Shown here one piece after another: positions 1 to 64,000 of a stretch of 64,000 nucleotides of DNA (position 1 is its first letter; each line of letters starts with the position of its first letter). Source of the stretch: Desulfocarbo indianensis (lineage in GTDB: Bacteria > Desulfobacterota > Desulfarculia > Desulfarculales > Desulfarculaceae); the NCBI GenBank assembly GCA_001184205.1, contig LBMP01000004.1, positions 261,755 to 325,754 on the forward strand, written 5' to 3'. Under the pieces are notes generated by a model. It ran no database searches. It was given only the letters and a program-made list of their open reading frames with translations, and was not told where the DNA came from. The position numbers and the translations under genes were made by a program.

Positions 1-90
1 GGCCTTTCCCTGGTGGGGAGGCCGGCCCATTATTTTTTGTCCGATGGCGTGGGACGGGCCGGTGCGGGCCGCCGGTCCGGCCCTGAATCG

Positions 91-360
91 CTACTCGTCC
101 TTGTCGCTGGTTTTTACCGGCGCCGGGTCCGCGCCTCCGGCGTCCTCGGCAAGCTGGGCCTGGCCTTGGCTTTCCTCCGGTTTTTGCTCCGCCGCTCTTT
201 TGCTGGCCAGGACCTTGAACAAGGCCTGGATCACCATGGCCACCACGGTGGCGATGACCACCCGCCAGATCAGGCCCAGCTTGGAGTTGAAGTGGAGGAT
301 GATCAAAATCAGAAAGCCGGTGCCATACGCCACGATATTGCCTATGGTATTCAAGTTCAT
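91..360 (-). CDS. small two-helix membrane protein, unknown function
   Basis: I do not recognise a family. The 89-residue product begins MNLNTIGNIVAYG. It has two hydrophobic segments (about residues 5-24 and 29-50) and then a hydrophilic Ala/Glu/Asp-rich tail of about 38 residues, so it is probably an inner-membrane protein with a soluble tail. The start was chosen because a GGAGG Shine-Dalgarno lies just upstream. Reading further upstream to 456 adds a basic, unlikely N-terminus. A sigma-70-like promoter lies about 125 bases upstream. It is probably a single-gene unit. Confidence 0.65.
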   Translation of the reverse strand: MNLNTIGNIVAYGTGFLILIILHFNSKLGLIWRVVIATVVAMVIQALFKVLASKRAAEQKPEESQGQAQLAEDAGGADPAPVKTSDKDE

Positions 361-485
361 GTCTTTACCTCCCCAGATTGCGCGCGGCCGTGGCCATGGC
401 CCCGGCGCCTTGATCATGATTGAGTGCAGTTGATTAGCTGCATGGCGGGCGGGCATAGAAATCCCCAGTTGGCAAATACCTATAC

Positions 486-514
486 TAAATAAATGATTTT
501 GCCTGGCCAGTCAA
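486..514 (-). promoter_or_regulatory. candidate sigma-70 promoter
   Basis: On the minus strand TTGACT (509-514) and TATTTA (486-491) are separated by exactly 17 bases, pointing at the small membrane protein gene at 91-360. The rest of the 361-698 interval holds only this promoter and the terminator at 631-679. Confidence 0.5.
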
Positions 515-630
515 AGGTAATCCTCCTGGTAAAGCCTGTCTATAAGGGCACTTATGGCGGCGCTGCATAGGGAGCCTCGGAGAGGTGTGTTTCGTGGTAT
601 AAAAAGGACTCGCGCGGATGAGAAAAGGAA

Positions 631-679
631 GGGCCGCCCGGCCAGGGAGGGAGCAGCTCCACGGCGGCACGGGCGGCCC
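631..679 (-). terminator. intrinsic terminator of the response regulator gene
   Basis: The arms GGGCCGCCC (631-639) and GGGCGGCCC (671-679) pair perfectly. The enclosed loop has its own small hairpin (GGAGCAGCTCC). On the minus strand the 3' arm runs into the T-rich TTCCTTTTCT, about 20 bases after the stop of the receiver gene at 699. Confidence 0.65.
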
Positions 680-698
680 AGGGGTGGGCTATTTAGAA

Positions 699-1154
699 TC
701 AGTCCATGAACAGGCCGCCGCTGCGGCGTTCAATCGCCTTGGCCTCGGCCAAGCGTATGCGCTCTTCCTGCTCGTATTTCCGTTTACGGGCCGCTTCCAG
801 TTTGGCGATCAGCTCCGGGAAATCGGCAGGTTTCAAGAGATAATCAAAAGCGCCGGATTTGAGCCCCTGCACCGCGGTGTCTATGGTGCCGTGGCCGGTC
901 AGCAGGATCACCTCTATGATTGGGTACTTGTTTTGGATGGCCTGCAGGGTTTCGATTCCGTCCATGCCGGGCATCTTGATATCCAGCACCACCACATCGG
1001 TGTTTTCCGATTCATCGGCCAGGGCTTGCAGGGCCTCCTGGCCTGAAAAGGCCGTGCGCACGTGGTGACCCTCCTCCTGCAGGCGCAGGGCGAGCATCTC
1101 CACGAAATCCTTCTCGTCGTCCACCAGCAATATGTCGATCGGCAGCTTGGTCAT
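699..1154 (-). CDS. stand-alone response regulator receiver protein
   Basis: A single CheY-like receiver (about residues 6-125) is followed by a short charged helical tail, with no output domain (151 residues). The key residues are intact: the acidic pair D12/D13, phospho-acceptor D58 in VVVLDIKMPGMDG, T86 and K108 in YLLKP. The cytoplasmic protein should take phosphate from a histidine kinase and act by protein contact. It lies 54 bases downstream of the transporter gene on the same strand and may be co-transcribed with it. It is a clear paralogue of the receiver at 2913-3362, sharing MPGMDGIETL and the HGT...GAFDYL block. No cognate kinase is in this part of the window. Confidence 0.9.
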   Translation of the reverse strand: MTKLPIDILLVDDEKDFVEMLALRLQEEGHHVRTAFSGQEALQALADESENTDVVVLDIKMPGMDGIETLQAIQNKYPIIEVILLTGHGTIDTAVQGLKSGAFDYLLKPADFPELIAKLEAARKRKYEQEERIRLAEAKAIERRSGGLFMD

Positions 1155-1208
1155 GACCTCTCACTCCCCTGTGTAATAAAACCTTGGTCGGCTAATTACG
1201 CTCCGCTC

Positions 1209-2786
1209 CTACAAGAGGCCCATGATGTGCCACCAGAGCGAGGCCACCAAAATCAGGATGCCCAGCAGGATGGGCGTGGCCACCAGGCCGGCCTTGGTGA
1301 GGTCCAGTGACTTGAACTGGCGGAACGAATAAGCGATGGCGTTGGGCGGGCAGCCGATCACCAGAAGCATGGCGAAGCTGGTGGCCATGCCCAGGCCCAA
1401 GGCGATGACCCTGGGGTCCACGCCTTCCAGTATGGCCAAGGGAATCACGATGGGCAGGATCAAGGCCGCCGCCGCCACGTTGGCCATGGCATTGGTGACC
1501 AAGGCTCCGAACACGCCCACGCCGACGAAGAGCAGGAGCCAGCCGCCTCCCTTGACCAGGGGGAAGAAGAGATTGGCGAAATAACGGGCCGCGCCGGAGG
1601 TGTCCATGGCCAGGCCCAGGGAGATGCCGCCGCCGAAGATGAACAGGGCGGTGCCCCATTCCAGGTGCTTGTGGATGTCTTCCCACTCCAGCACCTTCAT
1701 GAGCACCAGCACCGCCACCGCGATCATGCCGGTGATGGAATAATGCAGGCCGTGGACTCCCTTGGTGAGCCAGGCCGCCAGCACCAGGAGCGAAACCAAA
1801 AGGGTCCTGATCTCCAGGGAGGTCCAGGGCTGCGGCTTTTCATCGTAGACGGGCAGCTTGAACTTGGGGTCCGGCCGGAAAACCAGCCATACCACGCACA
1901 CCGCCGCCGGCACCGTCAAAAGGGCGCCGGGGAAGGCGTACATGAACCAGTCGAAGAAGGTGAGCTCGATGCCGGTGAACTCCTTGAGGAAGGCCGCCGC
2001 CACCATACAGCGCCCGCCGCCCACCAGGGTGCCCATGCCGCCGGCCGAGCAGGCAAACGGCACCGAGAGCATCATGAAGGCCGCGGTTCTGGTAAAGGGC
2101 TTGATGCCGGCGGCGCGCATCAGGGGCAGCATGGTGGCGATGCCGATGGCCGCCGCGGCGGCGTCATGCATCACGCCGGAGGCCAGGCCCAGGGTAATGG
2201 CCAGGATGAAGGTGAACTTGGTGACGCTGTCGCCGGCCCTGCGCGCCACCGCCCGCGCCAGGCGGCCGGTGAGGCCCGCCTTTTCCAGGGCGATGGCGAA
2301 GATGAGGCAGACCATGATGAACACCACCACCGGGTGCATGTAGGGCGCCCAGGCGTCCTTGAGATCGGTGATGTTTAGCGCCACCAGGAGCACGCCGATG
2401 CCGATGGCGGTTACCTCCAGCGGTATGGGTTCTATCATGAACATGAAGACCAAAAAGGCCAGCATGGCCAAAAAGCGCATGGCCTTGGGCGAGAGCCCGT
2501 CAACGTATTCCACCTGGGTCTGCTTGAGACCCAGCTTGGCCTGGATATCCTTGAGGTAGTCGCCGCTGGCTTCCGGCGAACCGGGGTTCTTGGCCTTCAG
2601 ATAATAGCCCTGGGTGGGGGTTATGGGCTTTTCCACCAGGGTGAAATGCTCTTGGACCGCGGCCAGGATCTGCTTTTGGTCATCGCCCAATATCTCGAAA
2701 GTGGTGCCCTCGGGCCTGGGCAGCATCAGCACCACGACGCCCAACATAAGGGCCAGGGCCAACTGAACGGTTTTGTTCTTCAGCAT
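1209..2786 (-). CDS. DASS/SLC13-family anion permease
   Basis: The product is a polytopic inner-membrane protein of 525 residues, in the divalent anion:Na+ symporter fold family (dicarboxylate, citrate or sulfur-oxyanion uptake). One N-terminal helix (about 7-25) is followed by an unusual hydrophilic segment of about 75 residues, then the usual array of helices. The two re-entrant loops that normally carry Ser-Asn-Thr read MHDAAAAA and LVTNAMAN, so the first SNT motif is replaced and the second is partial. The substrate therefore cannot be read from family rules. The start has the Shine-Dalgarno AAAGGAGA. It lies between two receiver genes, and a sigma-54 promoter farther upstream may also reach it. 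Confidence 0.85.
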   Translation of the reverse strand: MLKNKTVQLALALMLGVVVLMLPRPEGTTFEILGDDQKQILAAVQEHFTLVEKPITPTQGYYLKAKNPGSPEASGDYLKDIQAKLGLKQTQVEYVDGLSPKAMRFLAMLAFLVFMFMIEPIPLEVTAIGIGVLLVALNITDLKDAWAPYMHPVVVFIMVCLIFAIALEKAGLTGRLARAVARRAGDSVTKFTFILAITLGLASGVMHDAAAAAIGIATMLPLMRAAGIKPFTRTAAFMMLSVPFACSAGGMGTLVGGGRCMVAAAFLKEFTGIELTFFDWFMYAFPGALLTVPAAVCVVWLVFRPDPKFKLPVYDEKPQPWTSLEIRTLLVSLLVLAAWLTKGVHGLHYSITGMIAVAVLVLMKVLEWEDIHKHLEWGTALFIFGGGISLGLAMDTSGAARYFANLFFPLVKGGGWLLLFVGVGVFGALVTNAMANVAAAALILPIVIPLAILEGVDPRVIALGLGMATSFAMLLVIGCPPNAIAYSFRQFKSLDLTKAGLVATPILLGILILVASLWWHIMGLL

Positions 2787-2872
2787 CAGGTCTCCTTTCC
2801 GCTTCGCGCCTCTTTCAATCGGCGCGGCCAGCGCCTGCCCTGGTAAATCGCCGGGGGGCCGTTCACTCCGCT

Positions 2873-2911
2873 AAAAAAAGCAGCCGGATCGCCGCGGAGG
2901 GCGACGGGCTG
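2873..2911 (-). terminator. intrinsic terminator after the receiver gene
   Basis: On the minus strand CAGCC/GGCTG and TCGCC/GGCGA form a two-part stem directly after the receiver stop codon, followed by seven T (plus-strand A run 2873-2879). It would separate the receiver from the transporter gene or allow only partial read-through. Confidence 0.75.
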
Positions 2912-2912
2912 G

Positions 2913-3362
2913 TCATGCTTGTCGGTCGCTCCCCTTGATGGCGGCGGCCGTGGCCTTGGCTTCCAGTATCTTGCGCTCGTGGTTGCGCTTCTTGCGGCAG
3001 GCTTCTTCCACCTTGTCCACCAGCTCCTCGATGTCGCAGGGCTTCATCAAGTAGTCGAAGGCGCCCCATTTCATTCCCTCAATGGCCGATTCCACCGTGC
3101 CGTGGGCGGTGAGCAGCACCACCTCGATCAGGGGATGGTCCCGCTTCAGGGCCCGCAGGGTCTCGATGCCGTCCATGCCCGGCATCTTCACGTCCAGAAT
3201 GACCACGTCGGTGGCCTGGTCGCCGCGTTGGGCCAGGAAGTCCAAGCATTGATTGCCGCTAAGAGCGTTTTCCACGCTCAGCCCCCGCCGGGTCAGCCTC
3301 TTGGTCATGGGTTCCAAAAAAGCGGCCTCATCATCCACTAAAAGAACTCGTGTCTGGATCAT
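2913..3362 (-). CDS. stand-alone response regulator receiver protein
   Basis: A 149-residue CheY-like receiver has all signature residues (D10/D11, D57 in VVILDVKMPGMDG, T85, K107) and a C-terminal charged helix, with no DNA-binding domain. It is a phosphorylation-dependent protein-interaction switch or a phosphate shuttle. The ATG at 3362 is preceded by GAGGAGG. A sigma-54 promoter 113 bases upstream and the terminator just after the stop suggest a sigma-54-controlled short transcript. It is paralogous to the receiver at 699-1154 and also resembles the receiver part of the activator at 3677-5104. Confidence 0.9.
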   Translation of the reverse strand: MIQTRVLLVDDEAAFLEPMTKRLTRRGLSVENALSGNQCLDFLAQRGDQATDVVILDVKMPGMDGIETLRALKRDHPLIEVVLLTAHGTVESAIEGMKWGAFDYLMKPCDIEELVDKVEEACRKKRNHERKILEAKATAAAIKGSDRQA

Positions 3363-3474
3363 GAGACCTCCTCGTCGCGCTTGATCCGCATCGGCCGTCG
3401 AGGGGGATGTGAATCCCGGCCGGTCGGTGCGCTTGCCCTCGAATGCCGCGCCTGGGCGCAGGCGCCTATTGCTT

Positions 3475-3491
3475 TGGCAAGTCTTGTGCCA
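3475..3491 (-). promoter_or_regulatory. sigma-54 (RpoN) promoter
   Basis: The minus strand reads TGGCACAAGACTTGCCA. This matches TGGCAC-N5-TTGC with the -24 GG and -12 GC at correct spacing, directed at the receiver gene 2913-3362. In the remaining 185 bases up to 3676 I note a short palindrome, GCGAG-GGA-CTCGC near 3582-3594, and a TGT-N9-ACA element near 3541-3555 as possible activator sites. Nothing else is evident in the 3363-3676 interval. Confidence 0.7.
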
Positions 3492-3676
3492 GATTGCACC
3501 AACTCGGCCCCCGTAGGGCCTTCACGATAAAAACAATATATGTCAATATGTTACACTGGATAAGCCGGGGACGGTTTGCGGCGAGGGACTCGCGGAGAAG
3601 CCAGCGACAAGGTGGCGGTGTCAGGTTTTTTTACAGTTTGCAAAAATGGCTCGACTGGCGGGCGGCAAGAAATCCG

Positions 3677-5104
3677 TCAGGAGGTCTTGACCTGGGTCTC
3701 GGTGCGCAGGTTGTATTTATCCATGCGCGCGAGCAGGGTGGGGCGGCTGAGGCCCAGTATCTTGGCGGCCCGGGAGCGGTTGCCGTCGGTGAGGCTCAAA
3801 GCCTCGGCGATGATGAGGCGCTCCACGTGGTCGTTAAGCTGGGACAAGAGGTTCTGGCCGCCCTGGCTCAGGGCCCGGCGGGCCCAATCGCGGATGGCCT
3901 CGTCTATCTCGCCCAGGGGCGAGGTCTGGCGCGGGCGCTGGCCGGTGACCCTCTCCGCCACGTCCTCCGGCGAGATGGAGCGCCCCCGGCTGAAGATCAG
4001 GCATTTCTCCATGGCGTTGGCCAACTCGCGCACGTTGCCCGGCCAGGGATAGGCGGCCAGGAGGGGGCGGGCCTCGGTGCTGATGCCGGGGTCGCGCACG
4101 CCCATCTCCTGGGCGAAGCGGGAGAGGAAATAATCGGCCAGAAGCTCCACGTCGCCGGGCCGTTCGCGCAGGGGCGGCATGTTGAGCGCCACCACGTTGA
4201 GGCGGTAGTAGAGGTCCTCGCGGAAGCGGCCCTCCCGGATGGCGGCCTCCAGGTCCCGGTTGGTGGCGGCGATGATGCGCACGTCCACCGGAATCTCCCG
4301 CAGGCCGCCCAGGCGCTCCACCTTTTTCTCCTGCAGCAGGCGCAATATCTTGGCCTGGATGCTTAAGGGCATGTCGCCGATCTCGTCCAGGAAGATGGTG
4401 CCGCCGTTGGCCTGCTCGATCTTGCCCACGTGGCGGCTCACCGCGCCGGTGAAGGCGCCCTTTTCATAGCCGAACAGCTCGCTCTCCAGGAGGCTTTCCG
4501 GGATGGCCACGCAGTTGATCACGATGAAGGCCTTGCCCGCCCGCAGGGAATGCTGGTACACGGCCCGGGCCACCAGCTCCTTGCCGGTGCCGGATTCGCC
4601 CCTTATGAGCACGGTGGCGTCGGTGGGGGCGGCGCGGCCGATGGCCTTGTAAAGGTCCTGCATCACCTTGGAGCGGCCCACGATGGCGTCGCCGCCCTGG
4701 TGGCCGGCGTCCTGGTCCAGGGCCACCGGCGAGCGCAAGAAGCGCCCCAGGTCCAGGGCCTGGGTGACCAGGTTCATCATTTCCTGGAGGTCGAAGGGCT
4801 TGAGCAGGTATTCAAAGGCCCCCAGCTTGGTGGCCTGAATGGCGTCCTCGGTGGTGCCGTGGGCGGTCATGAAGATGGCGGGCAGCTTGGGCTCGGCCTC
4901 GCGCAGGGCCCGGAACACGTCCAGGCCGCTCACGTCGGGCAGCTTCACCGCCAGGATGGCCAGATCCGGAGGCGCTCCGGCGGCGGCCTCCAGGCCCTCC
5001 ACGCCGCTAGCGGCCACGCGCACCCGGTGACCCTGGGGCTCCAGGAGGGCCTCCAGCTTGGCGCAGAGCGCCTGGTCCTCGTCCACGATGAGTATGGTGC
5101 CCAC
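3677..5104 (-). CDS. NtrC-family sigma-54 activator with a non-phosphorylatable receiver
   Basis: It is a 475-residue enhancer-binding protein. Residues 1-120 form a receiver domain. A AAA+ domain at about 150-385 carries Walker A GESGTGKE, the sigma-54 contact loop GAFTGA and Walker B GGTIFLDEIGD. A Fis-type helix-turn-helix lies at about 430-468 (NRSRAAKILGLSRPTLLARM). The receiver keeps D9-E-D, T80 and K102, but the phospho-acceptor position reads ILAVKLP: residue 52 is Ala (codon GCG), where the neighbouring receivers have ILDVKMP. Control is therefore likely phosphate-independent or through partners. The start is GTG, with GGGAGGCGG upstream. It follows the cupin gene by 42 bases and may be the last gene of the peptide-modification operon. 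The sigma-54 promoter at 3475-3491 is an obvious target. Confidence 0.95.
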   Translation of the reverse strand: MGTILIVDEDQALCAKLEALLEPQGHRVRVAASGVEGLEAAAGAPPDLAILAVKLPDVSGLDVFRALREAEPKLPAIFMTAHGTTEDAIQATKLGAFEYLLKPFDLQEMMNLVTQALDLGRFLRSPVALDQDAGHQGGDAIVGRSKVMQDLYKAIGRAAPTDATVLIRGESGTGKELVARAVYQHSLRAGKAFIVINCVAIPESLLESELFGYEKGAFTGAVSRHVGKIEQANGGTIFLDEIGDMPLSIQAKILRLLQEKKVERLGGLREIPVDVRIIAATNRDLEAAIREGRFREDLYYRLNVVALNMPPLRERPGDVELLADYFLSRFAQEMGVRDPGISTEARPLLAAYPWPGNVRELANAMEKCLIFSRGRSISPEDVAERVTGQRPRQTSPLGEIDEAIRDWARRALSQGGQNLLSQLNDHVERLIIAEALSLTDGNRSRAAKILGLSRPTLLARMDKYNLRTETQVKTS

Positions 5105-5146
5105 CTAGGCCGCCTCCCAGCGCGCCGCTAACAGGGATCGCATGGG

Positions 5147-5500
5147 TTAGTGGTGATGGTGATGATGCTCGTGCCCGGCGGAGTGGCCTCCGGCCGCCAC
5201 GTAGCGCGCCTCGCCCGGTCCGGCCGCCGTGGCCTCGTGAACCTCGGCCCCTTTAAGATAGATGGCCTGGCCGGGTTGCAGGGTCAGTTCGCCTTGGGGC
5301 CCGCTGATTTTAATCGCGCCGCTGATGGCCAGGATTATTTCCTCGTGCCCATCGCCGGGTTTCAATATCCTGGGCTCCTCGCCGGGGTTCAGCACGCCGT
5401 AGAGCAAGTAGCAGGCGTGGGTGCCCAAATCCTTCAGCCCCAGCACGGTCTCGCCGCCCTCGCGGGGGGCCCGGCCGGCAACGTCGTAAACCTTTAGCAC
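5147..5500 (-). CDS. cupin-domain protein with C-terminal poly-His tail
   Basis: The 117-residue small beta-barrel protein has cupin motifs around GDGHEEIILAISGAIKI and PGQAIYLKGAEVHEA, consistent with metal-dependent binding of a small ligand. The last ten residues are SAGHEHHHHHH without the first Ser (AGHEHHHHHH), a natural His-rich tail likely to bind Ni, Zn or Fe. The start is GTG, seven bases after GGAGG. It begins 21 bases after the radical SAM gene and precedes the sigma-54 activator by 42 bases, so all are probably one transcript. Whether it serves peptide maturation, metal supply or sensing cannot be decided from sequence. Confidence 0.8.
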   Translation of the reverse strand: MLKVYDVAGRAPREGGETVLGLKDLGTHACYLLYGVLNPGEEPRILKPGDGHEEIILAISGAIKISGPQGELTLQPGQAIYLKGAEVHEATAAGPGEARYVAAGGHSAGHEHHHHHH

Positions 5501-5521
5501 GTTGTGTCCTCCCTGAAAAGA

Positions 5522-6679
5522 CTAAGTGTTTATGCCATGCAGCGCGCACATCACCGGATCGGGCCGGTCCAGGGCCGGAGCCCGGAAGCGGCAGCCGCCG
5601 CCGCAATCCTCGGCCGCCGGGCAGCGGGCGCATTGCGGCACGCTGGCCAGGGCCAGGGGCCGCCGCCGGGACCAGCAGGTCCACAGGCCGTCGGCGGCCA
5701 GGCCCAGGGGGTTGTCGAAATAAAACCCGCACTGGGCCGTTCTGCCGTCCGGGGCCACGGTGCACAGGTGCAGGCCGCAGGCCATGCCCCCGCTGCCGCC
5801 GTGATAGGCCCCGCCAAAGGCGAAACTCATGGCCTGGGCCGCCTCTTGCGGCGTCACGGCCAGATCCGGGCCCTGGACCAGGCGGCCGGCCAGGCAGGGG
5901 GCGTCCACCCCCCATTCCTGGGCGCCCAATTCCCGCACCAAGTCGGCCAGGCCCGCCATCTCGGCCAGGTTGCCGGCGTGGGCCATGGTGGCGATGGACA
6001 GAGCCAAACCCGCCTCCCTGACCCGCCGGGCCGCCGTCACGGCCCGCTCGAAGCTGCCCGGCCCGCGCAGGCTCTCGTGGCCCTGGCGCAGACCGTCCAG
6101 GCTGATCTGCACCTCATGGCAATTAAGCCCGGCCAAGCGCCCGGCGTCAAGCAAAAGCCCGTTGCTGAGCAGCACCTTTCGCACCTTCAGCGCGGCCAGG
6201 GCGGCATTGATCTCCTCCCAGCGGGGATGCATGAGGGGCTCGCCGCCGCTTATCAAAAGACGCAAGCCCCCCATGGCCTCGAACTCGCGGACCAGGGCTG
6301 CGAAATCGGCCGCGGGCAGGTCCACCTGGCGGGCCGGGCCCAGATAGCAGTGGGCGCAGGCCAAATTGCAGCGCCAGGTTACCTGGACCTCCAGGTAGCG
6401 CAGGGAGGGCTTGGGCCCCTGGCACACCGGCAACGGCCGGGGGCGGGGCGCGGGGCTCAGCTCCAAGAGGCCCTCCTCCAGGCAGAACTGGGCGAACTCC
6501 GCCTCCAACTCGGCCTCGGCCAAAGTCAGCCCGCCCCAGCAGCGCCTTAAGCCCGCCAGGGCGTCTTCATTGAGCTCGTAAAGCTCGTCTGCCTTTAGAT
6601 CATAGAGACAGGGCTCCTCCAAAAGGCGCAGGCTCACGTGGTCCGCCAGGCGGACGTACTGGTCTTCGCGTTGGCTCAT
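5522..6679 (-). CDS. radical SAM/SPASM peptide maturase with PqqD-like leader-binding domain
   Basis: The 385-residue protein has three parts. Residues 8-75 resemble a PqqD-type RiPP recognition element (HVSLRLLEEPCLYDLKADEL). Residues 93-290 are the radical SAM core, with CNLACAHC at C104/C108/C111 and ISGGEPL for SAM binding. The C-terminus is a SPASM region with CARCPAAEDCGGGC (C-x2-C-x5-C-x3-C) plus further Cys for auxiliary Fe-S clusters. This architecture installs thioether or C-C links in ribosomal peptides. The start at 6679 was chosen because it overlaps the preceding gene by four bases and begins at the PqqD-like domain. Its likely substrate is the 20-residue peptide encoded at 7081-7143. 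The exact maturase subfamily is not assigned. Confidence 0.88.
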   Translation of the reverse strand: MSQREDQYVRLADHVSLRLLEEPCLYDLKADELYELNEDALAGLRRCWGGLTLAEAELEAEFAQFCLEEGLLELSPAPRPRPLPVCQGPKPSLRYLEVQVTWRCNLACAHCYLGPARQVDLPAADFAALVREFEAMGGLRLLISGGEPLMHPRWEEINAALAALKVRKVLLSNGLLLDAGRLAGLNCHEVQISLDGLRQGHESLRGPGSFERAVTAARRVREAGLALSIATMAHAGNLAEMAGLADLVRELGAQEWGVDAPCLAGRLVQGPDLAVTPQEAAQAMSFAFGGAYHGGSGGMACGLHLCTVAPDGRTAQCGFYFDNPLGLAADGLWTCWSRRRPLALASVPQCARCPAAEDCGGGCRFRAPALDRPDPVMCALHGINT

Positions 6680-7014
6680 GGTTTTTCCGGGGGCTGGTCC
6701 AGGTCCAGGCCCTGGGCCAAGAGGGCGGCCGCCACCCGCAGGCCGCCGCAGGGCTCGCACTCCTGGCGGGGCACGGACGGGTCGCGGAAATCGCAGCCGT
6801 CCACGCGGAAGGCGCATTGGGCGCAAATGGCCAAGAGCGCGGGGTGGTCGGGGGGCTGGCCGTAGAGATGGCCCGCGTGGTCCGGCGGGATATGCTCCGC
6901 GGCCTGGGCCAGGCCGGGCCGGGCCACCAGCCAGTTGAGCCCGCCGCAGCCCTCGGGGTCCGGCTTGTCGGGTTTGTAGTAGCGGCAGAAGCCAGGACAG
7001 ATGATGGCACGCAT
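6676..7014 (-). CDS. small eight-cysteine protein of the peptide-modification locus
   Basis: The 112-residue cytoplasmic protein begins MRAIICPGFCRYYKP. It has eight Cys (6, 10, 23, 64, 67, 74, 86, 89) in the patterns CPGFC, CAQC, DGCDFRDP and CEPCGG, suggesting one or more metal or Fe-S sites. I recognise no family. Its stop overlaps the start of the radical SAM gene by four bases, a translational-coupling arrangement, so it may be a partner, an electron donor or a chaperone for the maturase. An upstream in-frame Met at 7065 would place the N-terminus inside the strong hairpin at 7035-7061, so I prefer 7014, although no strong Shine-Dalgarno is seen there. Confidence 0.75.
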   Translation of the reverse strand: MRAIICPGFCRYYKPDKPDPEGCGGLNWLVARPGLAQAAEHIPPDHAGHLYGQPPDHPALLAICAQCAFRVDGCDFRDPSVPRQECEPCGGLRVAAALLAQGLDLDQPPEKP

Positions 7015-7034
7015 GGGCTTTTTCCCAAATAGGA

Positions 7035-7061
7035 TGGGGGGAGGCCGTGAAGCCTCCCCCC
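7035..7061 (-). terminator. strong hairpin between precursor and maturation genes
   Basis: GGGGGGAGGC (7035-7044) and GCCTCCCCCC (7052-7061) are perfect 10-base arms with a 7-base loop. On the minus strand the hairpin is followed by only a weakly T-rich stretch. It is therefore best seen as a partial terminator or a 3'-end stabiliser that would give more precursor mRNA than enzyme mRNA. Confidence 0.6.
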
Positions 7062-7080
7062 ACACCTCGGCTAGTCTAAG

Positions 7081-7143
7081 CTAGCAGCTGCTCTTGCACT
7101 TGCAGAGCCCGCGCTGGGTGCGCACGATCTTCTTGATCTTCAT
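7081..7143 (-). CDS. 20-residue Cys-rich peptide, putative RiPP precursor
   Basis: The complete translation is MKIKKIVRTQRGLCKCKSSC. It has a basic N-terminal leader-like half and a C-terminal core LCKCKSSC with Cys at 14, 16 and 20. The start ATG at 7143 has an excellent Shine-Dalgarno, AAGGAGG, six bases upstream, and the frame closes with TAG at 7081. It is too short for usual gene calling. Its place directly before an 8-Cys protein and a radical SAM/SPASM enzyme with a PqqD-like domain, together with Ser/Lys/Cys residues suitable for thioether formation, makes it the likely substrate. Expression and modification are inferred. Confidence 0.78.
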   Translation of the reverse strand: MKIKKIVRTQRGLCKCKSSC

Positions 7144-7195
7144 GGCGCAAACCTCCTTGGATTTTGGTCCCTTCATGGGACGTTTATATGGCTTA

Positions 7196-7224
7196 ATTGT
7201 TAGGTCTGAGGCGCTGGTTGTCAA
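7196..7224 (-). promoter_or_regulatory. candidate sigma-70 promoter of the peptide locus
   Basis: On the minus strand TTGACA (7219-7224) and AACAAT (7196-7201) are 17 bases apart. The leader then carries a small hairpin, GTCCC-TTCAT-GGGAC at 7168-7182, just before the Shine-Dalgarno of the peptide gene. The interval 7144-7299 otherwise shows nothing. Confidence 0.55.
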
Positions 7225-7299
7225 GGCCTTATTGCATTTAGGCGCCTTGTGATCGGGCCTGGGCGATGGCGGCGGAACGTAAGATATGGCGGCGCGGGG

Positions 7300-8379
7300 C
7301 TAATCGCCGAAGCCATGCCTGGGGGGCGGGGCCGGCTCGGCCTCCCGGGCGGCCGGGGCCCGGAAACCGCCGCCCGCGTAAAGAAAGGCCCCCGGCAGGG
7401 TGGTCACCACGATGGAGAGGTTGGCCACCAGGCCCAGGAGGAACGAATCAGTGGGCGAGAGCCCCACCAGGGCGAAAAAGGCCACGTAGAGCCCCTCCAC
7501 CACCCCGAAGCCGGAAAGGCTCACCGGTATGCGGGTGAACAACAGGGCCAGGGGCGCCACGGCCATGGATTGCAAAAGGCTCAAAGGGATGTCAAAGGCC
7601 AGGGCGGTGAGCCAGGTGCCCACCACCGGCACTGACTGCTCGGCCAGGGTGATAAGGAAAAACCACAGCAGCGCGGCCCGCTGGCGGCGGTAATCTGCGT
7701 AGGCGGTCAGGAAGCGGCCCAGCCAGCGGAGCGCCTTGCCCCGGCCGGCCAGCTTTCGGGTGAGGTTTTGCAGGCGGCCGGCCAGCCAATTGGACAGGGA
7801 GAACAACACCGCCAGGGCCGAGACGGCCAACACCGCCAGGCTGAGCCACAGCACCTGGGCCGGCAGGTCCGCGGCCAGGCCGGCCAGCACGATCAAGGCC
7901 AGGCCCGCGGCCAGGGCGGCGGCCAAAAAGCCCAGGGTGCGCTCCAGCACCACCGAAGCGGCCACCAGATCGGAGGGCCGGCCCGGCCCGGAAACCGCCG
8001 CCACCCGCATGGCGTCGGCCCCCACCGTGCTGGGCAGAAAGCAGCCCACGAAGGAGGCCACGTAATAGGACTTGAGCGCCTCGCCGAAGCTCACCGCCAG
8101 ATCGCGGCAGATTAAAAGCAGCCGCCATTTGTAGGCCATCACCGCCCGGTCGATGGTTATCCACAGGGCCAGCCAGCCCAGGTATTGCCAGTGGCAGTTT
8201 TTCAGGGAGCGCCAGGCCGAGGGCAGGTCCACCAGAAAGCCCAGGAGGATCACCATCAGCCCTCCGCTGATGACGAGCCGCAGCCATGTCTTGCTGGTTT
8301 TGTTGGAGGCGGCGGCCAAGCTATCTTCTTCTCCCTGCCGGCGGTTTGCAAAAGCTGCTGGCAAGCTATCACGGCGCAT
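7300..8379 (-). CDS. UPF0104 / lysylphosphatidylglycerol-synthase-type membrane protein
   Basis: The polytopic inner-membrane protein (359 residues from this start) has about eight hydrophobic segments, from TWLRLVISGGLMVILLGFL to the C-terminus. It belongs to the family related to the flippase part of MprF and to AglD-like proteins, often linked to lipid-carrier or glycolipid handling. Recognisable family features are the YYVASFVGCFLPSTVGADA region and the late segment VSLSGFGVVEGLYVAFF. The start is uncertain: Met at 8379 is used, Met at 8448 is also in frame, and neither has a clear Shine-Dalgarno. There is no partner gene on the same strand. Confidence 0.75.
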   Translation of the reverse strand: MRRDSLPAAFANRRQGEEDSLAAASNKTSKTWLRLVISGGLMVILLGFLVDLPSAWRSLKNCHWQYLGWLALWITIDRAVMAYKWRLLLICRDLAVSFGEALKSYYVASFVGCFLPSTVGADAMRVAAVSGPGRPSDLVAASVVLERTLGFLAAALAAGLALIVLAGLAADLPAQVLWLSLAVLAVSALAVLFSLSNWLAGRLQNLTRKLAGRGKALRWLGRFLTAYADYRRQRAALLWFFLITLAEQSVPVVGTWLTALAFDIPLSLLQSMAVAPLALLFTRIPVSLSGFGVVEGLYVAFFALVGLSPTDSFLLGLVANLSIVVTTLPGAFLYAGGGFRAPAAREAEPAPPPRHGFGD

Positions 8380-8603
8380 GGGGCCGGTCAACGTGGCCGG
8401 TGAATCGCCATTTAAATCACGCGGGTTGCATTTTCCAGAGTTCTTCATTAATCTTGGGCGGGTTATGCCGCCGGCGCCTCTTTTGCCCCTGGCTGGGCGC
8501 GGACGGCGCGCCGGGCTCCAAATATTTTCGAGGCGCGCAGGACCACGCCCCGCCAGCTCCGGCAAGTCATAGTTAATCCAGTCAGTTGCGGAGGTAAGGC
8601 TTC

Positions 8604-9326
8604 ATGGCAAGGAAAGGGTGGAAGGCGGCACTGGCGGTAATGGTTTGTTTGACCTTGATGAGCGGCACGGCTCTGGCCGGGCTGGTGGATGAAGTGGCGG
8701 TGGGCATCCGCTGGAAAAAATTCGAGCTCACCGGCGACAAAGGCTTCACCGGCACCATCACCTCCAATTCAGTGGATGAAAAAACCGAGATTTACCCCAC
8801 CAACCTGAACGCCCTGGTCACCTTTTGCCCTTACGGCGGCCTGGTTTTCGAGTACGACCGCTTCGGCGCGGTGATGGAGCGCGACGGCCGTCTGTTCTGG
8901 GACACCTTCATGCTGGGCGTCAACGTGCGCCATCATTTCAAGGAGTACCGCCTGGCTCCCTACGCCATGGTGGGCGTGACCTGGAGCCGGGTGCGTTTCG
9001 ACGAAAACAACTGGTGGCGCTACGGCTACGGCAGCGTGCAGGAATTCGACGAGTATTCCAAGGGCAGGCCGCCCGAGGACTGGATGACCGCCACCCGGCG
9101 CCTGCGCAACATGCAGCCGGATGATTGCTTTGGCTGGGCTTTCGGTTGCGGCGTGGATGTCTTCCTCACCGAGCACATCGCCCTCAACCTGGACGTCAAA
9201 TGGAACCGGGCCGAGACCGACGTGAACTACCGCACCCGGATCGACGATCACAATGAGATAGACCGCGATTTCACCTACGACCTGAACACGGTCTCCTACG
9301 GGCTGGGTGTGCGCTGGTATTTTTAA
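8604..9326 (+). CDS. outer-membrane beta-barrel protein
   Basis: The 240-residue exported protein has a clear signal peptide (residues 1-25, ending GTALA before GLVDE). The mature part alternates polar and hydrophobic residues in amphipathic strands and ends in YGLGVRWYF, with the terminal Phe typical of BAM substrates. It resembles small 8-10-stranded OmpW/OmpA-barrel-like proteins, but I cannot assign a family. The start is supported by GGAGGTAAG about ten bases upstream. It is followed by a terminator-like hairpin, so it is probably monocistronic. Confidence 0.85.
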   Translation: MARKGWKAALAVMVCLTLMSGTALAGLVDEVAVGIRWKKFELTGDKGFTGTITSNSVDEKTEIYPTNLNALVTFCPYGGLVFEYDRFGAVMERDGRLFWDTFMLGVNVRHHFKEYRLAPYAMVGVTWSRVRFDENNWWRYGYGSVQEFDEYSKGRPPEDWMTATRRLRNMQPDDCFGWAFGCGVDVFLTEHIALNLDVKWNRAETDVNYRTRIDDHNEIDRDFTYDLNTVSYGLGVRWYF

Positions 9327-9341
9327 CGATTTAAGTATGTT

Positions 9342-9383
9342 GGCGCGGCCGGCCTGCGGACCCCAGCGGCCGGCCCGCTTTGT
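9342..9383 (+). terminator. terminator-like hairpin
   Basis: The arms around GCGGCCGGCC (from 9346) and GCGGCCGGCCCGC (9366-9378) flank a loop of about ten bases and are followed by TTTGTT, 20 bases after the stop of the barrel gene. Confidence 0.55.
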
Positions 9384-9453
9384 TGCAAGGGGATGCCGCG
9401 CGGCGCGGCGGGCTTTGGCCTGACCGGTCCGCGCGGGGGAATGGTAAAAAAGC

Positions 9454-10437
9454 ATGCGGGTTCTGGTAACCGGCGGCACCGGCTTCACCGGCTCCCATCT
9501 GGTGCGCCGGCTTTTGAACATGGGCCATCAGGTCAGGGTGCTGGACAACCAGCCCGGTCTGTTTCACGACGAGCTGAAGCGCCTGGGCGCCGACATCACC
9601 ATCGGCTCGGTGACCGACCGGCCCCTGGTGCGGCGCTTGACCGACGGCTGCGAGATCGTGCAGCACATGGCCGCGGCCTTCCGCGAGGTCAACCGGCCCA
9701 AGAGCGTTTACTGGAATGTGAACGTGGAGGGCACCCGCATCGTGTGCCAGGCGGCCGTGGAGGCCGGGGTGCGGCGGGTGGTGTATTGCTCCACCCAGGG
9801 CGTGCACGGCAACGTGGACCACCCGCCGGGCGACGAGGACACCCCCATCGAGCCCGAGGATTACTACCAGTACACCAAGTACCAGGGCGAGGTGGTGGTC
9901 AACCAGTTCGTGGACCAGGGCCTGGAGGCGGTGACCCTGCGGCCCATGGCCATCTTCGGCCCCGGCGATCCCGCCCGTTTCCTCATGATTTACCGCCGGG
10001 TGGCCAAGGGGCGCTTCATCATGGCCGGGCCGGGCCGGGCGCTATATCATCCCCTGTACATAGACAACCTGGTGGACGCCTTTTTGCTGGCCCAGGACGC
10101 CCAAGGCGTGCTGGGCCGGGCCTACCTCATCGGCGACGAGGAATTCGTCACCATCAAGGACCTGGTGCTGCGCATCGCCAAAGCCATGGGGGTGGAGGTG
10201 CAGATAGTCCACGTGCCCTTCTGGCCGGTGTACGCGGTGAGCGCCCTGTGCGAGCTGGTCTACAAGGCTCTGCCCGGCGAGCCGCCCCTGTTCCGCCGCC
10301 GGGCGGACTGGTTCCGCCAGAACCGGGCCTTCAAGATAGACCGGGCCCGCCGCGAGCTGGGCTACGATCCCAAAGTCTCGGTGGACGAGGGCCTGAGGCG
10401 CACCGCGGTTTGGTACCGGGAAAACGGCTACTTATAG
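9454..10437 (+). CDS. NAD(P)-dependent epimerase/dehydratase (extended SDR)
   Basis: The 327-residue protein has an N-terminal Rossmann fold, with TGGTGFTGSH near residues 6-15, and the catalytic YxxxK as YQYTK. The family covers nucleotide-sugar epimerases, 3-beta-hydroxysteroid-type dehydrogenases and related enzymes. The later FGPGDPARFLMIYRRVAKG resembles the 3-beta-HSD-like subgroup, so the substrate may be a hopanoid or sterol-like lipid rather than a sugar. This is not settled. It stands alone between terminators. Confidence 0.88.
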   Translation: MRVLVTGGTGFTGSHLVRRLLNMGHQVRVLDNQPGLFHDELKRLGADITIGSVTDRPLVRRLTDGCEIVQHMAAAFREVNRPKSVYWNVNVEGTRIVCQAAVEAGVRRVVYCSTQGVHGNVDHPPGDEDTPIEPEDYYQYTKYQGEVVVNQFVDQGLEAVTLRPMAIFGPGDPARFLMIYRRVAKGRFIMAGPGRALYHPLYIDNLVDAFLLAQDAQGVLGRAYLIGDEEFVTIKDLVLRIAKAMGVEVQIVHVPFWPVYAVSALCELVYKALPGEPPLFRRRADWFRQNRAFKIDRARRELGYDPKVSVDEGLRRTAVWYRENGYL

Positions 10438-10565
10438 CCTGAAGCCGCCTGTGGGGGGCGCGCCCGCCGCTTAAGGGCCTTGCCGCTGTAATCTATAAAA
10501 TCAGTTAGCTGGCCGGGTGGGCCCGCGCGCGGGGCCGGCGGCGCAGCCGCCCCGCTTTGGCGTGA

Positions 10566-10600
10566 GGGCGGGCCGCCGCGTTGTGCGCAGCGGCCCGCCC
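10566..10600. terminator. bidirectional terminator hairpin between convergent genes
   Basis: GGGCGGGCCGC (10566-10576) and GCGGCCCGCCC (10590-10600) are perfect 11-base arms with a 13-base loop. They sit between the convergent epimerase and hydrolase genes. No long T run flanks it on either side. Confidence 0.6.
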
Positions 10601-10606
10601 GCGCGG

Positions 10607-11929
10607 TTATTTCTTGAAAGTCTCGTCCAGCCAGTTGAACACGATCTCGCTCATGAGGCTGCGGTTCTCACCCACGCAGTGCGATGAAGCGCCCAAATCC
10701 TCCGGCGTCACCACCAGCTTTTTATTGGGGTTGGGCAGGGCTTGCAGGCAGGCCTGCTGCTGCCTTTTCACTTCCTCGTTGGCGTATTCGCCCGAACCGA
10801 TGATGATCAGCGTGGGGCAGTCCACCTGGGCGGGGTCCACTTGCCAGCCCTGGTTGGCCTCGGCCAGGCCGCTGATATCGGTGGGGTCCAGGCCCCAGCG
10901 CCAGGACACCACCCCGGCGGTGGCCCGTTTGAAGGCTCCCCATTGCTTTATCTCTTCCGGGGTGGCCTTGGCGTTGGGCATGGACTTGAAAAGGGCGTAC
11001 TCATCGATCACCGCCGAGTTCAGCACCGCCGCCTTGACCCTTTTATCCTTGGCCGCCAGGCGGGGAACGAAATAGCCTCCGCCGCTGATGCCGTAGGCGG
11101 CCAGGCGTTCCGGGTCCACCTCCGGCTGCTGTAAAGCGTAATCCAGCACCTTTTTGAGCGGCGCCTCCGGGTCGGGCCGGAAGAACTTGCCCTCCAGGGG
11201 CAGCATGCCCTGGCCCGGCAGGTCCACGGTGAGGAAATTATAGCCCCGCTTGATGGCCGCCGGGGCTATGTAGACGTACAGCTCCTCGGCAAAAGTCTCC
11301 CCGCCGCCGATCATGATGAGGGTGGGGCGCTTCTTGCCGCTGTTATCCACCTTGCGGTAATAGCCGGGCAGCGCCGTGCCCTCGAAGGGAATCTCGAAAT
11401 AAACCATGGGCGGGTCGAAGAGCTTGGCCGCCTCCTTGAAGACGGAACGCAATTTGTTGCCCAGTCTCTTGAATTTGGGATCGTCGGGCATCACCGAGAC
11501 CAGGGCGGTGCGGTAGTAGTTGCTGGCCCGGATCAAGGCCTCCCGGGCGCTGATCGCGTGGCCCGCGGCCAGGAATTCCCGGCCCTTGGCTTCCACCCGT
11601 TGGGCCGTGGCCTCCCACTGCTCCTGCCAGCTCCGGGGATCGCCGTCCTTGATCTGGCCGGCGGTGTAGAAGGCCTCGCCTATTTCGCAGCCCCCAAAGG
11701 GGGTGCTGCCCAAAACCCACTCCAGGACGAAATCCATCTCCACGTCGTCGAAGTGATACTTCACGTAGGGTCGGTGGGCGTCGTAGGTTTCCTTTTGTTC
11801 TTCCAACTGCACATTGGCGCTTTCCTTGGCCGCGTCCGCGGCCCAGGCCATGATGGCCGAGCCGGCCAAGGTCCAGACTCCCAACAGCAGCACTACCGCC
11901 GCCGAGGAGGTTAATAATTTTCGCGACAT
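10607..11929 (-). CDS. exported alpha/beta-hydrolase (esterase/peptidase-like)
   Basis: It has 440 residues, starting MSRKLLTSSAAVVLLLG with a signal peptide or anchor to about residue 30. The alpha/beta-hydrolase core lies in the C-terminal two-thirds, with nucleophile elbow GISGGG, an acidic residue after TLIIIGSGE, and a candidate catalytic His in GASSHCVGENRS. The helical N-terminal part and general layout resemble FrsA/DUF1100 or 2,6-dihydropseudooxynicotine hydrolase-like enzymes. The start is supported by AGGAAAGGA upstream. An in-frame extension to 12082 is basic and lacks a ribosome-binding site. The substrate is unknown. Confidence 0.82.
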   Translation of the reverse strand: MSRKLLTSSAAVVLLLGVWTLAGSAIMAWAADAAKESANVQLEEQKETYDAHRPYVKYHFDDVEMDFVLEWVLGSTPFGGCEIGEAFYTAGQIKDGDPRSWQEQWEATAQRVEAKGREFLAAGHAISAREALIRASNYYRTALVSVMPDDPKFKRLGNKLRSVFKEAAKLFDPPMVYFEIPFEGTALPGYYRKVDNSGKKRPTLIMIGGGETFAEELYVYIAPAAIKRGYNFLTVDLPGQGMLPLEGKFFRPDPEAPLKKVLDYALQQPEVDPERLAAYGISGGGYFVPRLAAKDKRVKAAVLNSAVIDEYALFKSMPNAKATPEEIKQWGAFKRATAGVVSWRWGLDPTDISGLAEANQGWQVDPAQVDCPTLIIIGSGEYANEEVKRQQQACLQALPNPNKKLVVTPEDLGASSHCVGENRSLMSEIVFNWLDETFKK

Positions 11930-12351
11930 GAATGAATCCTTTCCTAATGGAGCCCGCTTTCCGGGGTCTGAGGTAGAGCGGCTGGGGGGGGAACGCCGGC
12001 TGAGTGAAAGCCTGCTACGCTCCCGGAGTATGGCGTCCTCCGGCTCCCGCGAATTCAAAGGGCCCCGGGGCTTGCCCGGCAAGGCCGCATTTTCTTTTGC
12101 AAATCCGGAATGAACCGAGATTACCTTGAGTTAGCCATGGTAGCTTCTGCGCGGGTTGCTGTCAACCGTGCGCCTGGGCTCCGCCTTGCCCGCCGGCGTT
12201 TCGGCGGGGTCTCCTTTCGCCTTTTCCCGGCTTCATGGTATATAAGCCAGCATGGCCAAGCCGCGCCCCACGGCCAGGACGCGCGGCCGGGAAATCCAAC
12301 CGGGGGCGGGACGGTCCGGCAACCCCCGCTAGGCGGAAAGAACAGCGATAA
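11930..12351. other. 422-base intergenic region between divergent genes
   Basis: It must hold the promoters of the hydrolase (minus) and asparagine synthase (plus). I see a small hairpin, GGTTG-CTGT-CAACC near 12163-12176, and an isolated TATATA near 12238, but no convincing -35/-10 pair and no credible short gene. The base use is as GC-rich as the surrounding genes. Confidence 0.4.
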
Positions 12352-14232
12352 ATGTGCGGCATATGCGGCTTCAGTTGGCGGGATGAAGGCCTGGCGCGGG
12401 CCATGAGCGACCGTTTGCGCCATCGCGGCCCGGATCAGGACGGCGTCTGGGTGGGCGAGGAGGCCAGCCTGGGCCATCGGCGGCTCTCCATAATCGATCT
12501 TTCCGAAAACGGACGCCAACCCATGGCCAACGAGGACCGCACGGTTTTTCTGGTGGCCAACGGCGAGATTTACAACCACGAGGACCTGCGGCGGCAGCTC
12601 ATGGCCGCTGGCCACGTGTTTCATTCCCGCTCCGACTCGGAGGCCATCCTGCACGGCTACGAGGAGTGGGGCGACAAAGTCTGCGAAAAGCTCACCGGCA
12701 TGTTCTGCTTCGCGGTGGTGGATACCGTGAAGCGCCGCATCTACCTGGGCCGCGACCGCCTGGGCATCAAGCCGCTCTACTACCATCACCAGGGCGGCAA
12801 GCTCATCTTCGCCAACGAGATCAAGGCCATATTGGCCTGGGCCGGACTGGAGCGGCGGGTGAACCTGGACGGGCTCTACCGCTACCTGGGCTGGGAGTTC
12901 GTGCCCGCCCCGGATACCCTGTTCCAGGGCGTGAAAAAGCTCCGCCAGGGCCACTACGCGGTGTTCGACATGCAGAGCGGCCGCCTGAGCGAGCGCCAGT
13001 ATTGGGACCTGCATTTCAAGCCGGCCTACGCCAGGCCGGAGGAGGCGGTGGAGGACCTGCGCTCCCTGATCAAGGAATCCGTGCGGCGCAGGCTCATGAG
13101 CGACGTGCCCCTGGGCGTGTTCCTTTCCGGCGGCCTGGATTCCACCACGGTGGTGGCCTGCATGCGCGAGCTGGGCGTGGCCAACATAAAAAGTTTTTCC
13201 ATCGCCTATCCCGACCCCAGCTTCAGCGAGCTGGAATACGCCGAGGACATGGCCCGCCATTACGGCACCGAGTCCGAGGTGCTCATGATACCGGGGCTAT
13301 CCCTGGACGATTTGCAGGCGGCGGTCTACCACCTGGACGAGCCCATGACCGACCTCTCGGCCATCCCCCTCATGCTGATCTGCCGCAAGGCGAGGCAAAA
13401 GGTGACGGTGGTGCTCTCCGGCGAGGGCGGCGACGAGGTGTTCTGCGGCTATGACCGCTTCAAGGTCTCCAAGGCGGCGCGCCTTTTGGGGCTGGACGCC
13501 ATACCCGGCGCGGCCGCGCTCCTGAACGCCATAGCCGCCCGCCTGCCGGACCAGCCCCAGAAAAAGGGCGCGGTCAACGTGTTCAAGCGCATCGCCGAGG
13601 GCTTAAGGCACGCTCCGGAGGGCCTGCATCTGCGCTGGCAATATTTCCTGGCCCCCAACCAGGCGCAGGCGCTGTTCAAGCCGGAGGCCGCCGCCGGCCT
13701 GGATTTCGACGATTTCGCGCCGCTAAGGAACATCCTCAAGGGCTGCGACAGCCGCGAACGCCTGGACCGCGAGGTCTACGCGGACCTGAAGCTGACCATG
13801 GCCGACTCGGTGCTCATGAAGGTGGACAAGATGTCCATGAGCACCTCCCTGGAGGTGCGGGTGCCGTTTCTGGATCACGAGTTCGTGGAGTTCAGCGCTA
13901 AATTGCCGGGCTGGTTCAAGCTGAAGGGCTTCACCACTAAATACATCTTTCGCCACGCCATCGAGGGCCTGGTGCCCAAGCGGGTGGCCTGGCGGGGCAA
14001 GCAGGGCTATTCCCTGCCGGTGAAAAACCTGCTGCGCCAGGAGGGCCAGTTGCGGCCTCTCATGCAGGAGCTGTTGAACTCCAGCCCCCTGGTCAAGGAT
14101 TACCTGCGCGCCGGCCAGGTGGAGCGGCTCATGAAAGAGCATTTGGCCGGCACCCACAACCACAACCATCTGCTGTGGGCGCTGATGAACGCCGCCCTGT
14201 GGTACGAGCGCTTTTTCGTGAAGACCGCCTAG
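12352..14232 (+). CDS. asnB: asparagine synthase (glutamine-hydrolysing), class II
   Basis: The 626-residue two-domain enzyme has an N-terminal glutaminase with Cys2 as nucleophile (MCGICGF) and a C-terminal ATP-pyrophosphatase domain with the PP-loop SGGLDS. It converts aspartate, glutamine and ATP to asparagine. Located ahead of a polysaccharide cluster, it may instead amidate a sugar or peptide substituent, as many AsnB paralogues in such clusters are thought to do. The length is typical of the AsnB subfamily found in exopolysaccharide and exosortase regions. The ATG is preceded by a weak GGAAAG. Confidence 0.92.
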   Translation: MCGICGFSWRDEGLARAMSDRLRHRGPDQDGVWVGEEASLGHRRLSIIDLSENGRQPMANEDRTVFLVANGEIYNHEDLRRQLMAAGHVFHSRSDSEAILHGYEEWGDKVCEKLTGMFCFAVVDTVKRRIYLGRDRLGIKPLYYHHQGGKLIFANEIKAILAWAGLERRVNLDGLYRYLGWEFVPAPDTLFQGVKKLRQGHYAVFDMQSGRLSERQYWDLHFKPAYARPEEAVEDLRSLIKESVRRRLMSDVPLGVFLSGGLDSTTVVACMRELGVANIKSFSIAYPDPSFSELEYAEDMARHYGTESEVLMIPGLSLDDLQAAVYHLDEPMTDLSAIPLMLICRKARQKVTVVLSGEGGDEVFCGYDRFKVSKAARLLGLDAIPGAAALLNAIAARLPDQPQKKGAVNVFKRIAEGLRHAPEGLHLRWQYFLAPNQAQALFKPEAAAGLDFDDFAPLRNILKGCDSRERLDREVYADLKLTMADSVLMKVDKMSMSTSLEVRVPFLDHEFVEFSAKLPGWFKLKGFTTKYIFRHAIEGLVPKRVAWRGKQGYSLPVKNLLRQEGQLRPLMQELLNSSPLVKDYLRAGQVERLMKEHLAGTHNHNHLLWALMNAALWYERFFVKTA

Positions 14233-14244
14233 CCGCACATTTCA

Positions 14245-14360
14245 CGAGGGCCGCGCGTCCGGCCGCGCCAGCCAGCGTCACCCTGCGTTGCTGGCCGCTC
14301 TCGGGCCTTGAGGTAGCTTTGGCTACGCCCGCGGCCCTCGCTTGCCAGACGCCTTGTCTG
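14245..14360. other. structured intergenic element with four nested/serial hairpins
   Basis: Outer arms CGAGGGCCGCG (14245-14255) and CGCGGCCCTCG (14330-14340) are perfect. Inside are GCCAGC/GCTGGC (14267-14272, 14290-14295) and GTAGC/GCTAC (14313-14317, 14322-14326). Outside is CAGAC-GCCTT-GTCTG (14346-14360). It fills the gap between convergent genes and could be a REP-like element, a structured RNA or a complex terminator. No gene is seen in 14233-14538. Confidence 0.4.
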
Positions 14361-14538
14361 CCGGCGGCTGGCTGTGCCGGGCCCGAGTGCGAACCGTCCC
14401 TCGATTATGATGCGGCCTTTTTCATATTGGTCCCATGAATACTGACTCGGCGCTTAATGCCGCCCGCCCCTTGTGCAATATGCGGGCTGAACAGCCGTGC
14501 CGGGCGCTTGCGCGGAGGCTGGCCGCGGGGCCGGAGGG

Positions 14539-15582
14539 TCAGGACGCCACCTGTTCCTCCACCGTCGTTAAAAGATCTTGGGCCGCGCTGAATTGGGGGG
14601 ACAAGGCCAGGGCTTCGCGGAGAGCCTCCCTGGCCATGTACCAATCCTCGGTCTCGTAATACATCCTGGCCAGGTTGTAATAGATGTTCTCGTCGTTGGG
14701 ATTCACCCGCAAGGCCTTGCGGTATTGGGCCGCCGCCTCCTTGAAGCGCTTCTGCTTGCGGTAAAGGATGCCCAAGGAATTATAGACGTTTATGGTTTCG
14801 GGCTTCAGGCGGAGAAGATCGTTGAGGGTGTCCTCGGCGTCCTGGTCCATGTCCTGTTCCATGAAGACCTCGGCCGCCTTCTGGTAATAATCCGAGGCCT
14901 GCTGAAGCTGCCCCAGTTTTTCATGGCACTGGGCCATGAGCTTGTAGGCCTTGGCAAAGGCGTTGTTGATTTCGGTGGCCTTGCGGAAATAGGCGATGGC
15001 CTCCTCGTATTGGGCCTGGGCGGTCTTGATGTAGCCCAGGTTGTAATAAACTTCCGCGTGCTCATAGACCAAAAGTATCTTCTCGAAGGAGACCAGGGCC
15101 TCGGCGTAGCGGCCCTCCTTCATCAACTTCTGGCCGCGTCCCCAGAGTATCTCGGCCTGCCGTTTTTCCCCGGTGTCGCCCGCTTGCCAGATCTGCCTGA
15201 GCTTGTTCACCAGGCTGTCCTGGGGCATAGGCAGCACCAATAGCTCGGTGACCCCGGCCCGGCCGGCCTCCAGCACCTGGTCCTTGGTCATTTGCTTGGC
15301 GGTGAGCACAAAGGGAATATGGCGCAGGGCCTCGCTGGTGCGCACCAGGTTCAGGAGGCCGATTCCGCTGATTTCCGGCAGGGACCAGCCGGCCACGATG
15401 TAATCCGGCGGCTCCTTTTGCAGCGTTTTCCAGGCGTGTATGCCGTGGGAGGCCATGTATACCTTTTTAAAGCCCAACTCATGGCAGGCCCTGGCCAGCT
15501 TTTCCCGGTACACGGCATCGGCATGAGCCACGAAAGCCGTAGGATTGCCGCTCTTTTCTTTGTTTTTCGGCTGCTTGCTCAT
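14539..15582 (-). CDS. pseudo-receiver / TPR protein
   Basis: It has 347 residues. The N-terminal CheY-like fold (about residues 15-135) lacks the phospho-acceptor: the usual DxxxP motif reads GWSLP, and the conserved KP is LPMP. This domain is probably a phosphate-independent interaction module. About 150 residues to the C-terminus are tandem TPR repeats (for example YYNLGYIKTAQAQYEEAIAYF and YNSLGILYRKQKRFKEAAAQY, each cut here). The start at 15582 is supported by AGGGGAA; the in-frame Met at 15627 has none. It is a cytoplasmic scaffold of unknown partner, divergent from the polysaccharide cluster. Confidence 0.85.
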   Translation of the reverse strand: MSKQPKNKEKSGNPTAFVAHADAVYREKLARACHELGFKKVYMASHGIHAWKTLQKEPPDYIVAGWSLPEISGIGLLNLVRTSEALRHIPFVLTAKQMTKDQVLEAGRAGVTELLVLPMPQDSLVNKLRQIWQAGDTGEKRQAEILWGRGQKLMKEGRYAEALVSFEKILLVYEHAEVYYNLGYIKTAQAQYEEAIAYFRKATEINNAFAKAYKLMAQCHEKLGQLQQASDYYQKAAEVFMEQDMDQDAEDTLNDLLRLKPETINVYNSLGILYRKQKRFKEAAAQYRKALRVNPNDENIYYNLARMYYETEDWYMAREALREALALSPQFSAAQDLLTTVEEQVAS

Positions 15583-15759
15583 GGTTCCCCTGGGAGACTC
15601 GTGACTTGTGTCGCTTAGGGGAGGCATAGTTAACTAATTATTTTTAATACACGCCACGGGATTTGTACAGCCTTAAGGGCGGGGCTCTAGAAGCGCCCGC
15701 AGCAAGTTCTTTGTAAGCTGCGCCGGCAGTTGATATGATAGCCCCACGAGGAATGAACC

Positions 15760-16497
15760 ATGAGCAAGGCCTATAAAATATCCGGCGGGCTGGCGGGCGG
15801 AGGCGGCGTGCGCGCCTATCAGGACCTGGTGCTGGGCAGCCGCTCGCTTTGGTTTCTGCTGAAGTACGAATGCATCATGCTCCTGGCCAAGAATTGCCCC
15901 GGAGCCCTGGGCCTCTGGCTGCGCAAGAAGCTCTATCCCCTGCTCCTGGGAGCCAGCGGGCCGGGCTGCCTGTTCGGCTGCGGCATCACCCTGCGCCACC
16001 CCGGCAAGATCAGGCTGGGGGCCGGGGTGGTGGTGGACGACAACGTGATGCTGGACGCTAAAGGCCAGGATAATCAGGGCATTAAGCTTGGCGATCGCGT
16101 GTACGTGGGCCGTAATTCCATCGTCTATACCAAGGGCGGTGATATTGAGCTGGCCGATAAAGTGAACGTCAGCGCCAATTGCGAGCTTTTTTCCGGCAAC
16201 AAGCTTTTCATCGGCCAGGGCACGGTGATCGCGGCTTATTCCTATCTGCTTTCCGGGGGCGAATACGACTACAAGTCCCTCACCCCCCTGGCCGAGCAGG
16301 CCGGCGACGTGAGCAGGGGCGAAACCCGGGTCGGGGCCAATGTCTGGCTGGCGGCCCACGTGGTGGTGGCCGACGGCTCGCGGGTGGGCGACAACTCGGT
16401 GGTGGGGGCCGGGGCGGTGGTGCGCGGCGAGATTCCGGCCGATAGCCTGGCCGCTGGCGTGCCGGCCCGGGTGGTGCGCGGCCTGGCAAGGCAATAA
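15760..16497 (+). CDS. hexapeptide-repeat acyltransferase
   Basis: The 245-residue protein has a left-handed beta-helix built from hexapeptide repeats (GAGVVVDDNVMLDA; RVYVGRNSIV; RVGDNSVVGAGAVV), as in sugar O-/N-acetyltransferases of the WbbJ/maltose-acetyltransferase type. An N-terminal helical region precedes the repeats. The role is probably acetylation of a surface-polysaccharide residue or of a lipid-linked sugar, inferred from the cluster. It overlaps the next gene by one base (TAATG). Confidence 0.88.
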   Translation: MSKAYKISGGLAGGGGVRAYQDLVLGSRSLWFLLKYECIMLLAKNCPGALGLWLRKKLYPLLLGASGPGCLFGCGITLRHPGKIRLGAGVVVDDNVMLDAKGQDNQGIKLGDRVYVGRNSIVYTKGGDIELADKVNVSANCELFSGNKLFIGQGTVIAAYSYLLSGGEYDYKSLTPLAEQAGDVSRGETRVGANVWLAAHVVVADGSRVGDNSVVGAGAVVRGEIPADSLAAGVPARVVRGLARQ

Positions 16498-17498
16498 TGC
16501 GGGGGCTTAAGCGCCTGGCCGTGCAGTTGCGGGATTTTTACCTGCGCCGCCCCATGCCCCAGGCCGGGCCCTTCCGTTTGTGGGTGGATATAACCTCCCG
16601 CTGCAACCTGAAATGCCGCGCCTGCCCCCAGCGCCTTTTGCCGGAAAGCCAGCGCCGCGACATGCCCGAGGAGCTGCTGGCCTGCCTGGCCGAACAGGTG
16701 GCCGCCGGCGCGGCCCGCGAGGTGAATCTCTTCCACCGCGGCGAACCCCTGTTGCACCCCAGGCTGGGCTTTTGGCTGGCCCGTTTCCGCCGGGCCGGGG
16801 CCCTGGTGCGCCTGCACAGCAACGCCACCCTTTTGGACCGGGCCAGGGTGGAGGATATCCTGGCGGCGCGGCCCCACCGGCTCACTTTATCCATAGACAC
16901 CCTTGGCGCGGCTGATTACGCCCTGGCCAGGCCCGGCGCGGACCTGGAGCGCAGCCTGGCCGGCCTGGAGCTGCTCCTCAAGCGGCGCGGGCAGAGGAAC
17001 CGGGCCTGGCCCAAGGTGGCCCTGCTCCTGATGGGCCATCAGCGAGGCGGCGCGGAAGCGCGGGCCAGGCTGGAGCGCCTGCGAGGCCTGGGCCTGGACC
17101 GGGTGGTTTGGCGCGCGCCCCACAACTGGGCCGGCGCGCTGGGCCCGGCCCCGCAGGCGCGCCTGCGGGCCTGCACCTTTCCCTGGTACGGCCTGGCCGT
17201 GCTCTCCGACGGCCGGGTGACGCCGTGCCCCCAGGATTTTTTCGGCGATATCACCCTGGGCCGCGCGGAACGGAGCCCGCTCCTGGAGATATGGCAAGGA
17301 GCCAAGGCCCAAGCTCTGCGGCGGGCCCACGCCGGGGGCGAGCTGGCGGATTATCCCGTGTGCCAGGCCTGCGACCGGGTGCGGCGGCCCACCTTGCTGG
17401 GTCTGCCCCTGGAGCATTTGCATAACTTCCTCGCGGAGTCTATATTTGGGTGGCCTGGGTTTGCCAAGGCTAAGCCCTGGAAAAATAGAATTAACTAA
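16497..17498 (+). CDS. radical SAM/SPASM-type enzyme in the polysaccharide cluster
   Basis: It has 333 residues. The radical SAM core begins at residue 30 (WVDITSRCNLKCRACPQR, cluster motif CxxxCxxC). A Cys-containing C-terminal region (CTFPWYGLAV, TPCPQDFFGD and YPVCQACDR) is consistent with a SPASM auxiliary-cluster domain. Such proteins in glycan clusters are thought to modify sugars or peptides, and the substrate here is unknown. Translation is coupled to the acyltransferase (ATG inside its stop). Confidence 0.85.
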   Translation: MRGLKRLAVQLRDFYLRRPMPQAGPFRLWVDITSRCNLKCRACPQRLLPESQRRDMPEELLACLAEQVAAGAAREVNLFHRGEPLLHPRLGFWLARFRRAGALVRLHSNATLLDRARVEDILAARPHRLTLSIDTLGAADYALARPGADLERSLAGLELLLKRRGQRNRAWPKVALLLMGHQRGGAEARARLERLRGLGLDRVVWRAPHNWAGALGPAPQARLRACTFPWYGLAVLSDGRVTPCPQDFFGDITLGRAERSPLLEIWQGAKAQALRRAHAGGELADYPVCQACDRVRRPTLLGLPLEHLHNFLAESIFGWPGFAKAKPWKNRIN

Positions 17499-17511
17499 GC
17501 AAAGAGCTGTC

Positions 17512-18702
17512 ATGAGAATACTAGGCATAGCCCCCACGCCCTTTTTCGCGGACCGCGGCTGCCACATGCGGATTCTGGGCGAGGTGCAGGCCCTGCAACG
17601 GCGCGGCCACGAGGTGCTCATCGTCACCTATCACCTGGGGCGGGACATCGAGGGCGTGCCCAGCCTGCGCACCAGGGAGGTGGGCTGGTACCAGAAGCTG
17701 GAGGCCGGCCCCGCCCTGGGCAAGTTCTACCTGGATTGGCTGCTCTGGCGCGAAACCATCAAGGCCATCAAGAGCTTCCGGCCCGACGTCATCCACGGCC
17801 ACCTGCACGAGGGCGCGCTCATCGGGCTCATGGCCCGGCGCCTGGCCGGCAGCAGGGCCCCGGTGGTGTTCGACGTGCAGGGCAGCCTCACCAAGGAGCT
17901 TGATTCCTACGGCTGGCTGAACAAGGCGCCCTTTATGCGCCCCATGTTCCGCGCCGTGGAAAAGATCATCACCCGCTGGGCCGAGCAATCGGTGGGCTCC
18001 AACCTGGCGGTGAGCGAGTTTCTGCAGGAGGAGATGGGTCTGGCCGCCCACCGGGTGTGCACCATCATCGACGGCGTGCACATGGGCTTTTTCGACGGCA
18101 CCGGCCGCCGGGATCTGAAGCAGGCCCTGGGCATAGCCGAGGGCCGGCCGGTGGTCACCTACACCGGCGCGCTTTTATCCAGCAAGGGGGTGGACAACTT
18201 CTTCCAGGCCATCCCCCACGTGCTGGCCCGGCAGCCGGACGCCTTTTTCCTGGTGGTGGGCTATCCGGTGGAGGAGAGCCGGGCCCTGGTGGAAAAGCTG
18301 GGCGTGGCCCACAGCGTGCTCTTCGCGGGCCGGGTGGATTATTTCGAGCTGCCCGACTATCTGAAGATAGCCGACGTGGCCGTGGACCCCAAGGTGGACG
18401 CGGCGGGCGAGGCCAGCGGCAAGATAATCAACTACATGGGGGCCGGCCTGCCGGTGGCCTGTTTCGACCACGCCAACAACCGCGCGTTTTTGGGCGATAC
18501 CGGAGCCTTCGCGCCGGAGCCCACGCCCCGCGGCCTGGCCCAGGCCATCTTGGAGCTTCTGAACGATCCCCGGGCCAGGGCGGCCAAGGGCGCGGCGGCC
18601 AGGGAGCGGGTGGAGCGGGAGTTCTCCTGGGAAGCCGGCGGCAGGATGTACGAGGAGGTTTTCCAGCGGGCCTTGCAGCCGCCTCCGGGAAGGGCGGCCT
18701 AG
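17512..18702 (+). CDS. glycosyltransferase family 4 protein
   Basis: The 396-residue GT-B retaining glycosyltransferase has an N-terminal domain starting MRILGIAPTPFFADRGCH (with the Gly/His stretch for acceptor binding). The C-terminal GT4 domain contains VVTYTGALLSSKGVDNF and the nucleotide-sugar region AGEASGKIINYMGAGLPV. The start at 17512 was chosen because the domain begins there; the in-frame Met at 17446 lies inside the upstream gene. It is predicted cytoplasmic or membrane-associated, adding a sugar to a lipid-linked glycan. Confidence 0.9.
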   Translation: MRILGIAPTPFFADRGCHMRILGEVQALQRRGHEVLIVTYHLGRDIEGVPSLRTREVGWYQKLEAGPALGKFYLDWLLWRETIKAIKSFRPDVIHGHLHEGALIGLMARRLAGSRAPVVFDVQGSLTKELDSYGWLNKAPFMRPMFRAVEKIITRWAEQSVGSNLAVSEFLQEEMGLAAHRVCTIIDGVHMGFFDGTGRRDLKQALGIAEGRPVVTYTGALLSSKGVDNFFQAIPHVLARQPDAFFLVVGYPVEESRALVEKLGVAHSVLFAGRVDYFELPDYLKIADVAVDPKVDAAGEASGKIINYMGAGLPVACFDHANNRAFLGDTGAFAPEPTPRGLAQAILELLNDPRARAAKGAAARERVEREFSWEAGGRMYEEVFQRALQPPPGRAA

Positions 18703-18711
18703 AGGGCCGCC

Positions 18712-19251
18712 GTGCCCACTCCGGTAGGACATATCCTGGCCGGCGTGGCCGTTGGCCAGGCCGCCAATTGGAACCGGCCGCTCTTGGCCAACCCCTGGCG
18801 GGACATGGCCTTGTTCGCGGTGATATCGGTGCTGGGCGATCTGGACTTCCTGCCCGGCATCCTGGCCGGCCAGCACGACCTCTACCACCACGGCGTCACC
18901 CATTCCCTGGGCGCGGCCGTGGCGATGGGGCTGGCCATGGCCATGATCGGCTGGCCACGGGGCAGGGCCTGGCGCTGGGGGCTCACGGGTTTTCTGGTGT
19001 ATTTCGCCCACGCGGCTCTGGACGCCGTGGGCCAGGACACCAGCTTCCCCTATGGGGTGCCCTTGTGGTGGCCCTTGAGCGATGAATACGTCATCGCCGA
19101 CTGGGCGTTTTTTCTGGATGTGCGGCGCACGCCTTTCGGCTGGCCGGTGCTAAGGCACAACCTGGTGGCCGTGGCCTTGGAGATAGCCGTGCTGGGGCCG
19201 CCGGCGGCGCTGATCGCCTGGCGGCGGCTCAGGCGCGCGCGAAGACAATAG
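18712..19251 (+). CDS. DUF457/YdjM-like membrane-bound metal-dependent hydrolase
   Basis: The 179-residue membrane protein opens with the family signature TPVGHILAG and has LGDLDFLPG and HHGVTHSLG, which provide Asp and His ligands for a metal. Four to five hydrophobic segments are visible. The start is a GTG at 18712, nine bases after the glycosyltransferase stop. The family is described as a putative membrane hydrolase; no substrate is known. Confidence 0.85.
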   Translation: MPTPVGHILAGVAVGQAANWNRPLLANPWRDMALFAVISVLGDLDFLPGILAGQHDLYHHGVTHSLGAAVAMGLAMAMIGWPRGRAWRWGLTGFLVYFAHAALDAVGQDTSFPYGVPLWWPLSDEYVIADWAFFLDVRRTPFGWPVLRHNLVAVALEIAVLGPPAALIAWRRLRRARRQ

Positions 19252-19267
19252 AAAAACAAAGCGAGGG

Positions 19268-20236
19268 ATGCCGGTGGATCTTTCGGTGGTGGTACCGCTG
19301 TACAATGAAGAGGCCAACCTGGAGGCCCTGCACGCCGAGGTAGTGGCGGCCTTGGACCAGCTCAATCTGGAGTGGGAGGCGGTGTACGTGGACGACGGCT
19401 CCTCGGACTCCACCTACCAGGTCCTTGAGCGCCTGGCCGCCCAGGATAAACGCATCGTGGGCGTGCGCCTGCGCAAGAACTTCGGCCAGACCGCGGCCAT
19501 GAGCGCCGGCTTTGATTATTCCCAGGGCAAGGTGGTGGTGACCATGGACGGGGATTTGCAGAACGATCCCCGCGACATCGCCAAGCTCCTGGCCAAGCTG
19601 AACGAGGGCTTCGACATCGCGGCGGGCTGGCGCTTCGACCGCCAGGACGCCTTTCTCTCCCGCAAGCTGCCCTCGCGCCTGGCCAACGGCCTCATCAGCC
19701 TCATCACCAAGGTGAAGCTGCACGATTACGGCTGCACCCTGAAGGCCTTCCGCCGGGAGGTGGTGCGGAACATCAGGCTCTACGGAGAGATGCACCGCTT
19801 CATCCCGGCCATCGCCTCCTGGATGGGGGTGAGCATCGCCGAGGTGCCGGTGAACCACCGGCCCCGCCGGGCGGGCAAGAGCAAATACGGCATAGGCCGC
19901 ACCCCAAGGGTGCTTTTGGACCTCATCACCGTCAAGTTCCTGCTTTCCTACGTCACCCGGCCCATCCAGATTTTCGGCAAGTGGGGCCTGGCCGCGGGCG
20001 CGGCCGGCTTTCTCCTGGCGCTGTACTACACGGTGATGCGCCTTTTCTGGGCCGAGCCCATGTGGGGCAAGCCGGGCGTGATTTTGGCGGTGCTCCTGTT
20101 GTTCGTCGGCGTGCAGCTCATCAGCATCGGCCTTTTGGGGGAGATGCAGATGCGCATTTATTACGAAACCCAGAACAAGCCCATCTACACCGTGCGACAG
20201 GTGCTCAACCGTGAAGAGGGCCGCGGCTGCTCTTGA
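19268..20236 (+). CDS. family 2 glycosyltransferase with C-terminal membrane anchor
   Basis: It has 322 residues. The GT-A domain shows LSVVVPLYNEE, VYVDDGSSDST and the metal-binding DGD in TMDGDLQNDP. Two hydrophobic helices near residues 235-295 resemble the DPMS/ArnC/GtrB group, which transfers a sugar to polyprenyl phosphate. It would make a lipid-linked sugar donor for later transfer. Its stop overlaps the start of the flippase gene by a few bases. Confidence 0.9.
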   Translation: MPVDLSVVVPLYNEEANLEALHAEVVAALDQLNLEWEAVYVDDGSSDSTYQVLERLAAQDKRIVGVRLRKNFGQTAAMSAGFDYSQGKVVVTMDGDLQNDPRDIAKLLAKLNEGFDIAAGWRFDRQDAFLSRKLPSRLANGLISLITKVKLHDYGCTLKAFRREVVRNIRLYGEMHRFIPAIASWMGVSIAEVPVNHRPRRAGKSKYGIGRTPRVLLDLITVKFLLSYVTRPIQIFGKWGLAAGAAGFLLALYYTVMRLFWAEPMWGKPGVILAVLLLFVGVQLISIGLLGEMQMRIYYETQNKPIYTVRQVLNREEGRGCS

Positions 20237-21699
20237 AACCGGTTGACGACATGCACCCCCTGGCCAGGGCCGGGCGCAACCTGCTCCTTAAAACCACGGG
20301 CGAGGTGCTGGCCCGCATAGCCTTCTTTTTTCTCTTCATCTACGCGGCCAGGGCGCTGGGGGCCGAGGACTTCGGCCGCTATTCCTATGCCGCCACCCTG
20401 GCCGCCCTGGCCCTGATCGGCATGGACCTGGGCCTCAACACGCTTTTCGTGCGCGACGGGGCGCAGGACCCCGGCGCGGTGCCGGGCTACGCGGGCACGC
20501 TGTTGGCGGTCAAATCGGCGCTGGCGGTGCTGGTGCTTTTCATCCTCTTGGGCTTTTGCCGGGCCATGGGTTTCGGCTCGGCCCAAACCGGCCTGATAAT
20601 GGCGGTGGCCCTGGTGCAGGTCTTGTGGGGCTTGAGCGAATTGGGCGTGGCCGGCCTCAACGCCCTGGAGCGCATGGACCAGGAGGCCCTGGTCAAATCC
20701 AGCGGCCGCCTGGCCGCCCTGCTCCTGGCCGGCGGTTTATTGGCCTTTGGCTACGGCCTGGGGGGCCTGGTCCTGGGCATGGTGTTGGCCAATCTCTGGG
20801 CGGCCGGCTTGAGCCTGTGGCTCCTGCGCCGGCGGGCCGGTTTCAGGCTGCGCTGGGAGAAGGGCTTCCTGGCCCACCTCCTGCGCGAGGCCCTGCCTCT
20901 GGCCTTGACCAACGTGTTCGTCCTGGTGTTCGTGCGGGTGGACATTGTCATGTTGGAGTTGATGGGCCGCTCCTACACCGAGATCGGCTGGTACGCGGCC
21001 GGCATCAGGGTCATAGACGGCGTGAGCATCGTGCCGGCCCTGGTGGCCGGGGCCAGCCTGCCCGTGATGTCCAGCCTGGCCAAGCAGGACAGGGCGGCCT
21101 TGGTCAAGCTCTACCGCCAGGCCCAGCGCCTGGTGCTGCTTTTGGGCCTGCCCGCCGCGGTGGGGCTGTGGGCCACGCGGCAGGGCGCTGCCCTGGCCCT
21201 TTACGGCCCCCAGTTCAGCGAGACCGCCCGCGCCTTTGCCTGGCTGGCCCCGGTGCTGGCTTTCCTGTTCTTGAATTTTCTCCAGCTGGGAGCGCTCACC
21301 GCCCTGGGCCTGCAAAAAAAATGCGCCGTGGCCACGGGGGTGTGCGTGCTGGTCAACGTGGGGCTCAACTTGTGGCTCATACCGACCTACGCCTTCGTGG
21401 GGGCGGCGGCGGCCACCCTATTGACCGAGGTGGCGCTCTTCGGGCTTTGCGCCGCCTACATCCGCAGGCACCTGGGCGCCAGCGGGCTCCTGGCCCGGGC
21501 CTGGCGGCCGGCCCTGGCCTCGCTGGTCATGGGCCTGGTCCTGCTTTGGCTGCGGGAGTGGCCCCTGTGGGGGCTCATCGCGGTGGGCATGGCGGTGTAC
21601 GCGGCCGCGCTCTTGGCCCTGGGCGGTCTCACCAAAAATGAAATGAAAGACCTCTGGCGGCTTTCGCGCCGGCCGGGTGAATATGGAGACAGGGCATGA
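20233..21699 (+). CDS. Wzx-like polysaccharide flippase
   Basis: The 488-residue polytopic protein of the MATE/MOP superfamily has about 12-14 hydrophobic segments and an N-terminal LLKTTGEVLARIAFF typical of O-antigen or exopolysaccharide repeat-unit flippases. It should move a lipid-linked repeat unit across the inner membrane. The start may be TTG at 20233, coupled to the previous stop, or ATG at 20251. Downstream are three GT4 genes. Confidence 0.9.
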   Translation: MKPVDDMHPLARAGRNLLLKTTGEVLARIAFFFLFIYAARALGAEDFGRYSYAATLAALALIGMDLGLNTLFVRDGAQDPGAVPGYAGTLLAVKSALAVLVLFILLGFCRAMGFGSAQTGLIMAVALVQVLWGLSELGVAGLNALERMDQEALVKSSGRLAALLLAGGLLAFGYGLGGLVLGMVLANLWAAGLSLWLLRRRAGFRLRWEKGFLAHLLREALPLALTNVFVLVFVRVDIVMLELMGRSYTEIGWYAAGIRVIDGVSIVPALVAGASLPVMSSLAKQDRAALVKLYRQAQRLVLLLGLPAAVGLWATRQGAALALYGPQFSETARAFAWLAPVLAFLFLNFLQLGALTALGLQKKCAVATGVCVLVNVGLNLWLIPTYAFVGAAAATLLTEVALFGLCAAYIRRHLGASGLLARAWRPALASLVMGLVLLWLREWPLWGLIAVGMAVYAAALLALGGLTKNEMKDLWRLSRRPGEYGDRA

Positions 21700-21732
21700 C
21701 CTTGAAGGCCTTGGCCTGGAAAAGGTGTTGAG

Positions 21733-22878
21733 GTGAGGGTAGGCATAGACACCAGGACCGTGACCCCGGTGCGCTCCGGCGTGGGCAATTACGTGCTCAA
21801 TCTTCTGGAGGGCCTGCGCTGGGTGGCGCCGCAGCAGGAGTTTTTTCTGTTGGGCCAGCGGCAGAACCTGGAAACCATCGGCTGGAATTTGCCTTCCGGT
21901 CTTTTTCACAGCACCCGCTTTTCCCACGAAAGCCATCCCTGGGGCGACCTGTGGGAGCATTGCCTGCTGCCGCGCACCCTGCAAAAATACGGGGTGGACG
22001 TGTTCCACGGTCCGGCCACCCTGATTCCGCTCCTCAGCACCGGCTTCACCAGGGTGGTAACCATCCACGATCTGGTGGCCTTTCTTTTCTCCGAGACCAT
22101 CCCCAAGAAATACGCCCTGTACATGCGCTGGCTCATCAAGCAGGTGGTGGCCAAGGCCGACCGCATCATAAGCGTGAGCGAGCACACCAAGCAGGACCTG
22201 ATGGACGTGCTCAAGGTGGACCCGGCCAAGATATCGGTGGTGCACGAGGCCGCCTCGCCGGGCTTCCAGCCCATCCGGGACCAGACCAAGATCGCCTGGG
22301 TGCGCAGGCGCTATAATCTGCACGGCCCGTTCATATATCATGTGGGCAACATTGAGCCGCGCAAGAACCTGGTGCGCCTGGTCAAGGCCTTCATCATGCT
22401 GCGCAGATGCGCCAAGCTGGACGTGCGCCTGGTCATCACCGGCCAGAGGGGCTGGCTCACCAATATGCTGTTCCGCGAGCTGGACGGCCTGACCTTGGGC
22501 GACGAGGTGGTCTTCACCGGCTACGTGCAGCGCACGGATTTGCCGCTCCTCATGAACGCGGCCGAGGCCTTTGTGTTTCCTTCCTTGTACGAGGGCTTCG
22601 GCCTGCCGGTGCTGGAAGCCATGAGTTGCGGCACGCCGGTGGTGACCAGCAACATCAGTTCGCTGCCCGAGATCGTGGGATCGGCCGCGGTGCTGGTGGA
22701 CCCGGAAAGCGTGGAGTCCATATCGCAGGGGATCGAAAGGGTTTTGACCGCCTCGTCCCTGCGGCGCAGGCTGACCAAGGAGGGCCTGCTGCAGGCCCGC
22801 AAGTTTTCCTGGGAACGGGCCGCCCGCGAGACCATGGCCGTGTACCGCTTGGCCCACGAGGAAAAGAGGGGCATTTGA
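21733..22878 (+). CDS. glycosyltransferase family 4 protein
   Basis: The 381-residue GT-B enzyme begins (GTG start) VGIDTRTVTPVRSGVGNY and carries the GT4 donor motif in YEGFGLPVLEAMSCG with the E-x7-E pair. It resembles the mannosyltransferase-like WbaZ/MtfB group. The gene ends inside the TTG start of the next one. It is predicted to extend the lipid-linked glycan. Confidence 0.9.
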   Translation: MRVGIDTRTVTPVRSGVGNYVLNLLEGLRWVAPQQEFFLLGQRQNLETIGWNLPSGLFHSTRFSHESHPWGDLWEHCLLPRTLQKYGVDVFHGPATLIPLLSTGFTRVVTIHDLVAFLFSETIPKKYALYMRWLIKQVVAKADRIISVSEHTKQDLMDVLKVDPAKISVVHEAASPGFQPIRDQTKIAWVRRRYNLHGPFIYHVGNIEPRKNLVRLVKAFIMLRRCAKLDVRLVITGQRGWLTNMLFRELDGLTLGDEVVFTGYVQRTDLPLLMNAAEAFVFPSLYEGFGLPVLEAMSCGTPVVTSNISSLPEIVGSAAVLVDPESVESISQGIERVLTASSLRRRLTKEGLLQARKFSWERAARETMAVYRLAHEEKRGI

Positions 22879-23972
22879 AACTTATCTATGACATGCGCAT
22901 TCTGGGCGGCCGCATGCACGGCATGGCCCGCTACGGGCTGGAGCTGTTGAAGGCCCTGCTGGACACCGGCGAGGAGCTTTCGGCGGGGGTCCTGGTGCGG
23001 CGGCCGCAAGACGCCCAATTCCTGCCCCGCGACAAGCGGGTGCTGGCCATCGCCTGCAAGCTGGCCCCTTACGGGCTTACCACCCAGTTCAAGCTGCCCA
23101 ACCTGCTCCACGGCCTGCGGCCCGAGGTTTATCACTGCCCGTTCTACGCGGCGCCGGGCTATTACCAAGGCCCCATGGTCATAACGGTGCACGATCTGAT
23201 CCACCTGCGCTTTCCCAAGGATCACGGCTTCCGCCACCGCATGTCCTACCGCTGGGTGGTGGGCCCGGCCGCGCGGCGCTCGGCCGCGGTGATCACCGTG
23301 AGCCAGCATTCCAAGAACGACATCGTGGAGCTTTTGGGCGTGGCCCCGGACAAGGTGCGGGTCATCCCCAACGGCGTGAGCCCGGCCTTCAAACCACTGC
23401 CGGCCGGGGAGCGGGAAAAGGCCCCCGCCCGCCTGGGCCTGCCGGCGCGCTACATCCTGGGGGTGGGCAATCCCAAGCCCCACAAGAACCTGGCCGCCCT
23501 GGTGGAGGCCCACCGCCTGCTGCGCGCCCGGGACGCCTCCGCGCCGGAGCTGGTGCTGATCGGCCTGGACCGCCCCCGTCAGGCGGGGATCAAGTCCGGC
23601 GACGCCGTGGTCATCAAGCCGCACCTGGGCGACGAGGAATTGGCCCAGGCCTACGGCGCGGCTCAGGCGGTGTGCGTCCCCTCGCGGTACGAGGGCTTCG
23701 GCCTGCCCGCCCTGGAGGCCCTGGCCTGCGGCGCGCCGCTGGTGGCCTCGGACCGGGCCTCCCTGCCCGAGGTGGTGGGCGAGGCGGGCCTCCTCACGCC
23801 GCCGGAGCCGGAAGCCCTGGCCCAGGCTTTAAGCCGGGTGCTGGCCGACGGCGATCTGGCCCGGCGCCTGCGCTTGGCCGGCCCTGAGCAGGCGGCCCGC
23901 TTTACCTGGGCCCAGGCGGCCCAGGCCACCCTGCGGGTCTACCGGCGGGTGGCCTCCGGAGAGGGGTTCTGA
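22875..23972 (+). CDS. glycosyltransferase family 4 protein
   Basis: The 365-residue GT-B enzyme begins MKLIYDMRILGGRMHGMARY and has YEGFGLPALEALACGAP with E-x7-E. The start is a TTG overlapping the previous stop, with AGAGGGG just upstream; the alternative is ATG at 22893. It is similar in layout to the preceding gene, so the two may come from an old duplication. The stop overlaps the ATG of the next gene (TGATG). Confidence 0.9.
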   Translation: MKLIYDMRILGGRMHGMARYGLELLKALLDTGEELSAGVLVRRPQDAQFLPRDKRVLAIACKLAPYGLTTQFKLPNLLHGLRPEVYHCPFYAAPGYYQGPMVITVHDLIHLRFPKDHGFRHRMSYRWVVGPAARRSAAVITVSQHSKNDIVELLGVAPDKVRVIPNGVSPAFKPLPAGEREKAPARLGLPARYILGVGNPKPHKNLAALVEAHRLLRARDASAPELVLIGLDRPRQAGIKSGDAVVIKPHLGDEELAQAYGAAQAVCVPSRYEGFGLPALEALACGAPLVASDRASLPEVVGEAGLLTPPEPEALAQALSRVLADGDLARRLRLAGPEQAARFTWAQAAQATLRVYRRVASGEGF

Positions 23973-25129
23973 TGAGCGTGGACGCGGCGCAGGGCCTGGC
24001 CGGGGTGCGGGCCGTTTTGGCCCACGACTGGCTCACCGGCATGCGCGGCGGCGAAAAAGTCCTGGAGGCCTTTTGCCGCCTGTTTCCCCAAGCGCCCATC
24101 TACACTCTGCTGCATCTGCCGGGCAAGGTGAGCGGTCTCATCGAGAGCCACGCCATCAGGCCGTCGGTTCTGCAACGCATGCCCGCCGTGGCCAGGCGCT
24201 ACCGCTATTATCTGCCGCTGTTCCCCCTGGCCGTGGAACGCCTGCGCCTGCCGCCCGCCGACCTGGTGCTCTCCTCCAGCCATTGCGCGGCCAAGGGCGT
24301 GCGCGCGCCGGCCGGAGCCTTGCACGTTAGCTATGTGCACACCCCCATGCGCTACGTGTGGGACATGTACGATTCCTATTTCGGGCCGGGCCGGGGCGGC
24401 CTGGCCAGGTACGTGATGCCGATCTTCCGGGGCGGCTTGCAGCGTTGGGACGTGCGCACTGCCGCTGGCGTGGATCACTTCATCGCCAACTCGGCCCACG
24501 TGGCCCGGCGCATCCAAAGGCACTACGGACGGGAGTCCACGGTCATCCATCCGCCGGTGGACACCGAGCGCTTCGCCCCGGTGGAAAAGGCCGAGGACTA
24601 CTACCTGGTGGTGAGCGCCCTGGTGCCCTACAAGCGGGTGGATTTGGCGGTGAAGGCCTGCACCGCCTTGGGCCGGCGGCTGAAGGTCGTTGGCACCGGG
24701 CCGGAGGAGTCCAGGCTCAAAAGCCTGGCCGGCCCCAGCGTGGAGTTCCTGGGCTGGCAGCCGGACGGGGCCCTGCCCGCTCTCTACGCCAAGGCCAGGG
24801 CCTTCATCTTTCCCGGCGAGGAGGATTTCGGCATCACGCCGGTGGAAGCCATGGCCGCCGGGCGGCCGGTGGTGGCCCTGGGCCGGGGAGGGGCCTTGGA
24901 GACGGTGGTGGGCCCCGGCGATGCGCAAGGCCGCGCGGCCACGGGCCGTTTCTTCGCCAGCCAGGAGGCCGAGGCGCTGGCCGCCGCCCTCCTCGATCTG
25001 GAGGCGGAGCTGGATTCCTTTGACCCGGCGGCCCTGGCCCGCCACGCGGCCGGCTTTGACACCGCCCTGTTCCTGGAGCGCATGGCCGCCTTTTTGCGCA
25101 AGGCCCTGGCCGAACGCCCGGCCCGTTGA
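23972..25129 (+). CDS. glycosyltransferase family 4 protein
   Basis: The 385-residue GT-B enzyme has an N-terminal VLAHDWLTGMRGGEKVLEA, typical of the WcaI/WbaZ-like mannosyltransferase type, and a GT4 donor region GEEDFGITPVEAMAAGRPV with the Glu pair. It is the last gene of the exopolysaccharide cluster on the plus strand. Its stop overlaps the -35 element of the candidate trk promoter. Confidence 0.9.
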   Translation: MSVDAAQGLAGVRAVLAHDWLTGMRGGEKVLEAFCRLFPQAPIYTLLHLPGKVSGLIESHAIRPSVLQRMPAVARRYRYYLPLFPLAVERLRLPPADLVLSSSHCAAKGVRAPAGALHVSYVHTPMRYVWDMYDSYFGPGRGGLARYVMPIFRGGLQRWDVRTAAGVDHFIANSAHVARRIQRHYGRESTVIHPPVDTERFAPVEKAEDYYLVVSALVPYKRVDLAVKACTALGRRLKVVGTGPEESRLKSLAGPSVEFLGWQPDGALPALYAKARAFIFPGEEDFGITPVEAMAAGRPVVALGRGGALETVVGPGDAQGRAATGRFFASQEAEALAAALLDLEAELDSFDPAALARHAAGFDTALFLERMAAFLRKALAERPAR

Positions 25130-25154
25130 CCGGGAAGCGGCGCGGTGCTAGGCT
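25126..25154 (+). promoter_or_regulatory. candidate sigma-70 promoter of trkA-trkH
   Basis: TTGACC (25126-25131) and TAGGCT (25149-25154) have 17-base spacing and lie 60 bases before trkA. The -10 match is modest. Confidence 0.35.
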
Positions 25155-25215
25155 ATTTGCTTGCGGGCTGCCTGAAAGGGCGGCCTGCGGTCTTTAACGT
25201 CTGGGGAGTGCCTCG

Positions 25216-26577
25216 ATGCAGATAATCATCATCGGCGCGGGCGAGGTGGGTTATCACACCGCCCTCAGGCTTTCCCGCGAGGGCCACAAGGTGGTGGTGG
25301 TGGACCGCGACGCCGAGGGCATCCGCAAGGTCAACGAGCAGATGGACGTGCAGACCCTGGTGGGCCCCGGCTCCAGCCCCCTGATCTTGCGCGAGGCCGG
25401 GGTGGACCAGGCCGACATGGTGGTGGCGGTGACCGACAGCGACGAGGTGAACTTGCAGGCCTGCCGCTTCGCCCGCATTCTGGCGCCCTCGGCCACCAGG
25501 GTGGCCCGGGTGCGCTCCGAGGACTATCTCGCCTTTTTCGAGGAGGTGGGCGCCAAGACCTTAGACCTGGATACCGTGATAAACCCCGAGCGCGAGCTGA
25601 CCGCCCAGATATTGCAATTCATCGCGGTGCCCGCCGCCTCCTCGGTGGCTGATTTCGCCGAGGGCCGGGTCAAGCTGGTGGGCCTCAAGGTGCCCGCCGC
25701 CAGCCCGCTGGTGGGCCGCAGCATGGCCGAGCTGCACCCCAAGGGCGGGCCGTCGTTTTTGGTGGCGGCCATCGAGCGCGCGGGCAAGAGCGTGATACCC
25801 CGCGGCAGCGACGTGCTCTTGCCCGACGACGTGGCCTACGTGGTGGCCAGGGAAGCCGCGCTCAACGACGTGATGGCCCACTTCGGCCTGCAAAGCGCCC
25901 AGGTGCGCAACCTGGTGGTGGTCGGCGGCGGGGCCATCGGCCGCCTGGTGGCGGCCGGCGCGGCCAAGCGCGGGGTCAAGGTCCGGGTGATCGAGCGCGA
26001 CGAGGCCCGCTGCGAGGCCATGGTGGAGCAGTTGGAAGACGTGATGGTGCTGCACGGCGACGGAACCGACCTGAGCCTATTGGAAGAGGAGAACATAGGC
26101 GCGGCCGATGTCTTCGCGGCGGTGACCGACGACGAGGAAGACAACGTGCTCATCGCGCTTTTGGGCAAAAAGATGGGCGCCAAGCGCACCATCGCCAGGG
26201 TGGCCCACATGGGCTACGTGCCCTTGGTGAGCACCCTGGGCCTGGATCTGGTGGTGAGCCCGCGCTTCGCGGCGGTGGGGGCCATCCTGCGCCATCTCAG
26301 GCGGGGCAAGGTGCTCTCGGTGGCGGCCTTGAAGGACGAGGGAGCGGAGGTGATCGAGGTGCTGGCCCAGGAGACCTCGGCCTTGGTGGGCAAGCCCCTG
26401 GCCCAGGTGAAGCTGCCGGCGGGAGCGTTGGTGGCGGCGGTGGTGCGCCAGGGCGAGGTTCTCATCCCCGGCGGGGCCACCGTGGTGGAGCCCGGCGACC
26501 ACCTGGTGATATTCCTTTTGCGCAAGGTGCTGAGCAAGGTGGAAAAACTCCTCACCGTCAGCCTGGAATACTTTTAG
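25216..26577 (+). CDS. trkA: Trk potassium uptake regulator TrkA
   Basis: The 453-residue cytoplasmic protein is two tandem RCK units. Each has a Rossmann NAD-binding fold (IIIGAGEVGYHTA near residue 4, VVVGGGAIGRLVA near 235) followed by an RCK-C ligand domain. It gates the membrane subunit TrkH in response to nucleotide. It lies 12 bases upstream of trkH, so the two form one unit. Confidence 0.95.
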   Translation: MQIIIIGAGEVGYHTALRLSREGHKVVVVDRDAEGIRKVNEQMDVQTLVGPGSSPLILREAGVDQADMVVAVTDSDEVNLQACRFARILAPSATRVARVRSEDYLAFFEEVGAKTLDLDTVINPERELTAQILQFIAVPAASSVADFAEGRVKLVGLKVPAASPLVGRSMAELHPKGGPSFLVAAIERAGKSVIPRGSDVLLPDDVAYVVAREAALNDVMAHFGLQSAQVRNLVVVGGGAIGRLVAAGAAKRGVKVRVIERDEARCEAMVEQLEDVMVLHGDGTDLSLLEEENIGAADVFAAVTDDEEDNVLIALLGKKMGAKRTIARVAHMGYVPLVSTLGLDLVVSPRFAAVGAILRHLRRGKVLSVAALKDEGAEVIEVLAQETSALVGKPLAQVKLPAGALVAAVVRQGEVLIPGGATVVEPGDHLVIFLLRKVLSKVEKLLTVSLEYF

Positions 26578-26589
26578 GCCGCCTGCCTC

Positions 26590-28038
26590 ATGGGAGCGGC
26601 CTACATCATATCCCTGGTGGGAGTCTTGAGCATGGGCCTGGGCGCGCTCATGCTGGCGCCCATGGGCGTGAGCCTCATCTACGGCGAGGCGGCCTGGCGG
26701 GCCTTCCTGGGCGGGGCCGTGGTTTCAATGGTGAGCGGCGCGGCGCTGTTCTGGCTCTTCCGCCCCGCCTCCGGCCATGAGCTTAGCCACCGCGAGGGCA
26801 TGGCCATCGTGGGCATCTCCTGGGCGGTGGCCGGCCTCTTGGGCGGGGTGCCGCTTTATTTTTCCGGCGATTTTCTCTCCTTCACCGACGCGGTTTTCGA
26901 GGCGGTGAGCGGCTTCACCACCACCGGGGCCAGCGTGCTGACCGAGGTGGAAAAGGCCGGCAAGGGCGTGCTCTTCTGGCGCTCGCTCACCCATTGGCTG
27001 GGCGGCATGGGCTTCGTGGTACTGTCTCTGGCCATCCTGCCCCTGGTGGGCGTGGGCGGCATGCAGCTTTTCAAGGCCGAGGTGCCCAGCCCCACCCCCG
27101 ACCGCCTGGCCCCGCGCATCGCCGACACCGCCACCCTGCTCTGGAAGGTGTACGCGGCCATCACCGTGGCGGAGATCATCCTCCTCATGGCCGGCGGCCT
27201 GGACTGGTTCGACGCCACCTGCCACGCCTTCGCCACCATGGCCACCGGCGGCTTCTCCACCAAGAACGCCTCGGTGGCGGGCTTCAACAGCGCCTACGTG
27301 GATTGGGTGATTACCGTCTTCATGGTGCTGGCCGGCATGAACTTCACCCTGCATTTCCTGGTGCTGCGCGGCCGCTGGAACGCCTTTTGGCGCGACGAGG
27401 AATGGCGGCTCTACATGGGCACCTTCCTGGGCTCCAGCCTGGCCATCGCGGCGGGGCTCTGGCTGCTCAGCGAGCTGGGCCTGGGCGAGAGCCTGCGCCT
27501 GGCGGCATTCCAGGTGGCCACCATCCTCACCACCACCGGGTTTGCCACCGCGGATTATTCCCTGTGGCCCCCCATCTGCCTGGGGCTTCTGATACCGCTC
27601 ATGTTCGTGGGCGGCTCGGCGGGCTCCACCGGCGGCGGCCCCAAGGTGATGCGCATTCTCGTCGTGCTCAAGCAATCGTTGAGCGAGTTCCGCCGCCTGG
27701 TGCACCCTCGCCTGGTGGCGCCGGTGCGGCTGAATCAGCACAACGTGGACCGCCAGGTGGTGAGCGCGGTGTATTCCTTCATAGGGCTCTACATGGGGGC
27801 CTTCGTGATAACCGGCCTGCTCCTGGCCGCCCTGGGCATGAACCTGGTGGATTCCTTCAGCGCCAGCATAGCCTGCTTGGGCAACATCGGCCCCGGCCTG
27901 GGCAGCGTGGGCCCGGCGGGCAATTACGCCCATCTGCCGGATTTGGCCAAGTGGCTGCTCAGCGCGGTGATGATCGTGGGCCGTTTGGAAATCTACACGG
28001 TGCTGGTGCTCCTGGTGCCTGATTTCTGGAGGCGCTGA
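26590..28038 (+). CDS. trkH: Trk potassium uptake channel subunit TrkH
   Basis: The 482-residue polytopic protein is of the SKT superfamily. Selectivity-loop segments are visible as SGFTTTGASV, MATGGFSTKN, TTTGFATADY and CLGNIGPGLG, the four pore-loop repeats with the central Gly. It imports K+ (or Na+/K+) under control of TrkA encoded just upstream. It ends nine bases from the convergent DUF3795 gene. Confidence 0.95.
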   Translation: MGAAYIISLVGVLSMGLGALMLAPMGVSLIYGEAAWRAFLGGAVVSMVSGAALFWLFRPASGHELSHREGMAIVGISWAVAGLLGGVPLYFSGDFLSFTDAVFEAVSGFTTTGASVLTEVEKAGKGVLFWRSLTHWLGGMGFVVLSLAILPLVGVGGMQLFKAEVPSPTPDRLAPRIADTATLLWKVYAAITVAEIILLMAGGLDWFDATCHAFATMATGGFSTKNASVAGFNSAYVDWVITVFMVLAGMNFTLHFLVLRGRWNAFWRDEEWRLYMGTFLGSSLAIAAGLWLLSELGLGESLRLAAFQVATILTTTGFATADYSLWPPICLGLLIPLMFVGGSAGSTGGGPKVMRILVVLKQSLSEFRRLVHPRLVAPVRLNQHNVDRQVVSAVYSFIGLYMGAFVITGLLLAALGMNLVDSFSASIACLGNIGPGLGSVGPAGNYAHLPDLAKWLLSAVMIVGRLEIYTVLVLLVPDFWRR

Positions 28039-28047
28039 AACCGGCGG

Positions 28048-28494
28048 CTATTTCTTGGCGCCGCAATCCGGACAGACCCGCTGAAACCAATAAAAGCGCC
28101 GCCCGCAGTCGGGGCAGGCCGCCTGCGTTGCCTTGGCTTCCAGCCAGGCCTCCACGCCGCGGTCGCTCATGTCCCGCAGCTCGCTTAGCAGGCTGGCATG
28201 GTGGGAGAGGCCGTCGCGGGTGTGGATGGGCAGGAAATCGCGCAGTCGCTGGCAGGGGAAATCATGGCATTGAAAGCACCAGGTCACGCCGCGCGCGCGG
28301 GCGCAGGCGCGGAAACCATGCCGGCATTCCCGGCATTCGGGCATGAGGCGCTCAGACAGGCAGCCGTCGCAGCCCACCTCGGCGGGGGCAAGGTGGTTGG
28401 CCTCGGCCAGCCGGGCCACCTCCGCCGCGTCGCCCAGGCGCGGCGCCAGATAGGCCGGGCAGTCGCCGCAATAAATGCCGCAGATGCCCGCCAA
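28048..28494 (-). CDS. DUF3795-type cysteine-rich protein
   Basis: The 148-residue protein has about 16 Cys in CGIYCGDCPAY, GCDGC, CRECRHG and CFQCHDFPC. A C-terminal zinc ribbon follows (CPDCGRRFYWFQRVCPDCG). The N-terminal CGxYCGxCxxY pattern is that of DUF3795. Its function is not known. The only usable start is a TTG at 28494 with a weak ribosome-binding site. It follows bioD by 48 bases on the same strand and may be read from the biotin operon. Confidence 0.75.
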   Translation of the reverse strand: MAGICGIYCGDCPAYLAPRLGDAAEVARLAEANHLAPAEVGCDGCLSERLMPECRECRHGFRACARARGVTWCFQCHDFPCQRLRDFLPIHTRDGLSHHASLLSELRDMSDRGVEAWLEAKATQAACPDCGRRFYWFQRVCPDCGAKK

Positions 28495-28542
28495 GGCCTT
28501 ATCGTTATCCTGAGTAACGGTTTCCCCCCCCGGTCCGCCCGC

Positions 28543-29261
28543 TTATTGGAGCGCCTTCAGGATGGGGCGCAGATCCAGGGAGGCATCCGCCGCCTGGTCC
28601 AGGGACTGGGCGTCGGGCTCGGCGATGCGCGGCAGCGCCCCCAGAAAAGCGGCCCCGCTGAACTCGGCGATGAGCTGGCTGTTCAAGGCCCCGGCCGTTT
28701 CATAATCCGGCCGGCCCTCGCCGCCGGAAAACACGAAGCCCAGCACCGGCAACCCGCGCCGGCGCACGGCCTGGATGGTGAGCAGGGTGTGGTTGATGGT
28801 GCCCAGGCCGGGGCGGGCGGCCACCAGCACCGGCAGGTCCAGCTCGGCCATGAGGTCCAGGGCGGTGTGGCCTTCGGCGAGCGGCACCAGCACTCCGCCC
28901 ACGCCCTCGCACACCATGACGCCCTCGCCGCCGATGGCCTGGCGGCAAAGCTCCAGCACCCGCTCCCAGGTGAGCTCTGCGTTTTCCAGGCGGGCCGCCG
29001 CCAAGGGGCTCAGGGCGTGGGCCAGGCAGATGGGGTTCATCTGGCGGGGCGTTTCTTCCAGGCCGCAGGCCTGAGCCACCCAGATGGCGTCCGGGCTCAC
29101 CAGGCCGCCGTCCTCCTGGCTCACGCCGTCGGTGGAGACCAGCTTGCGGTAGAGCGCCTTGAGGCCGCGGGCGCGCAGGGCGGCCATGAGCGCCGCCGAG
29201 ATGAAGGTCTTGCCCACCTCGGTGTCGGTGCCGGCCACGAAAATTCCCTTGACTTGGCTGT

Positions 29262-29265
<4 letters not shown>
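28543..29265 (-). CDS. bioD: dethiobiotin synthetase BioD
   Basis: The 240-residue ATP-dependent carboxylase closes the ureido ring of dethiobiotin from 7,8-diaminopelargonate and CO2. The P-loop is GTDTEVGKT near residue 12; CEGVGGVLVPL and ARPGLGTINHT match the family. The start is a GTG overlapping the bioF stop (GTGA). It is the fourth gene of the biotin operon. Confidence 0.93.
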
Positions 29266-30479
<1,214 letters not shown>

Positions 30480-30481
30480 GG

Positions 30482-31834
30482 CTAAACCTCCGTGGCCTCC
30501 TTGATGCCCTTGGCCACCGCGTCCAAGAGCAGCTCCAGCTCTTCCAGGCTGGAGGACAGGGGCGGCATGAGAATCACCGTGTCGCCCAGGGGCCGCACGA
30601 TGACCCCGTGCTTGCGGGCGGCCATGATGGCCCGGTGGCCCATGCGTTCCTCGGGCGGATAGGAAACGTCGCCGGCCTTGTCGCGGCAAAGCTCGATGCC
30701 CACCATCATGCCCTGCTGGCGCACCTGGATCACGTGATCCAGCTCGGCGATTTTGGCCAGGCCCTTTCGCAGGAAATCGATCTTGGGCCCCAGGCTGAAA
30801 ATGAGCCCGGTTTCCTCTATCAGCTCCAGGCTGGCCAGGGCGGCGGCGCAGGCCAGGGGATTGCCGGTGTAGGTGTGGCCGTGGAAAAAGGTCTTGAACT
30901 CGGCGAACTCGCCCAGGAAGGCCTGGTAGACCTTGTCGTTGCTCATGGTGGCGGCCAAGGGCAGCACCCCGCCGGTGATGCCTTTGCCCAGGGTCATGAG
31001 GTCCGGCTCCACGCCCTCCAGCTGGCAGGCGAACAGGCTGCCGGTGCGGCCGAAGCCGGTGGCCACCTCGTCGGCGATGAACAGCACTTCGTGGCGGCGG
31101 CAGATTTCCCACAAGCGCCGCAGATAGCCTTCCGGCTGCACGATCATGCCCGCCGCGCCCTGCACGCGGGGCTCCACGATGAGCGCGCAGATCTCCTCGC
31201 CGTGTCGCTCCAGGATGGGTTCCAGGGCCTCCGCGCAGGCAAGCCGGCATTGGGGATGCTCCAGGCCCAAGGGACAGCGCCGGCAAAAGGGCTGGGGCAG
31301 GCGGTGCACCGGGAAGAGCAGGGGGCCGTAGACCTGGTGGAACAGCTCGATGCCGCCCACGCTCACCGCGCCGATGGTGTCGCCGTGATAGGCGTTTTCC
31401 AGGGCCACGAAGGTCTTCTTGGCGGGATAGCCGCACTGCTGCCAATACTGATAGGCGATCTTGAGGGCGATCTCCACGGCGGTGGAGCCGCTCTCCGAAT
31501 AAAAGGCGTGTTGCAGGCCGCCGGGACAGATGCGGGCCAGCTCGGCGGACAGGCGGATGGCCTGGGGATGGCTGAGGCCCAAGAGGGTGGAGTGGTCCAG
31601 CTCCGCCAATTGCTCGCGGATGGCCTGGTTGATGCGGGGATGGTTGTGCCCGTGCACCATGACCCACAGCGAGCTGACGCCGTCGAAAAAGCGGCGTCCC
31701 TGGCTGTCGATGAGCCAGTTGCCCTCGCCGCGCTGGATGACCAGCGGCGGCTCGTCGGGCCAGAGCTTCATCTGGGTGAAGGGGTGCCAAAGGTGGGCCA
31801 CGTCTTTTTGGATCATTTCCTCGGTGCGGTTCAT
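30482..31834 (-). CDS. bioA: adenosylmethionine-8-amino-7-oxononanoate aminotransferase BioA
   Basis: The 450-residue class III aminotransferase transfers an amino group from SAM to 8-amino-7-oxononanoate. Family hallmarks are LWHPFTQMK at the N-terminus, ADEVATGFGRTG and the PLP-lysine region LMTLGKGITGG. Its start overlaps the bioB stop by ATGA. Confidence 0.95.
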   Translation of the reverse strand: MNRTEEMIQKDVAHLWHPFTQMKLWPDEPPLVIQRGEGNWLIDSQGRRFFDGVSSLWVMVHGHNHPRINQAIREQLAELDHSTLLGLSHPQAIRLSAELARICPGGLQHAFYSESGSTAVEIALKIAYQYWQQCGYPAKKTFVALENAYHGDTIGAVSVGGIELFHQVYGPLLFPVHRLPQPFCRRCPLGLEHPQCRLACAEALEPILERHGEEICALIVEPRVQGAAGMIVQPEGYLRRLWEICRRHEVLFIADEVATGFGRTGSLFACQLEGVEPDLMTLGKGITGGVLPLAATMSNDKVYQAFLGEFAEFKTFFHGHTYTGNPLACAAALASLELIEETGLIFSLGPKIDFLRKGLAKIAELDHVIQVRQQGMMVGIELCRDKAGDVSYPPEERMGHRAIMAARKHGVIVRPLGDTVILMPPLSSSLEELELLLDAVAKGIKEATEV

Positions 31835-32835
31835 GATGCTAGTCGTACTCCATCGGCCGAAATCAGGTTCAATCCCAAGGCGGCTAGGTCCTGGGCGTCT
31901 TCGCGGGGCGTGCAGCCCTGGGTGGTGAGGTAATCGCCGGTCATGGTGGCGCTGGCCCCGGCCAGATACATGAGCGGGGCCAGGCGGCCCAATACCTGGG
32001 CCCGGCCGCCGCAGCAGCGCAGGTGGGCCCTGGGCGCGAAGAGGCGGAACACCGCCAGGGCGGCCAGGGCTTGGCTCGGCGTGAGGAGGGGCAGATGGCC
32101 CAGGGGCGTGCCGGGGATGGGGTTCAGGAAATTGAGCGGCACGCTCTCCGGCTCCAGCTGGGCCACGGCCTGGGCCAGCTCGGCCCGCTCCCGCGGGCTT
32201 TCGCCCAGGCCCACGATGCCGCCCACGCACACCTCCAGGCCGGCCTGCCGGGCGGTGCGCACCGTGGCCACCCGGTCCTCGTAGGCGTGGGTGGTGCAGA
32301 TGCGGGCGAAGTGGCTGGGCCCCGCCTCCAGGTTGTGGTGATAGCGCACCAGGCCCGCGCCGGCCAGGCGCTCTGCCTGGGCCGGGCTCAGGATGCCCAG
32401 GGAGGCGCAGGGCAGCACCCCGGCCTCTAGGCGCAGGCGCTCCACCGCCCGGCAGATCTGGTCCAGGTCGCGCCCGTTGGGGCAGTCGCGGCCGCTGGTC
32501 ACGATGGAAAAGCGCCGCACCCCGTCAGCGGCGGCCCGCTTGCCCCGCTCCACGATGCTATCCGCGTCCAGCAGGGGATACACCCGGGCCCCGCCCGCGT
32601 GGTGGGCGCTCTGGGAGCAAAAGGCGCAGTCCTCGGAACAGCGCCCGGAGCGGGCGTTGATGATGGCGCAGAACTCCACCTCGTCGCCCAGGGCGCTTTG
32701 CCGCACCCTGGCCGCGGCGGCCATGAGCTCCGCCAGCTCGGCCAGGCCGGCCGGCTCCAGCCAGCGGGCGGCTTCGTCCAAATCGGGCATTTTGCCGGCC
32801 AGGGCCTGGTCGGCGGCTTGTTGATATTGGTTCAT
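31831..32835 (-). CDS. bioB: biotin synthase BioB
   Basis: The 334-residue radical SAM enzyme inserts sulfur into dethiobiotin. The SAM cluster motif is CSEDCAFC with GRCSEDCAFCSQSAHH; the [2Fe-2S] ligand region and LRCCGGRAQ at the C-terminus are present. ATG at 32835 gives the usual length; TTG at 32862 is possible but lies inside the operator. It is the first gene of the operon bioB-A-F-D. Confidence 0.95.
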   Translation of the reverse strand: MNQYQQAADQALAGKMPDLDEAARWLEPAGLAELAELMAAAARVRQSALGDEVEFCAIINARSGRCSEDCAFCSQSAHHAGGARVYPLLDADSIVERGKRAAADGVRRFSIVTSGRDCPNGRDLDQICRAVERLRLEAGVLPCASLGILSPAQAERLAGAGLVRYHHNLEAGPSHFARICTTHAYEDRVATVRTARQAGLEVCVGGIVGLGESPRERAELAQAVAQLEPESVPLNFLNPIPGTPLGHLPLLTPSQALAALAVFRLFAPRAHLRCCGGRAQVLGRLAPLMYLAGASATMTGDYLTTQGCTPREDAQDLAALGLNLISADGVRLAS

Positions 32836-32853
32836 GCCGTGCCTACAGTTTTT

Positions 32854-32888
32854 GATTGTCAACCATGTTGAAATTTAGGTTGACAATC
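32854..32888 (-). promoter_or_regulatory. BirA operator of the biotin operon
   Basis: The perfect palindrome GATTGTCAACC (32854-32864) and GGTTGACAATC (32878-32888) has 13 bases between its arms, 18 bases before the bioB start. The half-sites match the known bacterial BirA box type (TTGTAAACC...GGTTTACAA) with C in place of A. The BirA encoded at 33646-34638 has the DNA-binding domain needed to use it. Confidence 0.85.
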
Positions 32889-33037
32889 TATCACCAGACG
32901 GCTAAACGCGCAAGCCGCCGCAAGTAGCCTGGGCAGGGCGGCCTGGGGATTTTGCGCGCCATGGTCCATAATTAATGTTGCGAGCATGAGCGCAGCGCGG
33001 GCGCGGCAGAGTAACCCCAGGGGAAGCGTGGCGGGCC

Positions 33038-33649
33038 ATGGGCAAGATGATCCAGGACATGGAAGGCTATTTTCGCGGGCTTACGCCGGAGCGAAGCGAT
33101 TTGCTAAAGGAACTGGAGGCCCAAGCCAAGGCCGAGGCTATACCCATAGCCGGGCCCCTGGTGGGCCGCCTGCTCAGCATTCTCACCACTCTGAGCGGCG
33201 GGCGGGCCGTTTTGGAACTGGGCACCGCCGTGGGCTATTCGGCCCTGTTCATTGCCGAGGGCCTGGCCCCCGGCGGCAGGCTGCTGAGCCTGGAGCGCGA
33301 CGCGGACAGGGCCGGGCAGGCCAGGGCCAACCTGGCGCGCGGCGGCTGCACGGACAGGGTGGAAGTGCGCCTGGGCGACGCCATGGAGGAACTGGCCGCC
33401 CTGCAGGGGCTCTTCGACCTGGCGTTCTTGGATTTCGACAAAAGCCTTTACGAACCGGCGCTGCCTCATTTGCATCGCCTGCTCAGGCCCGGCGGCCTGC
33501 TGGTGGCCGACAACACCGGTTTCAGCGCGGCGCGGCCCTTCAACCAGGCCCTGCGCCAGGACCCCAAGTGGCGCGAGGCGCACCTGCTGTGTTTCCTGCC
33601 CCTGCATTCCACGGAATACGACGGCCTGAGCCTGGCCTTGCGGCTTTAG
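33038..33649 (+). CDS. O-methyltransferase (caffeoyl-CoA OMT-like)
   Basis: The 203-residue SAM-dependent class I methyltransferase has motif I VLELGTAVGYSALFIAEGL, an acidic residue for SAM ribose in LLSLERDADRAG, and DLAFLDFDKSLY near the metal site of this family. Small catechol-type substrates are usual. A GTG/ATG start at 33038 has GGAAGCG upstream. It converges with birA, the two stop codons overlapping. Confidence 0.88.
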   Translation: MGKMIQDMEGYFRGLTPERSDLLKELEAQAKAEAIPIAGPLVGRLLSILTTLSGGRAVLELGTAVGYSALFIAEGLAPGGRLLSLERDADRAGQARANLARGGCTDRVEVRLGDAMEELAALQGLFDLAFLDFDKSLYEPALPHLHRLLRPGGLLVADNTGFSAARPFNQALRQDPKWREAHLLCFLPLHSTEYDGLSLALRL

Positions 33650-34638
33650 GAGTCGCCGTAGGAGAGCACGCTCACGTCGCCGTGGCGGATGACCGAGACC
33701 CGGCCGGGGGATTCCTCCAGGAGCAGGGCGCCGCTTTCATCCACCCCTTGCGCGACGCCCCGGCGCTCGGCCTCGCCGTCGCGCACGCTGACGAGCTTGC
33801 CGGCCAGAAGCGAGCGGGCCTGGTATTCGCCGGCCAGTTCGGGCCAGCCGCCCGAGGCGGCCAGGCCGTACAGTTTGCCCGCTTCTGAGAGTATGCGCGC
33901 CAGGAGCGCGGCGCGGTCCCAGGTCTGGCCGCTGGCCGCCTTCAGCGAGGCGGCCGGGGCGGGCAGCTTATCCAGTTGGGCCGGCGTCAAGTTGACGTTC
34001 AGCCCCACGCCCACCACCACGAACTCCACCTTTTCGGCCCGGCTGGTGAACTCGGTGAGGATGCCGGCCAGCTTCCTGCCTGCCAGGAAAACGTCGTTGG
34101 GCCATTTGATGAGGGGCTGGAGCGGGCTCATCGCCTCCACCGCCCGGCACACCGCCAGGGCGGCCAGGTTGGTGAGGCCGAACACCTGGTCCAGGCGCAA
34201 ATCCGGCCGCAGGACGATGCTGAACAAAAGGCAGGAGCCCTTGGGCGCCTGCCAGCGCCGGTCCAGACGGCCCCGGCCCGCGCTTTGATGCTCGGCCACC
34301 AGGCAGGCGCCGTGGGGCGCTCCGCTTTCCGCCTGGCGGCGGGCGGCCAGATTGGTGGAGTCGATCTCGTCGAAATGATACAGGGGCAGCCCCAGGGAGC
34401 CCGGCTCCAGGCGGGCCTCCACCCTGGCCGGCAGCACCTCCGGCGGCTCGTTCAAGAGGGTGTAGCCCTGGTTGCAGCGGGCCTGGATGACGAAGCCCTG
34501 CTCGCGCAGGCGGGCCACCGCCTTGCCCACCGCCGCCCGCGAGCAGCCCAGGCTCTCGCCCATGGCCTGGCCGGAGCGCGGGCCCTGGCCCCTGAGAAGC
34601 AGGCGCAGCACCTGGGAGGGCAGGGACAGGGCTTCCAT
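33646..34638 (-). CDS. birA: bifunctional biotin-protein ligase / biotin operon repressor BirA
   Basis: The 330-residue protein has an N-terminal winged helix (SLGCSRAAVGKAVARLREQGF) and a central ligase domain with GRGRLDRRWQAPKGS and KWPNDV. A C-terminal SH3-like domain follows. It makes biotinyl-5'-AMP, loads biotin on carboxylases and represses the bio operon through the box at 32854-32888. Its start overlaps the stop of the phosphatase gene by one base. Confidence 0.95.
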   Translation of the reverse strand: MEALSLPSQVLRLLLRGQGPRSGQAMGESLGCSRAAVGKAVARLREQGFVIQARCNQGYTLLNEPPEVLPARVEARLEPGSLGLPLYHFDEIDSTNLAARRQAESGAPHGACLVAEHQSAGRGRLDRRWQAPKGSCLLFSIVLRPDLRLDQVFGLTNLAALAVCRAVEAMSPLQPLIKWPNDVFLAGRKLAGILTEFTSRAEKVEFVVVGVGLNVNLTPAQLDKLPAPAASLKAASGQTWDRAALLARILSEAGKLYGLAASGGWPELAGEYQARSLLAGKLVSVRDGEAERRGVAQGVDESGALLLEESPGRVSVIRHGDVSVLSYGDS

Positions 34639-35444
34639 CAGGCCAGCTCCTGGAGCGCTTGCAGCACCGCCGCGTTCCAGCCCTGCGGGCCCACGCCGGG
34701 CTCGCGGATCAGGCCGGGCAGGTCCAGCGAGGCGTGGCCGCCGCCGGGCCGGGCCACCAGCACCGCGCGGTCCGCCGCCGCCAGCATGGGCAGATCGTTG
34801 GGCGCGTCGCCCAGGGCCATGACCTTGAGCTCCGGGTCGTAGGCTCGGTAGAGTTGGCTCAGCTCGCGCACCGCCTTGCCCTTGTCGCCGCCGGCCAAAA
34901 GATGAAAGAAGCGGCCGCCGCGCGTAACCTGCAAGCCGGCGGCTTGCGCCGCCTGGGTGAAGGCCTCGGCGTCTTCTTCGGGCCGGGCCAGGAGCGCCGG
35001 CTCGTTGAACTCGCGCTGACGGGCCAGGCCGGCCTTGGGCAGGCTCAGGCCGGTGAGCTCGGCCACCTCCTGGTCGCCCAGGTCGCCGAAGCCCCTGGCC
35101 CCGAAGCGGCCCTTGAAGCCCGCGAAACGGGCGCGCACCTCGTTTATGGGCAGCCCCAGGGCGCGCATGCGCCAGCCCGCGCCGGCCGGTTTCCAGCCCG
35201 GCTCGCCGGCCAGAAGGTGCTCCTTGGGCAGGTAGATGCCGCCGCCGTTTTCGGTGATGAAGGGCTCCCGCAGGCTCAAGGAATGCCAGAGGGGATACAT
35301 CTCGGCCCTGGTCTTGCTGGAGCAGAGAATCAGTGGAACCCGCCGCGCCCTGATCTCCTCCAGGGCCGGCAGGGCGGCCTCGATGGAGTAGTCGTGGTGA
35401 TCCAGCAGGGTGCCGTCCAGATCGGTGAAGATGACTAGTCCCAT
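34638..35444 (-). CDS. mannosyl-3-phosphoglycerate phosphatase (HAD IIB)
   Basis: The 268-residue HAD phosphatase has motif I DLDGTLLD, motif II CSSKT and motif IV GDAPNDLPML; FITENGGGIYLP is typical of the MPGP/YedP group. It dephosphorylates mannosyl-3-phosphoglycerate to mannosylglycerate, a compatible solute. No synthase is seen here, so another sugar phosphate is possible. It is coupled to birA. Confidence 0.85.
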   Translation of the reverse strand: MGLVIFTDLDGTLLDHHDYSIEAALPALEEIRARRVPLILCSSKTRAEMYPLWHSLSLREPFITENGGGIYLPKEHLLAGEPGWKPAGAGWRMRALGLPINEVRARFAGFKGRFGARGFGDLGDQEVAELTGLSLPKAGLARQREFNEPALLARPEEDAEAFTQAAQAAGLQVTRGGRFFHLLAGGDKGKAVRELSQLYRAYDPELKVMALGDAPNDLPMLAAADRAVLVARPGGGHASLDLPGLIREPGVGPQGWNAAVLQALQELA

Positions 35445-35535
35445 GGTCAGCCCGCGTATTTAATGAGGGTTAGGCGTCCGGCCGCTCCGGATGCCCGCGC
35501 CGGCGTTAACTGGTTTGTCCGGCCACTTCCCGGCG

Positions 35536-36834
35536 TTACTTCTCCCCGGGGCGGAAGTAATCGCGCATGAGGCGCACCGCGCAGTATTTGCCGCACATGG
35601 TGCAGACCTCCTCCTCGGCCGGCATGCTGCCCGAGCGGATGGCGCGGGCGGTCTTGGGGTCCAGGCACAGGGCCATCATGCGGTCCCAGTCCATGCGGCG
35701 GCGGGCCTCGGCCATCTCCCGGTCGCGCTGGATGCTGGCCGCGCGTCCCCGGGCGATGTCCGCGGCGTGGGCCGCGATGCGGGTGGTGATGACCCCTTCA
35801 TATACTTCATCCGGGCCGGGCAGGGCCAGGTGCTCGCTGGGGGTGACGTAGCACAGGAAATCCGCCCCGGCCCAGCCGGCCAGGGCCCCGCCGATGGCGC
35901 AGGCCACGTGGTCGTGGCCCGCGGCCACGTCGGTGACCAGGGGGCCCAGCACGTAGAAGGGCGCTTCGTGGCACAGGCGCTTTTGCAGCTTGATGTTGGC
36001 CTCCACCTGGTCCAGGGGCACGTGGCCCGGCCCCTCGATCATCACCTGCACGCCCGCGTCCCAGGCGCGCTGGGTAAGCTCGCCCAGGGTCACCAGCTCG
36101 GTGATCTGGGCCCGGTCGGTGGCGTCGGCCAGGCAGCCGGGCCGCAGGCCGTCGCCCAGGGAGATGGTCACGTCATGGGCGCGCAGGATTTCCAGCAGCC
36201 GGTCGTATTGCTCGTAAAAGGGGTTTTCCTTTTTGTTGGCCACCATCCAGCAAGCCAGGAAGGAGCCGCCCCGGCTCACGATGTCGGTGACCCGGCCCTC
36301 GGAGCGCAGGCGCTCCAGGGCGCTCAGGGTGACCCCGCAGTGCACGGTCATGAAGTCCACGCCCTCCCGGGCCTGGTCCTCGATCACCGCGAACATCTCG
36401 TCGGCGGTGAGGTCCACGATGCCGCGGTCCTCGCCGGTGACCTTCACCGCGGCCTGATAGATGGGCACCGTGCCCACCGGCACCGTGGAGTTGGCCAGCA
36501 CCTGGGCCCGGATGGCCTTCAGGTCGCCGCCGGTGGAGAGATCCATCACCGCGTCGGCCCCCGCCTCCAGGGCGGCGTCCAACTTGGCCTTTTCCTCGGC
36601 CATATCGGCCCGGTCCGGGCTGGTGCCCAGGTTGGCGTTCACCTTGACGCTTAAGCCCTGGCCCACGCCCCTGGGCTCAAGATTGGCGTGAGCCGGATTG
36701 GCCGGGATGGCCACCCGCCCGGCGGCCACGGCCCGGCGCAGGCTTTCCGCCTCCAGGCCCTCGGCCTGGGCCACCTGGCGCATGGCCTGGGTGATCTGGC
36801 CGGCGCGGGCCGCTTCCAGTTGGGTCTGGCTCAT
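35536..36834 (-). CDS. thiC: phosphomethylpyrimidine synthase ThiC
   Basis: The 432-residue radical SAM enzyme converts AIR to HMP-P for thiamine. It is the short form without the N-terminal extension of the E. coli type. The C-terminal cluster motif is CTMCGKYC (CX2CX3C), one residue shorter than the CX2CX4C of long forms. GAADFLCYVTPSEHL matches the family. Start and thiDN stop overlap (ATGA). Confidence 0.93.
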   Translation of the reverse strand: MSQTQLEAARAGQITQAMRQVAQAEGLEAESLRRAVAAGRVAIPANPAHANLEPRGVGQGLSVKVNANLGTSPDRADMAEEKAKLDAALEAGADAVMDLSTGGDLKAIRAQVLANSTVPVGTVPIYQAAVKVTGEDRGIVDLTADEMFAVIEDQAREGVDFMTVHCGVTLSALERLRSEGRVTDIVSRGGSFLACWMVANKKENPFYEQYDRLLEILRAHDVTISLGDGLRPGCLADATDRAQITELVTLGELTQRAWDAGVQVMIEGPGHVPLDQVEANIKLQKRLCHEAPFYVLGPLVTDVAAGHDHVACAIGGALAGWAGADFLCYVTPSEHLALPGPDEVYEGVITTRIAAHAADIARGRAASIQRDREMAEARRRMDWDRMMALCLDPKTARAIRSGSMPAEEEVCTMCGKYCAVRLMRDYFRPGEK

Positions 36835-38180
36835 TGCCTATCCTCCTTGCCGGCCAGAGCCAGCACCATGTCTACTATCTCAGCGGGATTGCGGGCCAGG
36901 ATGCGGAACACCGGCTCCTTGCCCACCTCGCCGCGGTCGAAGATGGCCTCCGGCACCGCGCCCAGCTTTTTGATGACGCTGGCGGTGCCCCATTCCAGGC
37001 TGGAGCCCTCGCGGGCCTTGATCTCGGCGGGCTCCCGGCTTCTATCGAATTCCGCCACCCGCCAGCCGAGATTGCGGGCGCGGGTGATGATCTCCTCGGA
37101 AAAATTAAGCGCCATGGCCGCCCGCTTGGCGGGGTCGGCCGCGCAGGCGGTGAGCACGATCTTGGCCACGTGGCGGCTGGCCCCGGGCCGGGGAGCGCCC
37201 ACGGCCTTCAGGCGGTCGCCCAGGTGGGTGATGCGGCCGGGCACCGCGATGACCTCCTCGAAGCTGGCCGCGCCGGGCAGGGCGTAGCCCAATTGGCCGC
37301 GCACCTCGGGAATCATGTGGGCCAGGCCGGGCGCGTCCTCCAGGCGGCTCAGGGCCGCCTCCATCTCGGCCAGGCAGGGCCCCAGCATGAGCCGGGGCTC
37401 CAGATCGGCCATGGCGTGCACCGGCCCCCGACCCTGGCCGATGGCCAGGCCCCCCAGGATGGCCCGCCGCACCAGAAGCCGGGCGCGGCCCACGGCCGGG
37501 GCCAGTTCCCAGCCCGCGGCCAATAGCGCGGCCAGGGACGAGGCCAGGGTGCAGCCGGTGCCGTGGGTGTGGGGGGTGTGGATGCGCGGTGCTGCGAACT
37601 CCCAAAGCTTATCGCCGTCGTACAAGACGTCGCAGGGGTCTTCCGCCAGGTGGCCGCCCTTCACCAGGGCCGCGCCCGCGCCCATCTCCACCAGCTCGCG
37701 GGCGGCCTGGGCCATCTGCCCGCGGTTTTTCACCGGCCGTCCCATAAGCTCGGCCGCCTCGTCCAGGTTGGGGGTGATGACCGTGGCCAGGGGCAGGAGC
37801 TTCTGCTTGAGCGCCGCCACGGCGTCGGCGGCCAGGAGGCGGTCGCCGCCCTTGGCCACCATTACCGGGTCCACCACCAGGGGGGCTTGCGCCCCGCTCA
37901 GGAGTTCGGCCACCAGGGAGACCAAATCCGCCGAGTGCAGCATGCCGGTCTTCACCGCGTCGAAGCCGATGTCGCCGGCCACCGATTCAAACTGGGCGCG
38001 CACGAAATCCAGGGGCACCGGGTGCACGCCGGAGACGCCCTGGGTGTTCTGGGCGGTGAGGGCGGTGACGGCGGTCATGCCGTGGCCCCCCAGGGCGGCT
38101 ACCGCCTTGAGGTCGGCCTGGATGCCGGCTCCGCCGCCGGAATCCGAGCCCGCGATGATGAGAACCCTGGGGATGGTCAT
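36831..38180 (-). CDS. thiDN: fused HMP/HMP-P kinase and thiamine-phosphate synthase (ThiD-ThiN)
   Basis: The 449-residue fusion has a ribokinase-fold ThiD domain at residues 1-265 (IAGSDSGGGAGIQADLKA, PVMVAKGGDRL, HTHGTGCTLASSLA). A ThiN domain follows at about 285-445 (GYALPGAASFEEVIAVPGR, GTASVIKKLG), which joins HMP-PP to the thiazole phosphate in place of ThiE. It is the first gene after the TPP riboswitch, with thiC coupled behind it. Confidence 0.93.
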   Translation of the reverse strand: MTIPRVLIIAGSDSGGGAGIQADLKAVAALGGHGMTAVTALTAQNTQGVSGVHPVPLDFVRAQFESVAGDIGFDAVKTGMLHSADLVSLVAELLSGAQAPLVVDPVMVAKGGDRLLAADAVAALKQKLLPLATVITPNLDEAAELMGRPVKNRGQMAQAARELVEMGAGAALVKGGHLAEDPCDVLYDGDKLWEFAAPRIHTPHTHGTGCTLASSLAALLAAGWELAPAVGRARLLVRRAILGGLAIGQGRGPVHAMADLEPRLMLGPCLAEMEAALSRLEDAPGLAHMIPEVRGQLGYALPGAASFEEVIAVPGRITHLGDRLKAVGAPRPGASRHVAKIVLTACAADPAKRAAMALNFSEEIITRARNLGWRVAEFDRSREPAEIKAREGSSLEWGTASVIKKLGAVPEAIFDRGEVGKEPVFRILARNPAEIVDMVLALAGKEDRQ

Positions 38181-38186
38181 GGCTAT

Positions 38187-38222
38187 CTCCCGGCAATGAA
38201 TAATCCAGTAATTGCCGGGGAG
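38187..38222 (-). promoter_or_regulatory. Shine-Dalgarno-sequestering hairpin before thiDN
   Basis: On the minus strand CTCCCCGGCAAT (plus 38211-38222) pairs with ATTGCCGGGAG (plus 38187-38197). The second arm contains the GGGAG Shine-Dalgarno, seven bases before the ATG. It is the likely expression platform of the TPP riboswitch, acting on translation. Confidence 0.65.
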
Positions 38223-38249
38223 GCCCAGGCGGGCTTAGGGGTTGGCTTG

Positions 38250-38401
38250 CTGGGACCTATCCCTACGCCGGAATTACCCGGATCAGGTTCGAGGGGTTGC
38301 CGCGCCGCGCCGGCCTTTTTGAAGATTGCGTGAACTTTCGCCCGCGCCGCCTCCGGCCGGGCCCCGCCGCGCGGCTCTCAGCCCTGGCAGGGCACCCCCA
38401 G
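38250..38401 (-). promoter_or_regulatory. TPP riboswitch (THI box)
   Basis: The minus strand shows GGGGGTGCCC and GGGCTGAGAG (5' half), and ACCTGATCCGGGTAAT with GGCGTAGGGA (3' half). CTGGG/CCCAG closes P1. The variable P3 arm is long (about 75 bases, very GC-rich). It stands 70 bases before the thiDN start and is preceded by a promoter. Confidence 0.95.
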
Positions 38402-38409
38402 GCGCCATA

Positions 38410-38438
38410 AAAGTATCAGGCGCCGGAGGGTTAGTCAA
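38410..38438 (-). promoter_or_regulatory. sigma-70 promoter of the thi operon
   Basis: On the minus strand TTGACT (38433-38438) and TACTTT (38410-38415) are 17 bases apart. The predicted start of transcription is at the 5' edge of the riboswitch. Confidence 0.6.
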
Positions 38439-38474
38439 CGCATGCCGCCGCGAAGCGGTTGTCAAATCGTTAAC

Positions 38475-38503
38475 TTGACGATGCCCCGCCGGCTCACTAT
38501 AGT
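38475..38503 (+). promoter_or_regulatory. sigma-70 promoter of the mla genes
   Basis: TTGACG (38475-38480) and TATAGT (38498-38503) with 17-base spacing lie about 100 bases before mlaE. It is divergent from, and about 40 bases away from, the thi promoter. Confidence 0.65.
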
Positions 38504-38603
38504 GGAATAAATCGGCGTCCGCCCAGGTCATTGGCCGACGGGACGGCGCCGTGGCGTTTCAGTCGCATCCTTCGCCCGTTCCTGGCCTTTCGAGGTGTTG
38601 CTC

Positions 38604-39380
38604 ATGAATTGGACCGGCCCGCTGGCCTACACCGGCCGCAAGACCATGCGGTTCCTCGAAGAAGCGGGCGAGATCGTTCTTCTTTTCATCCAGGCCCTGC
38701 TCTGGCTGCTGCGCCCCCCCTTTAGGCTGCGCCTCATCTTCAAGCAGATGGAGTTCGTGGGCGTGCAGTCCATCAACGTGGTGCTCCTCACCGGCGTGTT
38801 CACCGGCGGCGTGTTCGCCCTGCAGACCTATCACGGCTTTTCCATGTTCGGCGCGGAAAGCCTGGTGGGCTCCACCGTGGCTCTGGCGCTCACCCGCGAA
38901 CTGGGCCCGGTGCTCACCGCGCTCATGGTCACCGGCCGGGCGGGCAGCGCCATGGCCGCCGAGCTGGGCTCCATGCGGGTCACCGAGCAGATAGACGCGC
39001 TCTACGTGATGGCGGTGAGCCCCATCCAATACCTGGTGCTGCCCCGCATAGTGGCGGCCACCTGCATGCTGCCGGTGCTCACCGTGGTCTGCGATTTCGT
39101 GGGCATCGTGGGCGGCTACGTGGTGGGCGTGCGGATGCTGGGCGTCAACGAGGGGATTTTTATCGCCAAAATAGTGGAATACCTGGATTTCAGCGATATA
39201 AGCATGGGCTTGGTCAAGGCGGCCTTTTTCGGGCTCATGTTCTCCCTGATCGGTTGTTACAAAGGGTTTTACACCACCGGCGGCGCCGAGGGCGTGGGCC
39301 GCTCCACCACCGAGGCCGTGGTCCTGGCCAGCGTTTCCATCCTGGCCGCCGACTACGTGCTCACCGCCATAATGTTTTAG
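38604..39380 (+). CDS. mlaE: phospholipid-transport ABC permease MlaE
   Basis: The 258-residue inner-membrane permease of the MCE/Mla system has about five hydrophobic segments, with ALTRELGPVLTALMVTGRAG and GSMRVTEQIDAL as family signatures. It works with MlaF and MlaD to move phospholipid between inner and outer membranes. The ATG at 38604 follows GAGG by eight bases; an in-frame GTG lies three codons earlier. Confidence 0.93.
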   Translation: MNWTGPLAYTGRKTMRFLEEAGEIVLLFIQALLWLLRPPFRLRLIFKQMEFVGVQSINVVLLTGVFTGGVFALQTYHGFSMFGAESLVGSTVALALTRELGPVLTALMVTGRAGSAMAAELGSMRVTEQIDALYVMAVSPIQYLVLPRIVAATCMLPVLTVVCDFVGIVGGYVVGVRMLGVNEGIFIAKIVEYLDFSDISMGLVKAAFFGLMFSLIGCYKGFYTTGGAEGVGRSTTEAVVLASVSILAADYVLTAIMF

Positions 39381-39382
39381 CC

Positions 39383-40150
39383 ATGAACCATAGACCCAGC
39401 GACATAATCCAACTGCAGGGGGTGCACAAATCCTTTGGCCGCCAGCGCGTGCTCAAGGGGCTGGATCTGGACATCCCCCGCGGCCGCACCACGGTGATCA
39501 TCGGGCGCTCCGGCGGCGGCAAGAGCGTCATCCTGAAGCACATGATCGGCCTGATCCGGCCGGACCAGGGCCGGGTGCTGGTGGACGGCCAGGACCTGAA
39601 CGACATGGACGACCGCGAGCTGAACCAGGTGCGCCGCCGTTACGGCATGCTGTTCCAGGACGCGGCCCTGTTCGACTCCATGACCGTGGGCGACAACGTG
39701 GCCTTTCCCTTGCGTGAGCACACCAAGCTTTCCCAGGCGCAGATCATGGAAACCGTGATCGAAAAGCTGAAGATGGTGGGGCTGGTCAACGTGGAGCGCA
39801 AGATGCCCAGCGAGCTTTCCGGCGGCATGCGCAAGAGGGCGGGCCTGGCCAGGGCCATCGCCCTGGAGCCGGAGATCATATTATATGACGAGCCCACCAC
39901 CGGCCTGGACCCGCCCCTGTCGGCGGCCATCAACCATCTCATCGTGGAGACCCAGGAAAGGCTGGGTCTTACCGGGGTGGTGATCAGCCATGATATCGCC
40001 GGGGCCTTTGAGGTGGGGCATCACATCGCCATGCTGTACGACGGTAAGATTATCGCCAGCGGGGCCCCGAAAGAGATAGAATCCTCGGAGGACCCGGTGG
40101 TGCAGCAATTCATCCACGGCCGGGCCGAGGGGCCCATCGAGGTGGTTTAG
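39383..40150 (+). CDS. mlaF: phospholipid-transport ATPase MlaF
   Basis: The 255-residue ABC ATPase has Walker A GRSGGGKS, signature LSGGMRKRAGLARA, Walker B IILYDEPTTGLDP and the switch His in VVISHD. It energises MlaE. It starts two bases after the mlaE stop. Confidence 0.95.
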   Translation: MNHRPSDIIQLQGVHKSFGRQRVLKGLDLDIPRGRTTVIIGRSGGGKSVILKHMIGLIRPDQGRVLVDGQDLNDMDDRELNQVRRRYGMLFQDAALFDSMTVGDNVAFPLREHTKLSQAQIMETVIEKLKMVGLVNVERKMPSELSGGMRKRAGLARAIALEPEIILYDEPTTGLDPPLSAAINHLIVETQERLGLTGVVISHDIAGAFEVGHHIAMLYDGKIIASGAPKEIESSEDPVVQQFIHGRAEGPIEVV

Positions 40151-40238
40151 GCCGGGGCCGCGAAATGGGCGGAGAAGCCCCTTTACCGCGGGCGGCCATG
40201 AGTTATACTGAGGACGGGCTTTTAACTCGGAGGCGCTA

Positions 40239-41741
40239 GTGCCGGGTGTATCCACGGAAGTCAAGGTAGGCATTTTCGTATTGGTCGGCATCGCCGTGTT
40301 GGCCTACATGACCATTCGTCTGGGCGAGTTCAAGTTCGGCGAACCCGAGGGCTACCAGATTTGGGCGGTGTTCGACCACGCCACCGGCCTGAAGACCGGC
40401 GCGCCGGTGGAGATGGCCGGCATCCAGGTGGGCAAGGTGGAGCGCATCGGCCTGTACGAGCACCGGGCGCGGGTCGCCATGCGCATCGCCGCCGCCGTGG
40501 TCCTGCCCGCCGACAGCGAAGCCTTTATCCGCACCAGGGGCGTCCTGGGCGACAAATACATCTCCCTGGAAGCCGGCAGCCCCGGCGCTCCGCCGCTGAA
40601 GGACGGCCAGCAATTGGTCAAGGCCAAGGTGCCCACCGACCTGGATGAGGTGATGGCCAAGATCGGCTCCATCGCCCAGGACGTGAAAGACCTCACCGGC
40701 TCCCTCAAGGTGAGCCTGGGCTCGCCGGAGAGCCAGCGGAACATCAGCGAATCCCTGGCCAACATCAAGGAGATCACCGCCGCCCTCAAGGGAGTGGTGG
40801 GCGACAACCAAAAACGGCTCAACAACGTCATCGTGAACCTGGAATCCTTTTCCCGCGACATGAGCCAGCTCAGCGGCGACAACAAGCAGGCGCTTCAGGA
40901 GACCATCCAGAATTTCCGCGCCATCAGCGGCCAGTTGGACCGCACCATCGGCGCGCTCACCTCGGTGGCCGAAAAGATAGACCATGGCCAGGGCACCATC
41001 GGCGCTTTAGTGAACGAGCGGGAGACCATAGACAACCTGAACCAGACCCTGGCCTCCCTGAAGGAAGTGAGCCGCAAGATAAACGAGGGCAAGGGCACCC
41101 TGGGCAAGCTGGTGAACGACGACACCACGGTGACCAAGATCGACGAGGCCCTCACCGGCATCAACGACTATCTGGGCCGGGCCGACGCCTGGCGCACCTA
41201 TATCGACTATCGCGGCGAATACCTCATGCATGACGAGGCCCTGCGCAGCACCCTGAACGTCCGCCTGCAGCCCAAGGCCGACAAGTTCTACATCCTGGGC
41301 ATCACCACCGACCCCGTGGGCCGGCGCACGGAAAAAGACACCACGATCACCCATTACCAGGGCGGCGCCAGCTGGCAAACCAGGGAAAAAACGGTGACGG
41401 TGGACAAGGACGAACTGAAGTTCAACGCCCAGATCGGCAAGCGCTTCTACGACGTGTCCCTGCGGGCCGGCCTGTTCGAGAGCACCGGCGGCATCGGCGC
41501 GGACGTCCACCTGTTCGACGACAACCTGACTTTAACCTTCGAGGCCTACGATTTCCGCGAGGACGAGAACCCGCGCCTCAGGTTAGCAGGGGATTATCAT
41601 TTCTGGAAGTATTTCTACGTCACCGCCGGCTGGCTGGACCCGCTATCGGATTACGACCACGACAACTTCTTCCTGGGCGGCGGCGTCAAGTTCTATGACG
41701 ATGATTTGAAGTTCCTTTTAACCAGCGCGCCCACGCCCTGA
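40239..41741 (+). CDS. mlaD: MlaD-like MCE protein with beta-rich C-terminal domain
   Basis: It has 500 residues. An N-terminal membrane anchor (about 8-27) is followed by an MCE domain (about 38-115, with GLKTGAPVEMAGIQVGKVERI cut to GLKTGAPVEMAGIQVGKV). Residues 130-310 form a long helical/coiled region. The last about 190 residues are amphipathic beta strands (YIDYRGEYL; FNAQIGKRFYDVSLRAGLF; LTLTFEAYDF; NFFLGGGVKFY) resembling an outer-membrane barrel. E. coli MlaD is only about 180 residues. The GTG start at 40239 follows GGAGG. The protein could bridge inner and outer membranes. Confidence 0.9.
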   Translation: MPGVSTEVKVGIFVLVGIAVLAYMTIRLGEFKFGEPEGYQIWAVFDHATGLKTGAPVEMAGIQVGKVERIGLYEHRARVAMRIAAAVVLPADSEAFIRTRGVLGDKYISLEAGSPGAPPLKDGQQLVKAKVPTDLDEVMAKIGSIAQDVKDLTGSLKVSLGSPESQRNISESLANIKEITAALKGVVGDNQKRLNNVIVNLESFSRDMSQLSGDNKQALQETIQNFRAISGQLDRTIGALTSVAEKIDHGQGTIGALVNERETIDNLNQTLASLKEVSRKINEGKGTLGKLVNDDTTVTKIDEALTGINDYLGRADAWRTYIDYRGEYLMHDEALRSTLNVRLQPKADKFYILGITTDPVGRRTEKDTTITHYQGGASWQTREKTVTVDKDELKFNAQIGKRFYDVSLRAGLFESTGGIGADVHLFDDNLTLTFEAYDFREDENPRLRLAGDYHFWKYFYVTAGWLDPLSDYDHDNFFLGGGVKFYDDDLKFLLTSAPTP

Positions 41742-41756
41742 GGCGGCTCGCGGACC

Positions 41757-42251
41757 ATGCAGGTTAAACTCGTCGTCGTGGCCACGGATTTCTCGCCCAG
41801 CGCGGATCGGGCGGTTGAACGGGCCGTTGAATTGGCCAAGCGCCGCCGGGCCGGGCTTTTGGTGGTTCACGTGATACCGCCGGTATTGAACGCCTCGCCG
41901 CTTCTGGGCAAGGCCTCGGCCGGCGCTTTCGAGGAGGCCAGCAACGGAGTGGCCGCCAGGCTGCGCCAAATCAGCCAGGAGGAGCTGCAAGCCCGTTATC
42001 TGGCCGGGACCGGGCTGGACCAGGTCCAGGCCGAGGGGCTCTGCCTGGAAGGCAAGGTGGCCCCCCAAATCCTGGAACTCATTGCCGACCGGGGGGCGGA
42101 CCTTTTGGTCATGGGCGCCACCGGGGCCTCGGGCCTGGGCGAATCGCTTTTCGGTTCCGTGGCCCTGAAGCTTCTGCGCAAGGCGCCTTGCTCGGTCCTG
42201 GTGGTCCGGGCCGAGGCCGGCGCCTCGCAAGCCCAGCCTTCGGCGCAATAG
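41757..42251 (+). CDS. universal stress protein (UspA family)
   Basis: It has 164 residues and one Usp domain. ATP-binding residues are present: VVATDFSPSADRAVERA at the start and the G-2X-G-9X-G(S) loop GATGASGLGESLFGS. The cytoplasmic role is unknown. It follows mlaD by 15 bases and may be in the same transcript. Confidence 0.92.
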   Translation: MQVKLVVVATDFSPSADRAVERAVELAKRRRAGLLVVHVIPPVLNASPLLGKASAGAFEEASNGVAARLRQISQEELQARYLAGTGLDQVQAEGLCLEGKVAPQILELIADRGADLLVMGATGASGLGESLFGSVALKLLRKAPCSVLVVRAEAGASQAQPSAQ

Positions 42252-42259
42252 GAGCCCCT

Positions 42260-43042
42260 ATTTCCTCCCCTTCCCACACCGAAAAAGCCTGGGGGCCGCT
42301 GGGCCGGTCCTTGGGGCTCGGGCGCCCCGGAGTGGTGGCCGTGGCGGGCAGCGGCGGCAAGACCGCCCTGGTGGAGGCCTTGGCCGCGGAACTGGCCGCG
42401 GCCGGGGAGCGGGCGGCCCTTTGCACCACCACCCTCATCTACCCGCCGCCGGCCAGGCTTTGCCGGCCGGCCTGGCTTTGGGGCGAAGCCACGCCCCCGC
42501 CGGATGAGATCGCGGCGGCTCTGCGGCCGGGCGAGGTTCTGGCCGTGGCCCAGGAGCTAAACCAGGCGGGCAAGCTCACCGGGCTGACTCCACCCCAGGT
42601 GGCGGCCCTGGCCGCAAGCGGGGCCTGGGTGGTGGCGGAGGTGGACGGAGCCGCCCGCAAGCCGCTCAAGGCCTGGGCCACCCATGAGCCGGTCTGGCCG
42701 GGAGGCGAGCGCCTGCGGGTGGTGGTGGCCGGGGCCAGCGGGCTGGGACGCCCCTTGGGCCTGGATTGGGTGCACCGCCCGGAAATCTTCGCCGCCGAGT
42801 CGGGCCTTGGCCTGGGCCAGGCGGTGACGCCGGCGGCCCTGATCAGGGTGCTTTTCGGTGCCAAGGGGCCTTTCCGCGAGTTGCCCGCGGGCATGGAGCG
42901 GGCCTTGATAATCAACCAGGCCGACGCGGTCCCGCCCAGGGTCATGGAGGCCATGGCAAGTCAACTGGCCGGGCAGGCGCCGGCCGGGTTGCGTTTGTTA
43001 AAAGGAAGGCTACGCTGGGGTGATTTGGAGCCTTTGACTTGA
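42260..43042 (+). CDS. yqeC: YqeC-like selenium cofactor biosynthesis protein
   Basis: It is about 260 residues long. A P-loop GSGGKT near the N-terminus, CTTTLIYPP and EVDGAARKPLKAW match YqeC, a protein linked to selenium-dependent molybdenum hydroxylases. No ATG is in frame before the P-loop. An ATT at 42260 five bases after AGGAG, a TTG at 42311, or a TTG at 42188 inside the Usp gene are the options, so the start is not settled. Confidence 0.75.
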   Translation: MSSPSHTEKAWGPLGRSLGLGRPGVVAVAGSGGKTALVEALAAELAAAGERAALCTTTLIYPPPARLCRPAWLWGEATPPPDEIAAALRPGEVLAVAQELNQAGKLTGLTPPQVAALAASGAWVVAEVDGAARKPLKAWATHEPVWPGGERLRVVVAGASGLGRPLGLDWVHRPEIFAAESGLGLGQAVTPAALIRVLFGAKGPFRELPAGMERALIINQADAVPPRVMEAMASQLAGQAPAGLRLLKGRLRWGDLEPLT

Positions 43043-43050
43043 TAGTCCGG

Positions 43051-43087
43051 GCCGCCAGGGGAAAAGCCTGGCGGCTAGTGATATAAT
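43051..43087 (+). promoter_or_regulatory. hairpin plus extended -10 promoter
   Basis: GCCGCCAGG/CCTGGCGGC (43051-43075) could end the yqeC transcript, but no T run follows. Immediately after is TGATATAAT (43079-43087), an extended -10 element directed at the lipoprotein gene. Confidence 0.45.
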
Positions 43088-43144
43088 TATTTGAATTTGT
43101 ATCAAATCACCCCCCCAAGCCGGGGGCTGGCGGGAGAAGCCGAG

Positions 43145-43579
43145 ATGAAAAGGACAACCTGGCTGCTCATGTTGGTAATCATGGCGCTGGCCGCGGGTTG
43201 CGCGGTCACGGCGGAGGATCATTTAAGCAAGCTGGATGTGGGCATGACTCAGGCCGAAGTGGAAAAAGCCCTTGGCAAGCCAGAAAAAGCCCAGTGCGTG
43301 CGTTTTCCGGCCCATGACCGCGACTATCTTGTCTGGGAATACCAGATGGTGCCGGACTCGGGTCCGGTCTGCCCCAGCGAGGGCGCGGCGCGCATGGTAA
43401 CCGGCGTGGTCACTCTGGGACTCAGCGAGGTGGCCTGGTCCCATGCCAAGACCAAGGCGCACTGGGTCTATTTCCTGGACGGCTACATGGTTTTTGCCGG
43501 CCGGGGTTTCGATTGCTCCTCGCCTGAAATATGTTCGATCAACCAAGATAACCTGGCGGGCGCTGTCTGCCGAAAATAG
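43145..43579 (+). CDS. small lipoprotein with BamE/SmpA-like region
   Basis: The 144-residue exported protein has a lipobox LAAGC near residue 19. LDVGMTQAEVEKALGKPEK resembles the SmpA/OmlA (BamE) fold. The C-terminal half has extra Cys (CPSEG, FDCSSPEIC, AVCRK). It may assist outer-membrane assembly; the exact role is unknown. ATG at 43145 was chosen for the signal sequence. Confidence 0.75.
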   Translation: MKRTTWLLMLVIMALAAGCAVTAEDHLSKLDVGMTQAEVEKALGKPEKAQCVRFPAHDRDYLVWEYQMVPDSGPVCPSEGAARMVTGVVTLGLSEVAWSHAKTKAHWVYFLDGYMVFAGRGFDCSSPEICSINQDNLAGAVCRK

Positions 43580-43625
43580 CCCCCGCCGCGGAAATTACCA
43601 GAGAGGAAGCAATCGTACCTGAACT

Positions 43626-45047
43626 ATGAACATAATAAATAAAGAAGAAACCCAATCCGAACCGGGCGGGGCCCCCGCCCTGGCCGGCGGCAAGCCTTTC
43701 GCGGAATTCGATTTGCCCGAGCCTCTTTTGCAGGGGCTGCACGACTCGGGCTATTTCAATTGCACCCCCATCCAGGAGCAGGCCATCCCCCTGGGGTTGT
43801 CAGGCCACGACGTGGCCGGCGAGGCCCAGACCGGCACCGGCAAGACCGCGGCTTTTCTGGTGCCCATCTTCAGCCACATGCTGAAGGACGCCGATCGCCA
43901 GCCGGGCAAGCCCTGCTGCCTGGTGATAAGCCCCACCCGCGAGTTGGCCCTGCAGATAATGCAGGACGCCGAAAGCATCGGCCGACACTGCGGCTTCAGC
44001 ATGGTGGCGGTTTTCGGGGGCGTGGATTACCGCAAGCAGGCCGACGCGCTCAAGCGCGGGGTGGACATCGTGGTGGCCACGCCGGGCCGGCTCATCGACT
44101 ACGCCAAGCAGGGCGTGTTCGACCCCAAGAACATCAGCTACCTGGTGGTGGACGAGGCGGACCGGCTCTTCGACATGGGCTTTGTGCAGGACCTGCGCTG
44201 GATATTGCGCCGGCTGCCCAACTATCGCCACCGCCAGTCCATGCTGTTTTCCGCCACCCTGGGCTGGCGGGTGCTGGAGCTGACCTACGAGTTCATGAAC
44301 GTGCCCCAGAAAGTCTCGGTGCAAAAGGACACCCGCACCGTGGAGCAGGTGACCCAGGAGCTTTATCATTGCTCCAGCGGGGAGAAGTTGGGCCTGCTCC
44401 TGGGCATCCTGGGCCGCGAGGAATGGAGCCGGGTGATGGTTTTCGCCAACACCAAGTACCGGGTGGATTGGCTGGCCTTCAAGCTCCAGAAAAACGGCTA
44501 CCCCGCCGAGGGCATCTCCGGCGACATCTCGCAGAAGCGCCGCTTGCAGCTCATGGAGCAATTCAAGAAGGGCGAGCTGAAGATACTGGTGGCCACCAAC
44601 GTGGCGGCCCGCGGCCTGCACGTGGAGGACGTGAGCCACGTCATCAATTATGACGTGCCCGCCGACCCGGAGGATTACGTGCACCGGGTGGGCCGCACCG
44701 CCCGCGCCGGCGCCCTGGGCAAGGCCATAACCATCTGCTGCGATGAATACGCCACCCACCTGCCCTACGTGGAGGAATACCTGGAAGACAAGATTCCGGT
44801 GTGCTGGGCCGAGGACGAGATGTTCCGCGAGGACCAGGCCCCGGATTACCGCTCGCAGCCCCGCAAGTTCGGACCCCGTCCCGGCGGCGGGCGCAAGCCG
44901 GCCAAGGGCGGCGGCCGCGCGGGCAGGCCGCCCGCCGCGCGCAAGGCCAAGTCCCCTGGCAAGGCCGCCGGCGAGGAAAAATCCGAGGCGCCGCGCAAGC
45001 GCCGCCGCCGTTCCCGCCGCAAGCCCAAGGAAAACCAACCCGGCTAG
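43626..45047 (+). CDS. DEAD-box RNA helicase (RhlB/RhlE type)
   Basis: The 473-residue ATP-dependent RNA helicase has a Q-motif near [12 protein letters not shown], motif [21 protein letters not shown], and [10 protein letters not shown]. The C-terminal about 75 residues are rich in Lys, Arg, Pro and Gly, a likely RNA-binding tail. RNA remodelling or ribosome assembly is likely. A terminator follows. Confidence 0.93.
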
Positions 45048-45054
45048 CATATAA

Positions 45055-45094
45055 GCCGCGCGCCAAGCGAATACCGCTTGCGCGCGGCGGCTTT
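45055..45094 (+). terminator. terminator of the helicase gene
   Basis: A GCCGCGCG...CAAGCG stem pairs with CGCTTG...CGCGCGGC around a 5-base loop, then GGCTTTG. It begins eight bases after the helicase stop. Confidence 0.65.
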
Positions 45095-45197
45095 GTGCCC
45101 GGCCCGAAGCGGCCCGGTCTCCAGGCTTAAACCCACGCTTGCGACATATTCTTATAACGGCCCTTTCATAATTCTTAATACGCCCTAATACAGATCC

Positions 45198-45241
45198 TTG
45201 CATATTACGGTTGACAGATTATTTTTGATCGTGATATGCAA
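45198..45241 (+). promoter_or_regulatory. candidate promoter inside a perfect inverted repeat
   Basis: TTGCATAT (45198-45205) and ATATGCAA (45234-45241) flank TTGACA (45211-45216). The second arm overlaps the place of a weak -10 (ATATGC or TATGCA). This looks like a regulated promoter with an operator, in front of the AraC-type gene. Confidence 0.45.
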
Positions 45242-45305
45242 AATTGTCCCGTGCGAAAAAAGCGTAAGCTGGTCAAAAAACAGAACCTGGGGGGTTACGA
45301 TAGCT

Positions 45306-45347
45306 CCCGTGCGTCTTGAGCGACGCGCGAGGGTTTTTTTTATTTTT
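45306..45347 (+). terminator. intrinsic terminator/attenuator before the AraC-type gene
   Basis: An eight-base stem CGTGCGTC/GACGCGCG (one G-T pair) has a 6-base loop and additional CCC/GGG, followed by eight T and a further T run. It lies about 60 bases before the AraC-type start, so it may end a short RNA from the upstream promoter or attenuate the regulator. Confidence 0.75.
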
Positions 45348-45410
45348 GCCGGACGCTCCTCCCATATTCACGCGCGGTGCCAACCAAGTGCCTGCCCCAC
45401 GGTTGTATTG

Positions 45411-45869
45411 ATGCGCGTTGAACTGAACCAAGATATCGGTGAGACCGGTTTGGGGACCGTGACGGAGGCCCTTCGCATTCAAGAAGGGTCCTGTTCTCCC
45501 TTGGTGCAGCGGGCCTTACGCTATATATCCCTAAATTACAAAGAGTTATATTCCGTGCGCCAGGTAGCGGCGGAGTTGGGCCTGAGCTATCACACCCTGC
45601 GGTCGCGTTTCCGCCGGGAAGTCCGCCTCACCATGGAGGATTTTCTATCGCGCACCAGGGTGGTTCAGGCCTTGCGGCTCATGTTGAGCAGCGATCTCCT
45701 GGTAAAGGAAATCGCTTGGCAGGTTGGCTACCGCTATGAGGAACAGCTATCCCGCGCCATGAAAAAATTGCTGGGGCGAACCCCGCATGTGTTTCGCAGG
45801 CAACATCAAAACCGGCAATTGATCATGGCGGGTTTGGCTAAGGCGCGGGGGCTGAATCAATCAAATTAG
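45411..45869 (+). CDS. short AraC-type transcription regulator
   Basis: It has 152 residues from the ATG at 45411. The AraC/XylS double helix-turn-helix occupies residues about 35-135 (SVRQVAAELGLSYHTLRSRF and VKEIAWQVGYRYEEQLSRAM). There is no separate ligand-binding domain. An earlier frame extension to 45198 runs through the terminator at 45306-45347 and is not accepted. It is just ahead of the vWA/tubulin operon and a candidate controller of it. Confidence 0.7.
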   Translation: MRVELNQDIGETGLGTVTEALRIQEGSCSPLVQRALRYISLNYKELYSVRQVAAELGLSYHTLRSRFRREVRLTMEDFLSRTRVVQALRLMLSSDLLVKEIAWQVGYRYEEQLSRAMKKLLGRTPHVFRRQHQNRQLIMAGLAKARGLNQSN

Positions 45870-45944
45870 CGGGTCATTTTTTAGTGTCATTCTTGGCGAT
45901 TCATTTGAATTGACCCGGCATTTTCTTTTTCCAATGATGTATCC

Positions 45945-47276
45945 ATGGAGAAGAAAATGAATCCAGCGAAAAAAATAAAAATCGCGCTTTTGTGCGTGGC
46001 TTTGACCTTGTGCGCGACGCCCTGCCTTGCCCAGGGTTCCTGCCGCCGCGCCGTGGTGGTTTACGTGGACATCTCCGGGTCCATGTATGAGAACCAGAAC
46101 AGGGCCGAAGCGCCGTGGAGCCAGGGCAAGCGCCTGACCTTGATGGAAAACACGGTGCGCTTTTTAGAGCAGGTGCTTTTGGCCGAAGGCAGCGAGGCCA
46201 TCAAGCCCGGCGATCGCCTGGTGATCCGGGGTTTTTACAGCCTGGTCGGCTCGTTGTTAAACGCCATAGACTCCTATGATCCCAAGCGGGACGCCCCCAA
46301 AATACGGGACCTGGATCAGAAACTGGATTTTTCCGGCAATAAATCTTACGGAATCGCCGACGCCGTGCCGGAGCGCAGCAACTATAAAACAAGCAACCCG
46401 TTTTTGGCCAAACAAGACGAGACCCTTACCGACTTCACCCCGGTGGTGTTGGACATGATGGCCCAATACCAACTGACGCCGCTGGGGACCAATCCCCATG
46501 AATTCGATGAGCTGGTTTTCATCGTCCTGACCGACGGCGGTCATGACAAATCCGAAACCCTGCCTTTATTCCATAAAGAGCTGCAAAACGCGGCGGCCTT
46601 GATGAGGCCCAATCTGGACGCCGGCCGGGTGAAGGTGCTGATTTTCGGCATGGGCGACTACAGCGCCGTGCCCGAAATATACGGCGTGCGGCAGCCCTTC
46701 AAGAAATGGCTGGCGGCGGCCGATTTCCCCTTGGATCCCAGCATCGTGGGCAAGACCACCATCAATTCATATTTCGCCAAGGTGGCCAACCGCATCCAGA
46801 TCGAAAGGGCGGGCAAGGCGCAATATGACCTGAAACAAAACCAGTTGGCTATCACGGCCACCTTTCACAACCATTCCTGCCATCCCCGCAAGCTGGAGGC
46901 GGTGCGGGTGCGCCTCATGGTCCATCAGGACGGCCCCGCCACCGGCGGGCCCGAAACCGCCGGCTGCCTGGCCGAGGAAGTCATGGCCTCCGGCGTAGAG
47001 CTGCCGCCCCGCAGCTTGAAAACCCTGGAGATAAAAGGCGGGCTGAGCCAGCGGGAGGGCCTGGCGCCCGGCGCCTACGCGGTCGCCATGGTCCCCCTCA
47101 CCCAGGATGTGGGCCAGGGCGCGGAGGTCCAGCAGCGGTTCGAGGTGGCGCCTCCCGCGCCGGACAGCTCGGGTATGGGCGTGTTCGCCGTGTTTATCAC
47201 CTTGGCCATTGGGGGCGGGGTTTTGTTTTTCATGATCATGTACCAGCGCAGCCGCAGACAAAGTGGCGATTATTAG
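45945..47276 (+). CDS. exported von Willebrand factor A domain protein
   Basis: It has 443 residues. A signal peptide (1-30, LCATPCLAQ) is followed by a vWA domain with MIDAS DISGSM and a later TDGG. A beta-rich domain follows, then a C-terminal transmembrane helix (about 412-432) with a short basic tail (RSRRQSGDY). It should sit in the periplasm, anchored in the inner membrane. GGGTCA/TGACCC arms (45871-45876, 45911-45916) lie upstream and could be an operator or the AraC terminator. It is the first gene of an operon with the tubulin-like protein. Confidence 0.85.
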   Translation: MEKKMNPAKKIKIALLCVALTLCATPCLAQGSCRRAVVVYVDISGSMYENQNRAEAPWSQGKRLTLMENTVRFLEQVLLAEGSEAIKPGDRLVIRGFYSLVGSLLNAIDSYDPKRDAPKIRDLDQKLDFSGNKSYGIADAVPERSNYKTSNPFLAKQDETLTDFTPVVLDMMAQYQLTPLGTNPHEFDELVFIVLTDGGHDKSETLPLFHKELQNAAALMRPNLDAGRVKVLIFGMGDYSAVPEIYGVRQPFKKWLAAADFPLDPSIVGKTTINSYFAKVANRIQIERAGKAQYDLKQNQLAITATFHNHSCHPRKLEAVRVRLMVHQDGPATGGPETAGCLAEEVMASGVELPPRSLKTLEIKGGLSQREGLAPGAYAVAMVPLTQDVGQGAEVQQRFEVAPPAPDSSGMGVFAVFITLAIGGGVLFFMIMYQRSRRQSGDY

Positions 47277-47292
47277 CGCGAACGGGGGGATT

Positions 47293-47583
47293 ATGGAATT
47301 TTTGTCAAAAATAATGTCAACCATAGCCAAGTTTTTAGGACTTCAGTCCCTGATTCCTCTGGTGATTGGCTTGATCGTTTGGGCCATCTGCGTGGCCCTG
47401 GGGCTTTTGCTATCACGTAATGTTGGCCACACTATGGCTCGTTCTCAGTTTCGAGGCACCGCCGAGATGAGGGAGGGGCAAGTGGTGCGTAACATTAAAA
47501 ACAACGTGCGGCTCTCGTGCCCGGTGATGGGTTTTTTGGTGGGCATGGTTGTTTTCGCGCTTTGCTGGTTGGGGGGAATGTAA
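47293..47583 (+). CDS. small two-helix membrane protein of the vWA/tubulin operon
   Basis: The 96-residue protein has two hydrophobic helices (about 19-41 and 75-94) joined by a basic loop. I do not recognise a family. The start at 47293 follows GGGGGG closely. Its stop overlaps the start of the tubulin-like gene (TAATG), so it likely works with it, perhaps as a membrane anchor. Confidence 0.8.
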   Translation: MEFLSKIMSTIAKFLGLQSLIPLVIGLIVWAICVALGLLLSRNVGHTMARSQFRGTAEMREGQVVRNIKNNVRLSCPVMGFLVGMVVFALCWLGGM

Positions 47584-50500
47584 TGAGCCACGCCATAATC
47601 CAGCCCCTGCAAAAGACCCTGGTGTTGGGCTTGGGCGGCACCGGGAAAAAAATGCTTATCCAATTGAAGCGGCGTTTGCTGGAAGCGGGTTTCGCCGACA
47701 CCGCCATGCAACCGGACCTGCGCCTGCTGTGCCTGGACTTCGATCCGGCCGAGGAAGCCACCGACGCCCACTTCAACGGCACCGACGAGGTGAGGCTTTC
47801 CCCTGACGAGAGCTGCTGGCTGGACGGCGCCTTGATCCACAACCGGCTTTGCAACATGCACCAGGAGCACAACCAGGCGTTTTTCCGCGATTGGTACCCG
47901 GACCGGGAGGGCACCATCATTCAAATGGGGGCTCACCGGGCCGGAGCCGCGCAATGGCGGCCCCTGGGGCGCGTCGGCTACTTCGAACACGCCGACCGTA
48001 TCCAGGTGGTGCTGCGGCGCGCCCTCAACCGGCTATTGGAAATAAAGCTGGGCAGCATTAGCGCCGAACGGACAAAGGGAGTGGCGGTGTATATCGCCTG
48101 CTCCCTGGGCGGCGGCACCGGCGCGGGCATTTTTCTGGACGTGGCCTATTTCATGCGCACCCTGCCCGTGGACCTGATGCAGATCGGGCTGTTCCTCTTG
48201 CCCGGCATCTACGCCGAATACGATATTTCCGGCCGCCTGTTCGCCAATTCATACGCCAGCTTGAAGGAGCTGGCCGTGTTCGCCAATCAATCGCGCGAGT
48301 TTTCCACGCGCTATCCCAACGGCAGGCGCATAACCGTGCCGGAAAGGGGCCATAGCCCCTTTGACGCCATCTATCTTTACGACAATCTGATCCAGGCCGA
48401 TCAGGTGACCAGCAACCCCCAGCTCATGGCCGCGCTCATGGCGGAGAGCGTCTACTTCGACCTGGTGGAGACCCGGGTGGGGGAGATGGACAAGAGCGCC
48501 ACCACCAACACCGGCTCCCAGTCGGGCGTCCGCGACAACAGCCTGGTGGCGCAGCAGAGCGTTTTCGCCACCGCCGGCACCTTGACCTTGCTCATGCCCA
48601 GCCGCAGGCAAGTGATCGATTATTTGGGAAATATTTACGCAAGAGACTTTCTGGGCAAGGCCATCGAATACACCAAGAGGGGAAAGGCCACGGATGCCGG
48701 CGCGGAAACCGCCTTGGAACCATACGCGGCCGAGGAGTTTCCCTTCCTGGAAAAAATAATCGATGCAAAGCTTGGCGAGGCTTTGGAGTCGGTGCGGAAA
48801 TGGCCTCAGGACTATCAGAACAACGCCGCCATAGAAATGGCCACGGAACTGGTGAAGCTGCGCCATAGCAAGGATTTGGCCTTGGAGAATATTGATACTT
48901 GGCTGGCTGACTTGGTGCGGCCCCAAGCCAAGGGAGAATTCAGGTTTGCACCGCTGAACCTGCCCGACATGGACGCCAATCGGGATGATTCTCTGGCCAA
49001 TCATATTGAATCGCTCAAAGAAATGGTGGGAAATGAAGTCGCAAAGATATTAGCGGAACAAGGCGAGGAAGGGGAGGCGCGGGCCGAAGATATGCGCCTT
49101 TATTTGGTCAGCAAGGCCGAAAGCCTTCGTTCTTCGGTGCGCGGCTTGATTACCAGGCTGGAAAGCCACGTCAAGGCCGGCGGGGGACCCTATGAAAAAC
49201 TGAAAGAAGACCTGCTGGATCTTTACGGCTCTGCCCCCTGGAAAGGCCCCATGGAGCAAGTCAGCATGGCCCACTGGTGCCGCAGATTCATGGACAGGGT
49301 CAAGAGAAGCTACGATAAATACGCCAGCCAGATAAGGGTGAAAATGCTCATGGCGGCGGCGCTGGACAGCGTCTGCGGCAGCCTGGTGACGGATGGCGCC
49401 ATGTTGCGTTCGGTGTTGGTGGCGGGAGAATCCATCAATCAAACCGCGGAAAAGGGTATCAGGGAGATCAGGGACAAGCTGAAGGTGAAAACCAGCCTGG
49501 TCCTGCGTTCCTTGGCGGACGAAGGTTTCTGGAAACGCTTTGCGGAGCGGGCTGGCGGCGCATGGTCCCGCCAGGGTGCTCTGATGGGTTTCTTGCTCTT
49601 TCTGCGTTCGCAGACGGGGGAGGATACGGCCGGCGGTCTCACGACTAAGCGCATCGTGGAGCTGGCCTTGAGCTTTGGCCGGCAAAAGGTCGCCAAGCTG
49701 ATGGAGGAAAAGGGGTCGGAGCTTTTGGACCTGCATGAATACGTGGATCTGAGGCTCCGGGAAAGGGAGCTGGCCAGGGCCCGCCATGATTATCAGTTGA
49801 AGGACGTTCTGCTCAATTCCAATCAAAGCCGGCGGGCCTATGCGGCGGCGCCCACCTATTCGCCGCGTTCCTCCAAGGACCTGGGCGGCATAAACTACAA
49901 GGCCTTGGAAGGCGACGTGGGCAACGTGCTTTCCGCCACGCCGGCCGAGGTTGATACCTATGACGCCTACCGGCGTCTGGAGGATAACGAGCCGGGCAAG
50001 ATCGTGGTGCGGCATTTATCCTTGAACCATCCCGCCACCAACCTGCGCGGCATCGAGGATTATTACTATGCCTACGCCCGCTACGGCGCCAACCGCAAAC
50101 TTTTCCACGTGGACGTGAACTACGCTGACTTTCCGGATGTCATCGAGGGCAGCCAGCAGATAAAGGTCGTCACCTGCGGCAACCCGGGATGTTTCGAAGA
50201 TATTACCGACCTGCCGCGCACCACCATCGTGTGCCCCCATTGCGGGCGGCCCATAAAAAGCCGTTGCGGGAATCCCGATTGCCCGGAGAACGAACTGCAC
50301 ACCTATGACGAGATGAACAAGCCCCTGGACGCCAACGGCAACAAGCCCGACCCGGACAAGTATTGCCCGGTATGCGGGAATTATGCCCGCACCTATTGGT
50401 GGCGCTGCGACCGTCACAACGTGGATATCAGCACGGAAAGCGACTATTGCATCCATTGCCTGGAGGAATACAACCAGGACCGTGAAAAGACGGATAGAGA

Positions 50501-51266
50501 GCTGGGCGGTAAGCCCAGGCTGCGCTTCGAGGAAGTATCCAAGCGGGAGGGCGTGCAGCCCCACCGCCTGTGCCCAGGCTGCGTGCAAGATTGCCTGCCC
50601 AATCCGTTCCCGATCAAATTCCTCGACGTGTATGACGAGGTGCCGGACAACCAAGTCGACAGGGCCTGGGAAGTCTACAGCCAGGAGACGCGCAACGGCT
50701 ATTGCTCCCAGTGCGGCGCCAGGCTCTTGCCGTTTTGCCCCTATCACGAAACCCAAAAGCGGCCGCATTTCGTGCAGCGGTTCAAGCCCCAGGATCATTG
50801 CCATGAAACAACAGGGGAGAGCGGCGGTGCGCAGGCCGGGCACGGCGCGGGCCAAGGTCTTTTCTATTGCACCACCGAGCAGGAACACGCCCAAAAAGAA
50901 ATCTACGAATGCTCCTATTGCCATTTGCCGCTTAAAAAAGACGCCAAGTACTGCCCCCGCTGCAAGCGGCGCGAGATGCCGAACGGGCCGACCTACGATC
51001 CCAAGCTCGGCAAGGAGAGCCCCCGGCTTATCCAGACGCTGGAGCAAAAGCTAGAAAACCAGCGTTGGATTTGGTTTGGAATCAATGACGAAGACCTGCA
51101 GCGCCTGCGCGCCAATCTGAGCAAGCAGGAGGGGACCGCAACACAGGATGAAGCGGGAGACGAAGGAGGCTCAGGGGCCGAAGCGGGAACCGGGGCTGAA
51201 ATGACACCGGAAACCATCATGAATCAGGCCATGGAGCAGGAGGATCATGCCTCCCAACCAAGATAG
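47583..51266 (+). CDS. tubulin/FtsZ-like GTPase with many zinc ribbons
   Basis: It has 1227 residues. The N-terminal about 430 residues match the tubulin-like (Tubulin_2 / FtsZl) fold, with phosphate-binding loop LVLGLGGTGKKM at about 13-24, an acidic strand end LLCLDFDP and the tubulin signature GGGTGAG at 176-182. A helical middle follows. Residues about 864-1132 hold at least nine CxxC-type pairs (CPHC, CPVC, CIHC, CPGC, CSQC, CSYC, CPRC and two CGNPxC), an array of zinc ribbons. Known FtsZl proteins are predicted to remodel membranes and often neighbour vWA genes. It is unlike FtsZ itself. The C-terminal end overlaps the next gene by 20 bases. Confidence 0.85.
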   Translation: MSHAIIQPLQKTLVLGLGGTGKKMLIQLKRRLLEAGFADTAMQPDLRLLCLDFDPAEEATDAHFNGTDEVRLSPDESCWLDGALIHNRLCNMHQEHNQAFFRDWYPDREGTIIQMGAHRAGAAQWRPLGRVGYFEHADRIQVVLRRALNRLLEIKLGSISAERTKGVAVYIACSLGGGTGAGIFLDVAYFMRTLPVDLMQIGLFLLPGIYAEYDISGRLFANSYASLKELAVFANQSREFSTRYPNGRRITVPERGHSPFDAIYLYDNLIQADQVTSNPQLMAALMAESVYFDLVETRVGEMDKSATTNTGSQSGVRDNSLVAQQSVFATAGTLTLLMPSRRQVIDYLGNIYARDFLGKAIEYTKRGKATDAGAETALEPYAAEEFPFLEKIIDAKLGEALESVRKWPQDYQNNAAIEMATELVKLRHSKDLALENIDTWLADLVRPQAKGEFRFAPLNLPDMDANRDDSLANHIESLKEMVGNEVAKILAEQGEEGEARAEDMRLYLVSKAESLRSSVRGLITRLESHVKAGGGPYEKLKEDLLDLYGSAPWKGPMEQVSMAHWCRRFMDRVKRSYDKYASQIRVKMLMAAALDSVCGSLVTDGAMLRSVLVAGESINQTAEKGIREIRDKLKVKTSLVLRSLADEGFWKRFAERAGGAWSRQGALMGFLLFLRSQTGEDTAGGLTTKRIVELALSFGRQKVAKLMEEKGSELLDLHEYVDLRLRERELARARHDYQLKDVLLNSNQSRRAYAAAPTYSPRSSKDLGGINYKALEGDVGNVLSATPAEVDTYDAYRRLEDNEPGKIVVRHLSLNHPATNLRGIEDYYYAYARYGANRKLFHVDVNYADFPDVIEGSQQIKVVTCGNPGCFEDITDLPRTTIVCPHCGRPIKSRCGNPDCPENELHTYDEMNKPLDANGNKPDPDKYCPVCGNYARTYWWRCDRHNVDISTESDYCIHCLEEYNQDREKTDRELGGKPRLRFEEVSKREGVQPHRLCPGCVQDCLPNPFPIKFLDVYDEVPDNQVDRAWEVYSQETRNGYCSQCGARLLPFCPYHETQKRPHFVQRFKPQDHCHETTGESGGAQAGHGAGQGLFYCTTEQEHAQKEIYECSYCHLPLKKDAKYCPRCKRREMPNGPTYDPKLGKESPRLIQTLEQKLENQRWIWFGINDEDLQRLRANLSKQEGTATQDEAGDEGGSGAEAGTGAEMTPETIMNQAMEQEDHASQPR

Positions 51267-51735
51267 CGACTGGCTGAAAAAGACCATAGCCGATCTCATC
51301 GCGGATGTGGTGTTGCCCGGCGAGATCATGCAGCGGGTGAAGCAATCGCTGGAGGTAAAGCCCAATCCGGAGATACTGGATCTGGCCTTGGCAAGAGCCA
51401 AGGAAAGGGTGAGGGAGGTGGTGCTGCGTATTCCGCAGCTCAACACCCAATCCTTTTTCCTCAGAGTGCCTGGGCCGGAATTCCTGGAATTCGTTTTGGT
51501 TAGCGAATACATCCTTATGAATTCCGTGGAGGGCGAGCAGGGCAGCCTTCGCTATCTTCAGGCGGACAATGAGCCCGTGGACAATACCTTGGCCAATTGC
51601 CTGCACGCCTTGGGATTCCACGAACCGGAAGATTTGGAGCCGTACCATCAGGCGGTGCGCGAGCGTTTGCGGGACGGCGAAACAGTTTGGGGCCGGATGG
51701 TAGACAGTTTAAAGCATTATCCAAAGGGGAAGTAG
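51247..51735 (+). CDS. unknown protein of the vWA/tubulin operon (162 residues)
   Basis: It is a soluble, mainly helical, acidic protein without a recognised motif. It starts MPPNQDSDWLKKTIADLI, and the gene overlaps the tubulin-like gene by 20 bases, implying coupled translation. There is no Cys cluster and no hydrophobic segment. It is probably a partner of the GTPase. Confidence 0.75.
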   Translation: MPPNQDSDWLKKTIADLIADVVLPGEIMQRVKQSLEVKPNPEILDLALARAKERVREVVLRIPQLNTQSFFLRVPGPEFLEFVLVSEYILMNSVEGEQGSLRYLQADNEPVDNTLANCLHALGFHEPEDLEPYHQAVRERLRDGETVWGRMVDSLKHYPKGK

Positions 51736-51736
51736 C

Positions 51737-52051
51737 TTGGATGCTAACTTGTCAAAGATAAGAAAAGATGTGGAGGCGCTTTTAACCATAGGCGTGCAAA
51801 AAGTGTCCAGGAATATTATGCAAGACGCGCGAAGCGGAAAGCCGGAAGATTGGCGCCTTTTGGGGCGATGCGCGGGCAGGTTGCGAAAAAGATTGCGCGA
51901 CATGTTCGATAAGATTCAGGACGCCGAGGAATTGCGCCAGGCGGCGGTTATCCACCTTCAGGAGTCGTTTCTGGAAACGCAAGTAAAGGCGGCCTATCTG
52001 TTCGAGCGGGCCCATTCCGCCAAACAGATTAAGACAAAGATGATGGATTGA
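51737..52051 (+). CDS. small helical protein of the vWA/tubulin operon (104 residues)
   Basis: The soluble, basic helical protein begins MDANLSKIRKDVEALL and has a coiled-coil-like middle. The start is a TTG at 51737, placed seven bases after AAGGGGA and one base after the previous stop. The family is unknown. Confidence 0.65.
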   Translation: MDANLSKIRKDVEALLTIGVQKVSRNIMQDARSGKPEDWRLLGRCAGRLRKRLRDMFDKIQDAEELRQAAVIHLQESFLETQVKAAYLFERAHSAKQIKTKMMD

Positions 52052-52114
52052 TCTTGCGTATAACGCGGATAAACAGATGATTCGCGCGAATGACTAGGGG
52101 GGTGGCGTGATCGG

Positions 52115-53329
52115 ATGAACGGCCAAGGCGAAAATATAAACGAGGCGCAAGCGCTCTCCCATGAAGAAGCTTTGTTGGCGCGAGTTAAACAAGCCTTGCG
52201 CAATTTAGAGGATGAACTCGGGTTTCCAGAAGCCGATCATTTGGAAGCATCCATCGGCCGGGAGGATTGGGACAGTGCGAAAAAGGTCGCTGAGCTATGG
52301 AGCCGATTGAATAAATTGCATGACGGCGGAGCAAGGGAGCCGGAGACGCCCAAGGCTTGGTTTTTGGAAGCGGCGGGATTGCTGCTGGCGGATTTGGCTT
52401 CCATGGTGCGTGACCAGGAGCAGGCCGCGCTGTGGGACCTGGCAAGCCTGCAAACCAGGCTGGAATACTTTTACCGCCAACAGTGTCAGCCGATCCAGGC
52501 CCAAAAAAGCGCGGCCGCCAAGACCCAAATCAGCAAGGAAGCGCTGGATGAAAAAAGGCAGCGAACAGCCAAGCGGTGGCGCAGCGAGTTGCTTCCGCCC
52601 GCTTTGGGTTGGGTTTTCAACGCCGCCGGCCACAACCTGACGATGCAATACTGCAAGGAGTTGGCGGAGTACCAGGGGCATAAGGTTTTGATCGGAGCCA
52701 GGCTGAATGGAGAGGGGAAAGAGCTGGTTAATAAGGTGATGGAGGCGCTTCCGGAAGTTGACGACGCTCTGAATAATCGCTTCGAGCAAGTGTTCGATGA
52801 AGTCAACTATGAGCGCTGGGAATACCTCAAGCCGGATCAAGAAGAAGTCATTCTATATATCAAGGCGCGTCTGCACTCGCGCGGCATGGCGCTAAGCTGC
52901 GGAATTGCAGAAACAACCGAGGATGCCGAGGGTAGCGTTGCCGAGAGATTCGTGACGGCGTTCAAGGCGTTGGTAGCGGACGGCATGACCAGAAGGATGG
53001 CGAGAAATCTTAATTTGCTTGAGGAAAAGCTGAAAAACGGCGATGGCTCGTATTTAATCAGGGCGGTTCATGAGTTGGGCAGCAAGGCCGAGGGCAATTA
53101 CCTGAATGAGCTGCTGCAGGTTTTGGCAATGGCCAAGCCTCATGAAAGCGCCAGCGCTGTTGATGAATTGAATGAAGAATTGCAAAAAGTGTTTTCGGAA
53201 ATGGTTAAAGACAGCGGCAAGTCAGTGGAAGAAGTAGAAGAATTACTGGATAAAAGCTATCAGGCAGGCGAACTGGAAGAAAAAGAAGTGGCGCTAGCAA
53301 AAGGTTTATTGACGAAAAGCCAAAGATAA
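52115..53329 (+). CDS. helical protein of unknown function (404 residues)
   Basis: The soluble, strongly helical, charged protein (MNGQGENINEAQALSHEEA at the start, EEVEELLDKSYQAGELEEKE near the end) probably has coiled coils and no recognised domain. AGGGGGGTGG precedes the ATG. It is the last GC-rich gene before the AT-rich pair, so it is probably the end of the vWA/tubulin operon. Confidence 0.75.
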   Translation: MNGQGENINEAQALSHEEALLARVKQALRNLEDELGFPEADHLEASIGREDWDSAKKVAELWSRLNKLHDGGAREPETPKAWFLEAAGLLLADLASMVRDQEQAALWDLASLQTRLEYFYRQQCQPIQAQKSAAAKTQISKEALDEKRQRTAKRWRSELLPPALGWVFNAAGHNLTMQYCKELAEYQGHKVLIGARLNGEGKELVNKVMEALPEVDDALNNRFEQVFDEVNYERWEYLKPDQEEVILYIKARLHSRGMALSCGIAETTEDAEGSVAERFVTAFKALVADGMTRRMARNLNLLEEKLKNGDGSYLIRAVHELGSKAEGNYLNELLQVLAMAKPHESASAVDELNEELQKVFSEMVKDSGKSVEEVEELLDKSYQAGELEEKEVALAKGLLTKSQR

Positions 53330-53360
53330 TCATGTGACTCAATCAAGCATTGTCTGAATC

Positions 53361-54182
53361 ATGGTGCAAAACAACAAAAAATTACTGATCGAGTTGTTTG
53401 TTGCAAAGCTGCGCAATGTAATAATTGGTAGTGTCGGCAGAGGGGCAAGAGATCAAAATTATGCCGAAGAAGAGGATGGCAGACTGTTATTGCGACAGAT
53501 CGTTAAAGTATTAAGTCGAGCTGGAAGAACAACAACAGGCATTGCGACTATTACATTGGCCGTTGCCATTCTGACATTGGCTGTTGCCATTCTGACTGGC
53601 ATCATAAGTTGGGAAGCTTATCATCATCAAAAGGAGCCTGGATTACCACAAGTAAGGGTGCATTATTTGCCCCTAATAAAAACATATTTAAATACACAAT
53701 ATAGTGATATAGATGATATTTTTTATAAACGTTTTGAATCGATTCCTTGGGAAGTTACAACAGGCAATGACAAATATATAAGGCATGTTGACAATTCTGG
53801 CCAATTTACATTACAAGAAAACATAAATCTCAGAGAGACAGTAGACAAATATCAAATAGTTATTGGGATTAGATTTCAAGGAAAAATTTTAGATGTCGAT
53901 GTTAACAACTATATCGAAAGTATTGAATTTGCAGTTAGTAGACAAATAAAAATGGTAGATAGTGAAACAAGCAATGATAATTTGGAATGGGTGAAAGTTA
54001 TTGATTACAATTTAAATAAAGAGTTAAATAAAGATAGTAAATCCTTTGTTAGTGAGGGGAATGGTGTATTTTTGGATATTACACAAGCTATCAAAGATGA
54101 GTTGGATGAAAAGCATAAATACAATGAAGATGACAGTGACTGTTTATGGAAGTTTGTCACGCACTGCAAGCTGAAAAAATAA
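53361..54182 (+). CDS. single-pass membrane protein with extracytoplasmic domain
   Basis: It has 273 residues. One hydrophobic segment (about 55-85, containing a duplicated TLAVAIL) follows a basic N-terminal region. The remaining about 185 residues are hydrophilic with no motif I know, probably exposed to the periplasm. The AT-rich codon use is strikingly unlike the neighbours, a sign of transfer. Confidence 0.65.
   Translation: MVQNNKKLLIELFVAKLRNVIIGSVGRGARDQNYAEEEDGRLLLRQIVKVLSRAGRTTTGIATITLAVAILTLAVAILTGIISWEAYHHQKEPGLPQVRVHYLPLIKTYLNTQYSDIDDIFYKRFESIPWEVTTGNDKYIRHVDNSGQFTLQENINLRETVDKYQIVIGIRFQGKILDVDVNNYIESIEFAVSRQIKMVDSETSNDNLEWVKVIDYNLNKELNKDSKSFVSEGNGVFLDITQAIKDELDEKHKYNEDDSDCLWKFVTHCKLKK
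53553..53594 (+). repeat. 21-base tandem duplication within a membrane helix
   Basis: Two adjacent 21-base units (53553-53573 and 53574-53594) differ at one base (ACATTGGCCGTTGCC versus ACATTGGCTGTTGCC at the start). They encode TLAVAIL twice and lengthen the hydrophobic segment. Confidence 0.85.
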
Positions 54183-54213
54183 AATATGTGCACGGGTGTA
54201 TAGTTTAACTGGT

Positions 54214-55464
54214 ATGCAATATAAAAGATATATATTGATTTTTGCGTTGATAATTTTTCATGATTTGGTTTGTAGCATTTGCGAAGCCGCAGATATGTAT
54301 TACATTAAACGAGGGCTTGGGCAGAATGCTTTTGTTCTGGATATATTCAAAAGAGTAAATAGAATTTCTGCTGATCATTGGAAATTTGAATTAATAAAAA
54401 TTGATAAGACTAATGACAATTACGAGCTGCACAACTTAGAATATAAATATGAAACTGATGGAGCAAAAAAATGCCAAGTTGAAGTTGATAAATGTATGGC
54501 TGTAAGGGTATGCGACCATGAAATGTATAAAGAGCAACCTGCCAGGCTCAAGTTGGAGCGAATCCTTAAAGGATCAATGGATGGATGCACCGGAAGCGAT
54601 AAAATTAATTGGAGGCAAATAGAAAATTTTCTTGTGATAGATAATCATAAGAAATTGTTCAGTGATCCTGCGGGCAATGCTTGTTATGATCAAGCAATAA
54701 TAACTATTCCAGAAAAACTCAGTGAAATCGATAGCGGGCCAAGAGTTACAAGATTTAAAAACAAGAAGCACAAAATAGTTTTTTTAAAAATAAATACATC
54801 AAGCCTATCAAGTTATTTTGCGGAAAACCACTTTGTGTGGACTTATCCCCTCAAGGTGGTTGTTTTGCCAAGCTTAGGACCGGAAAACAATGAAATATCA
54901 ATGCTAAACGATATAAAGAAACTTATTGATGGGTTGCTAGAAGCAGACCGTTACGGTAGTGTTTATGTGGATATATTGGGATTTGCTGATAATCAAGATA
55001 CGGAGATAACAGACAGAAATTTTAAAATAAACAAAATATATTCGATGGCACGAGCTTTGGGGTGGTATGTTAAATTATCAAACTCTTTTATCGGCAATAG
55101 TAATATAAAATATTGTATCCATTATTTTTCAAATGTGCTAAGCCACAAAGACATAGGCGATTACAACTATTCTGACGAAAGAATAAATAGTCCATACGCG
55201 TCTATGGATCTGGGAGACTTTAGAAGAAGCTATAATAGGAGAGTTGAGATAATAATAGGGCGAAAACGCAACCCCCACTATTTACTTAATATAAAGAAGG
55301 CATTAAAAACGTCAAGTAGGCAAATGAATAATGAAAAAATAGAATCATACAGAAACTATTTAGATCTCGCCGATCAGAAACCATATGGATTGGATGATAT
55401 TTTTAATGTTTTCTCCAAGATTGAAGATATAAACAAAAACTGCGGTTGCGCCCAGACTCCTTAG
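54214..55464 (+). CDS. exported protein with OmpA-like C-terminal region
   Basis: It has 416 residues. A signal peptide starts MQYKRYILIFALIIF. The long middle is of unknown type. The C-terminal part has VDILGFADNQDTEI, then YNRRVEIIIGRKR, which fits a diverged OmpA/MotB peptidoglycan-binding fold (GHTD-like loop and NRRVEI). AT-rich like the preceding gene, from which it is separated by about 30 bases. ATG at 54214 is chosen over GTG at 54196 because the signal peptide begins there. Confidence 0.65.
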   Translation: MQYKRYILIFALIIFHDLVCSICEAADMYYIKRGLGQNAFVLDIFKRVNRISADHWKFELIKIDKTNDNYELHNLEYKYETDGAKKCQVEVDKCMAVRVCDHEMYKEQPARLKLERILKGSMDGCTGSDKINWRQIENFLVIDNHKKLFSDPAGNACYDQAIITIPEKLSEIDSGPRVTRFKNKKHKIVFLKINTSSLSSYFAENHFVWTYPLKVVVLPSLGPENNEISMLNDIKKLIDGLLEADRYGSVYVDILGFADNQDTEITDRNFKINKIYSMARALGWYVKLSNSFIGNSNIKYCIHYFSNVLSHKDIGDYNYSDERINSPYASMDLGDFRRSYNRRVEIIIGRKRNPHYLLNIKKALKTSSRQMNNEKIESYRNYLDLADQKPYGLDDIFNVFSKIEDINKNCGCAQTP

Positions 55465-55491
55465 CCTATCTCAGTTTAATAATTCTGATTC

Positions 55492-55520
55492 TTGACACCC
55501 CCCTTGCTAATCAGTATAGA
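55492..55520 (+). promoter_or_regulatory. strong sigma-70 promoter
   Basis: TTGACA (55492-55497) and TATAGA (55515-55520) with 17-base spacing are a near-consensus promoter, about 107 bases before the TPR/barrel gene, giving a structured 5' leader. Confidence 0.75.
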
Positions 55521-55538
55521 ATAAATAATAAATAAATA

Positions 55539-55592
55539 GGCGCCATTAGTATAGTGGTGATGGCTTATTGTTCAATTTATGGCGTGTGCGCC
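55539..55592 (+). other. tRNA D-arm-like structured leader
   Basis: GGCGC (55539-55543) can pair with GCGCC (55588-55592). Within it GCCAT-(13 bases)-ATGGC (55542-55546, 55560-55564) forms a D-arm-like hairpin with loop TAGTATAGTGGTG. There is no seven-base anticodon loop and no T arm, so it is not a tRNA gene. It lies in the 5' leader of the next gene. It could be a tRNA remnant or an mRNA structure. Confidence 0.35.
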
Positions 55593-55626
55593 GTATAAAC
55601 TGATATGTAATGAGCTTTGCGATAGA

Positions 55627-57177
55627 ATGAAAACCATACTGAGAATCATCAGCCTCGTTGCCCTAATAAGCGCTCTTTTATCTTCAAGCGCTTTTCCAAA
55701 GCAAGACTATAAAGATAGCGATGTTAATGCGGAAGCGTTATACCAATCTGCCCGCTTCGATGCTTTGAATGGCAATTATGAAGCCGCCTTGCGCAAGCTG
55801 GGCAAAGCCTGCGCCTCCGGAGAACGTCAGGGGAGGATTTTCCTTTTGTTGGCTAAGGTTCAGATTGCCGTGGGCCGTTATGACGAAGCCTTGGCCATTC
55901 TCCAAAGGATAATAGAGAAGGGCGACGATAATAAAAACCAGGCGCACTTGCTGGCTGCGCGGGTATTTGCGGAAAAAAACAATACAGACCTAGCGCTCCA
56001 CCATTGGCAAGCCGTGGAGGCGGAATACCCGGCGATTTCCCTGCGTGGGCAGGTTGCGACGCTGTCCCGAGCGGAGCGCCATGAAGAAGTGATGGCGATC
56101 GCCAGGCGGGTGGCAAAGGCCTCGCCGCCACTTAACGCCGAGGCCCGGCAGGAAATCCTCTACGCCGGGGGTCGGGCGGCCTACCACAATCAGGAGTACG
56201 AGGCTTCCCTCAGAATGCTGGGCCAGGCCTATGACGCGGCTCCCAGCGGGGCGCTGGCCCCGGAGATAAAGGCCTGGCGCCATGACGTGGCGGAGATAGA
56301 CCGGCCCTGGTGGCTGGGCGCGCAGACCGGGTTTCTTTACGACAGCAACGTGTACCTGGACCCCATCTTCCAGGACCCCGCCCACGCGGTGGCTTCGGGT
56401 AAGTCGGACTCGGCTTTCCTGGCTGAGGCCTGGGGGGGCGGCAGGGCCTGGCGCGGGGAGAACGGCTTGGAACTGGGCTTCACCGGCAAGGCGCAGACCG
56501 TGGCCTTTTTCCAGCAGACCGAGGCCAGTTCCAGCTATTGGGCCCCAGGGGCCTATTTGGGCTGGGGCAAGGCCGCCTGGGGATTCCGCGTGCCCTATCA
56601 GTTCTATTATTACTACCGGGGGGCGCGCAAGGACGACTGGTCGCGCATGCATTCGCTCACGCCTTATCTCTACTGGCAAATGACCAAGAGCTTCAAGACG
56701 TTTTTTTCGCTTATCCTGTTCGAAAGGCAGTATTTCGACGGGCGCTCGGGGTCGCTGCACGGCGGCCTGGCGGTGGACCACATTTTGACTTTCGCCCGCA
56801 AGGACGACTATATCCGCTTGGGTTACCGCGTGGATCAGGAAGACGCCTACGACGATATCAGCGGGTACCGAGGCTACGAGGCCACCCTGGGGGCGGGTTG
56901 CCTTTTGCTGGAGGGCCTGAAGCTGGAGGCGGATTTAACCTGGGCGCATTATGATTACGACCCCAGGCAGGAGTGGACCCTGGCCTACGAACCGTTCGAG
57001 CGCAAGGACGAACAAATGCGGCTGACGGTTCAGCTTATCCAGCGGCTCCCTGGCTGGTGGCGGCTTACTTTGAGTTACTACTACATTAATAACGATTCCA
57101 ATGTGGAAGGACCGGGCATCAGCCCGTATGATTATTATAAAAACGTGGCTTCCTTTATGGTGACCAAATATTTCTAA
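55627..57177 (+). CDS. TPR-containing outer-membrane beta-barrel protein
   Basis: It has 516 residues. A signal peptide starts MKTILRIISLVALISALL. About residues 30-215 form TPR-like repeats (LYQSARFDALNGNYEAALRK, RYDEALAIL). From about residue 230 there are amphipathic strands ending MVTKYF. This layout resembles Slam/DUF560-type or exopolysaccharide-secretion barrels. The first about 350 bases have intermediate GC content, then it is GC-rich. The start at 55627 is preferred to the in-frame 55579 because of the signal peptide. Confidence 0.78.
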   Translation: MKTILRIISLVALISALLSSSAFPKQDYKDSDVNAEALYQSARFDALNGNYEAALRKLGKACASGERQGRIFLLLAKVQIAVGRYDEALAILQRIIEKGDDNKNQAHLLAARVFAEKNNTDLALHHWQAVEAEYPAISLRGQVATLSRAERHEEVMAIARRVAKASPPLNAEARQEILYAGGRAAYHNQEYEASLRMLGQAYDAAPSGALAPEIKAWRHDVAEIDRPWWLGAQTGFLYDSNVYLDPIFQDPAHAVASGKSDSAFLAEAWGGGRAWRGENGLELGFTGKAQTVAFFQQTEASSSYWAPGAYLGWGKAAWGFRVPYQFYYYYRGARKDDWSRMHSLTPYLYWQMTKSFKTFFSLILFERQYFDGRSGSLHGGLAVDHILTFARKDDYIRLGYRVDQEDAYDDISGYRGYEATLGAGCLLLEGLKLEADLTWAHYDYDPRQEWTLAYEPFERKDEQMRLTVQLIQRLPGWWRLTLSYYYINNDSNVEGPGISPYDYYKNVASFMVTKYF

Positions 57178-57213
57178 GCGCCTGCCCCAGATATCGGCTG
57201 CGAGGACGCGATC

Positions 57214-58371
57214 ATGCGCGGCGGAATACCATCGGCGCTTTTGGCGGCCTGTCTACTTTGGGCCTTGACCGCCCAGGCGGCCCAGCCCGAGTATGCGGGC
57301 TACATCCTGGAGGTGAGAGGGCAGGGCAGGATAACCAGCAAGGCCCTGGCGCGCGACCTGCCCGCCCAGCCGCAAGCCAAGCTCTATGAAGGCGACGTGG
57401 TGTGGGCCGGCCCGCGCAGCGAAATCCGCATCGTGCTGAGCGACGATTCCTTGCTGCAACTGGGCGCGGACAGCCGGCTGACCATAAGCCGGTTTCTGTT
57501 CGACGCGGGACGGGAAACGCGGGACGCCCAAATGGAGCTTCTCGTGGGCAAGGTGCGGGCGCTGGTCAACGACCTGCTGCGCGGCCGCCAGCGCAAGTTC
57601 GAGGTGCGCACCCCCACCGCCGTGGCGGCGGTGCGGGGCACTTTGTTTTTGGTGTGGGCGCCGGCTGCGGGCCAAACCACGGTTTTGGGCTATGACAACC
57701 CGGTGCAGGTGAGAGCCGCCGACGGCAAGGGCGCGCCGGTTACGGTGAGCCAGGGAACCTTCACCAAGGTGGCCCAGGGCGCTCCGCCCACCGCGCCGGC
57801 CTTGCCCAATCCGGCCCAAGGCAGGGAGTTTCAGGGCCTGTTCCAGGGAGAATCGCCCCAGCCCAAGGGACCGGCGCAACAAGAGGGCAAGGCCGATCAG
57901 GGACCGTCCTTTCAGTTGACGCCCGGTTCCCAGACTTCCGGCCGCGCCGCCTCCCCGGCCGGGCTGAATCCGGGCTCCCTGGCCGGCTCTCCGCCGGGTT
58001 CGCTGGCCGGAACCCCGCCCGGCTCGGTGGCCAAAAGCAATGCGTCCGGCCGCGGCTTCCCCGCGCCCGGCCAAAGCCAGACCCCGCCCGGCCAGGATAA
58101 GGACCAGACGCCGCCCGGCCAGGACAAGACGCCTCCGGGTCAGGACAAGGACAAAACCCCTCCCGGCCAGGACAAGACGCCTCCGGGTCAGGACAAGGAC
58201 AAAACCCCTCCCGGCCAGGACAAGACGCCTCCGGGTCAGGACAAGGACAAAACCCCTCCCGGTCAGGACAAGACGCCTCCAGGACAAGATAAGGACAAAA
58301 CCCCTCCCGGCCAGGACAAGACGCCTCCGGGGCAGGACAAGACGCCTCCGGGTCAGGACAAGAAAAAGTGA
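57214..58371 (+). CDS. FecR-domain protein with C-terminal PPGQDK repeats
   Basis: It has 385 residues. A signal peptide (1-22) is followed by a FecR domain at about 45-150 (LYEGDVVWAGPRSEIRIVL and FEVRTPTAVAAVRGTLFLVW). From about 290 to the end are 12 copies of TPPGQDK in a low-complexity tail. It is probably periplasmic. FecR proteins next to CHASE2-cyclases are common, suggesting a signalling unit with the next gene. Confidence 0.85.
   Translation: MRGGIPSALLAACLLWALTAQAAQPEYAGYILEVRGQGRITSKALARDLPAQPQAKLYEGDVVWAGPRSEIRIVLSDDSLLQLGADSRLTISRFLFDAGRETRDAQMELLVGKVRALVNDLLRGRQRKFEVRTPTAVAAVRGTLFLVWAPAAGQTTVLGYDNPVQVRAADGKGAPVTVSQGTFTKVAQGAPPTAPALPNPAQGREFQGLFQGESPQPKGPAQQEGKADQGPSFQLTPGSQTSGRAASPAGLNPGSLAGSPPGSLAGTPPGSVAKSNASGRGFPAPGQSQTPPGQDKDQTPPGQDKTPPGQDKDKTPPGQDKTPPGQDKDKTPPGQDKTPPGQDKDKTPPGQDKTPPGQDKDKTPPGQDKTPPGQDKTPPGQDKKK
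58081..58371 (+). repeat. TPPGQDK tandem repeat coding region
   Basis: It holds 12 copies of a 7- or 9-residue unit. In the DNA the higher-order period is 48 bases (TPPGQDK followed by TPPGQDKDK), with near-identical copies. Such tracts change length easily. Confidence 0.85.
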
Positions 58372-58433
58372 TCCGGGCCATGCTGACAGCCCCGCCTCTT
58401 TATTCACGCCGCGGCTGAGCGGAGCCACCTCTA

Positions 58434-60596
58434 ATGAAGCGGCTGGCCAGGGCTCTGTTGGCGGGAGGCGTTCTCACCGGCCTGATGATTTTGCTTTACC
58501 TGGCCGGGGTTCCCTTTTTGCATCTGGTGGAGCTGAAGGCCCAGGACGGCCTGTTCCTGGCGCGCGGTCCCCTGGCCGGCCGCAGCGGGCAGGTGGCCGT
58601 GGTGGCGGTGGGCGAGCGCAGCCTGGACCGCCTGGGGCGTTGGCCCTGGCCCCGGGATCAACTGGCCAGGCTGGTGACGGCCACCGCCAGCCGGGGCCCC
58701 AAGGTAATGGGCCTGGATATCGGCTTTTTCGAGCCTGACGACCGCTACCCGCCCCAGGCGCTACGAGAGGCCTTTCAGGCCGGCCGCGCCGGCCAAGCCT
58801 TTGATCCTCACATGCTTCAGGAGAAATTCCACCCGGACCGCGCCCTGGCCAAGGCCATAAGGGAGTGCCCCTGCCCGGTCATCCTGGGCTGGTTCTTTCA
58901 CATGGATGCGGACTCGGCCGGGCGCGCCACGCCCGAGGAACTGGCCGCGCGTCTGGATTCCATCAGCCGTTTCGCCTTTCCTGCCGTGCGTTTCCTGAGC
59001 CCCCAGGCCCTGGACTTCCCCCTGCCCACGGCCTACGCCCCGGAGGCGGTGTTGCCGGGCCTCCTGGAGGCGGCCTCCGGCGCGGGCTTTTTCAACGTGT
59101 TGCCGGACCTGGACGGCGTGGTGCGGCGCATGCCCCTGGTGATGCGCTGCCGGGGCCGGCTTTATCCCTCCCTGGCCCTGGCCTGCCTGGCGCGGCAATT
59201 GGGCGCGGACCTGCCCCGGCCCCAGGTGGGCGTGCAGGGCATGATGCCCCTGGCCATGAAGGGCCGGAGCCTGGCCGTGGATCAGTGGGGCGGGCTGCGG
59301 CTCAACCTGCGGGGCGGGCACCGCGCCATGGTCCCCCTGGAGGCGGTGGACGTGATGGACGGCCGGGCGCCGGCCGGGGCTTTTATGGGCAAGGCGGTGT
59401 TGATCGGCGCCACCGCCGTTGGCTTGTTCGACGCCAAACCCACGGTGTACGACCCGGACCACCCGGCCCTGGAGTTGCAGGCCCAGACTCTGGATAATCT
59501 CCTGGCCGGCGATTTCCTGCGCGAGCCGGGCTGGGCGGGCGAGGCGGCCCTGGCGGCCATGCTTTTCCTGGGCTTGGCCGCCAGCCTGGCCATGGGCCTG
59601 GCCCGCCCGGCCCTGGGCGGTCTGGCTTGCCTGGGGCTGGGCGCGGGCTATTTGGCGTTCGTCTATTATGCCTTCACCCAGGGCTATCTGCTCTCCCTGG
59701 TGCATCCCCTGCTCACCTTGCTGGCGGTGGGGGTGGGGCTTTTGGCCTGGCGCTATTTCGGCGAGGAGCGGGAAAAGCGGGGCATCCGCAAGGTATTCCA
59801 GCATTATTTGCACCCCTCGGTAATCGCCGAGCTTTTGGGCGATCCCGGAAAGCTTCACCTGGGAGGTCAAAAGCGGGTGCTCACCGTGCTGTTTTCCGAC
59901 ATCCGCAACTTCGTGGATTTTTGCGAAATCATGGAGCCGGAGGCGGTGGCCGGCCAGCTCAACGAGTACATGGACCGCATGGCCCAAGTGGTTCTGGCCA
60001 ACCAGGGCGTGCTGGACAAGTTCATGGGCGACGCGCTGATGGCCTTTTTCGGCGCGCCCATGGCCCAGCCCGACCACGCGGCTCGGGCCTGCCGTACGGC
60101 CTTGGCCATGCAGGAGACCCTCAAGGAGCTTAACCAGGCCTGGCAGCGGCGCGGCAGGCCCGCCTTGCGCATGGGCGTGGGCATCAGCACGGGTCCCATG
60201 ATCGTGGGCAACATGGGCTCCCGGCAATATTTCGATTACACGGTGCTGGGCAAGGCGGTGAACAGCGGCGCCCGCCTGGAGGAACTCACCAAGCTGATTC
60301 CCGGCGCCGATATCATCGTGAGCCAGGAAACCCGGGACGCCTGCCGGGAGGAATTCCTGTTCAGGCCCCTGGACCGCAGGGCCCTGCCCGGAACCCGCGA
60401 GCAGGTGATCGCGTATCAGCTCTTGGGGGCCAGGGGCCAGGCCGGCGAACCGGACTGGCTGCCCCAGGTTGAAAAGGCGTTCGATCTGTTTTTGGCCGGC
60501 CGCCGGCAAGAGAGCCTGGCCCTGTGGCAGGACCTGGCCGAGAAAAGACCCGACGACGCGGCCACGCTTTACATGATCAAACGGCTGGGAGAGTAA
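58434..60596 (+). CDS. CHASE2-domain class III adenylate cyclase
   Basis: It has 720 residues. An N-terminal membrane helix (about 6-24) is followed by an extracytoplasmic CHASE2 sensor (to about 370) and three membrane helices. The cyclase domain (about 475-650) has metal Asp in LFSDIRNF and FMGDALMAFF, base-specifying LDKF, and NSGARLEE with catalytic Asn/Arg. It makes cAMP (probably) in response to a periplasmic signal. It sits behind the FecR gene; an upstream TPR barrel may belong to the same pathway. Confidence 0.92.
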   Translation: MKRLARALLAGGVLTGLMILLYLAGVPFLHLVELKAQDGLFLARGPLAGRSGQVAVVAVGERSLDRLGRWPWPRDQLARLVTATASRGPKVMGLDIGFFEPDDRYPPQALREAFQAGRAGQAFDPHMLQEKFHPDRALAKAIRECPCPVILGWFFHMDADSAGRATPEELAARLDSISRFAFPAVRFLSPQALDFPLPTAYAPEAVLPGLLEAASGAGFFNVLPDLDGVVRRMPLVMRCRGRLYPSLALACLARQLGADLPRPQVGVQGMMPLAMKGRSLAVDQWGGLRLNLRGGHRAMVPLEAVDVMDGRAPAGAFMGKAVLIGATAVGLFDAKPTVYDPDHPALELQAQTLDNLLAGDFLREPGWAGEAALAAMLFLGLAASLAMGLARPALGGLACLGLGAGYLAFVYYAFTQGYLLSLVHPLLTLLAVGVGLLAWRYFGEEREKRGIRKVFQHYLHPSVIAELLGDPGKLHLGGQKRVLTVLFSDIRNFVDFCEIMEPEAVAGQLNEYMDRMAQVVLANQGVLDKFMGDALMAFFGAPMAQPDHAARACRTALAMQETLKELNQAWQRRGRPALRMGVGISTGPMIVGNMGSRQYFDYTVLGKAVNSGARLEELTKLIPGADIIVSQETRDACREEFLFRPLDRRALPGTREQVIAYQLLGARGQAGEPDWLPQVEKAFDLFLAGRRQESLALWQDLAEKRPDDAATLYMIKRLGE

Positions 60597-60880
60597 TAGG
60601 CTTTGGGCCGCTTCTTGTGCCCTGGCCGCCGGATAAAGGATAGTTTCCTTTTTGTATTTTGCTGCGATGGACAAATTAAACCCGGCGGGTTAATAATATA
60701 AACTTATGTCTAAAATGCGCTGGGGGGAACGGTGGCCGCCGGGGCGCGGCCAGCCGTGTAAAGCGTAAGCGCCGGCCGGGAAGCGCCAGTTTTGCCGCTT
60801 CCGGCGGCGTGGGAGGCGGGAAGGTCCGTGGTGTTCCACGGCAAGACAATGTCACGGTGACAACTAACCCAGGACTCATC

Positions 60881-62479
60881 ATGCCCAACCATAAAACCGA
60901 GACTTGCCTTGATAATCCCGCCGGCAGGCCATCCTCCGAGTCGGAAAGCGGCGGCGGCGGGCAAGATCACTGGTACCGGGGATTCGTGGAGACCCTCATC
61001 GATCCCGCGGCCATGTATTCGGCCCAGGGCGAGCTTCTCTTCATCAACCAGGCCTTCAGCCAATGCTTTGGCTGGAGCTTCCAGGACCTGACCCAAGACA
61101 AGGCCGAATTCATACCCGAGAGCGAGGAAGCCGCCGCGCGGCGTCACCTGGAGGAGGCGCTGGCCGGCGGGGCCGAGCGGCCCCTGCCCACCCGGCGGCT
61201 CACCAAAAGCGGCGAAAGCCGGGAAATCCTTTGGGGCGTGTCCCTGTGTCATGGCCAGGACGGCCAAGCCATGGGGCATCTGGAGGTGTTCCGCGACGTG
61301 ACCGGGGAGGAGCGCGGCCGGAAACGGCTGGGCGTTCTCTTGGACATTTCCACCAGGTTGCCCGGCCTGGCCTCCCTGGACGAGGTTCTGGCCTATCTGG
61401 CGGAAGTGATAAAGGATCACCTGGAAGCGGAAAGCTCTTCGGTGATGCTGGTGGACCGCATCCGGGGGGAGATTTTCTTCCGCCTGGTGCGCCCCCCCAG
61501 CCAGGAGATGGAACAGCGTTTCGAGGAAGTCCGTTTCCCCATGGATCAAGGCGTGGCCGGCTACGTGGTGACCACCGGCCAGGCTTTGTTCGTGCCGGAT
61601 TTGAGCAAAGACCAGCGTTTTTACAGCAAAGTTGATGAGAAAACCGGTTTCGTTTCCCGCAATTTGGTGTACGCGCCCCTGCGGGTGGGCGACGAGGTAA
61701 CCGGCGTGCTGGGCGCGCTGAACAAGAAGTCGGGCTGCTTCAGCCAGGACGACGTGGATTTCATGGTCATGCTGGCCCACACCGTGACCCTCAGCGTGGA
61801 GAACGCCAGGATAATGGAGGCCCGGCGAAAGGCCGAGCGGGCGCTCCGGGAATCGCTCAACGACAAGGAAGCCCTGCTGCAGGAGATACATCACCGGGTC
61901 AAGAACAACATGCAGGTGATCGCCAGCATGTTGGGCATCCAGAAGATGAAAATCACCGACCCCCTGGCCAGGCGCGCCTTCAGCCAGAGCCAGGACCGGA
62001 TTCGGGCCATGGCCATGGTCCATGAAAGCGTTTACCAATCCGGCGCGTTTTCCAAGATACAGTTCAGCGAATACGTGCGCACCTTGTGCAACGGGCTCTA
62101 CCGCTCCTATTGCTCTTCGCCGCGCAAGGTCAAGATGGTGGTGCAGGTGGAAGACGCCCTCATCGGCCTGGAGCAGGCGGTTCCCCTGGGCCTGGTGCTC
62201 AATGAGCTGGTCACCAACGCCTTCAAGCACGCCTTTCCCGACGACGCCGGCGGCGAAGTGCGGGTGGAGGGCCAGGCCGGGCCCGACGGCCTATTGGATC
62301 TGCTGGTGGGCGATGATGGCGTGGGCCTGTCCGCCGGCTTTGACTTGGGCTCGGCCTCCGGCCTTTTCATGGTGCGCGGGCTGGTGGAAAGGCAATTGAA
62401 AGGCTCGCTGGAATTGACGGCCCAGGCAGATGGCAAGGGCACCAAGGCCTTGGTCCGCTTCGCCAGGAGGCAGGGTTGA
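60881..62479 (+). CDS. PAS-GAF sensor histidine kinase (HisKA_2 type)
   Basis: The 532-residue cytoplasmic kinase has a PAS domain (about 25-150), a GAF domain (about 155-300) and a HisKA_2 dimerisation/phosphorylation helix, LLQEIHHRVKNNMQVIASML (20 residues), with the phospho-His in IHHRVKNN. An ATPase domain follows with NELVTNAFKHAFP and DDGVGL. The start could also be the GTG at 60809. The response regulator 84 bases downstream is its likely partner. Confidence 0.9.
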   Translation: MPNHKTETCLDNPAGRPSSESESGGGGQDHWYRGFVETLIDPAAMYSAQGELLFINQAFSQCFGWSFQDLTQDKAEFIPESEEAAARRHLEEALAGGAERPLPTRRLTKSGESREILWGVSLCHGQDGQAMGHLEVFRDVTGEERGRKRLGVLLDISTRLPGLASLDEVLAYLAEVIKDHLEAESSSVMLVDRIRGEIFFRLVRPPSQEMEQRFEEVRFPMDQGVAGYVVTTGQALFVPDLSKDQRFYSKVDEKTGFVSRNLVYAPLRVGDEVTGVLGALNKKSGCFSQDDVDFMVMLAHTVTLSVENARIMEARRKAERALRESLNDKEALLQEIHHRVKNNMQVIASMLGIQKMKITDPLARRAFSQSQDRIRAMAMVHESVYQSGAFSKIQFSEYVRTLCNGLYRSYCSSPRKVKMVVQVEDALIGLEQAVPLGLVLNELVTNAFKHAFPDDAGGEVRVEGQAGPDGLLDLLVGDDGVGLSAGFDLGSASGLFMVRGLVERQLKGSLELTAQADGKGTKALVRFARRQG

Positions 62480-62563
62480 TGCACGAGTTTCCGTGAGATC
62501 GCGCCGGGTCCGCCTTGCGTATGCGCTTGGGTGATCTGGGGGCAGCAAAGACCTGGAGGCATT

Positions 62564-63196
62564 GTGAGGGAACAACCAGCGCGCGTCATGATCGTTGAAG
62601 ACGAGTTCCTCATTTCCCAGGAACTGCAGGCCAGGCTGGAATCGCTGGGCTATGATGTGATAGCCGTGGCCGACAGCGCCGAGGAAGCCGTGGAAAGGGC
62701 TCGCATCGACAAGCCCCAGGTCGCGCTCATGGACATCCGCCTGCAGGGCGAAATGAGCGGCATCGAGGCGGCGGCGATTCTGCACCAGGAATTGGGCATC
62801 CCCTGCATCTTCGTCACCGCCCACGCCGGGGACGAAATACTGGACGAGGCCGCCCGCACCGAGCATTCGGGCTATCTCATCAAGCCTTACCGCGACAAGG
62901 AACTGCAGGCGGCCCTGGAGGCGGCGCTATACAAGGCCAAGGCGGAGCGGGAACGCCGCCAGGTGCTGGACAGCCTGCGCAAATCCCTGGAAGATGGCAA
63001 ACGCCTCACGGGCATATTGGCCATCTGTTCGGAGTGCAAGCGAATCCGCAACGAGGAGGGCGTCTGGCAAGACATCGAACGCTATGTGCGCGAGCATTCC
63101 CAAGCCACCTTTTCCCATAGCCTCTGCCCGGTTTGCGTGAAAAAGCTCTATCCCGATCTTTGGGAAAAGCTCAGGCGGGAGGGCTTGCTGGAATAA
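62564..63196 (+). CDS. response regulator with C-terminal zinc ribbon
   Basis: It has 210 residues. The receiver (about 8-125) has VMIVEDEF, phospho-acceptor Asp in VALMDIRL, TAH and IKPYR. The C-terminal region has CSECKRIRNEEGVWQDIERY cut to CSECKRIRNEEG, and CPVC, a four-Cys module often seen at the end of Desulfobacterota sensor proteins. The start is GTG at 62564 with GGAGG four bases upstream; an upstream GTG at 62531 is less likely. Confidence 0.88.
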   Translation: MREQPARVMIVEDEFLISQELQARLESLGYDVIAVADSAEEAVERARIDKPQVALMDIRLQGEMSGIEAAAILHQELGIPCIFVTAHAGDEILDEAARTEHSGYLIKPYRDKELQAALEAALYKAKAERERRQVLDSLRKSLEDGKRLTGILAICSECKRIRNEEGVWQDIERYVREHSQATFSHSLCPVCVKKLYPDLWEKLRREGLLE

Positions 63197-63636
63197 TCCC
63201 CGGCAAAGGCGGCAAGGTCCCCGGCGGAACGCCGCGCGGATTTTCAGCCGAGGGGCTCCGGCGGAGCGCCGGCCAGACCCGGCAACACCCAGAGGCACAG
63301 CCTGCGCACGGCGCGGTCCGCCAGGCGCAGGGAGCCCGCGCCCATGCCCATGAGCTTGGCCGCGATCAACGACCCCGGCCCACCAGGCACATCCTGGCCC
63401 GGCGCAGGGCCAGTTGTCTTTAGTACCCAATGGAGTCCAAGGCGATTTGCCAGGCATAGGTCATCAGTTCCCGGTCGCGCAACCGGCTGGACATGGCCGC
63501 TCTGCCTGGTAGGCCCGCGCTTGCATTGAACCCGGCGCGACTTATTATATTAAAAGAGTATGCTATGCTTCGCGCCGCGGGATCAGGTATATCGGCGCGG
63601 CAAACCAACCGCCGGGGACCAGGGAGGTTAGACCGC
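63197..63636. other. 440-base region without a convincing gene
   Basis: A minus-strand frame near 63250-63420 reads like a protein end (GSLIAAKLMGMGAGSL then ADRAVRRLCL) before a stop, but no start and no continuous upstream frame exists. It may be a decayed gene. Otherwise I see nothing but the region before the ThiS-like gene. Confidence 0.35.
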
Positions 63637-63861
63637 ATGGAAGTAAGGCTCAAGATTTCTCCCACCTACCGCCTGCCTAATTTGACCGACGCCTCGGTGC
63701 CCATTCGCATGGGCGACACGGTGAAGGACGTCATGGAGAAGGTGGGCCTCAACCTGATGAGCGCCCGCGTGTATGTGGTGAGCGGTTTCATGGTGGGCAA
63801 GGAGCACGAGCTTAAAAACGGCGACGAGGTAATCGTGCTGCCCTACGTGGGCGGCGGCTAG
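63637..63861 (+). CDS. ThiS/MoaD-like ubiquitin-fold protein ending in GGG
   Basis: The 74-residue beta-grasp protein has the C-terminal VLPYVGGG. ThiS and MoaD end in GG, which is adenylated and thiocarboxylated as a sulfur donor; here an extra Gly ends the chain. The start at 63637 follows GGGAGG. Candidate pathways are thiamine, molybdopterin, tungsten cofactor or another sulfur transfer. No E1-like partner is in the window. Confidence 0.8.
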   Translation: MEVRLKISPTYRLPNLTDASVPIRMGDTVKDVMEKVGLNLMSARVYVVSGFMVGKEHELKNGDEVIVLPYVGGG

Positions 63862-63896
63862 GCTCCGGGGCAACGCGCCACGCCCCCAAAAACACA

Positions 63897-63935
63897 GGCG
63901 TCCCCGCCTCTTAGGAGGATGGGACGCCCGTTTTG
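63897..63935 (+). terminator. intrinsic terminator after the ThiS/MoaD-like gene
   Basis: GGCGTCCC (63897-63904) and GGGACGCC (63921-63928) enclose an inner CCTC/GAGG stem, followed by CGTTTTG. Confidence 0.7.
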
Positions 63936-64000
63936 TATGGGGCGGAGGGCGGCGGCAGGGCCATGACATCCGGCGGATGCCGGGGCGGGCATCTATATGT

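Follow-up and report, generated by a model that had tools for sequence, protein, structure and literature searches.

We show here that a peptide of only 20 residues and a radical SAM/SPASM enzyme (the maturase) co-occur completely within the sample of the phylum that was searched, even where their genes are unlinked, and that the peptide frame is a real protein-coding gene kept under selection beyond chance. The reading that we consider likely is a RiPP-type system of a new family, in which the peptide is the substrate of the enzyme and the product is housekeeping-like; the modification, the substrate relation, the type of bond, the role of a Cys-rich partner protein and the function are inferred.

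The window analysed here is a stretch of 64,000 nucleotides from Desulfocarbo indianensis. Its reading frames confirm four genes at 5147-7143, all on the minus strand, in the order peptide, Cys-rich partner, radical SAM/SPASM enzyme, cupin. In the direction of transcription, the features of the locus are:

7167..7181, minus strand: 5' leader RNA hairpin gtccc[ATGAA]gggac, whose stem covaries among relatives while the A-N-G-A-A loop is kept
7152..7158, minus strand: Shine-Dalgarno AAGGAGG of the peptide gene, read from the sequence, eight bases upstream of the ATG
7081..7143, minus strand: precursor peptide gene, 20 codons, MKIKKIVRTQRGLCKCKSSC, with its ATG at 7143 and its stop ending at 7081
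7036..7061, minus strand: G+C-rich hairpin GGGGGGAGGC...GCCTCCCCCC between the peptide and partner genes, read from the sequence
6676..7014, minus strand: Cys-rich partner (c8), 112 aa, with homologues in a wider family; elsewhere it forms one protein with the maturase
5522..6679, minus strand: radical SAM/SPASM maturase, 385 aa, with an N-terminal RRE-like (PqqD-like) domain, assigned by motifs and predicted structure
5147..5500, minus strand: small cupin, 117 aa, with a GTG start and a His-rich C-terminal tail, a weak cupin match and an accessory gene

The partner and maturase frames share 4 bases (7014-6676 and 6679-5522), and the cupin ends in HEHHHHHH. The initial annotation had described four genes running in one direction with overlaps or short gaps, and a strong Shine-Dalgarno before a 63-base peptide gene; both descriptions held, the strand being left unstated there. 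A scan of genome contigs yielded a single close relative, a Desulfarculus MAG.

The 20-codon frame is present in 17 of the 63 genomes of the same class, and among 49 copies of the peptide the length is exactly 20 codons in every one. M1, I3, K5, C14, K15, C16 and C20 are invariant, S19 is retained in 47 of the 49, and neither Trp nor Tyr occurs in the family. Across the copies, synonymous sites approach saturation (pS 0.75), whereas the overall pN is 0.27, with values of 0.15 for codons 13-20 and 0.55 for codons 9-12; selection therefore acts on the protein. Within Desulfarculaceae the dN/dS of the peptide is 0.14, and third codon positions vary freely even at invariant residues. In distant families, the same 20-codon gene was recovered beside homologues of the partner without the use of any peptide profile. 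We infer from sequence alone that the peptide is composed of a recognition segment (residues 1-8), a spacer (9-12) and a core (13-20). Being so short, such a precursor may be missed by routine gene callers. Variations in copy were also seen: locus L042 carries tandem peptide genes (8575-8634 and 8760-8819, minus strand), each with its own hairpin and one of them reading CKCHSSC in place of CKCKSSC, and genome G364, which already has two full copies, contains a third, partial peptide-like frame (G364:C205:27790-27843; profile positions 3-20, E 0.003).

A profile search found the maturase in 38 of 395 sampled genomes of the phylum (E 3.7e-97 or better), with no further matches in these genomes down to a cut-off of 1e-60. 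The peptide profile, searched separately, gave a full-length match in all 38 maturase genomes (E no worse than 7.3e-6), whereas the 357 genomes without the maturase had none; one of these (G167) showed a weak partial match. Some of the tested genomes had been used to build the two profiles, and the pairing figure describes a sample of 395 genomes from one phylum, with no other phyla included; it is not a blind test. A collection of plasmids contained no maturase at E <= 1e-30. Linkage of the two genes is variable: the peptide gene lies 3' of the enzyme gene in family f13 and some others, is not beside it in G269, G350 and G069, and is present in more than one copy in each of G045, G311 and G364.

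The initial annotation had inferred that the enzyme acts on the peptide as its substrate, and had held that this would be refuted by homologous maturases in genomes lacking a similar peptide upstream, or by conservation of the DNA without conservation of the frame. Neither was found. When the neighbourhoods of homologues were checked, the same 20-codon frame was present, beside the maturase or apart from it, in all 38 maturase genomes, though not always upstream, and the second expectation was reversed, the protein frame being kept and the DNA not. Thus, the inference is supported by complete co-occurrence, while the modification itself, that is, a mass loss or bonds, has not been shown.

The same data bear on whether the short frame could be an attenuator leader, with Cys codons that sense cysteine or stalled ribosomes. 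Its length, its Cys codons and the hairpins on either side, one of which is terminator-like, would fit such a leader. However, a leader must lie upstream, and the peptide gene is found before, after or far from the enzyme gene: it is 3' of the enzyme in f13 and elsewhere in the genome in G269, G350 and G069. Moreover, some genomes have two copies, and the non-Cys residues M1, I3, K5 and K15 are as invariant as the cysteines. We therefore rejected this candidate, which is all but excluded.

The hairpin 3' of the peptide gene is the one that is terminator-like in relatives, where a run of T comes after it. The other, a short hairpin with the A-N-G-A-A loop, precedes 31 of the 49 peptide genes. 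Two-sided changes occur in all five of its pairs, and compensatory cells number 27 compared to 8.1 in shuffles. Outside Desulfarculaceae, rows were picked because they have the hairpin, so that the percentage paired is overstated, but within Desulfarculaceae the hairpin is present in 17 of 17 copies with no selection of rows. Most peptide genes of family f13 have, in its place, a hairpin with an ANGAA loop 10-16 bases past the stop codon. Rfam gave only chance-level matches on the locus and does not contain this hairpin. A role in regulation or in RNA stability is possible, and is no more than a guess.

The maturase has the features of a peptide-modifying radical SAM enzyme. Its AdoMet motif is C104-x3-C108-x2-C111 (CxxxCxxC), and its SPASM cysteines are C301, C317, C350-x2-C353-x5-C359-x3-C363 and C378; both sets of columns are invariant among homologues. 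The AF2 model has high confidence (pLDDT 92.2), and its best fold match is SkfB (Z 27.7, rmsd 3.8, 316 residues, enzyme residues 13-365), with SuiB at Z about 26 over enzyme residues 8-383. Both matches take in the N-terminal domain, whereas the next ones, anSME and CteB, cover the remainder of the enzyme. The RRE (PqqD-like) domain is thus predicted on structure alone, as the alignments to SkfB and SuiB begin at residue 8-13, and a Pfam sequence search finds no PqqD domain. In Pfam, NCBIfam and PHROGs, the maturase gives only generic radical SAM matches, and no listed named NCBIfam family comes near its cut-off.

Given such an enzyme, it may be asked whether the peptide could instead be a small metal-binding peptide that stays unmodified, with the enzyme acting on another substrate under the same control. 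A CxCxxxC arrangement could bind a metal or a cluster, and the partner is Cys-rich and the cupin has a His-rich tail. In contrast, the peptide is completely paired with one maturase even when unlinked, and the maturase folds like enzymes that modify peptides and carry a leader-binding domain, so that we regard this explanation as very unlikely.

For the partner, seven of its eight cysteines are invariant across 35 homologues of the wider family, C86 being the one that varies. In about ten genomes it forms the N-terminal part of a single 506-572-aa protein with the maturase, and because of these fusions it is likely best described as a part of the maturase. A three-Cys frame of 53-60 aa, homologous to the first half of the partner (hhalign probability 94%, E 8.6e-8), precedes and overlaps the maturase gene in family f13 and in a single genome of f27. 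The partner model has a pLDDT of 88 and finds no match in the PDB by sequence or by fold, which does not in itself prove a new fold; Pfam, NCBIfam and PHROGs have nothing for either the partner or the peptide. A role in binding Fe-S or zinc is conceivable, being inferred from the cysteines only. A few genomes have c8-like proteins with no maturase or peptide nearby (L101, L105, L112, L120 and L121; CAEHCR[FLY][FY]KPW...), which may form a related family that has a different partner.

Two details of these proteins had been named in the initial annotation. The PqqD-like domain held by predicted structure and not by Pfam. The eight-Cys partner held at this locus, but only seven of the cysteines are invariant in the wider family, and the fusions make it better seen as part of the maturase than as a separate partner.

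The cupin is an optional accessory: 45 loci were examined, and 27 of them have it, with its His-rich tail, next to the maturase, contig ends truncating some of the others; Pfam, NCBIfam and PHROGs give it only a weak match. One genus has a BtuF-CbiZ fusion, BtuF and BtuCD-like genes with a cobalamin riboswitch directly upstream of the peptide operon and in the same direction (L043 1078-1257, plus strand; L036 1189-1373, plus strand, with the genes downstream), and a DUF192 gene between peptide and partner. A link to cobalamin uptake was set aside, as the arrangement is not a general one. In family f13, a protein of about 300 aa with a weak ATP-grasp match is encoded after the peptide gene or the maturase gene (L149 4397-5305, minus strand, and six more f13 genomes); it may be an additional tailoring enzyme. 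By eye, rubrerythrin, desulfoferrodoxin-like, rubredoxin-like and thiol-peroxidase-like genes were seen near a few loci (L100 upstream of 3386, L186, L187); rubrerythrin, superoxide-reductase-like and NADH-oxidase-like neighbours, also noted on visual inspection, are no more than suggestive.

The neighbourhoods of the peptide and maturase genes contain no conserved exporter, protease or immunity gene. Given this, and since the core hardly varies across the phylum, the product most likely serves a constant physiological function, redox or metal-binding, rather than that of an antibiotic; this is inferred, and no function was found. A sactibiotic-like antimicrobial would be in keeping with a radical SAM enzyme accompanied by a short Cys-containing precursor. 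However, antibiotic cores diversify, whereas this one does not, and the lack of a conserved immunity or export gene also speaks against it, making an antimicrobial very unlikely. It should be noted that the RiPP reading has its own difficulties, since no modification has been observed and no conserved protease or exporter explains the fate of residues 1-12.

Under the RiPP reading, residues 1-8 of the peptide (MKIxK[IV]x[KR]) would serve as a built-in recognition strand bound by the N-terminal RRE of the enzyme, residues 9-12 would be a spacer, and residues 13-20 (L-C-K-C-x-x-S-C) would be the modified core. A 5'-deoxyadenosyl radical generated at the first cluster would take a hydrogen from the core, and the auxiliary clusters would accept an electron while a Cys sulfur, or another group, forms the bond. 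The partner would probably bind a metal or an Fe-S cluster and help to supply electrons or to handle the substrate. The enzyme would most likely form cysteine thioether crosslinks in the core; the three invariant cysteines do no more than make such bonds possible, as the type of bond cannot be read from sequence.

The main alternative as to chemistry is a bond that does not involve sulfur, such as a carbon-carbon or other crosslink via Lys15, leaving the three cysteines free for a metal or cluster. This remains possible. Lys15 is invariant in all 49 copies together with its flanking cysteines, and SuiB, an enzyme that makes a Lys-Trp bond, is among the closest folds. On the other hand, SkfB and CteB, which are likewise among the closest folds, form thioethers (PMC8326336), and Trp and Tyr, to which Lys is usually joined in such crosslinks, are absent from the family.

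Returning to the preferred RiPP system with a housekeeping-like product, molecules that derive from peptides and have a conserved core, PQQ among them, tend to serve as cofactors and not as weapons, and the near-constant CKCxxSC core and complete association with the maturase in the phylum sample point to a cofactor-type role in anaerobic bacteria. A bolder reading is that the product is an undescribed redox-active or metal-binding peptide-derived cofactor of the anaerobic lineages of the phylum, made from the 20-residue precursor by a two-component maturase, with its expression linked to a dedicated hairpin with the ANGAA loop; here the balance tips slightly against it. The system is small (one peptide and one or two proteins), enough so for reconstitution in a laboratory E. 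coli strain. It further includes a Cys-rich maturase subunit for which no fold match is known, and an RNA element without a known binder.

Compared with known systems, sactipeptides and ranthipeptides (SkfB, CteB/SCIFF, freyrasin) share with the present family a SPASM enzyme with an N-terminal RRE and a Cys-bearing precursor in the locus, and SkfB is the best fold match of the maturase. Unlike in those systems, the core here is nearly constant and there is an extra Cys-rich partner, sometimes fused, and the bond has not been shown. SCIFF, with about 45 residues and 6 Cys, differs from the precursor here, with 20 residues and 3 Cys in 49 of 49 copies, and its criterion is not met; nevertheless, our housekeeping argument parallels the one made for SCIFF, which is conserved over a whole bacterial class and was argued not to be antimicrobial (PMC8326336). 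PQQ and mycofactocin resemble the present system in their short conserved precursors, PqqD-type recognition, SPASM enzymes and cofactor-precursor-like conservation, but the core here has no Glu/Tyr or Val-Tyr, and the maturase scores only 61.5 bits on TIGR02109 (PqqE; cut-off 381.35) and 63.2 bits on TIGR03962 (mycofactocin; cut-off 265). The streptide-type enzyme SuiB matches the fold over almost the whole enzyme, but a Lys-Trp bond is impossible here because Trp is absent from every peptide copy. GeoRSP (TIGR04303) likewise involves a radical SAM/SPASM enzyme of related bacteria, and the maturase reaches 74.1 bits against a cut-off of 400. The identities of SCIFF (by Cys count and length) and of PQQ, mycofactocin and GeoRSP (by NCBIfam scores) were thus rejected, which supports the claim of the initial annotation that no known RiPP class fits. 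The open-licence literature that was searched holds no paper on GLCKC with radical SAM and no description of the peptide or maturase family; a 2014 survey of RiPPs in anaerobes reported other loci, Deba_2490 of Desulfarculus baarsii and Desac_0107 of Desulfobacca acetoxidans (PMC4289311). Of the defining features of the radical SAM/SPASM kind, those that can be read from sequence and structure are present, namely a precursor linked to the enzyme, the CxxxCxxC motif with SPASM cysteines and, by structure only, an RRE. Thus, the system likely belongs to the general radical SAM RiPP kind, whose testable features it meets, as a previously undescribed family.
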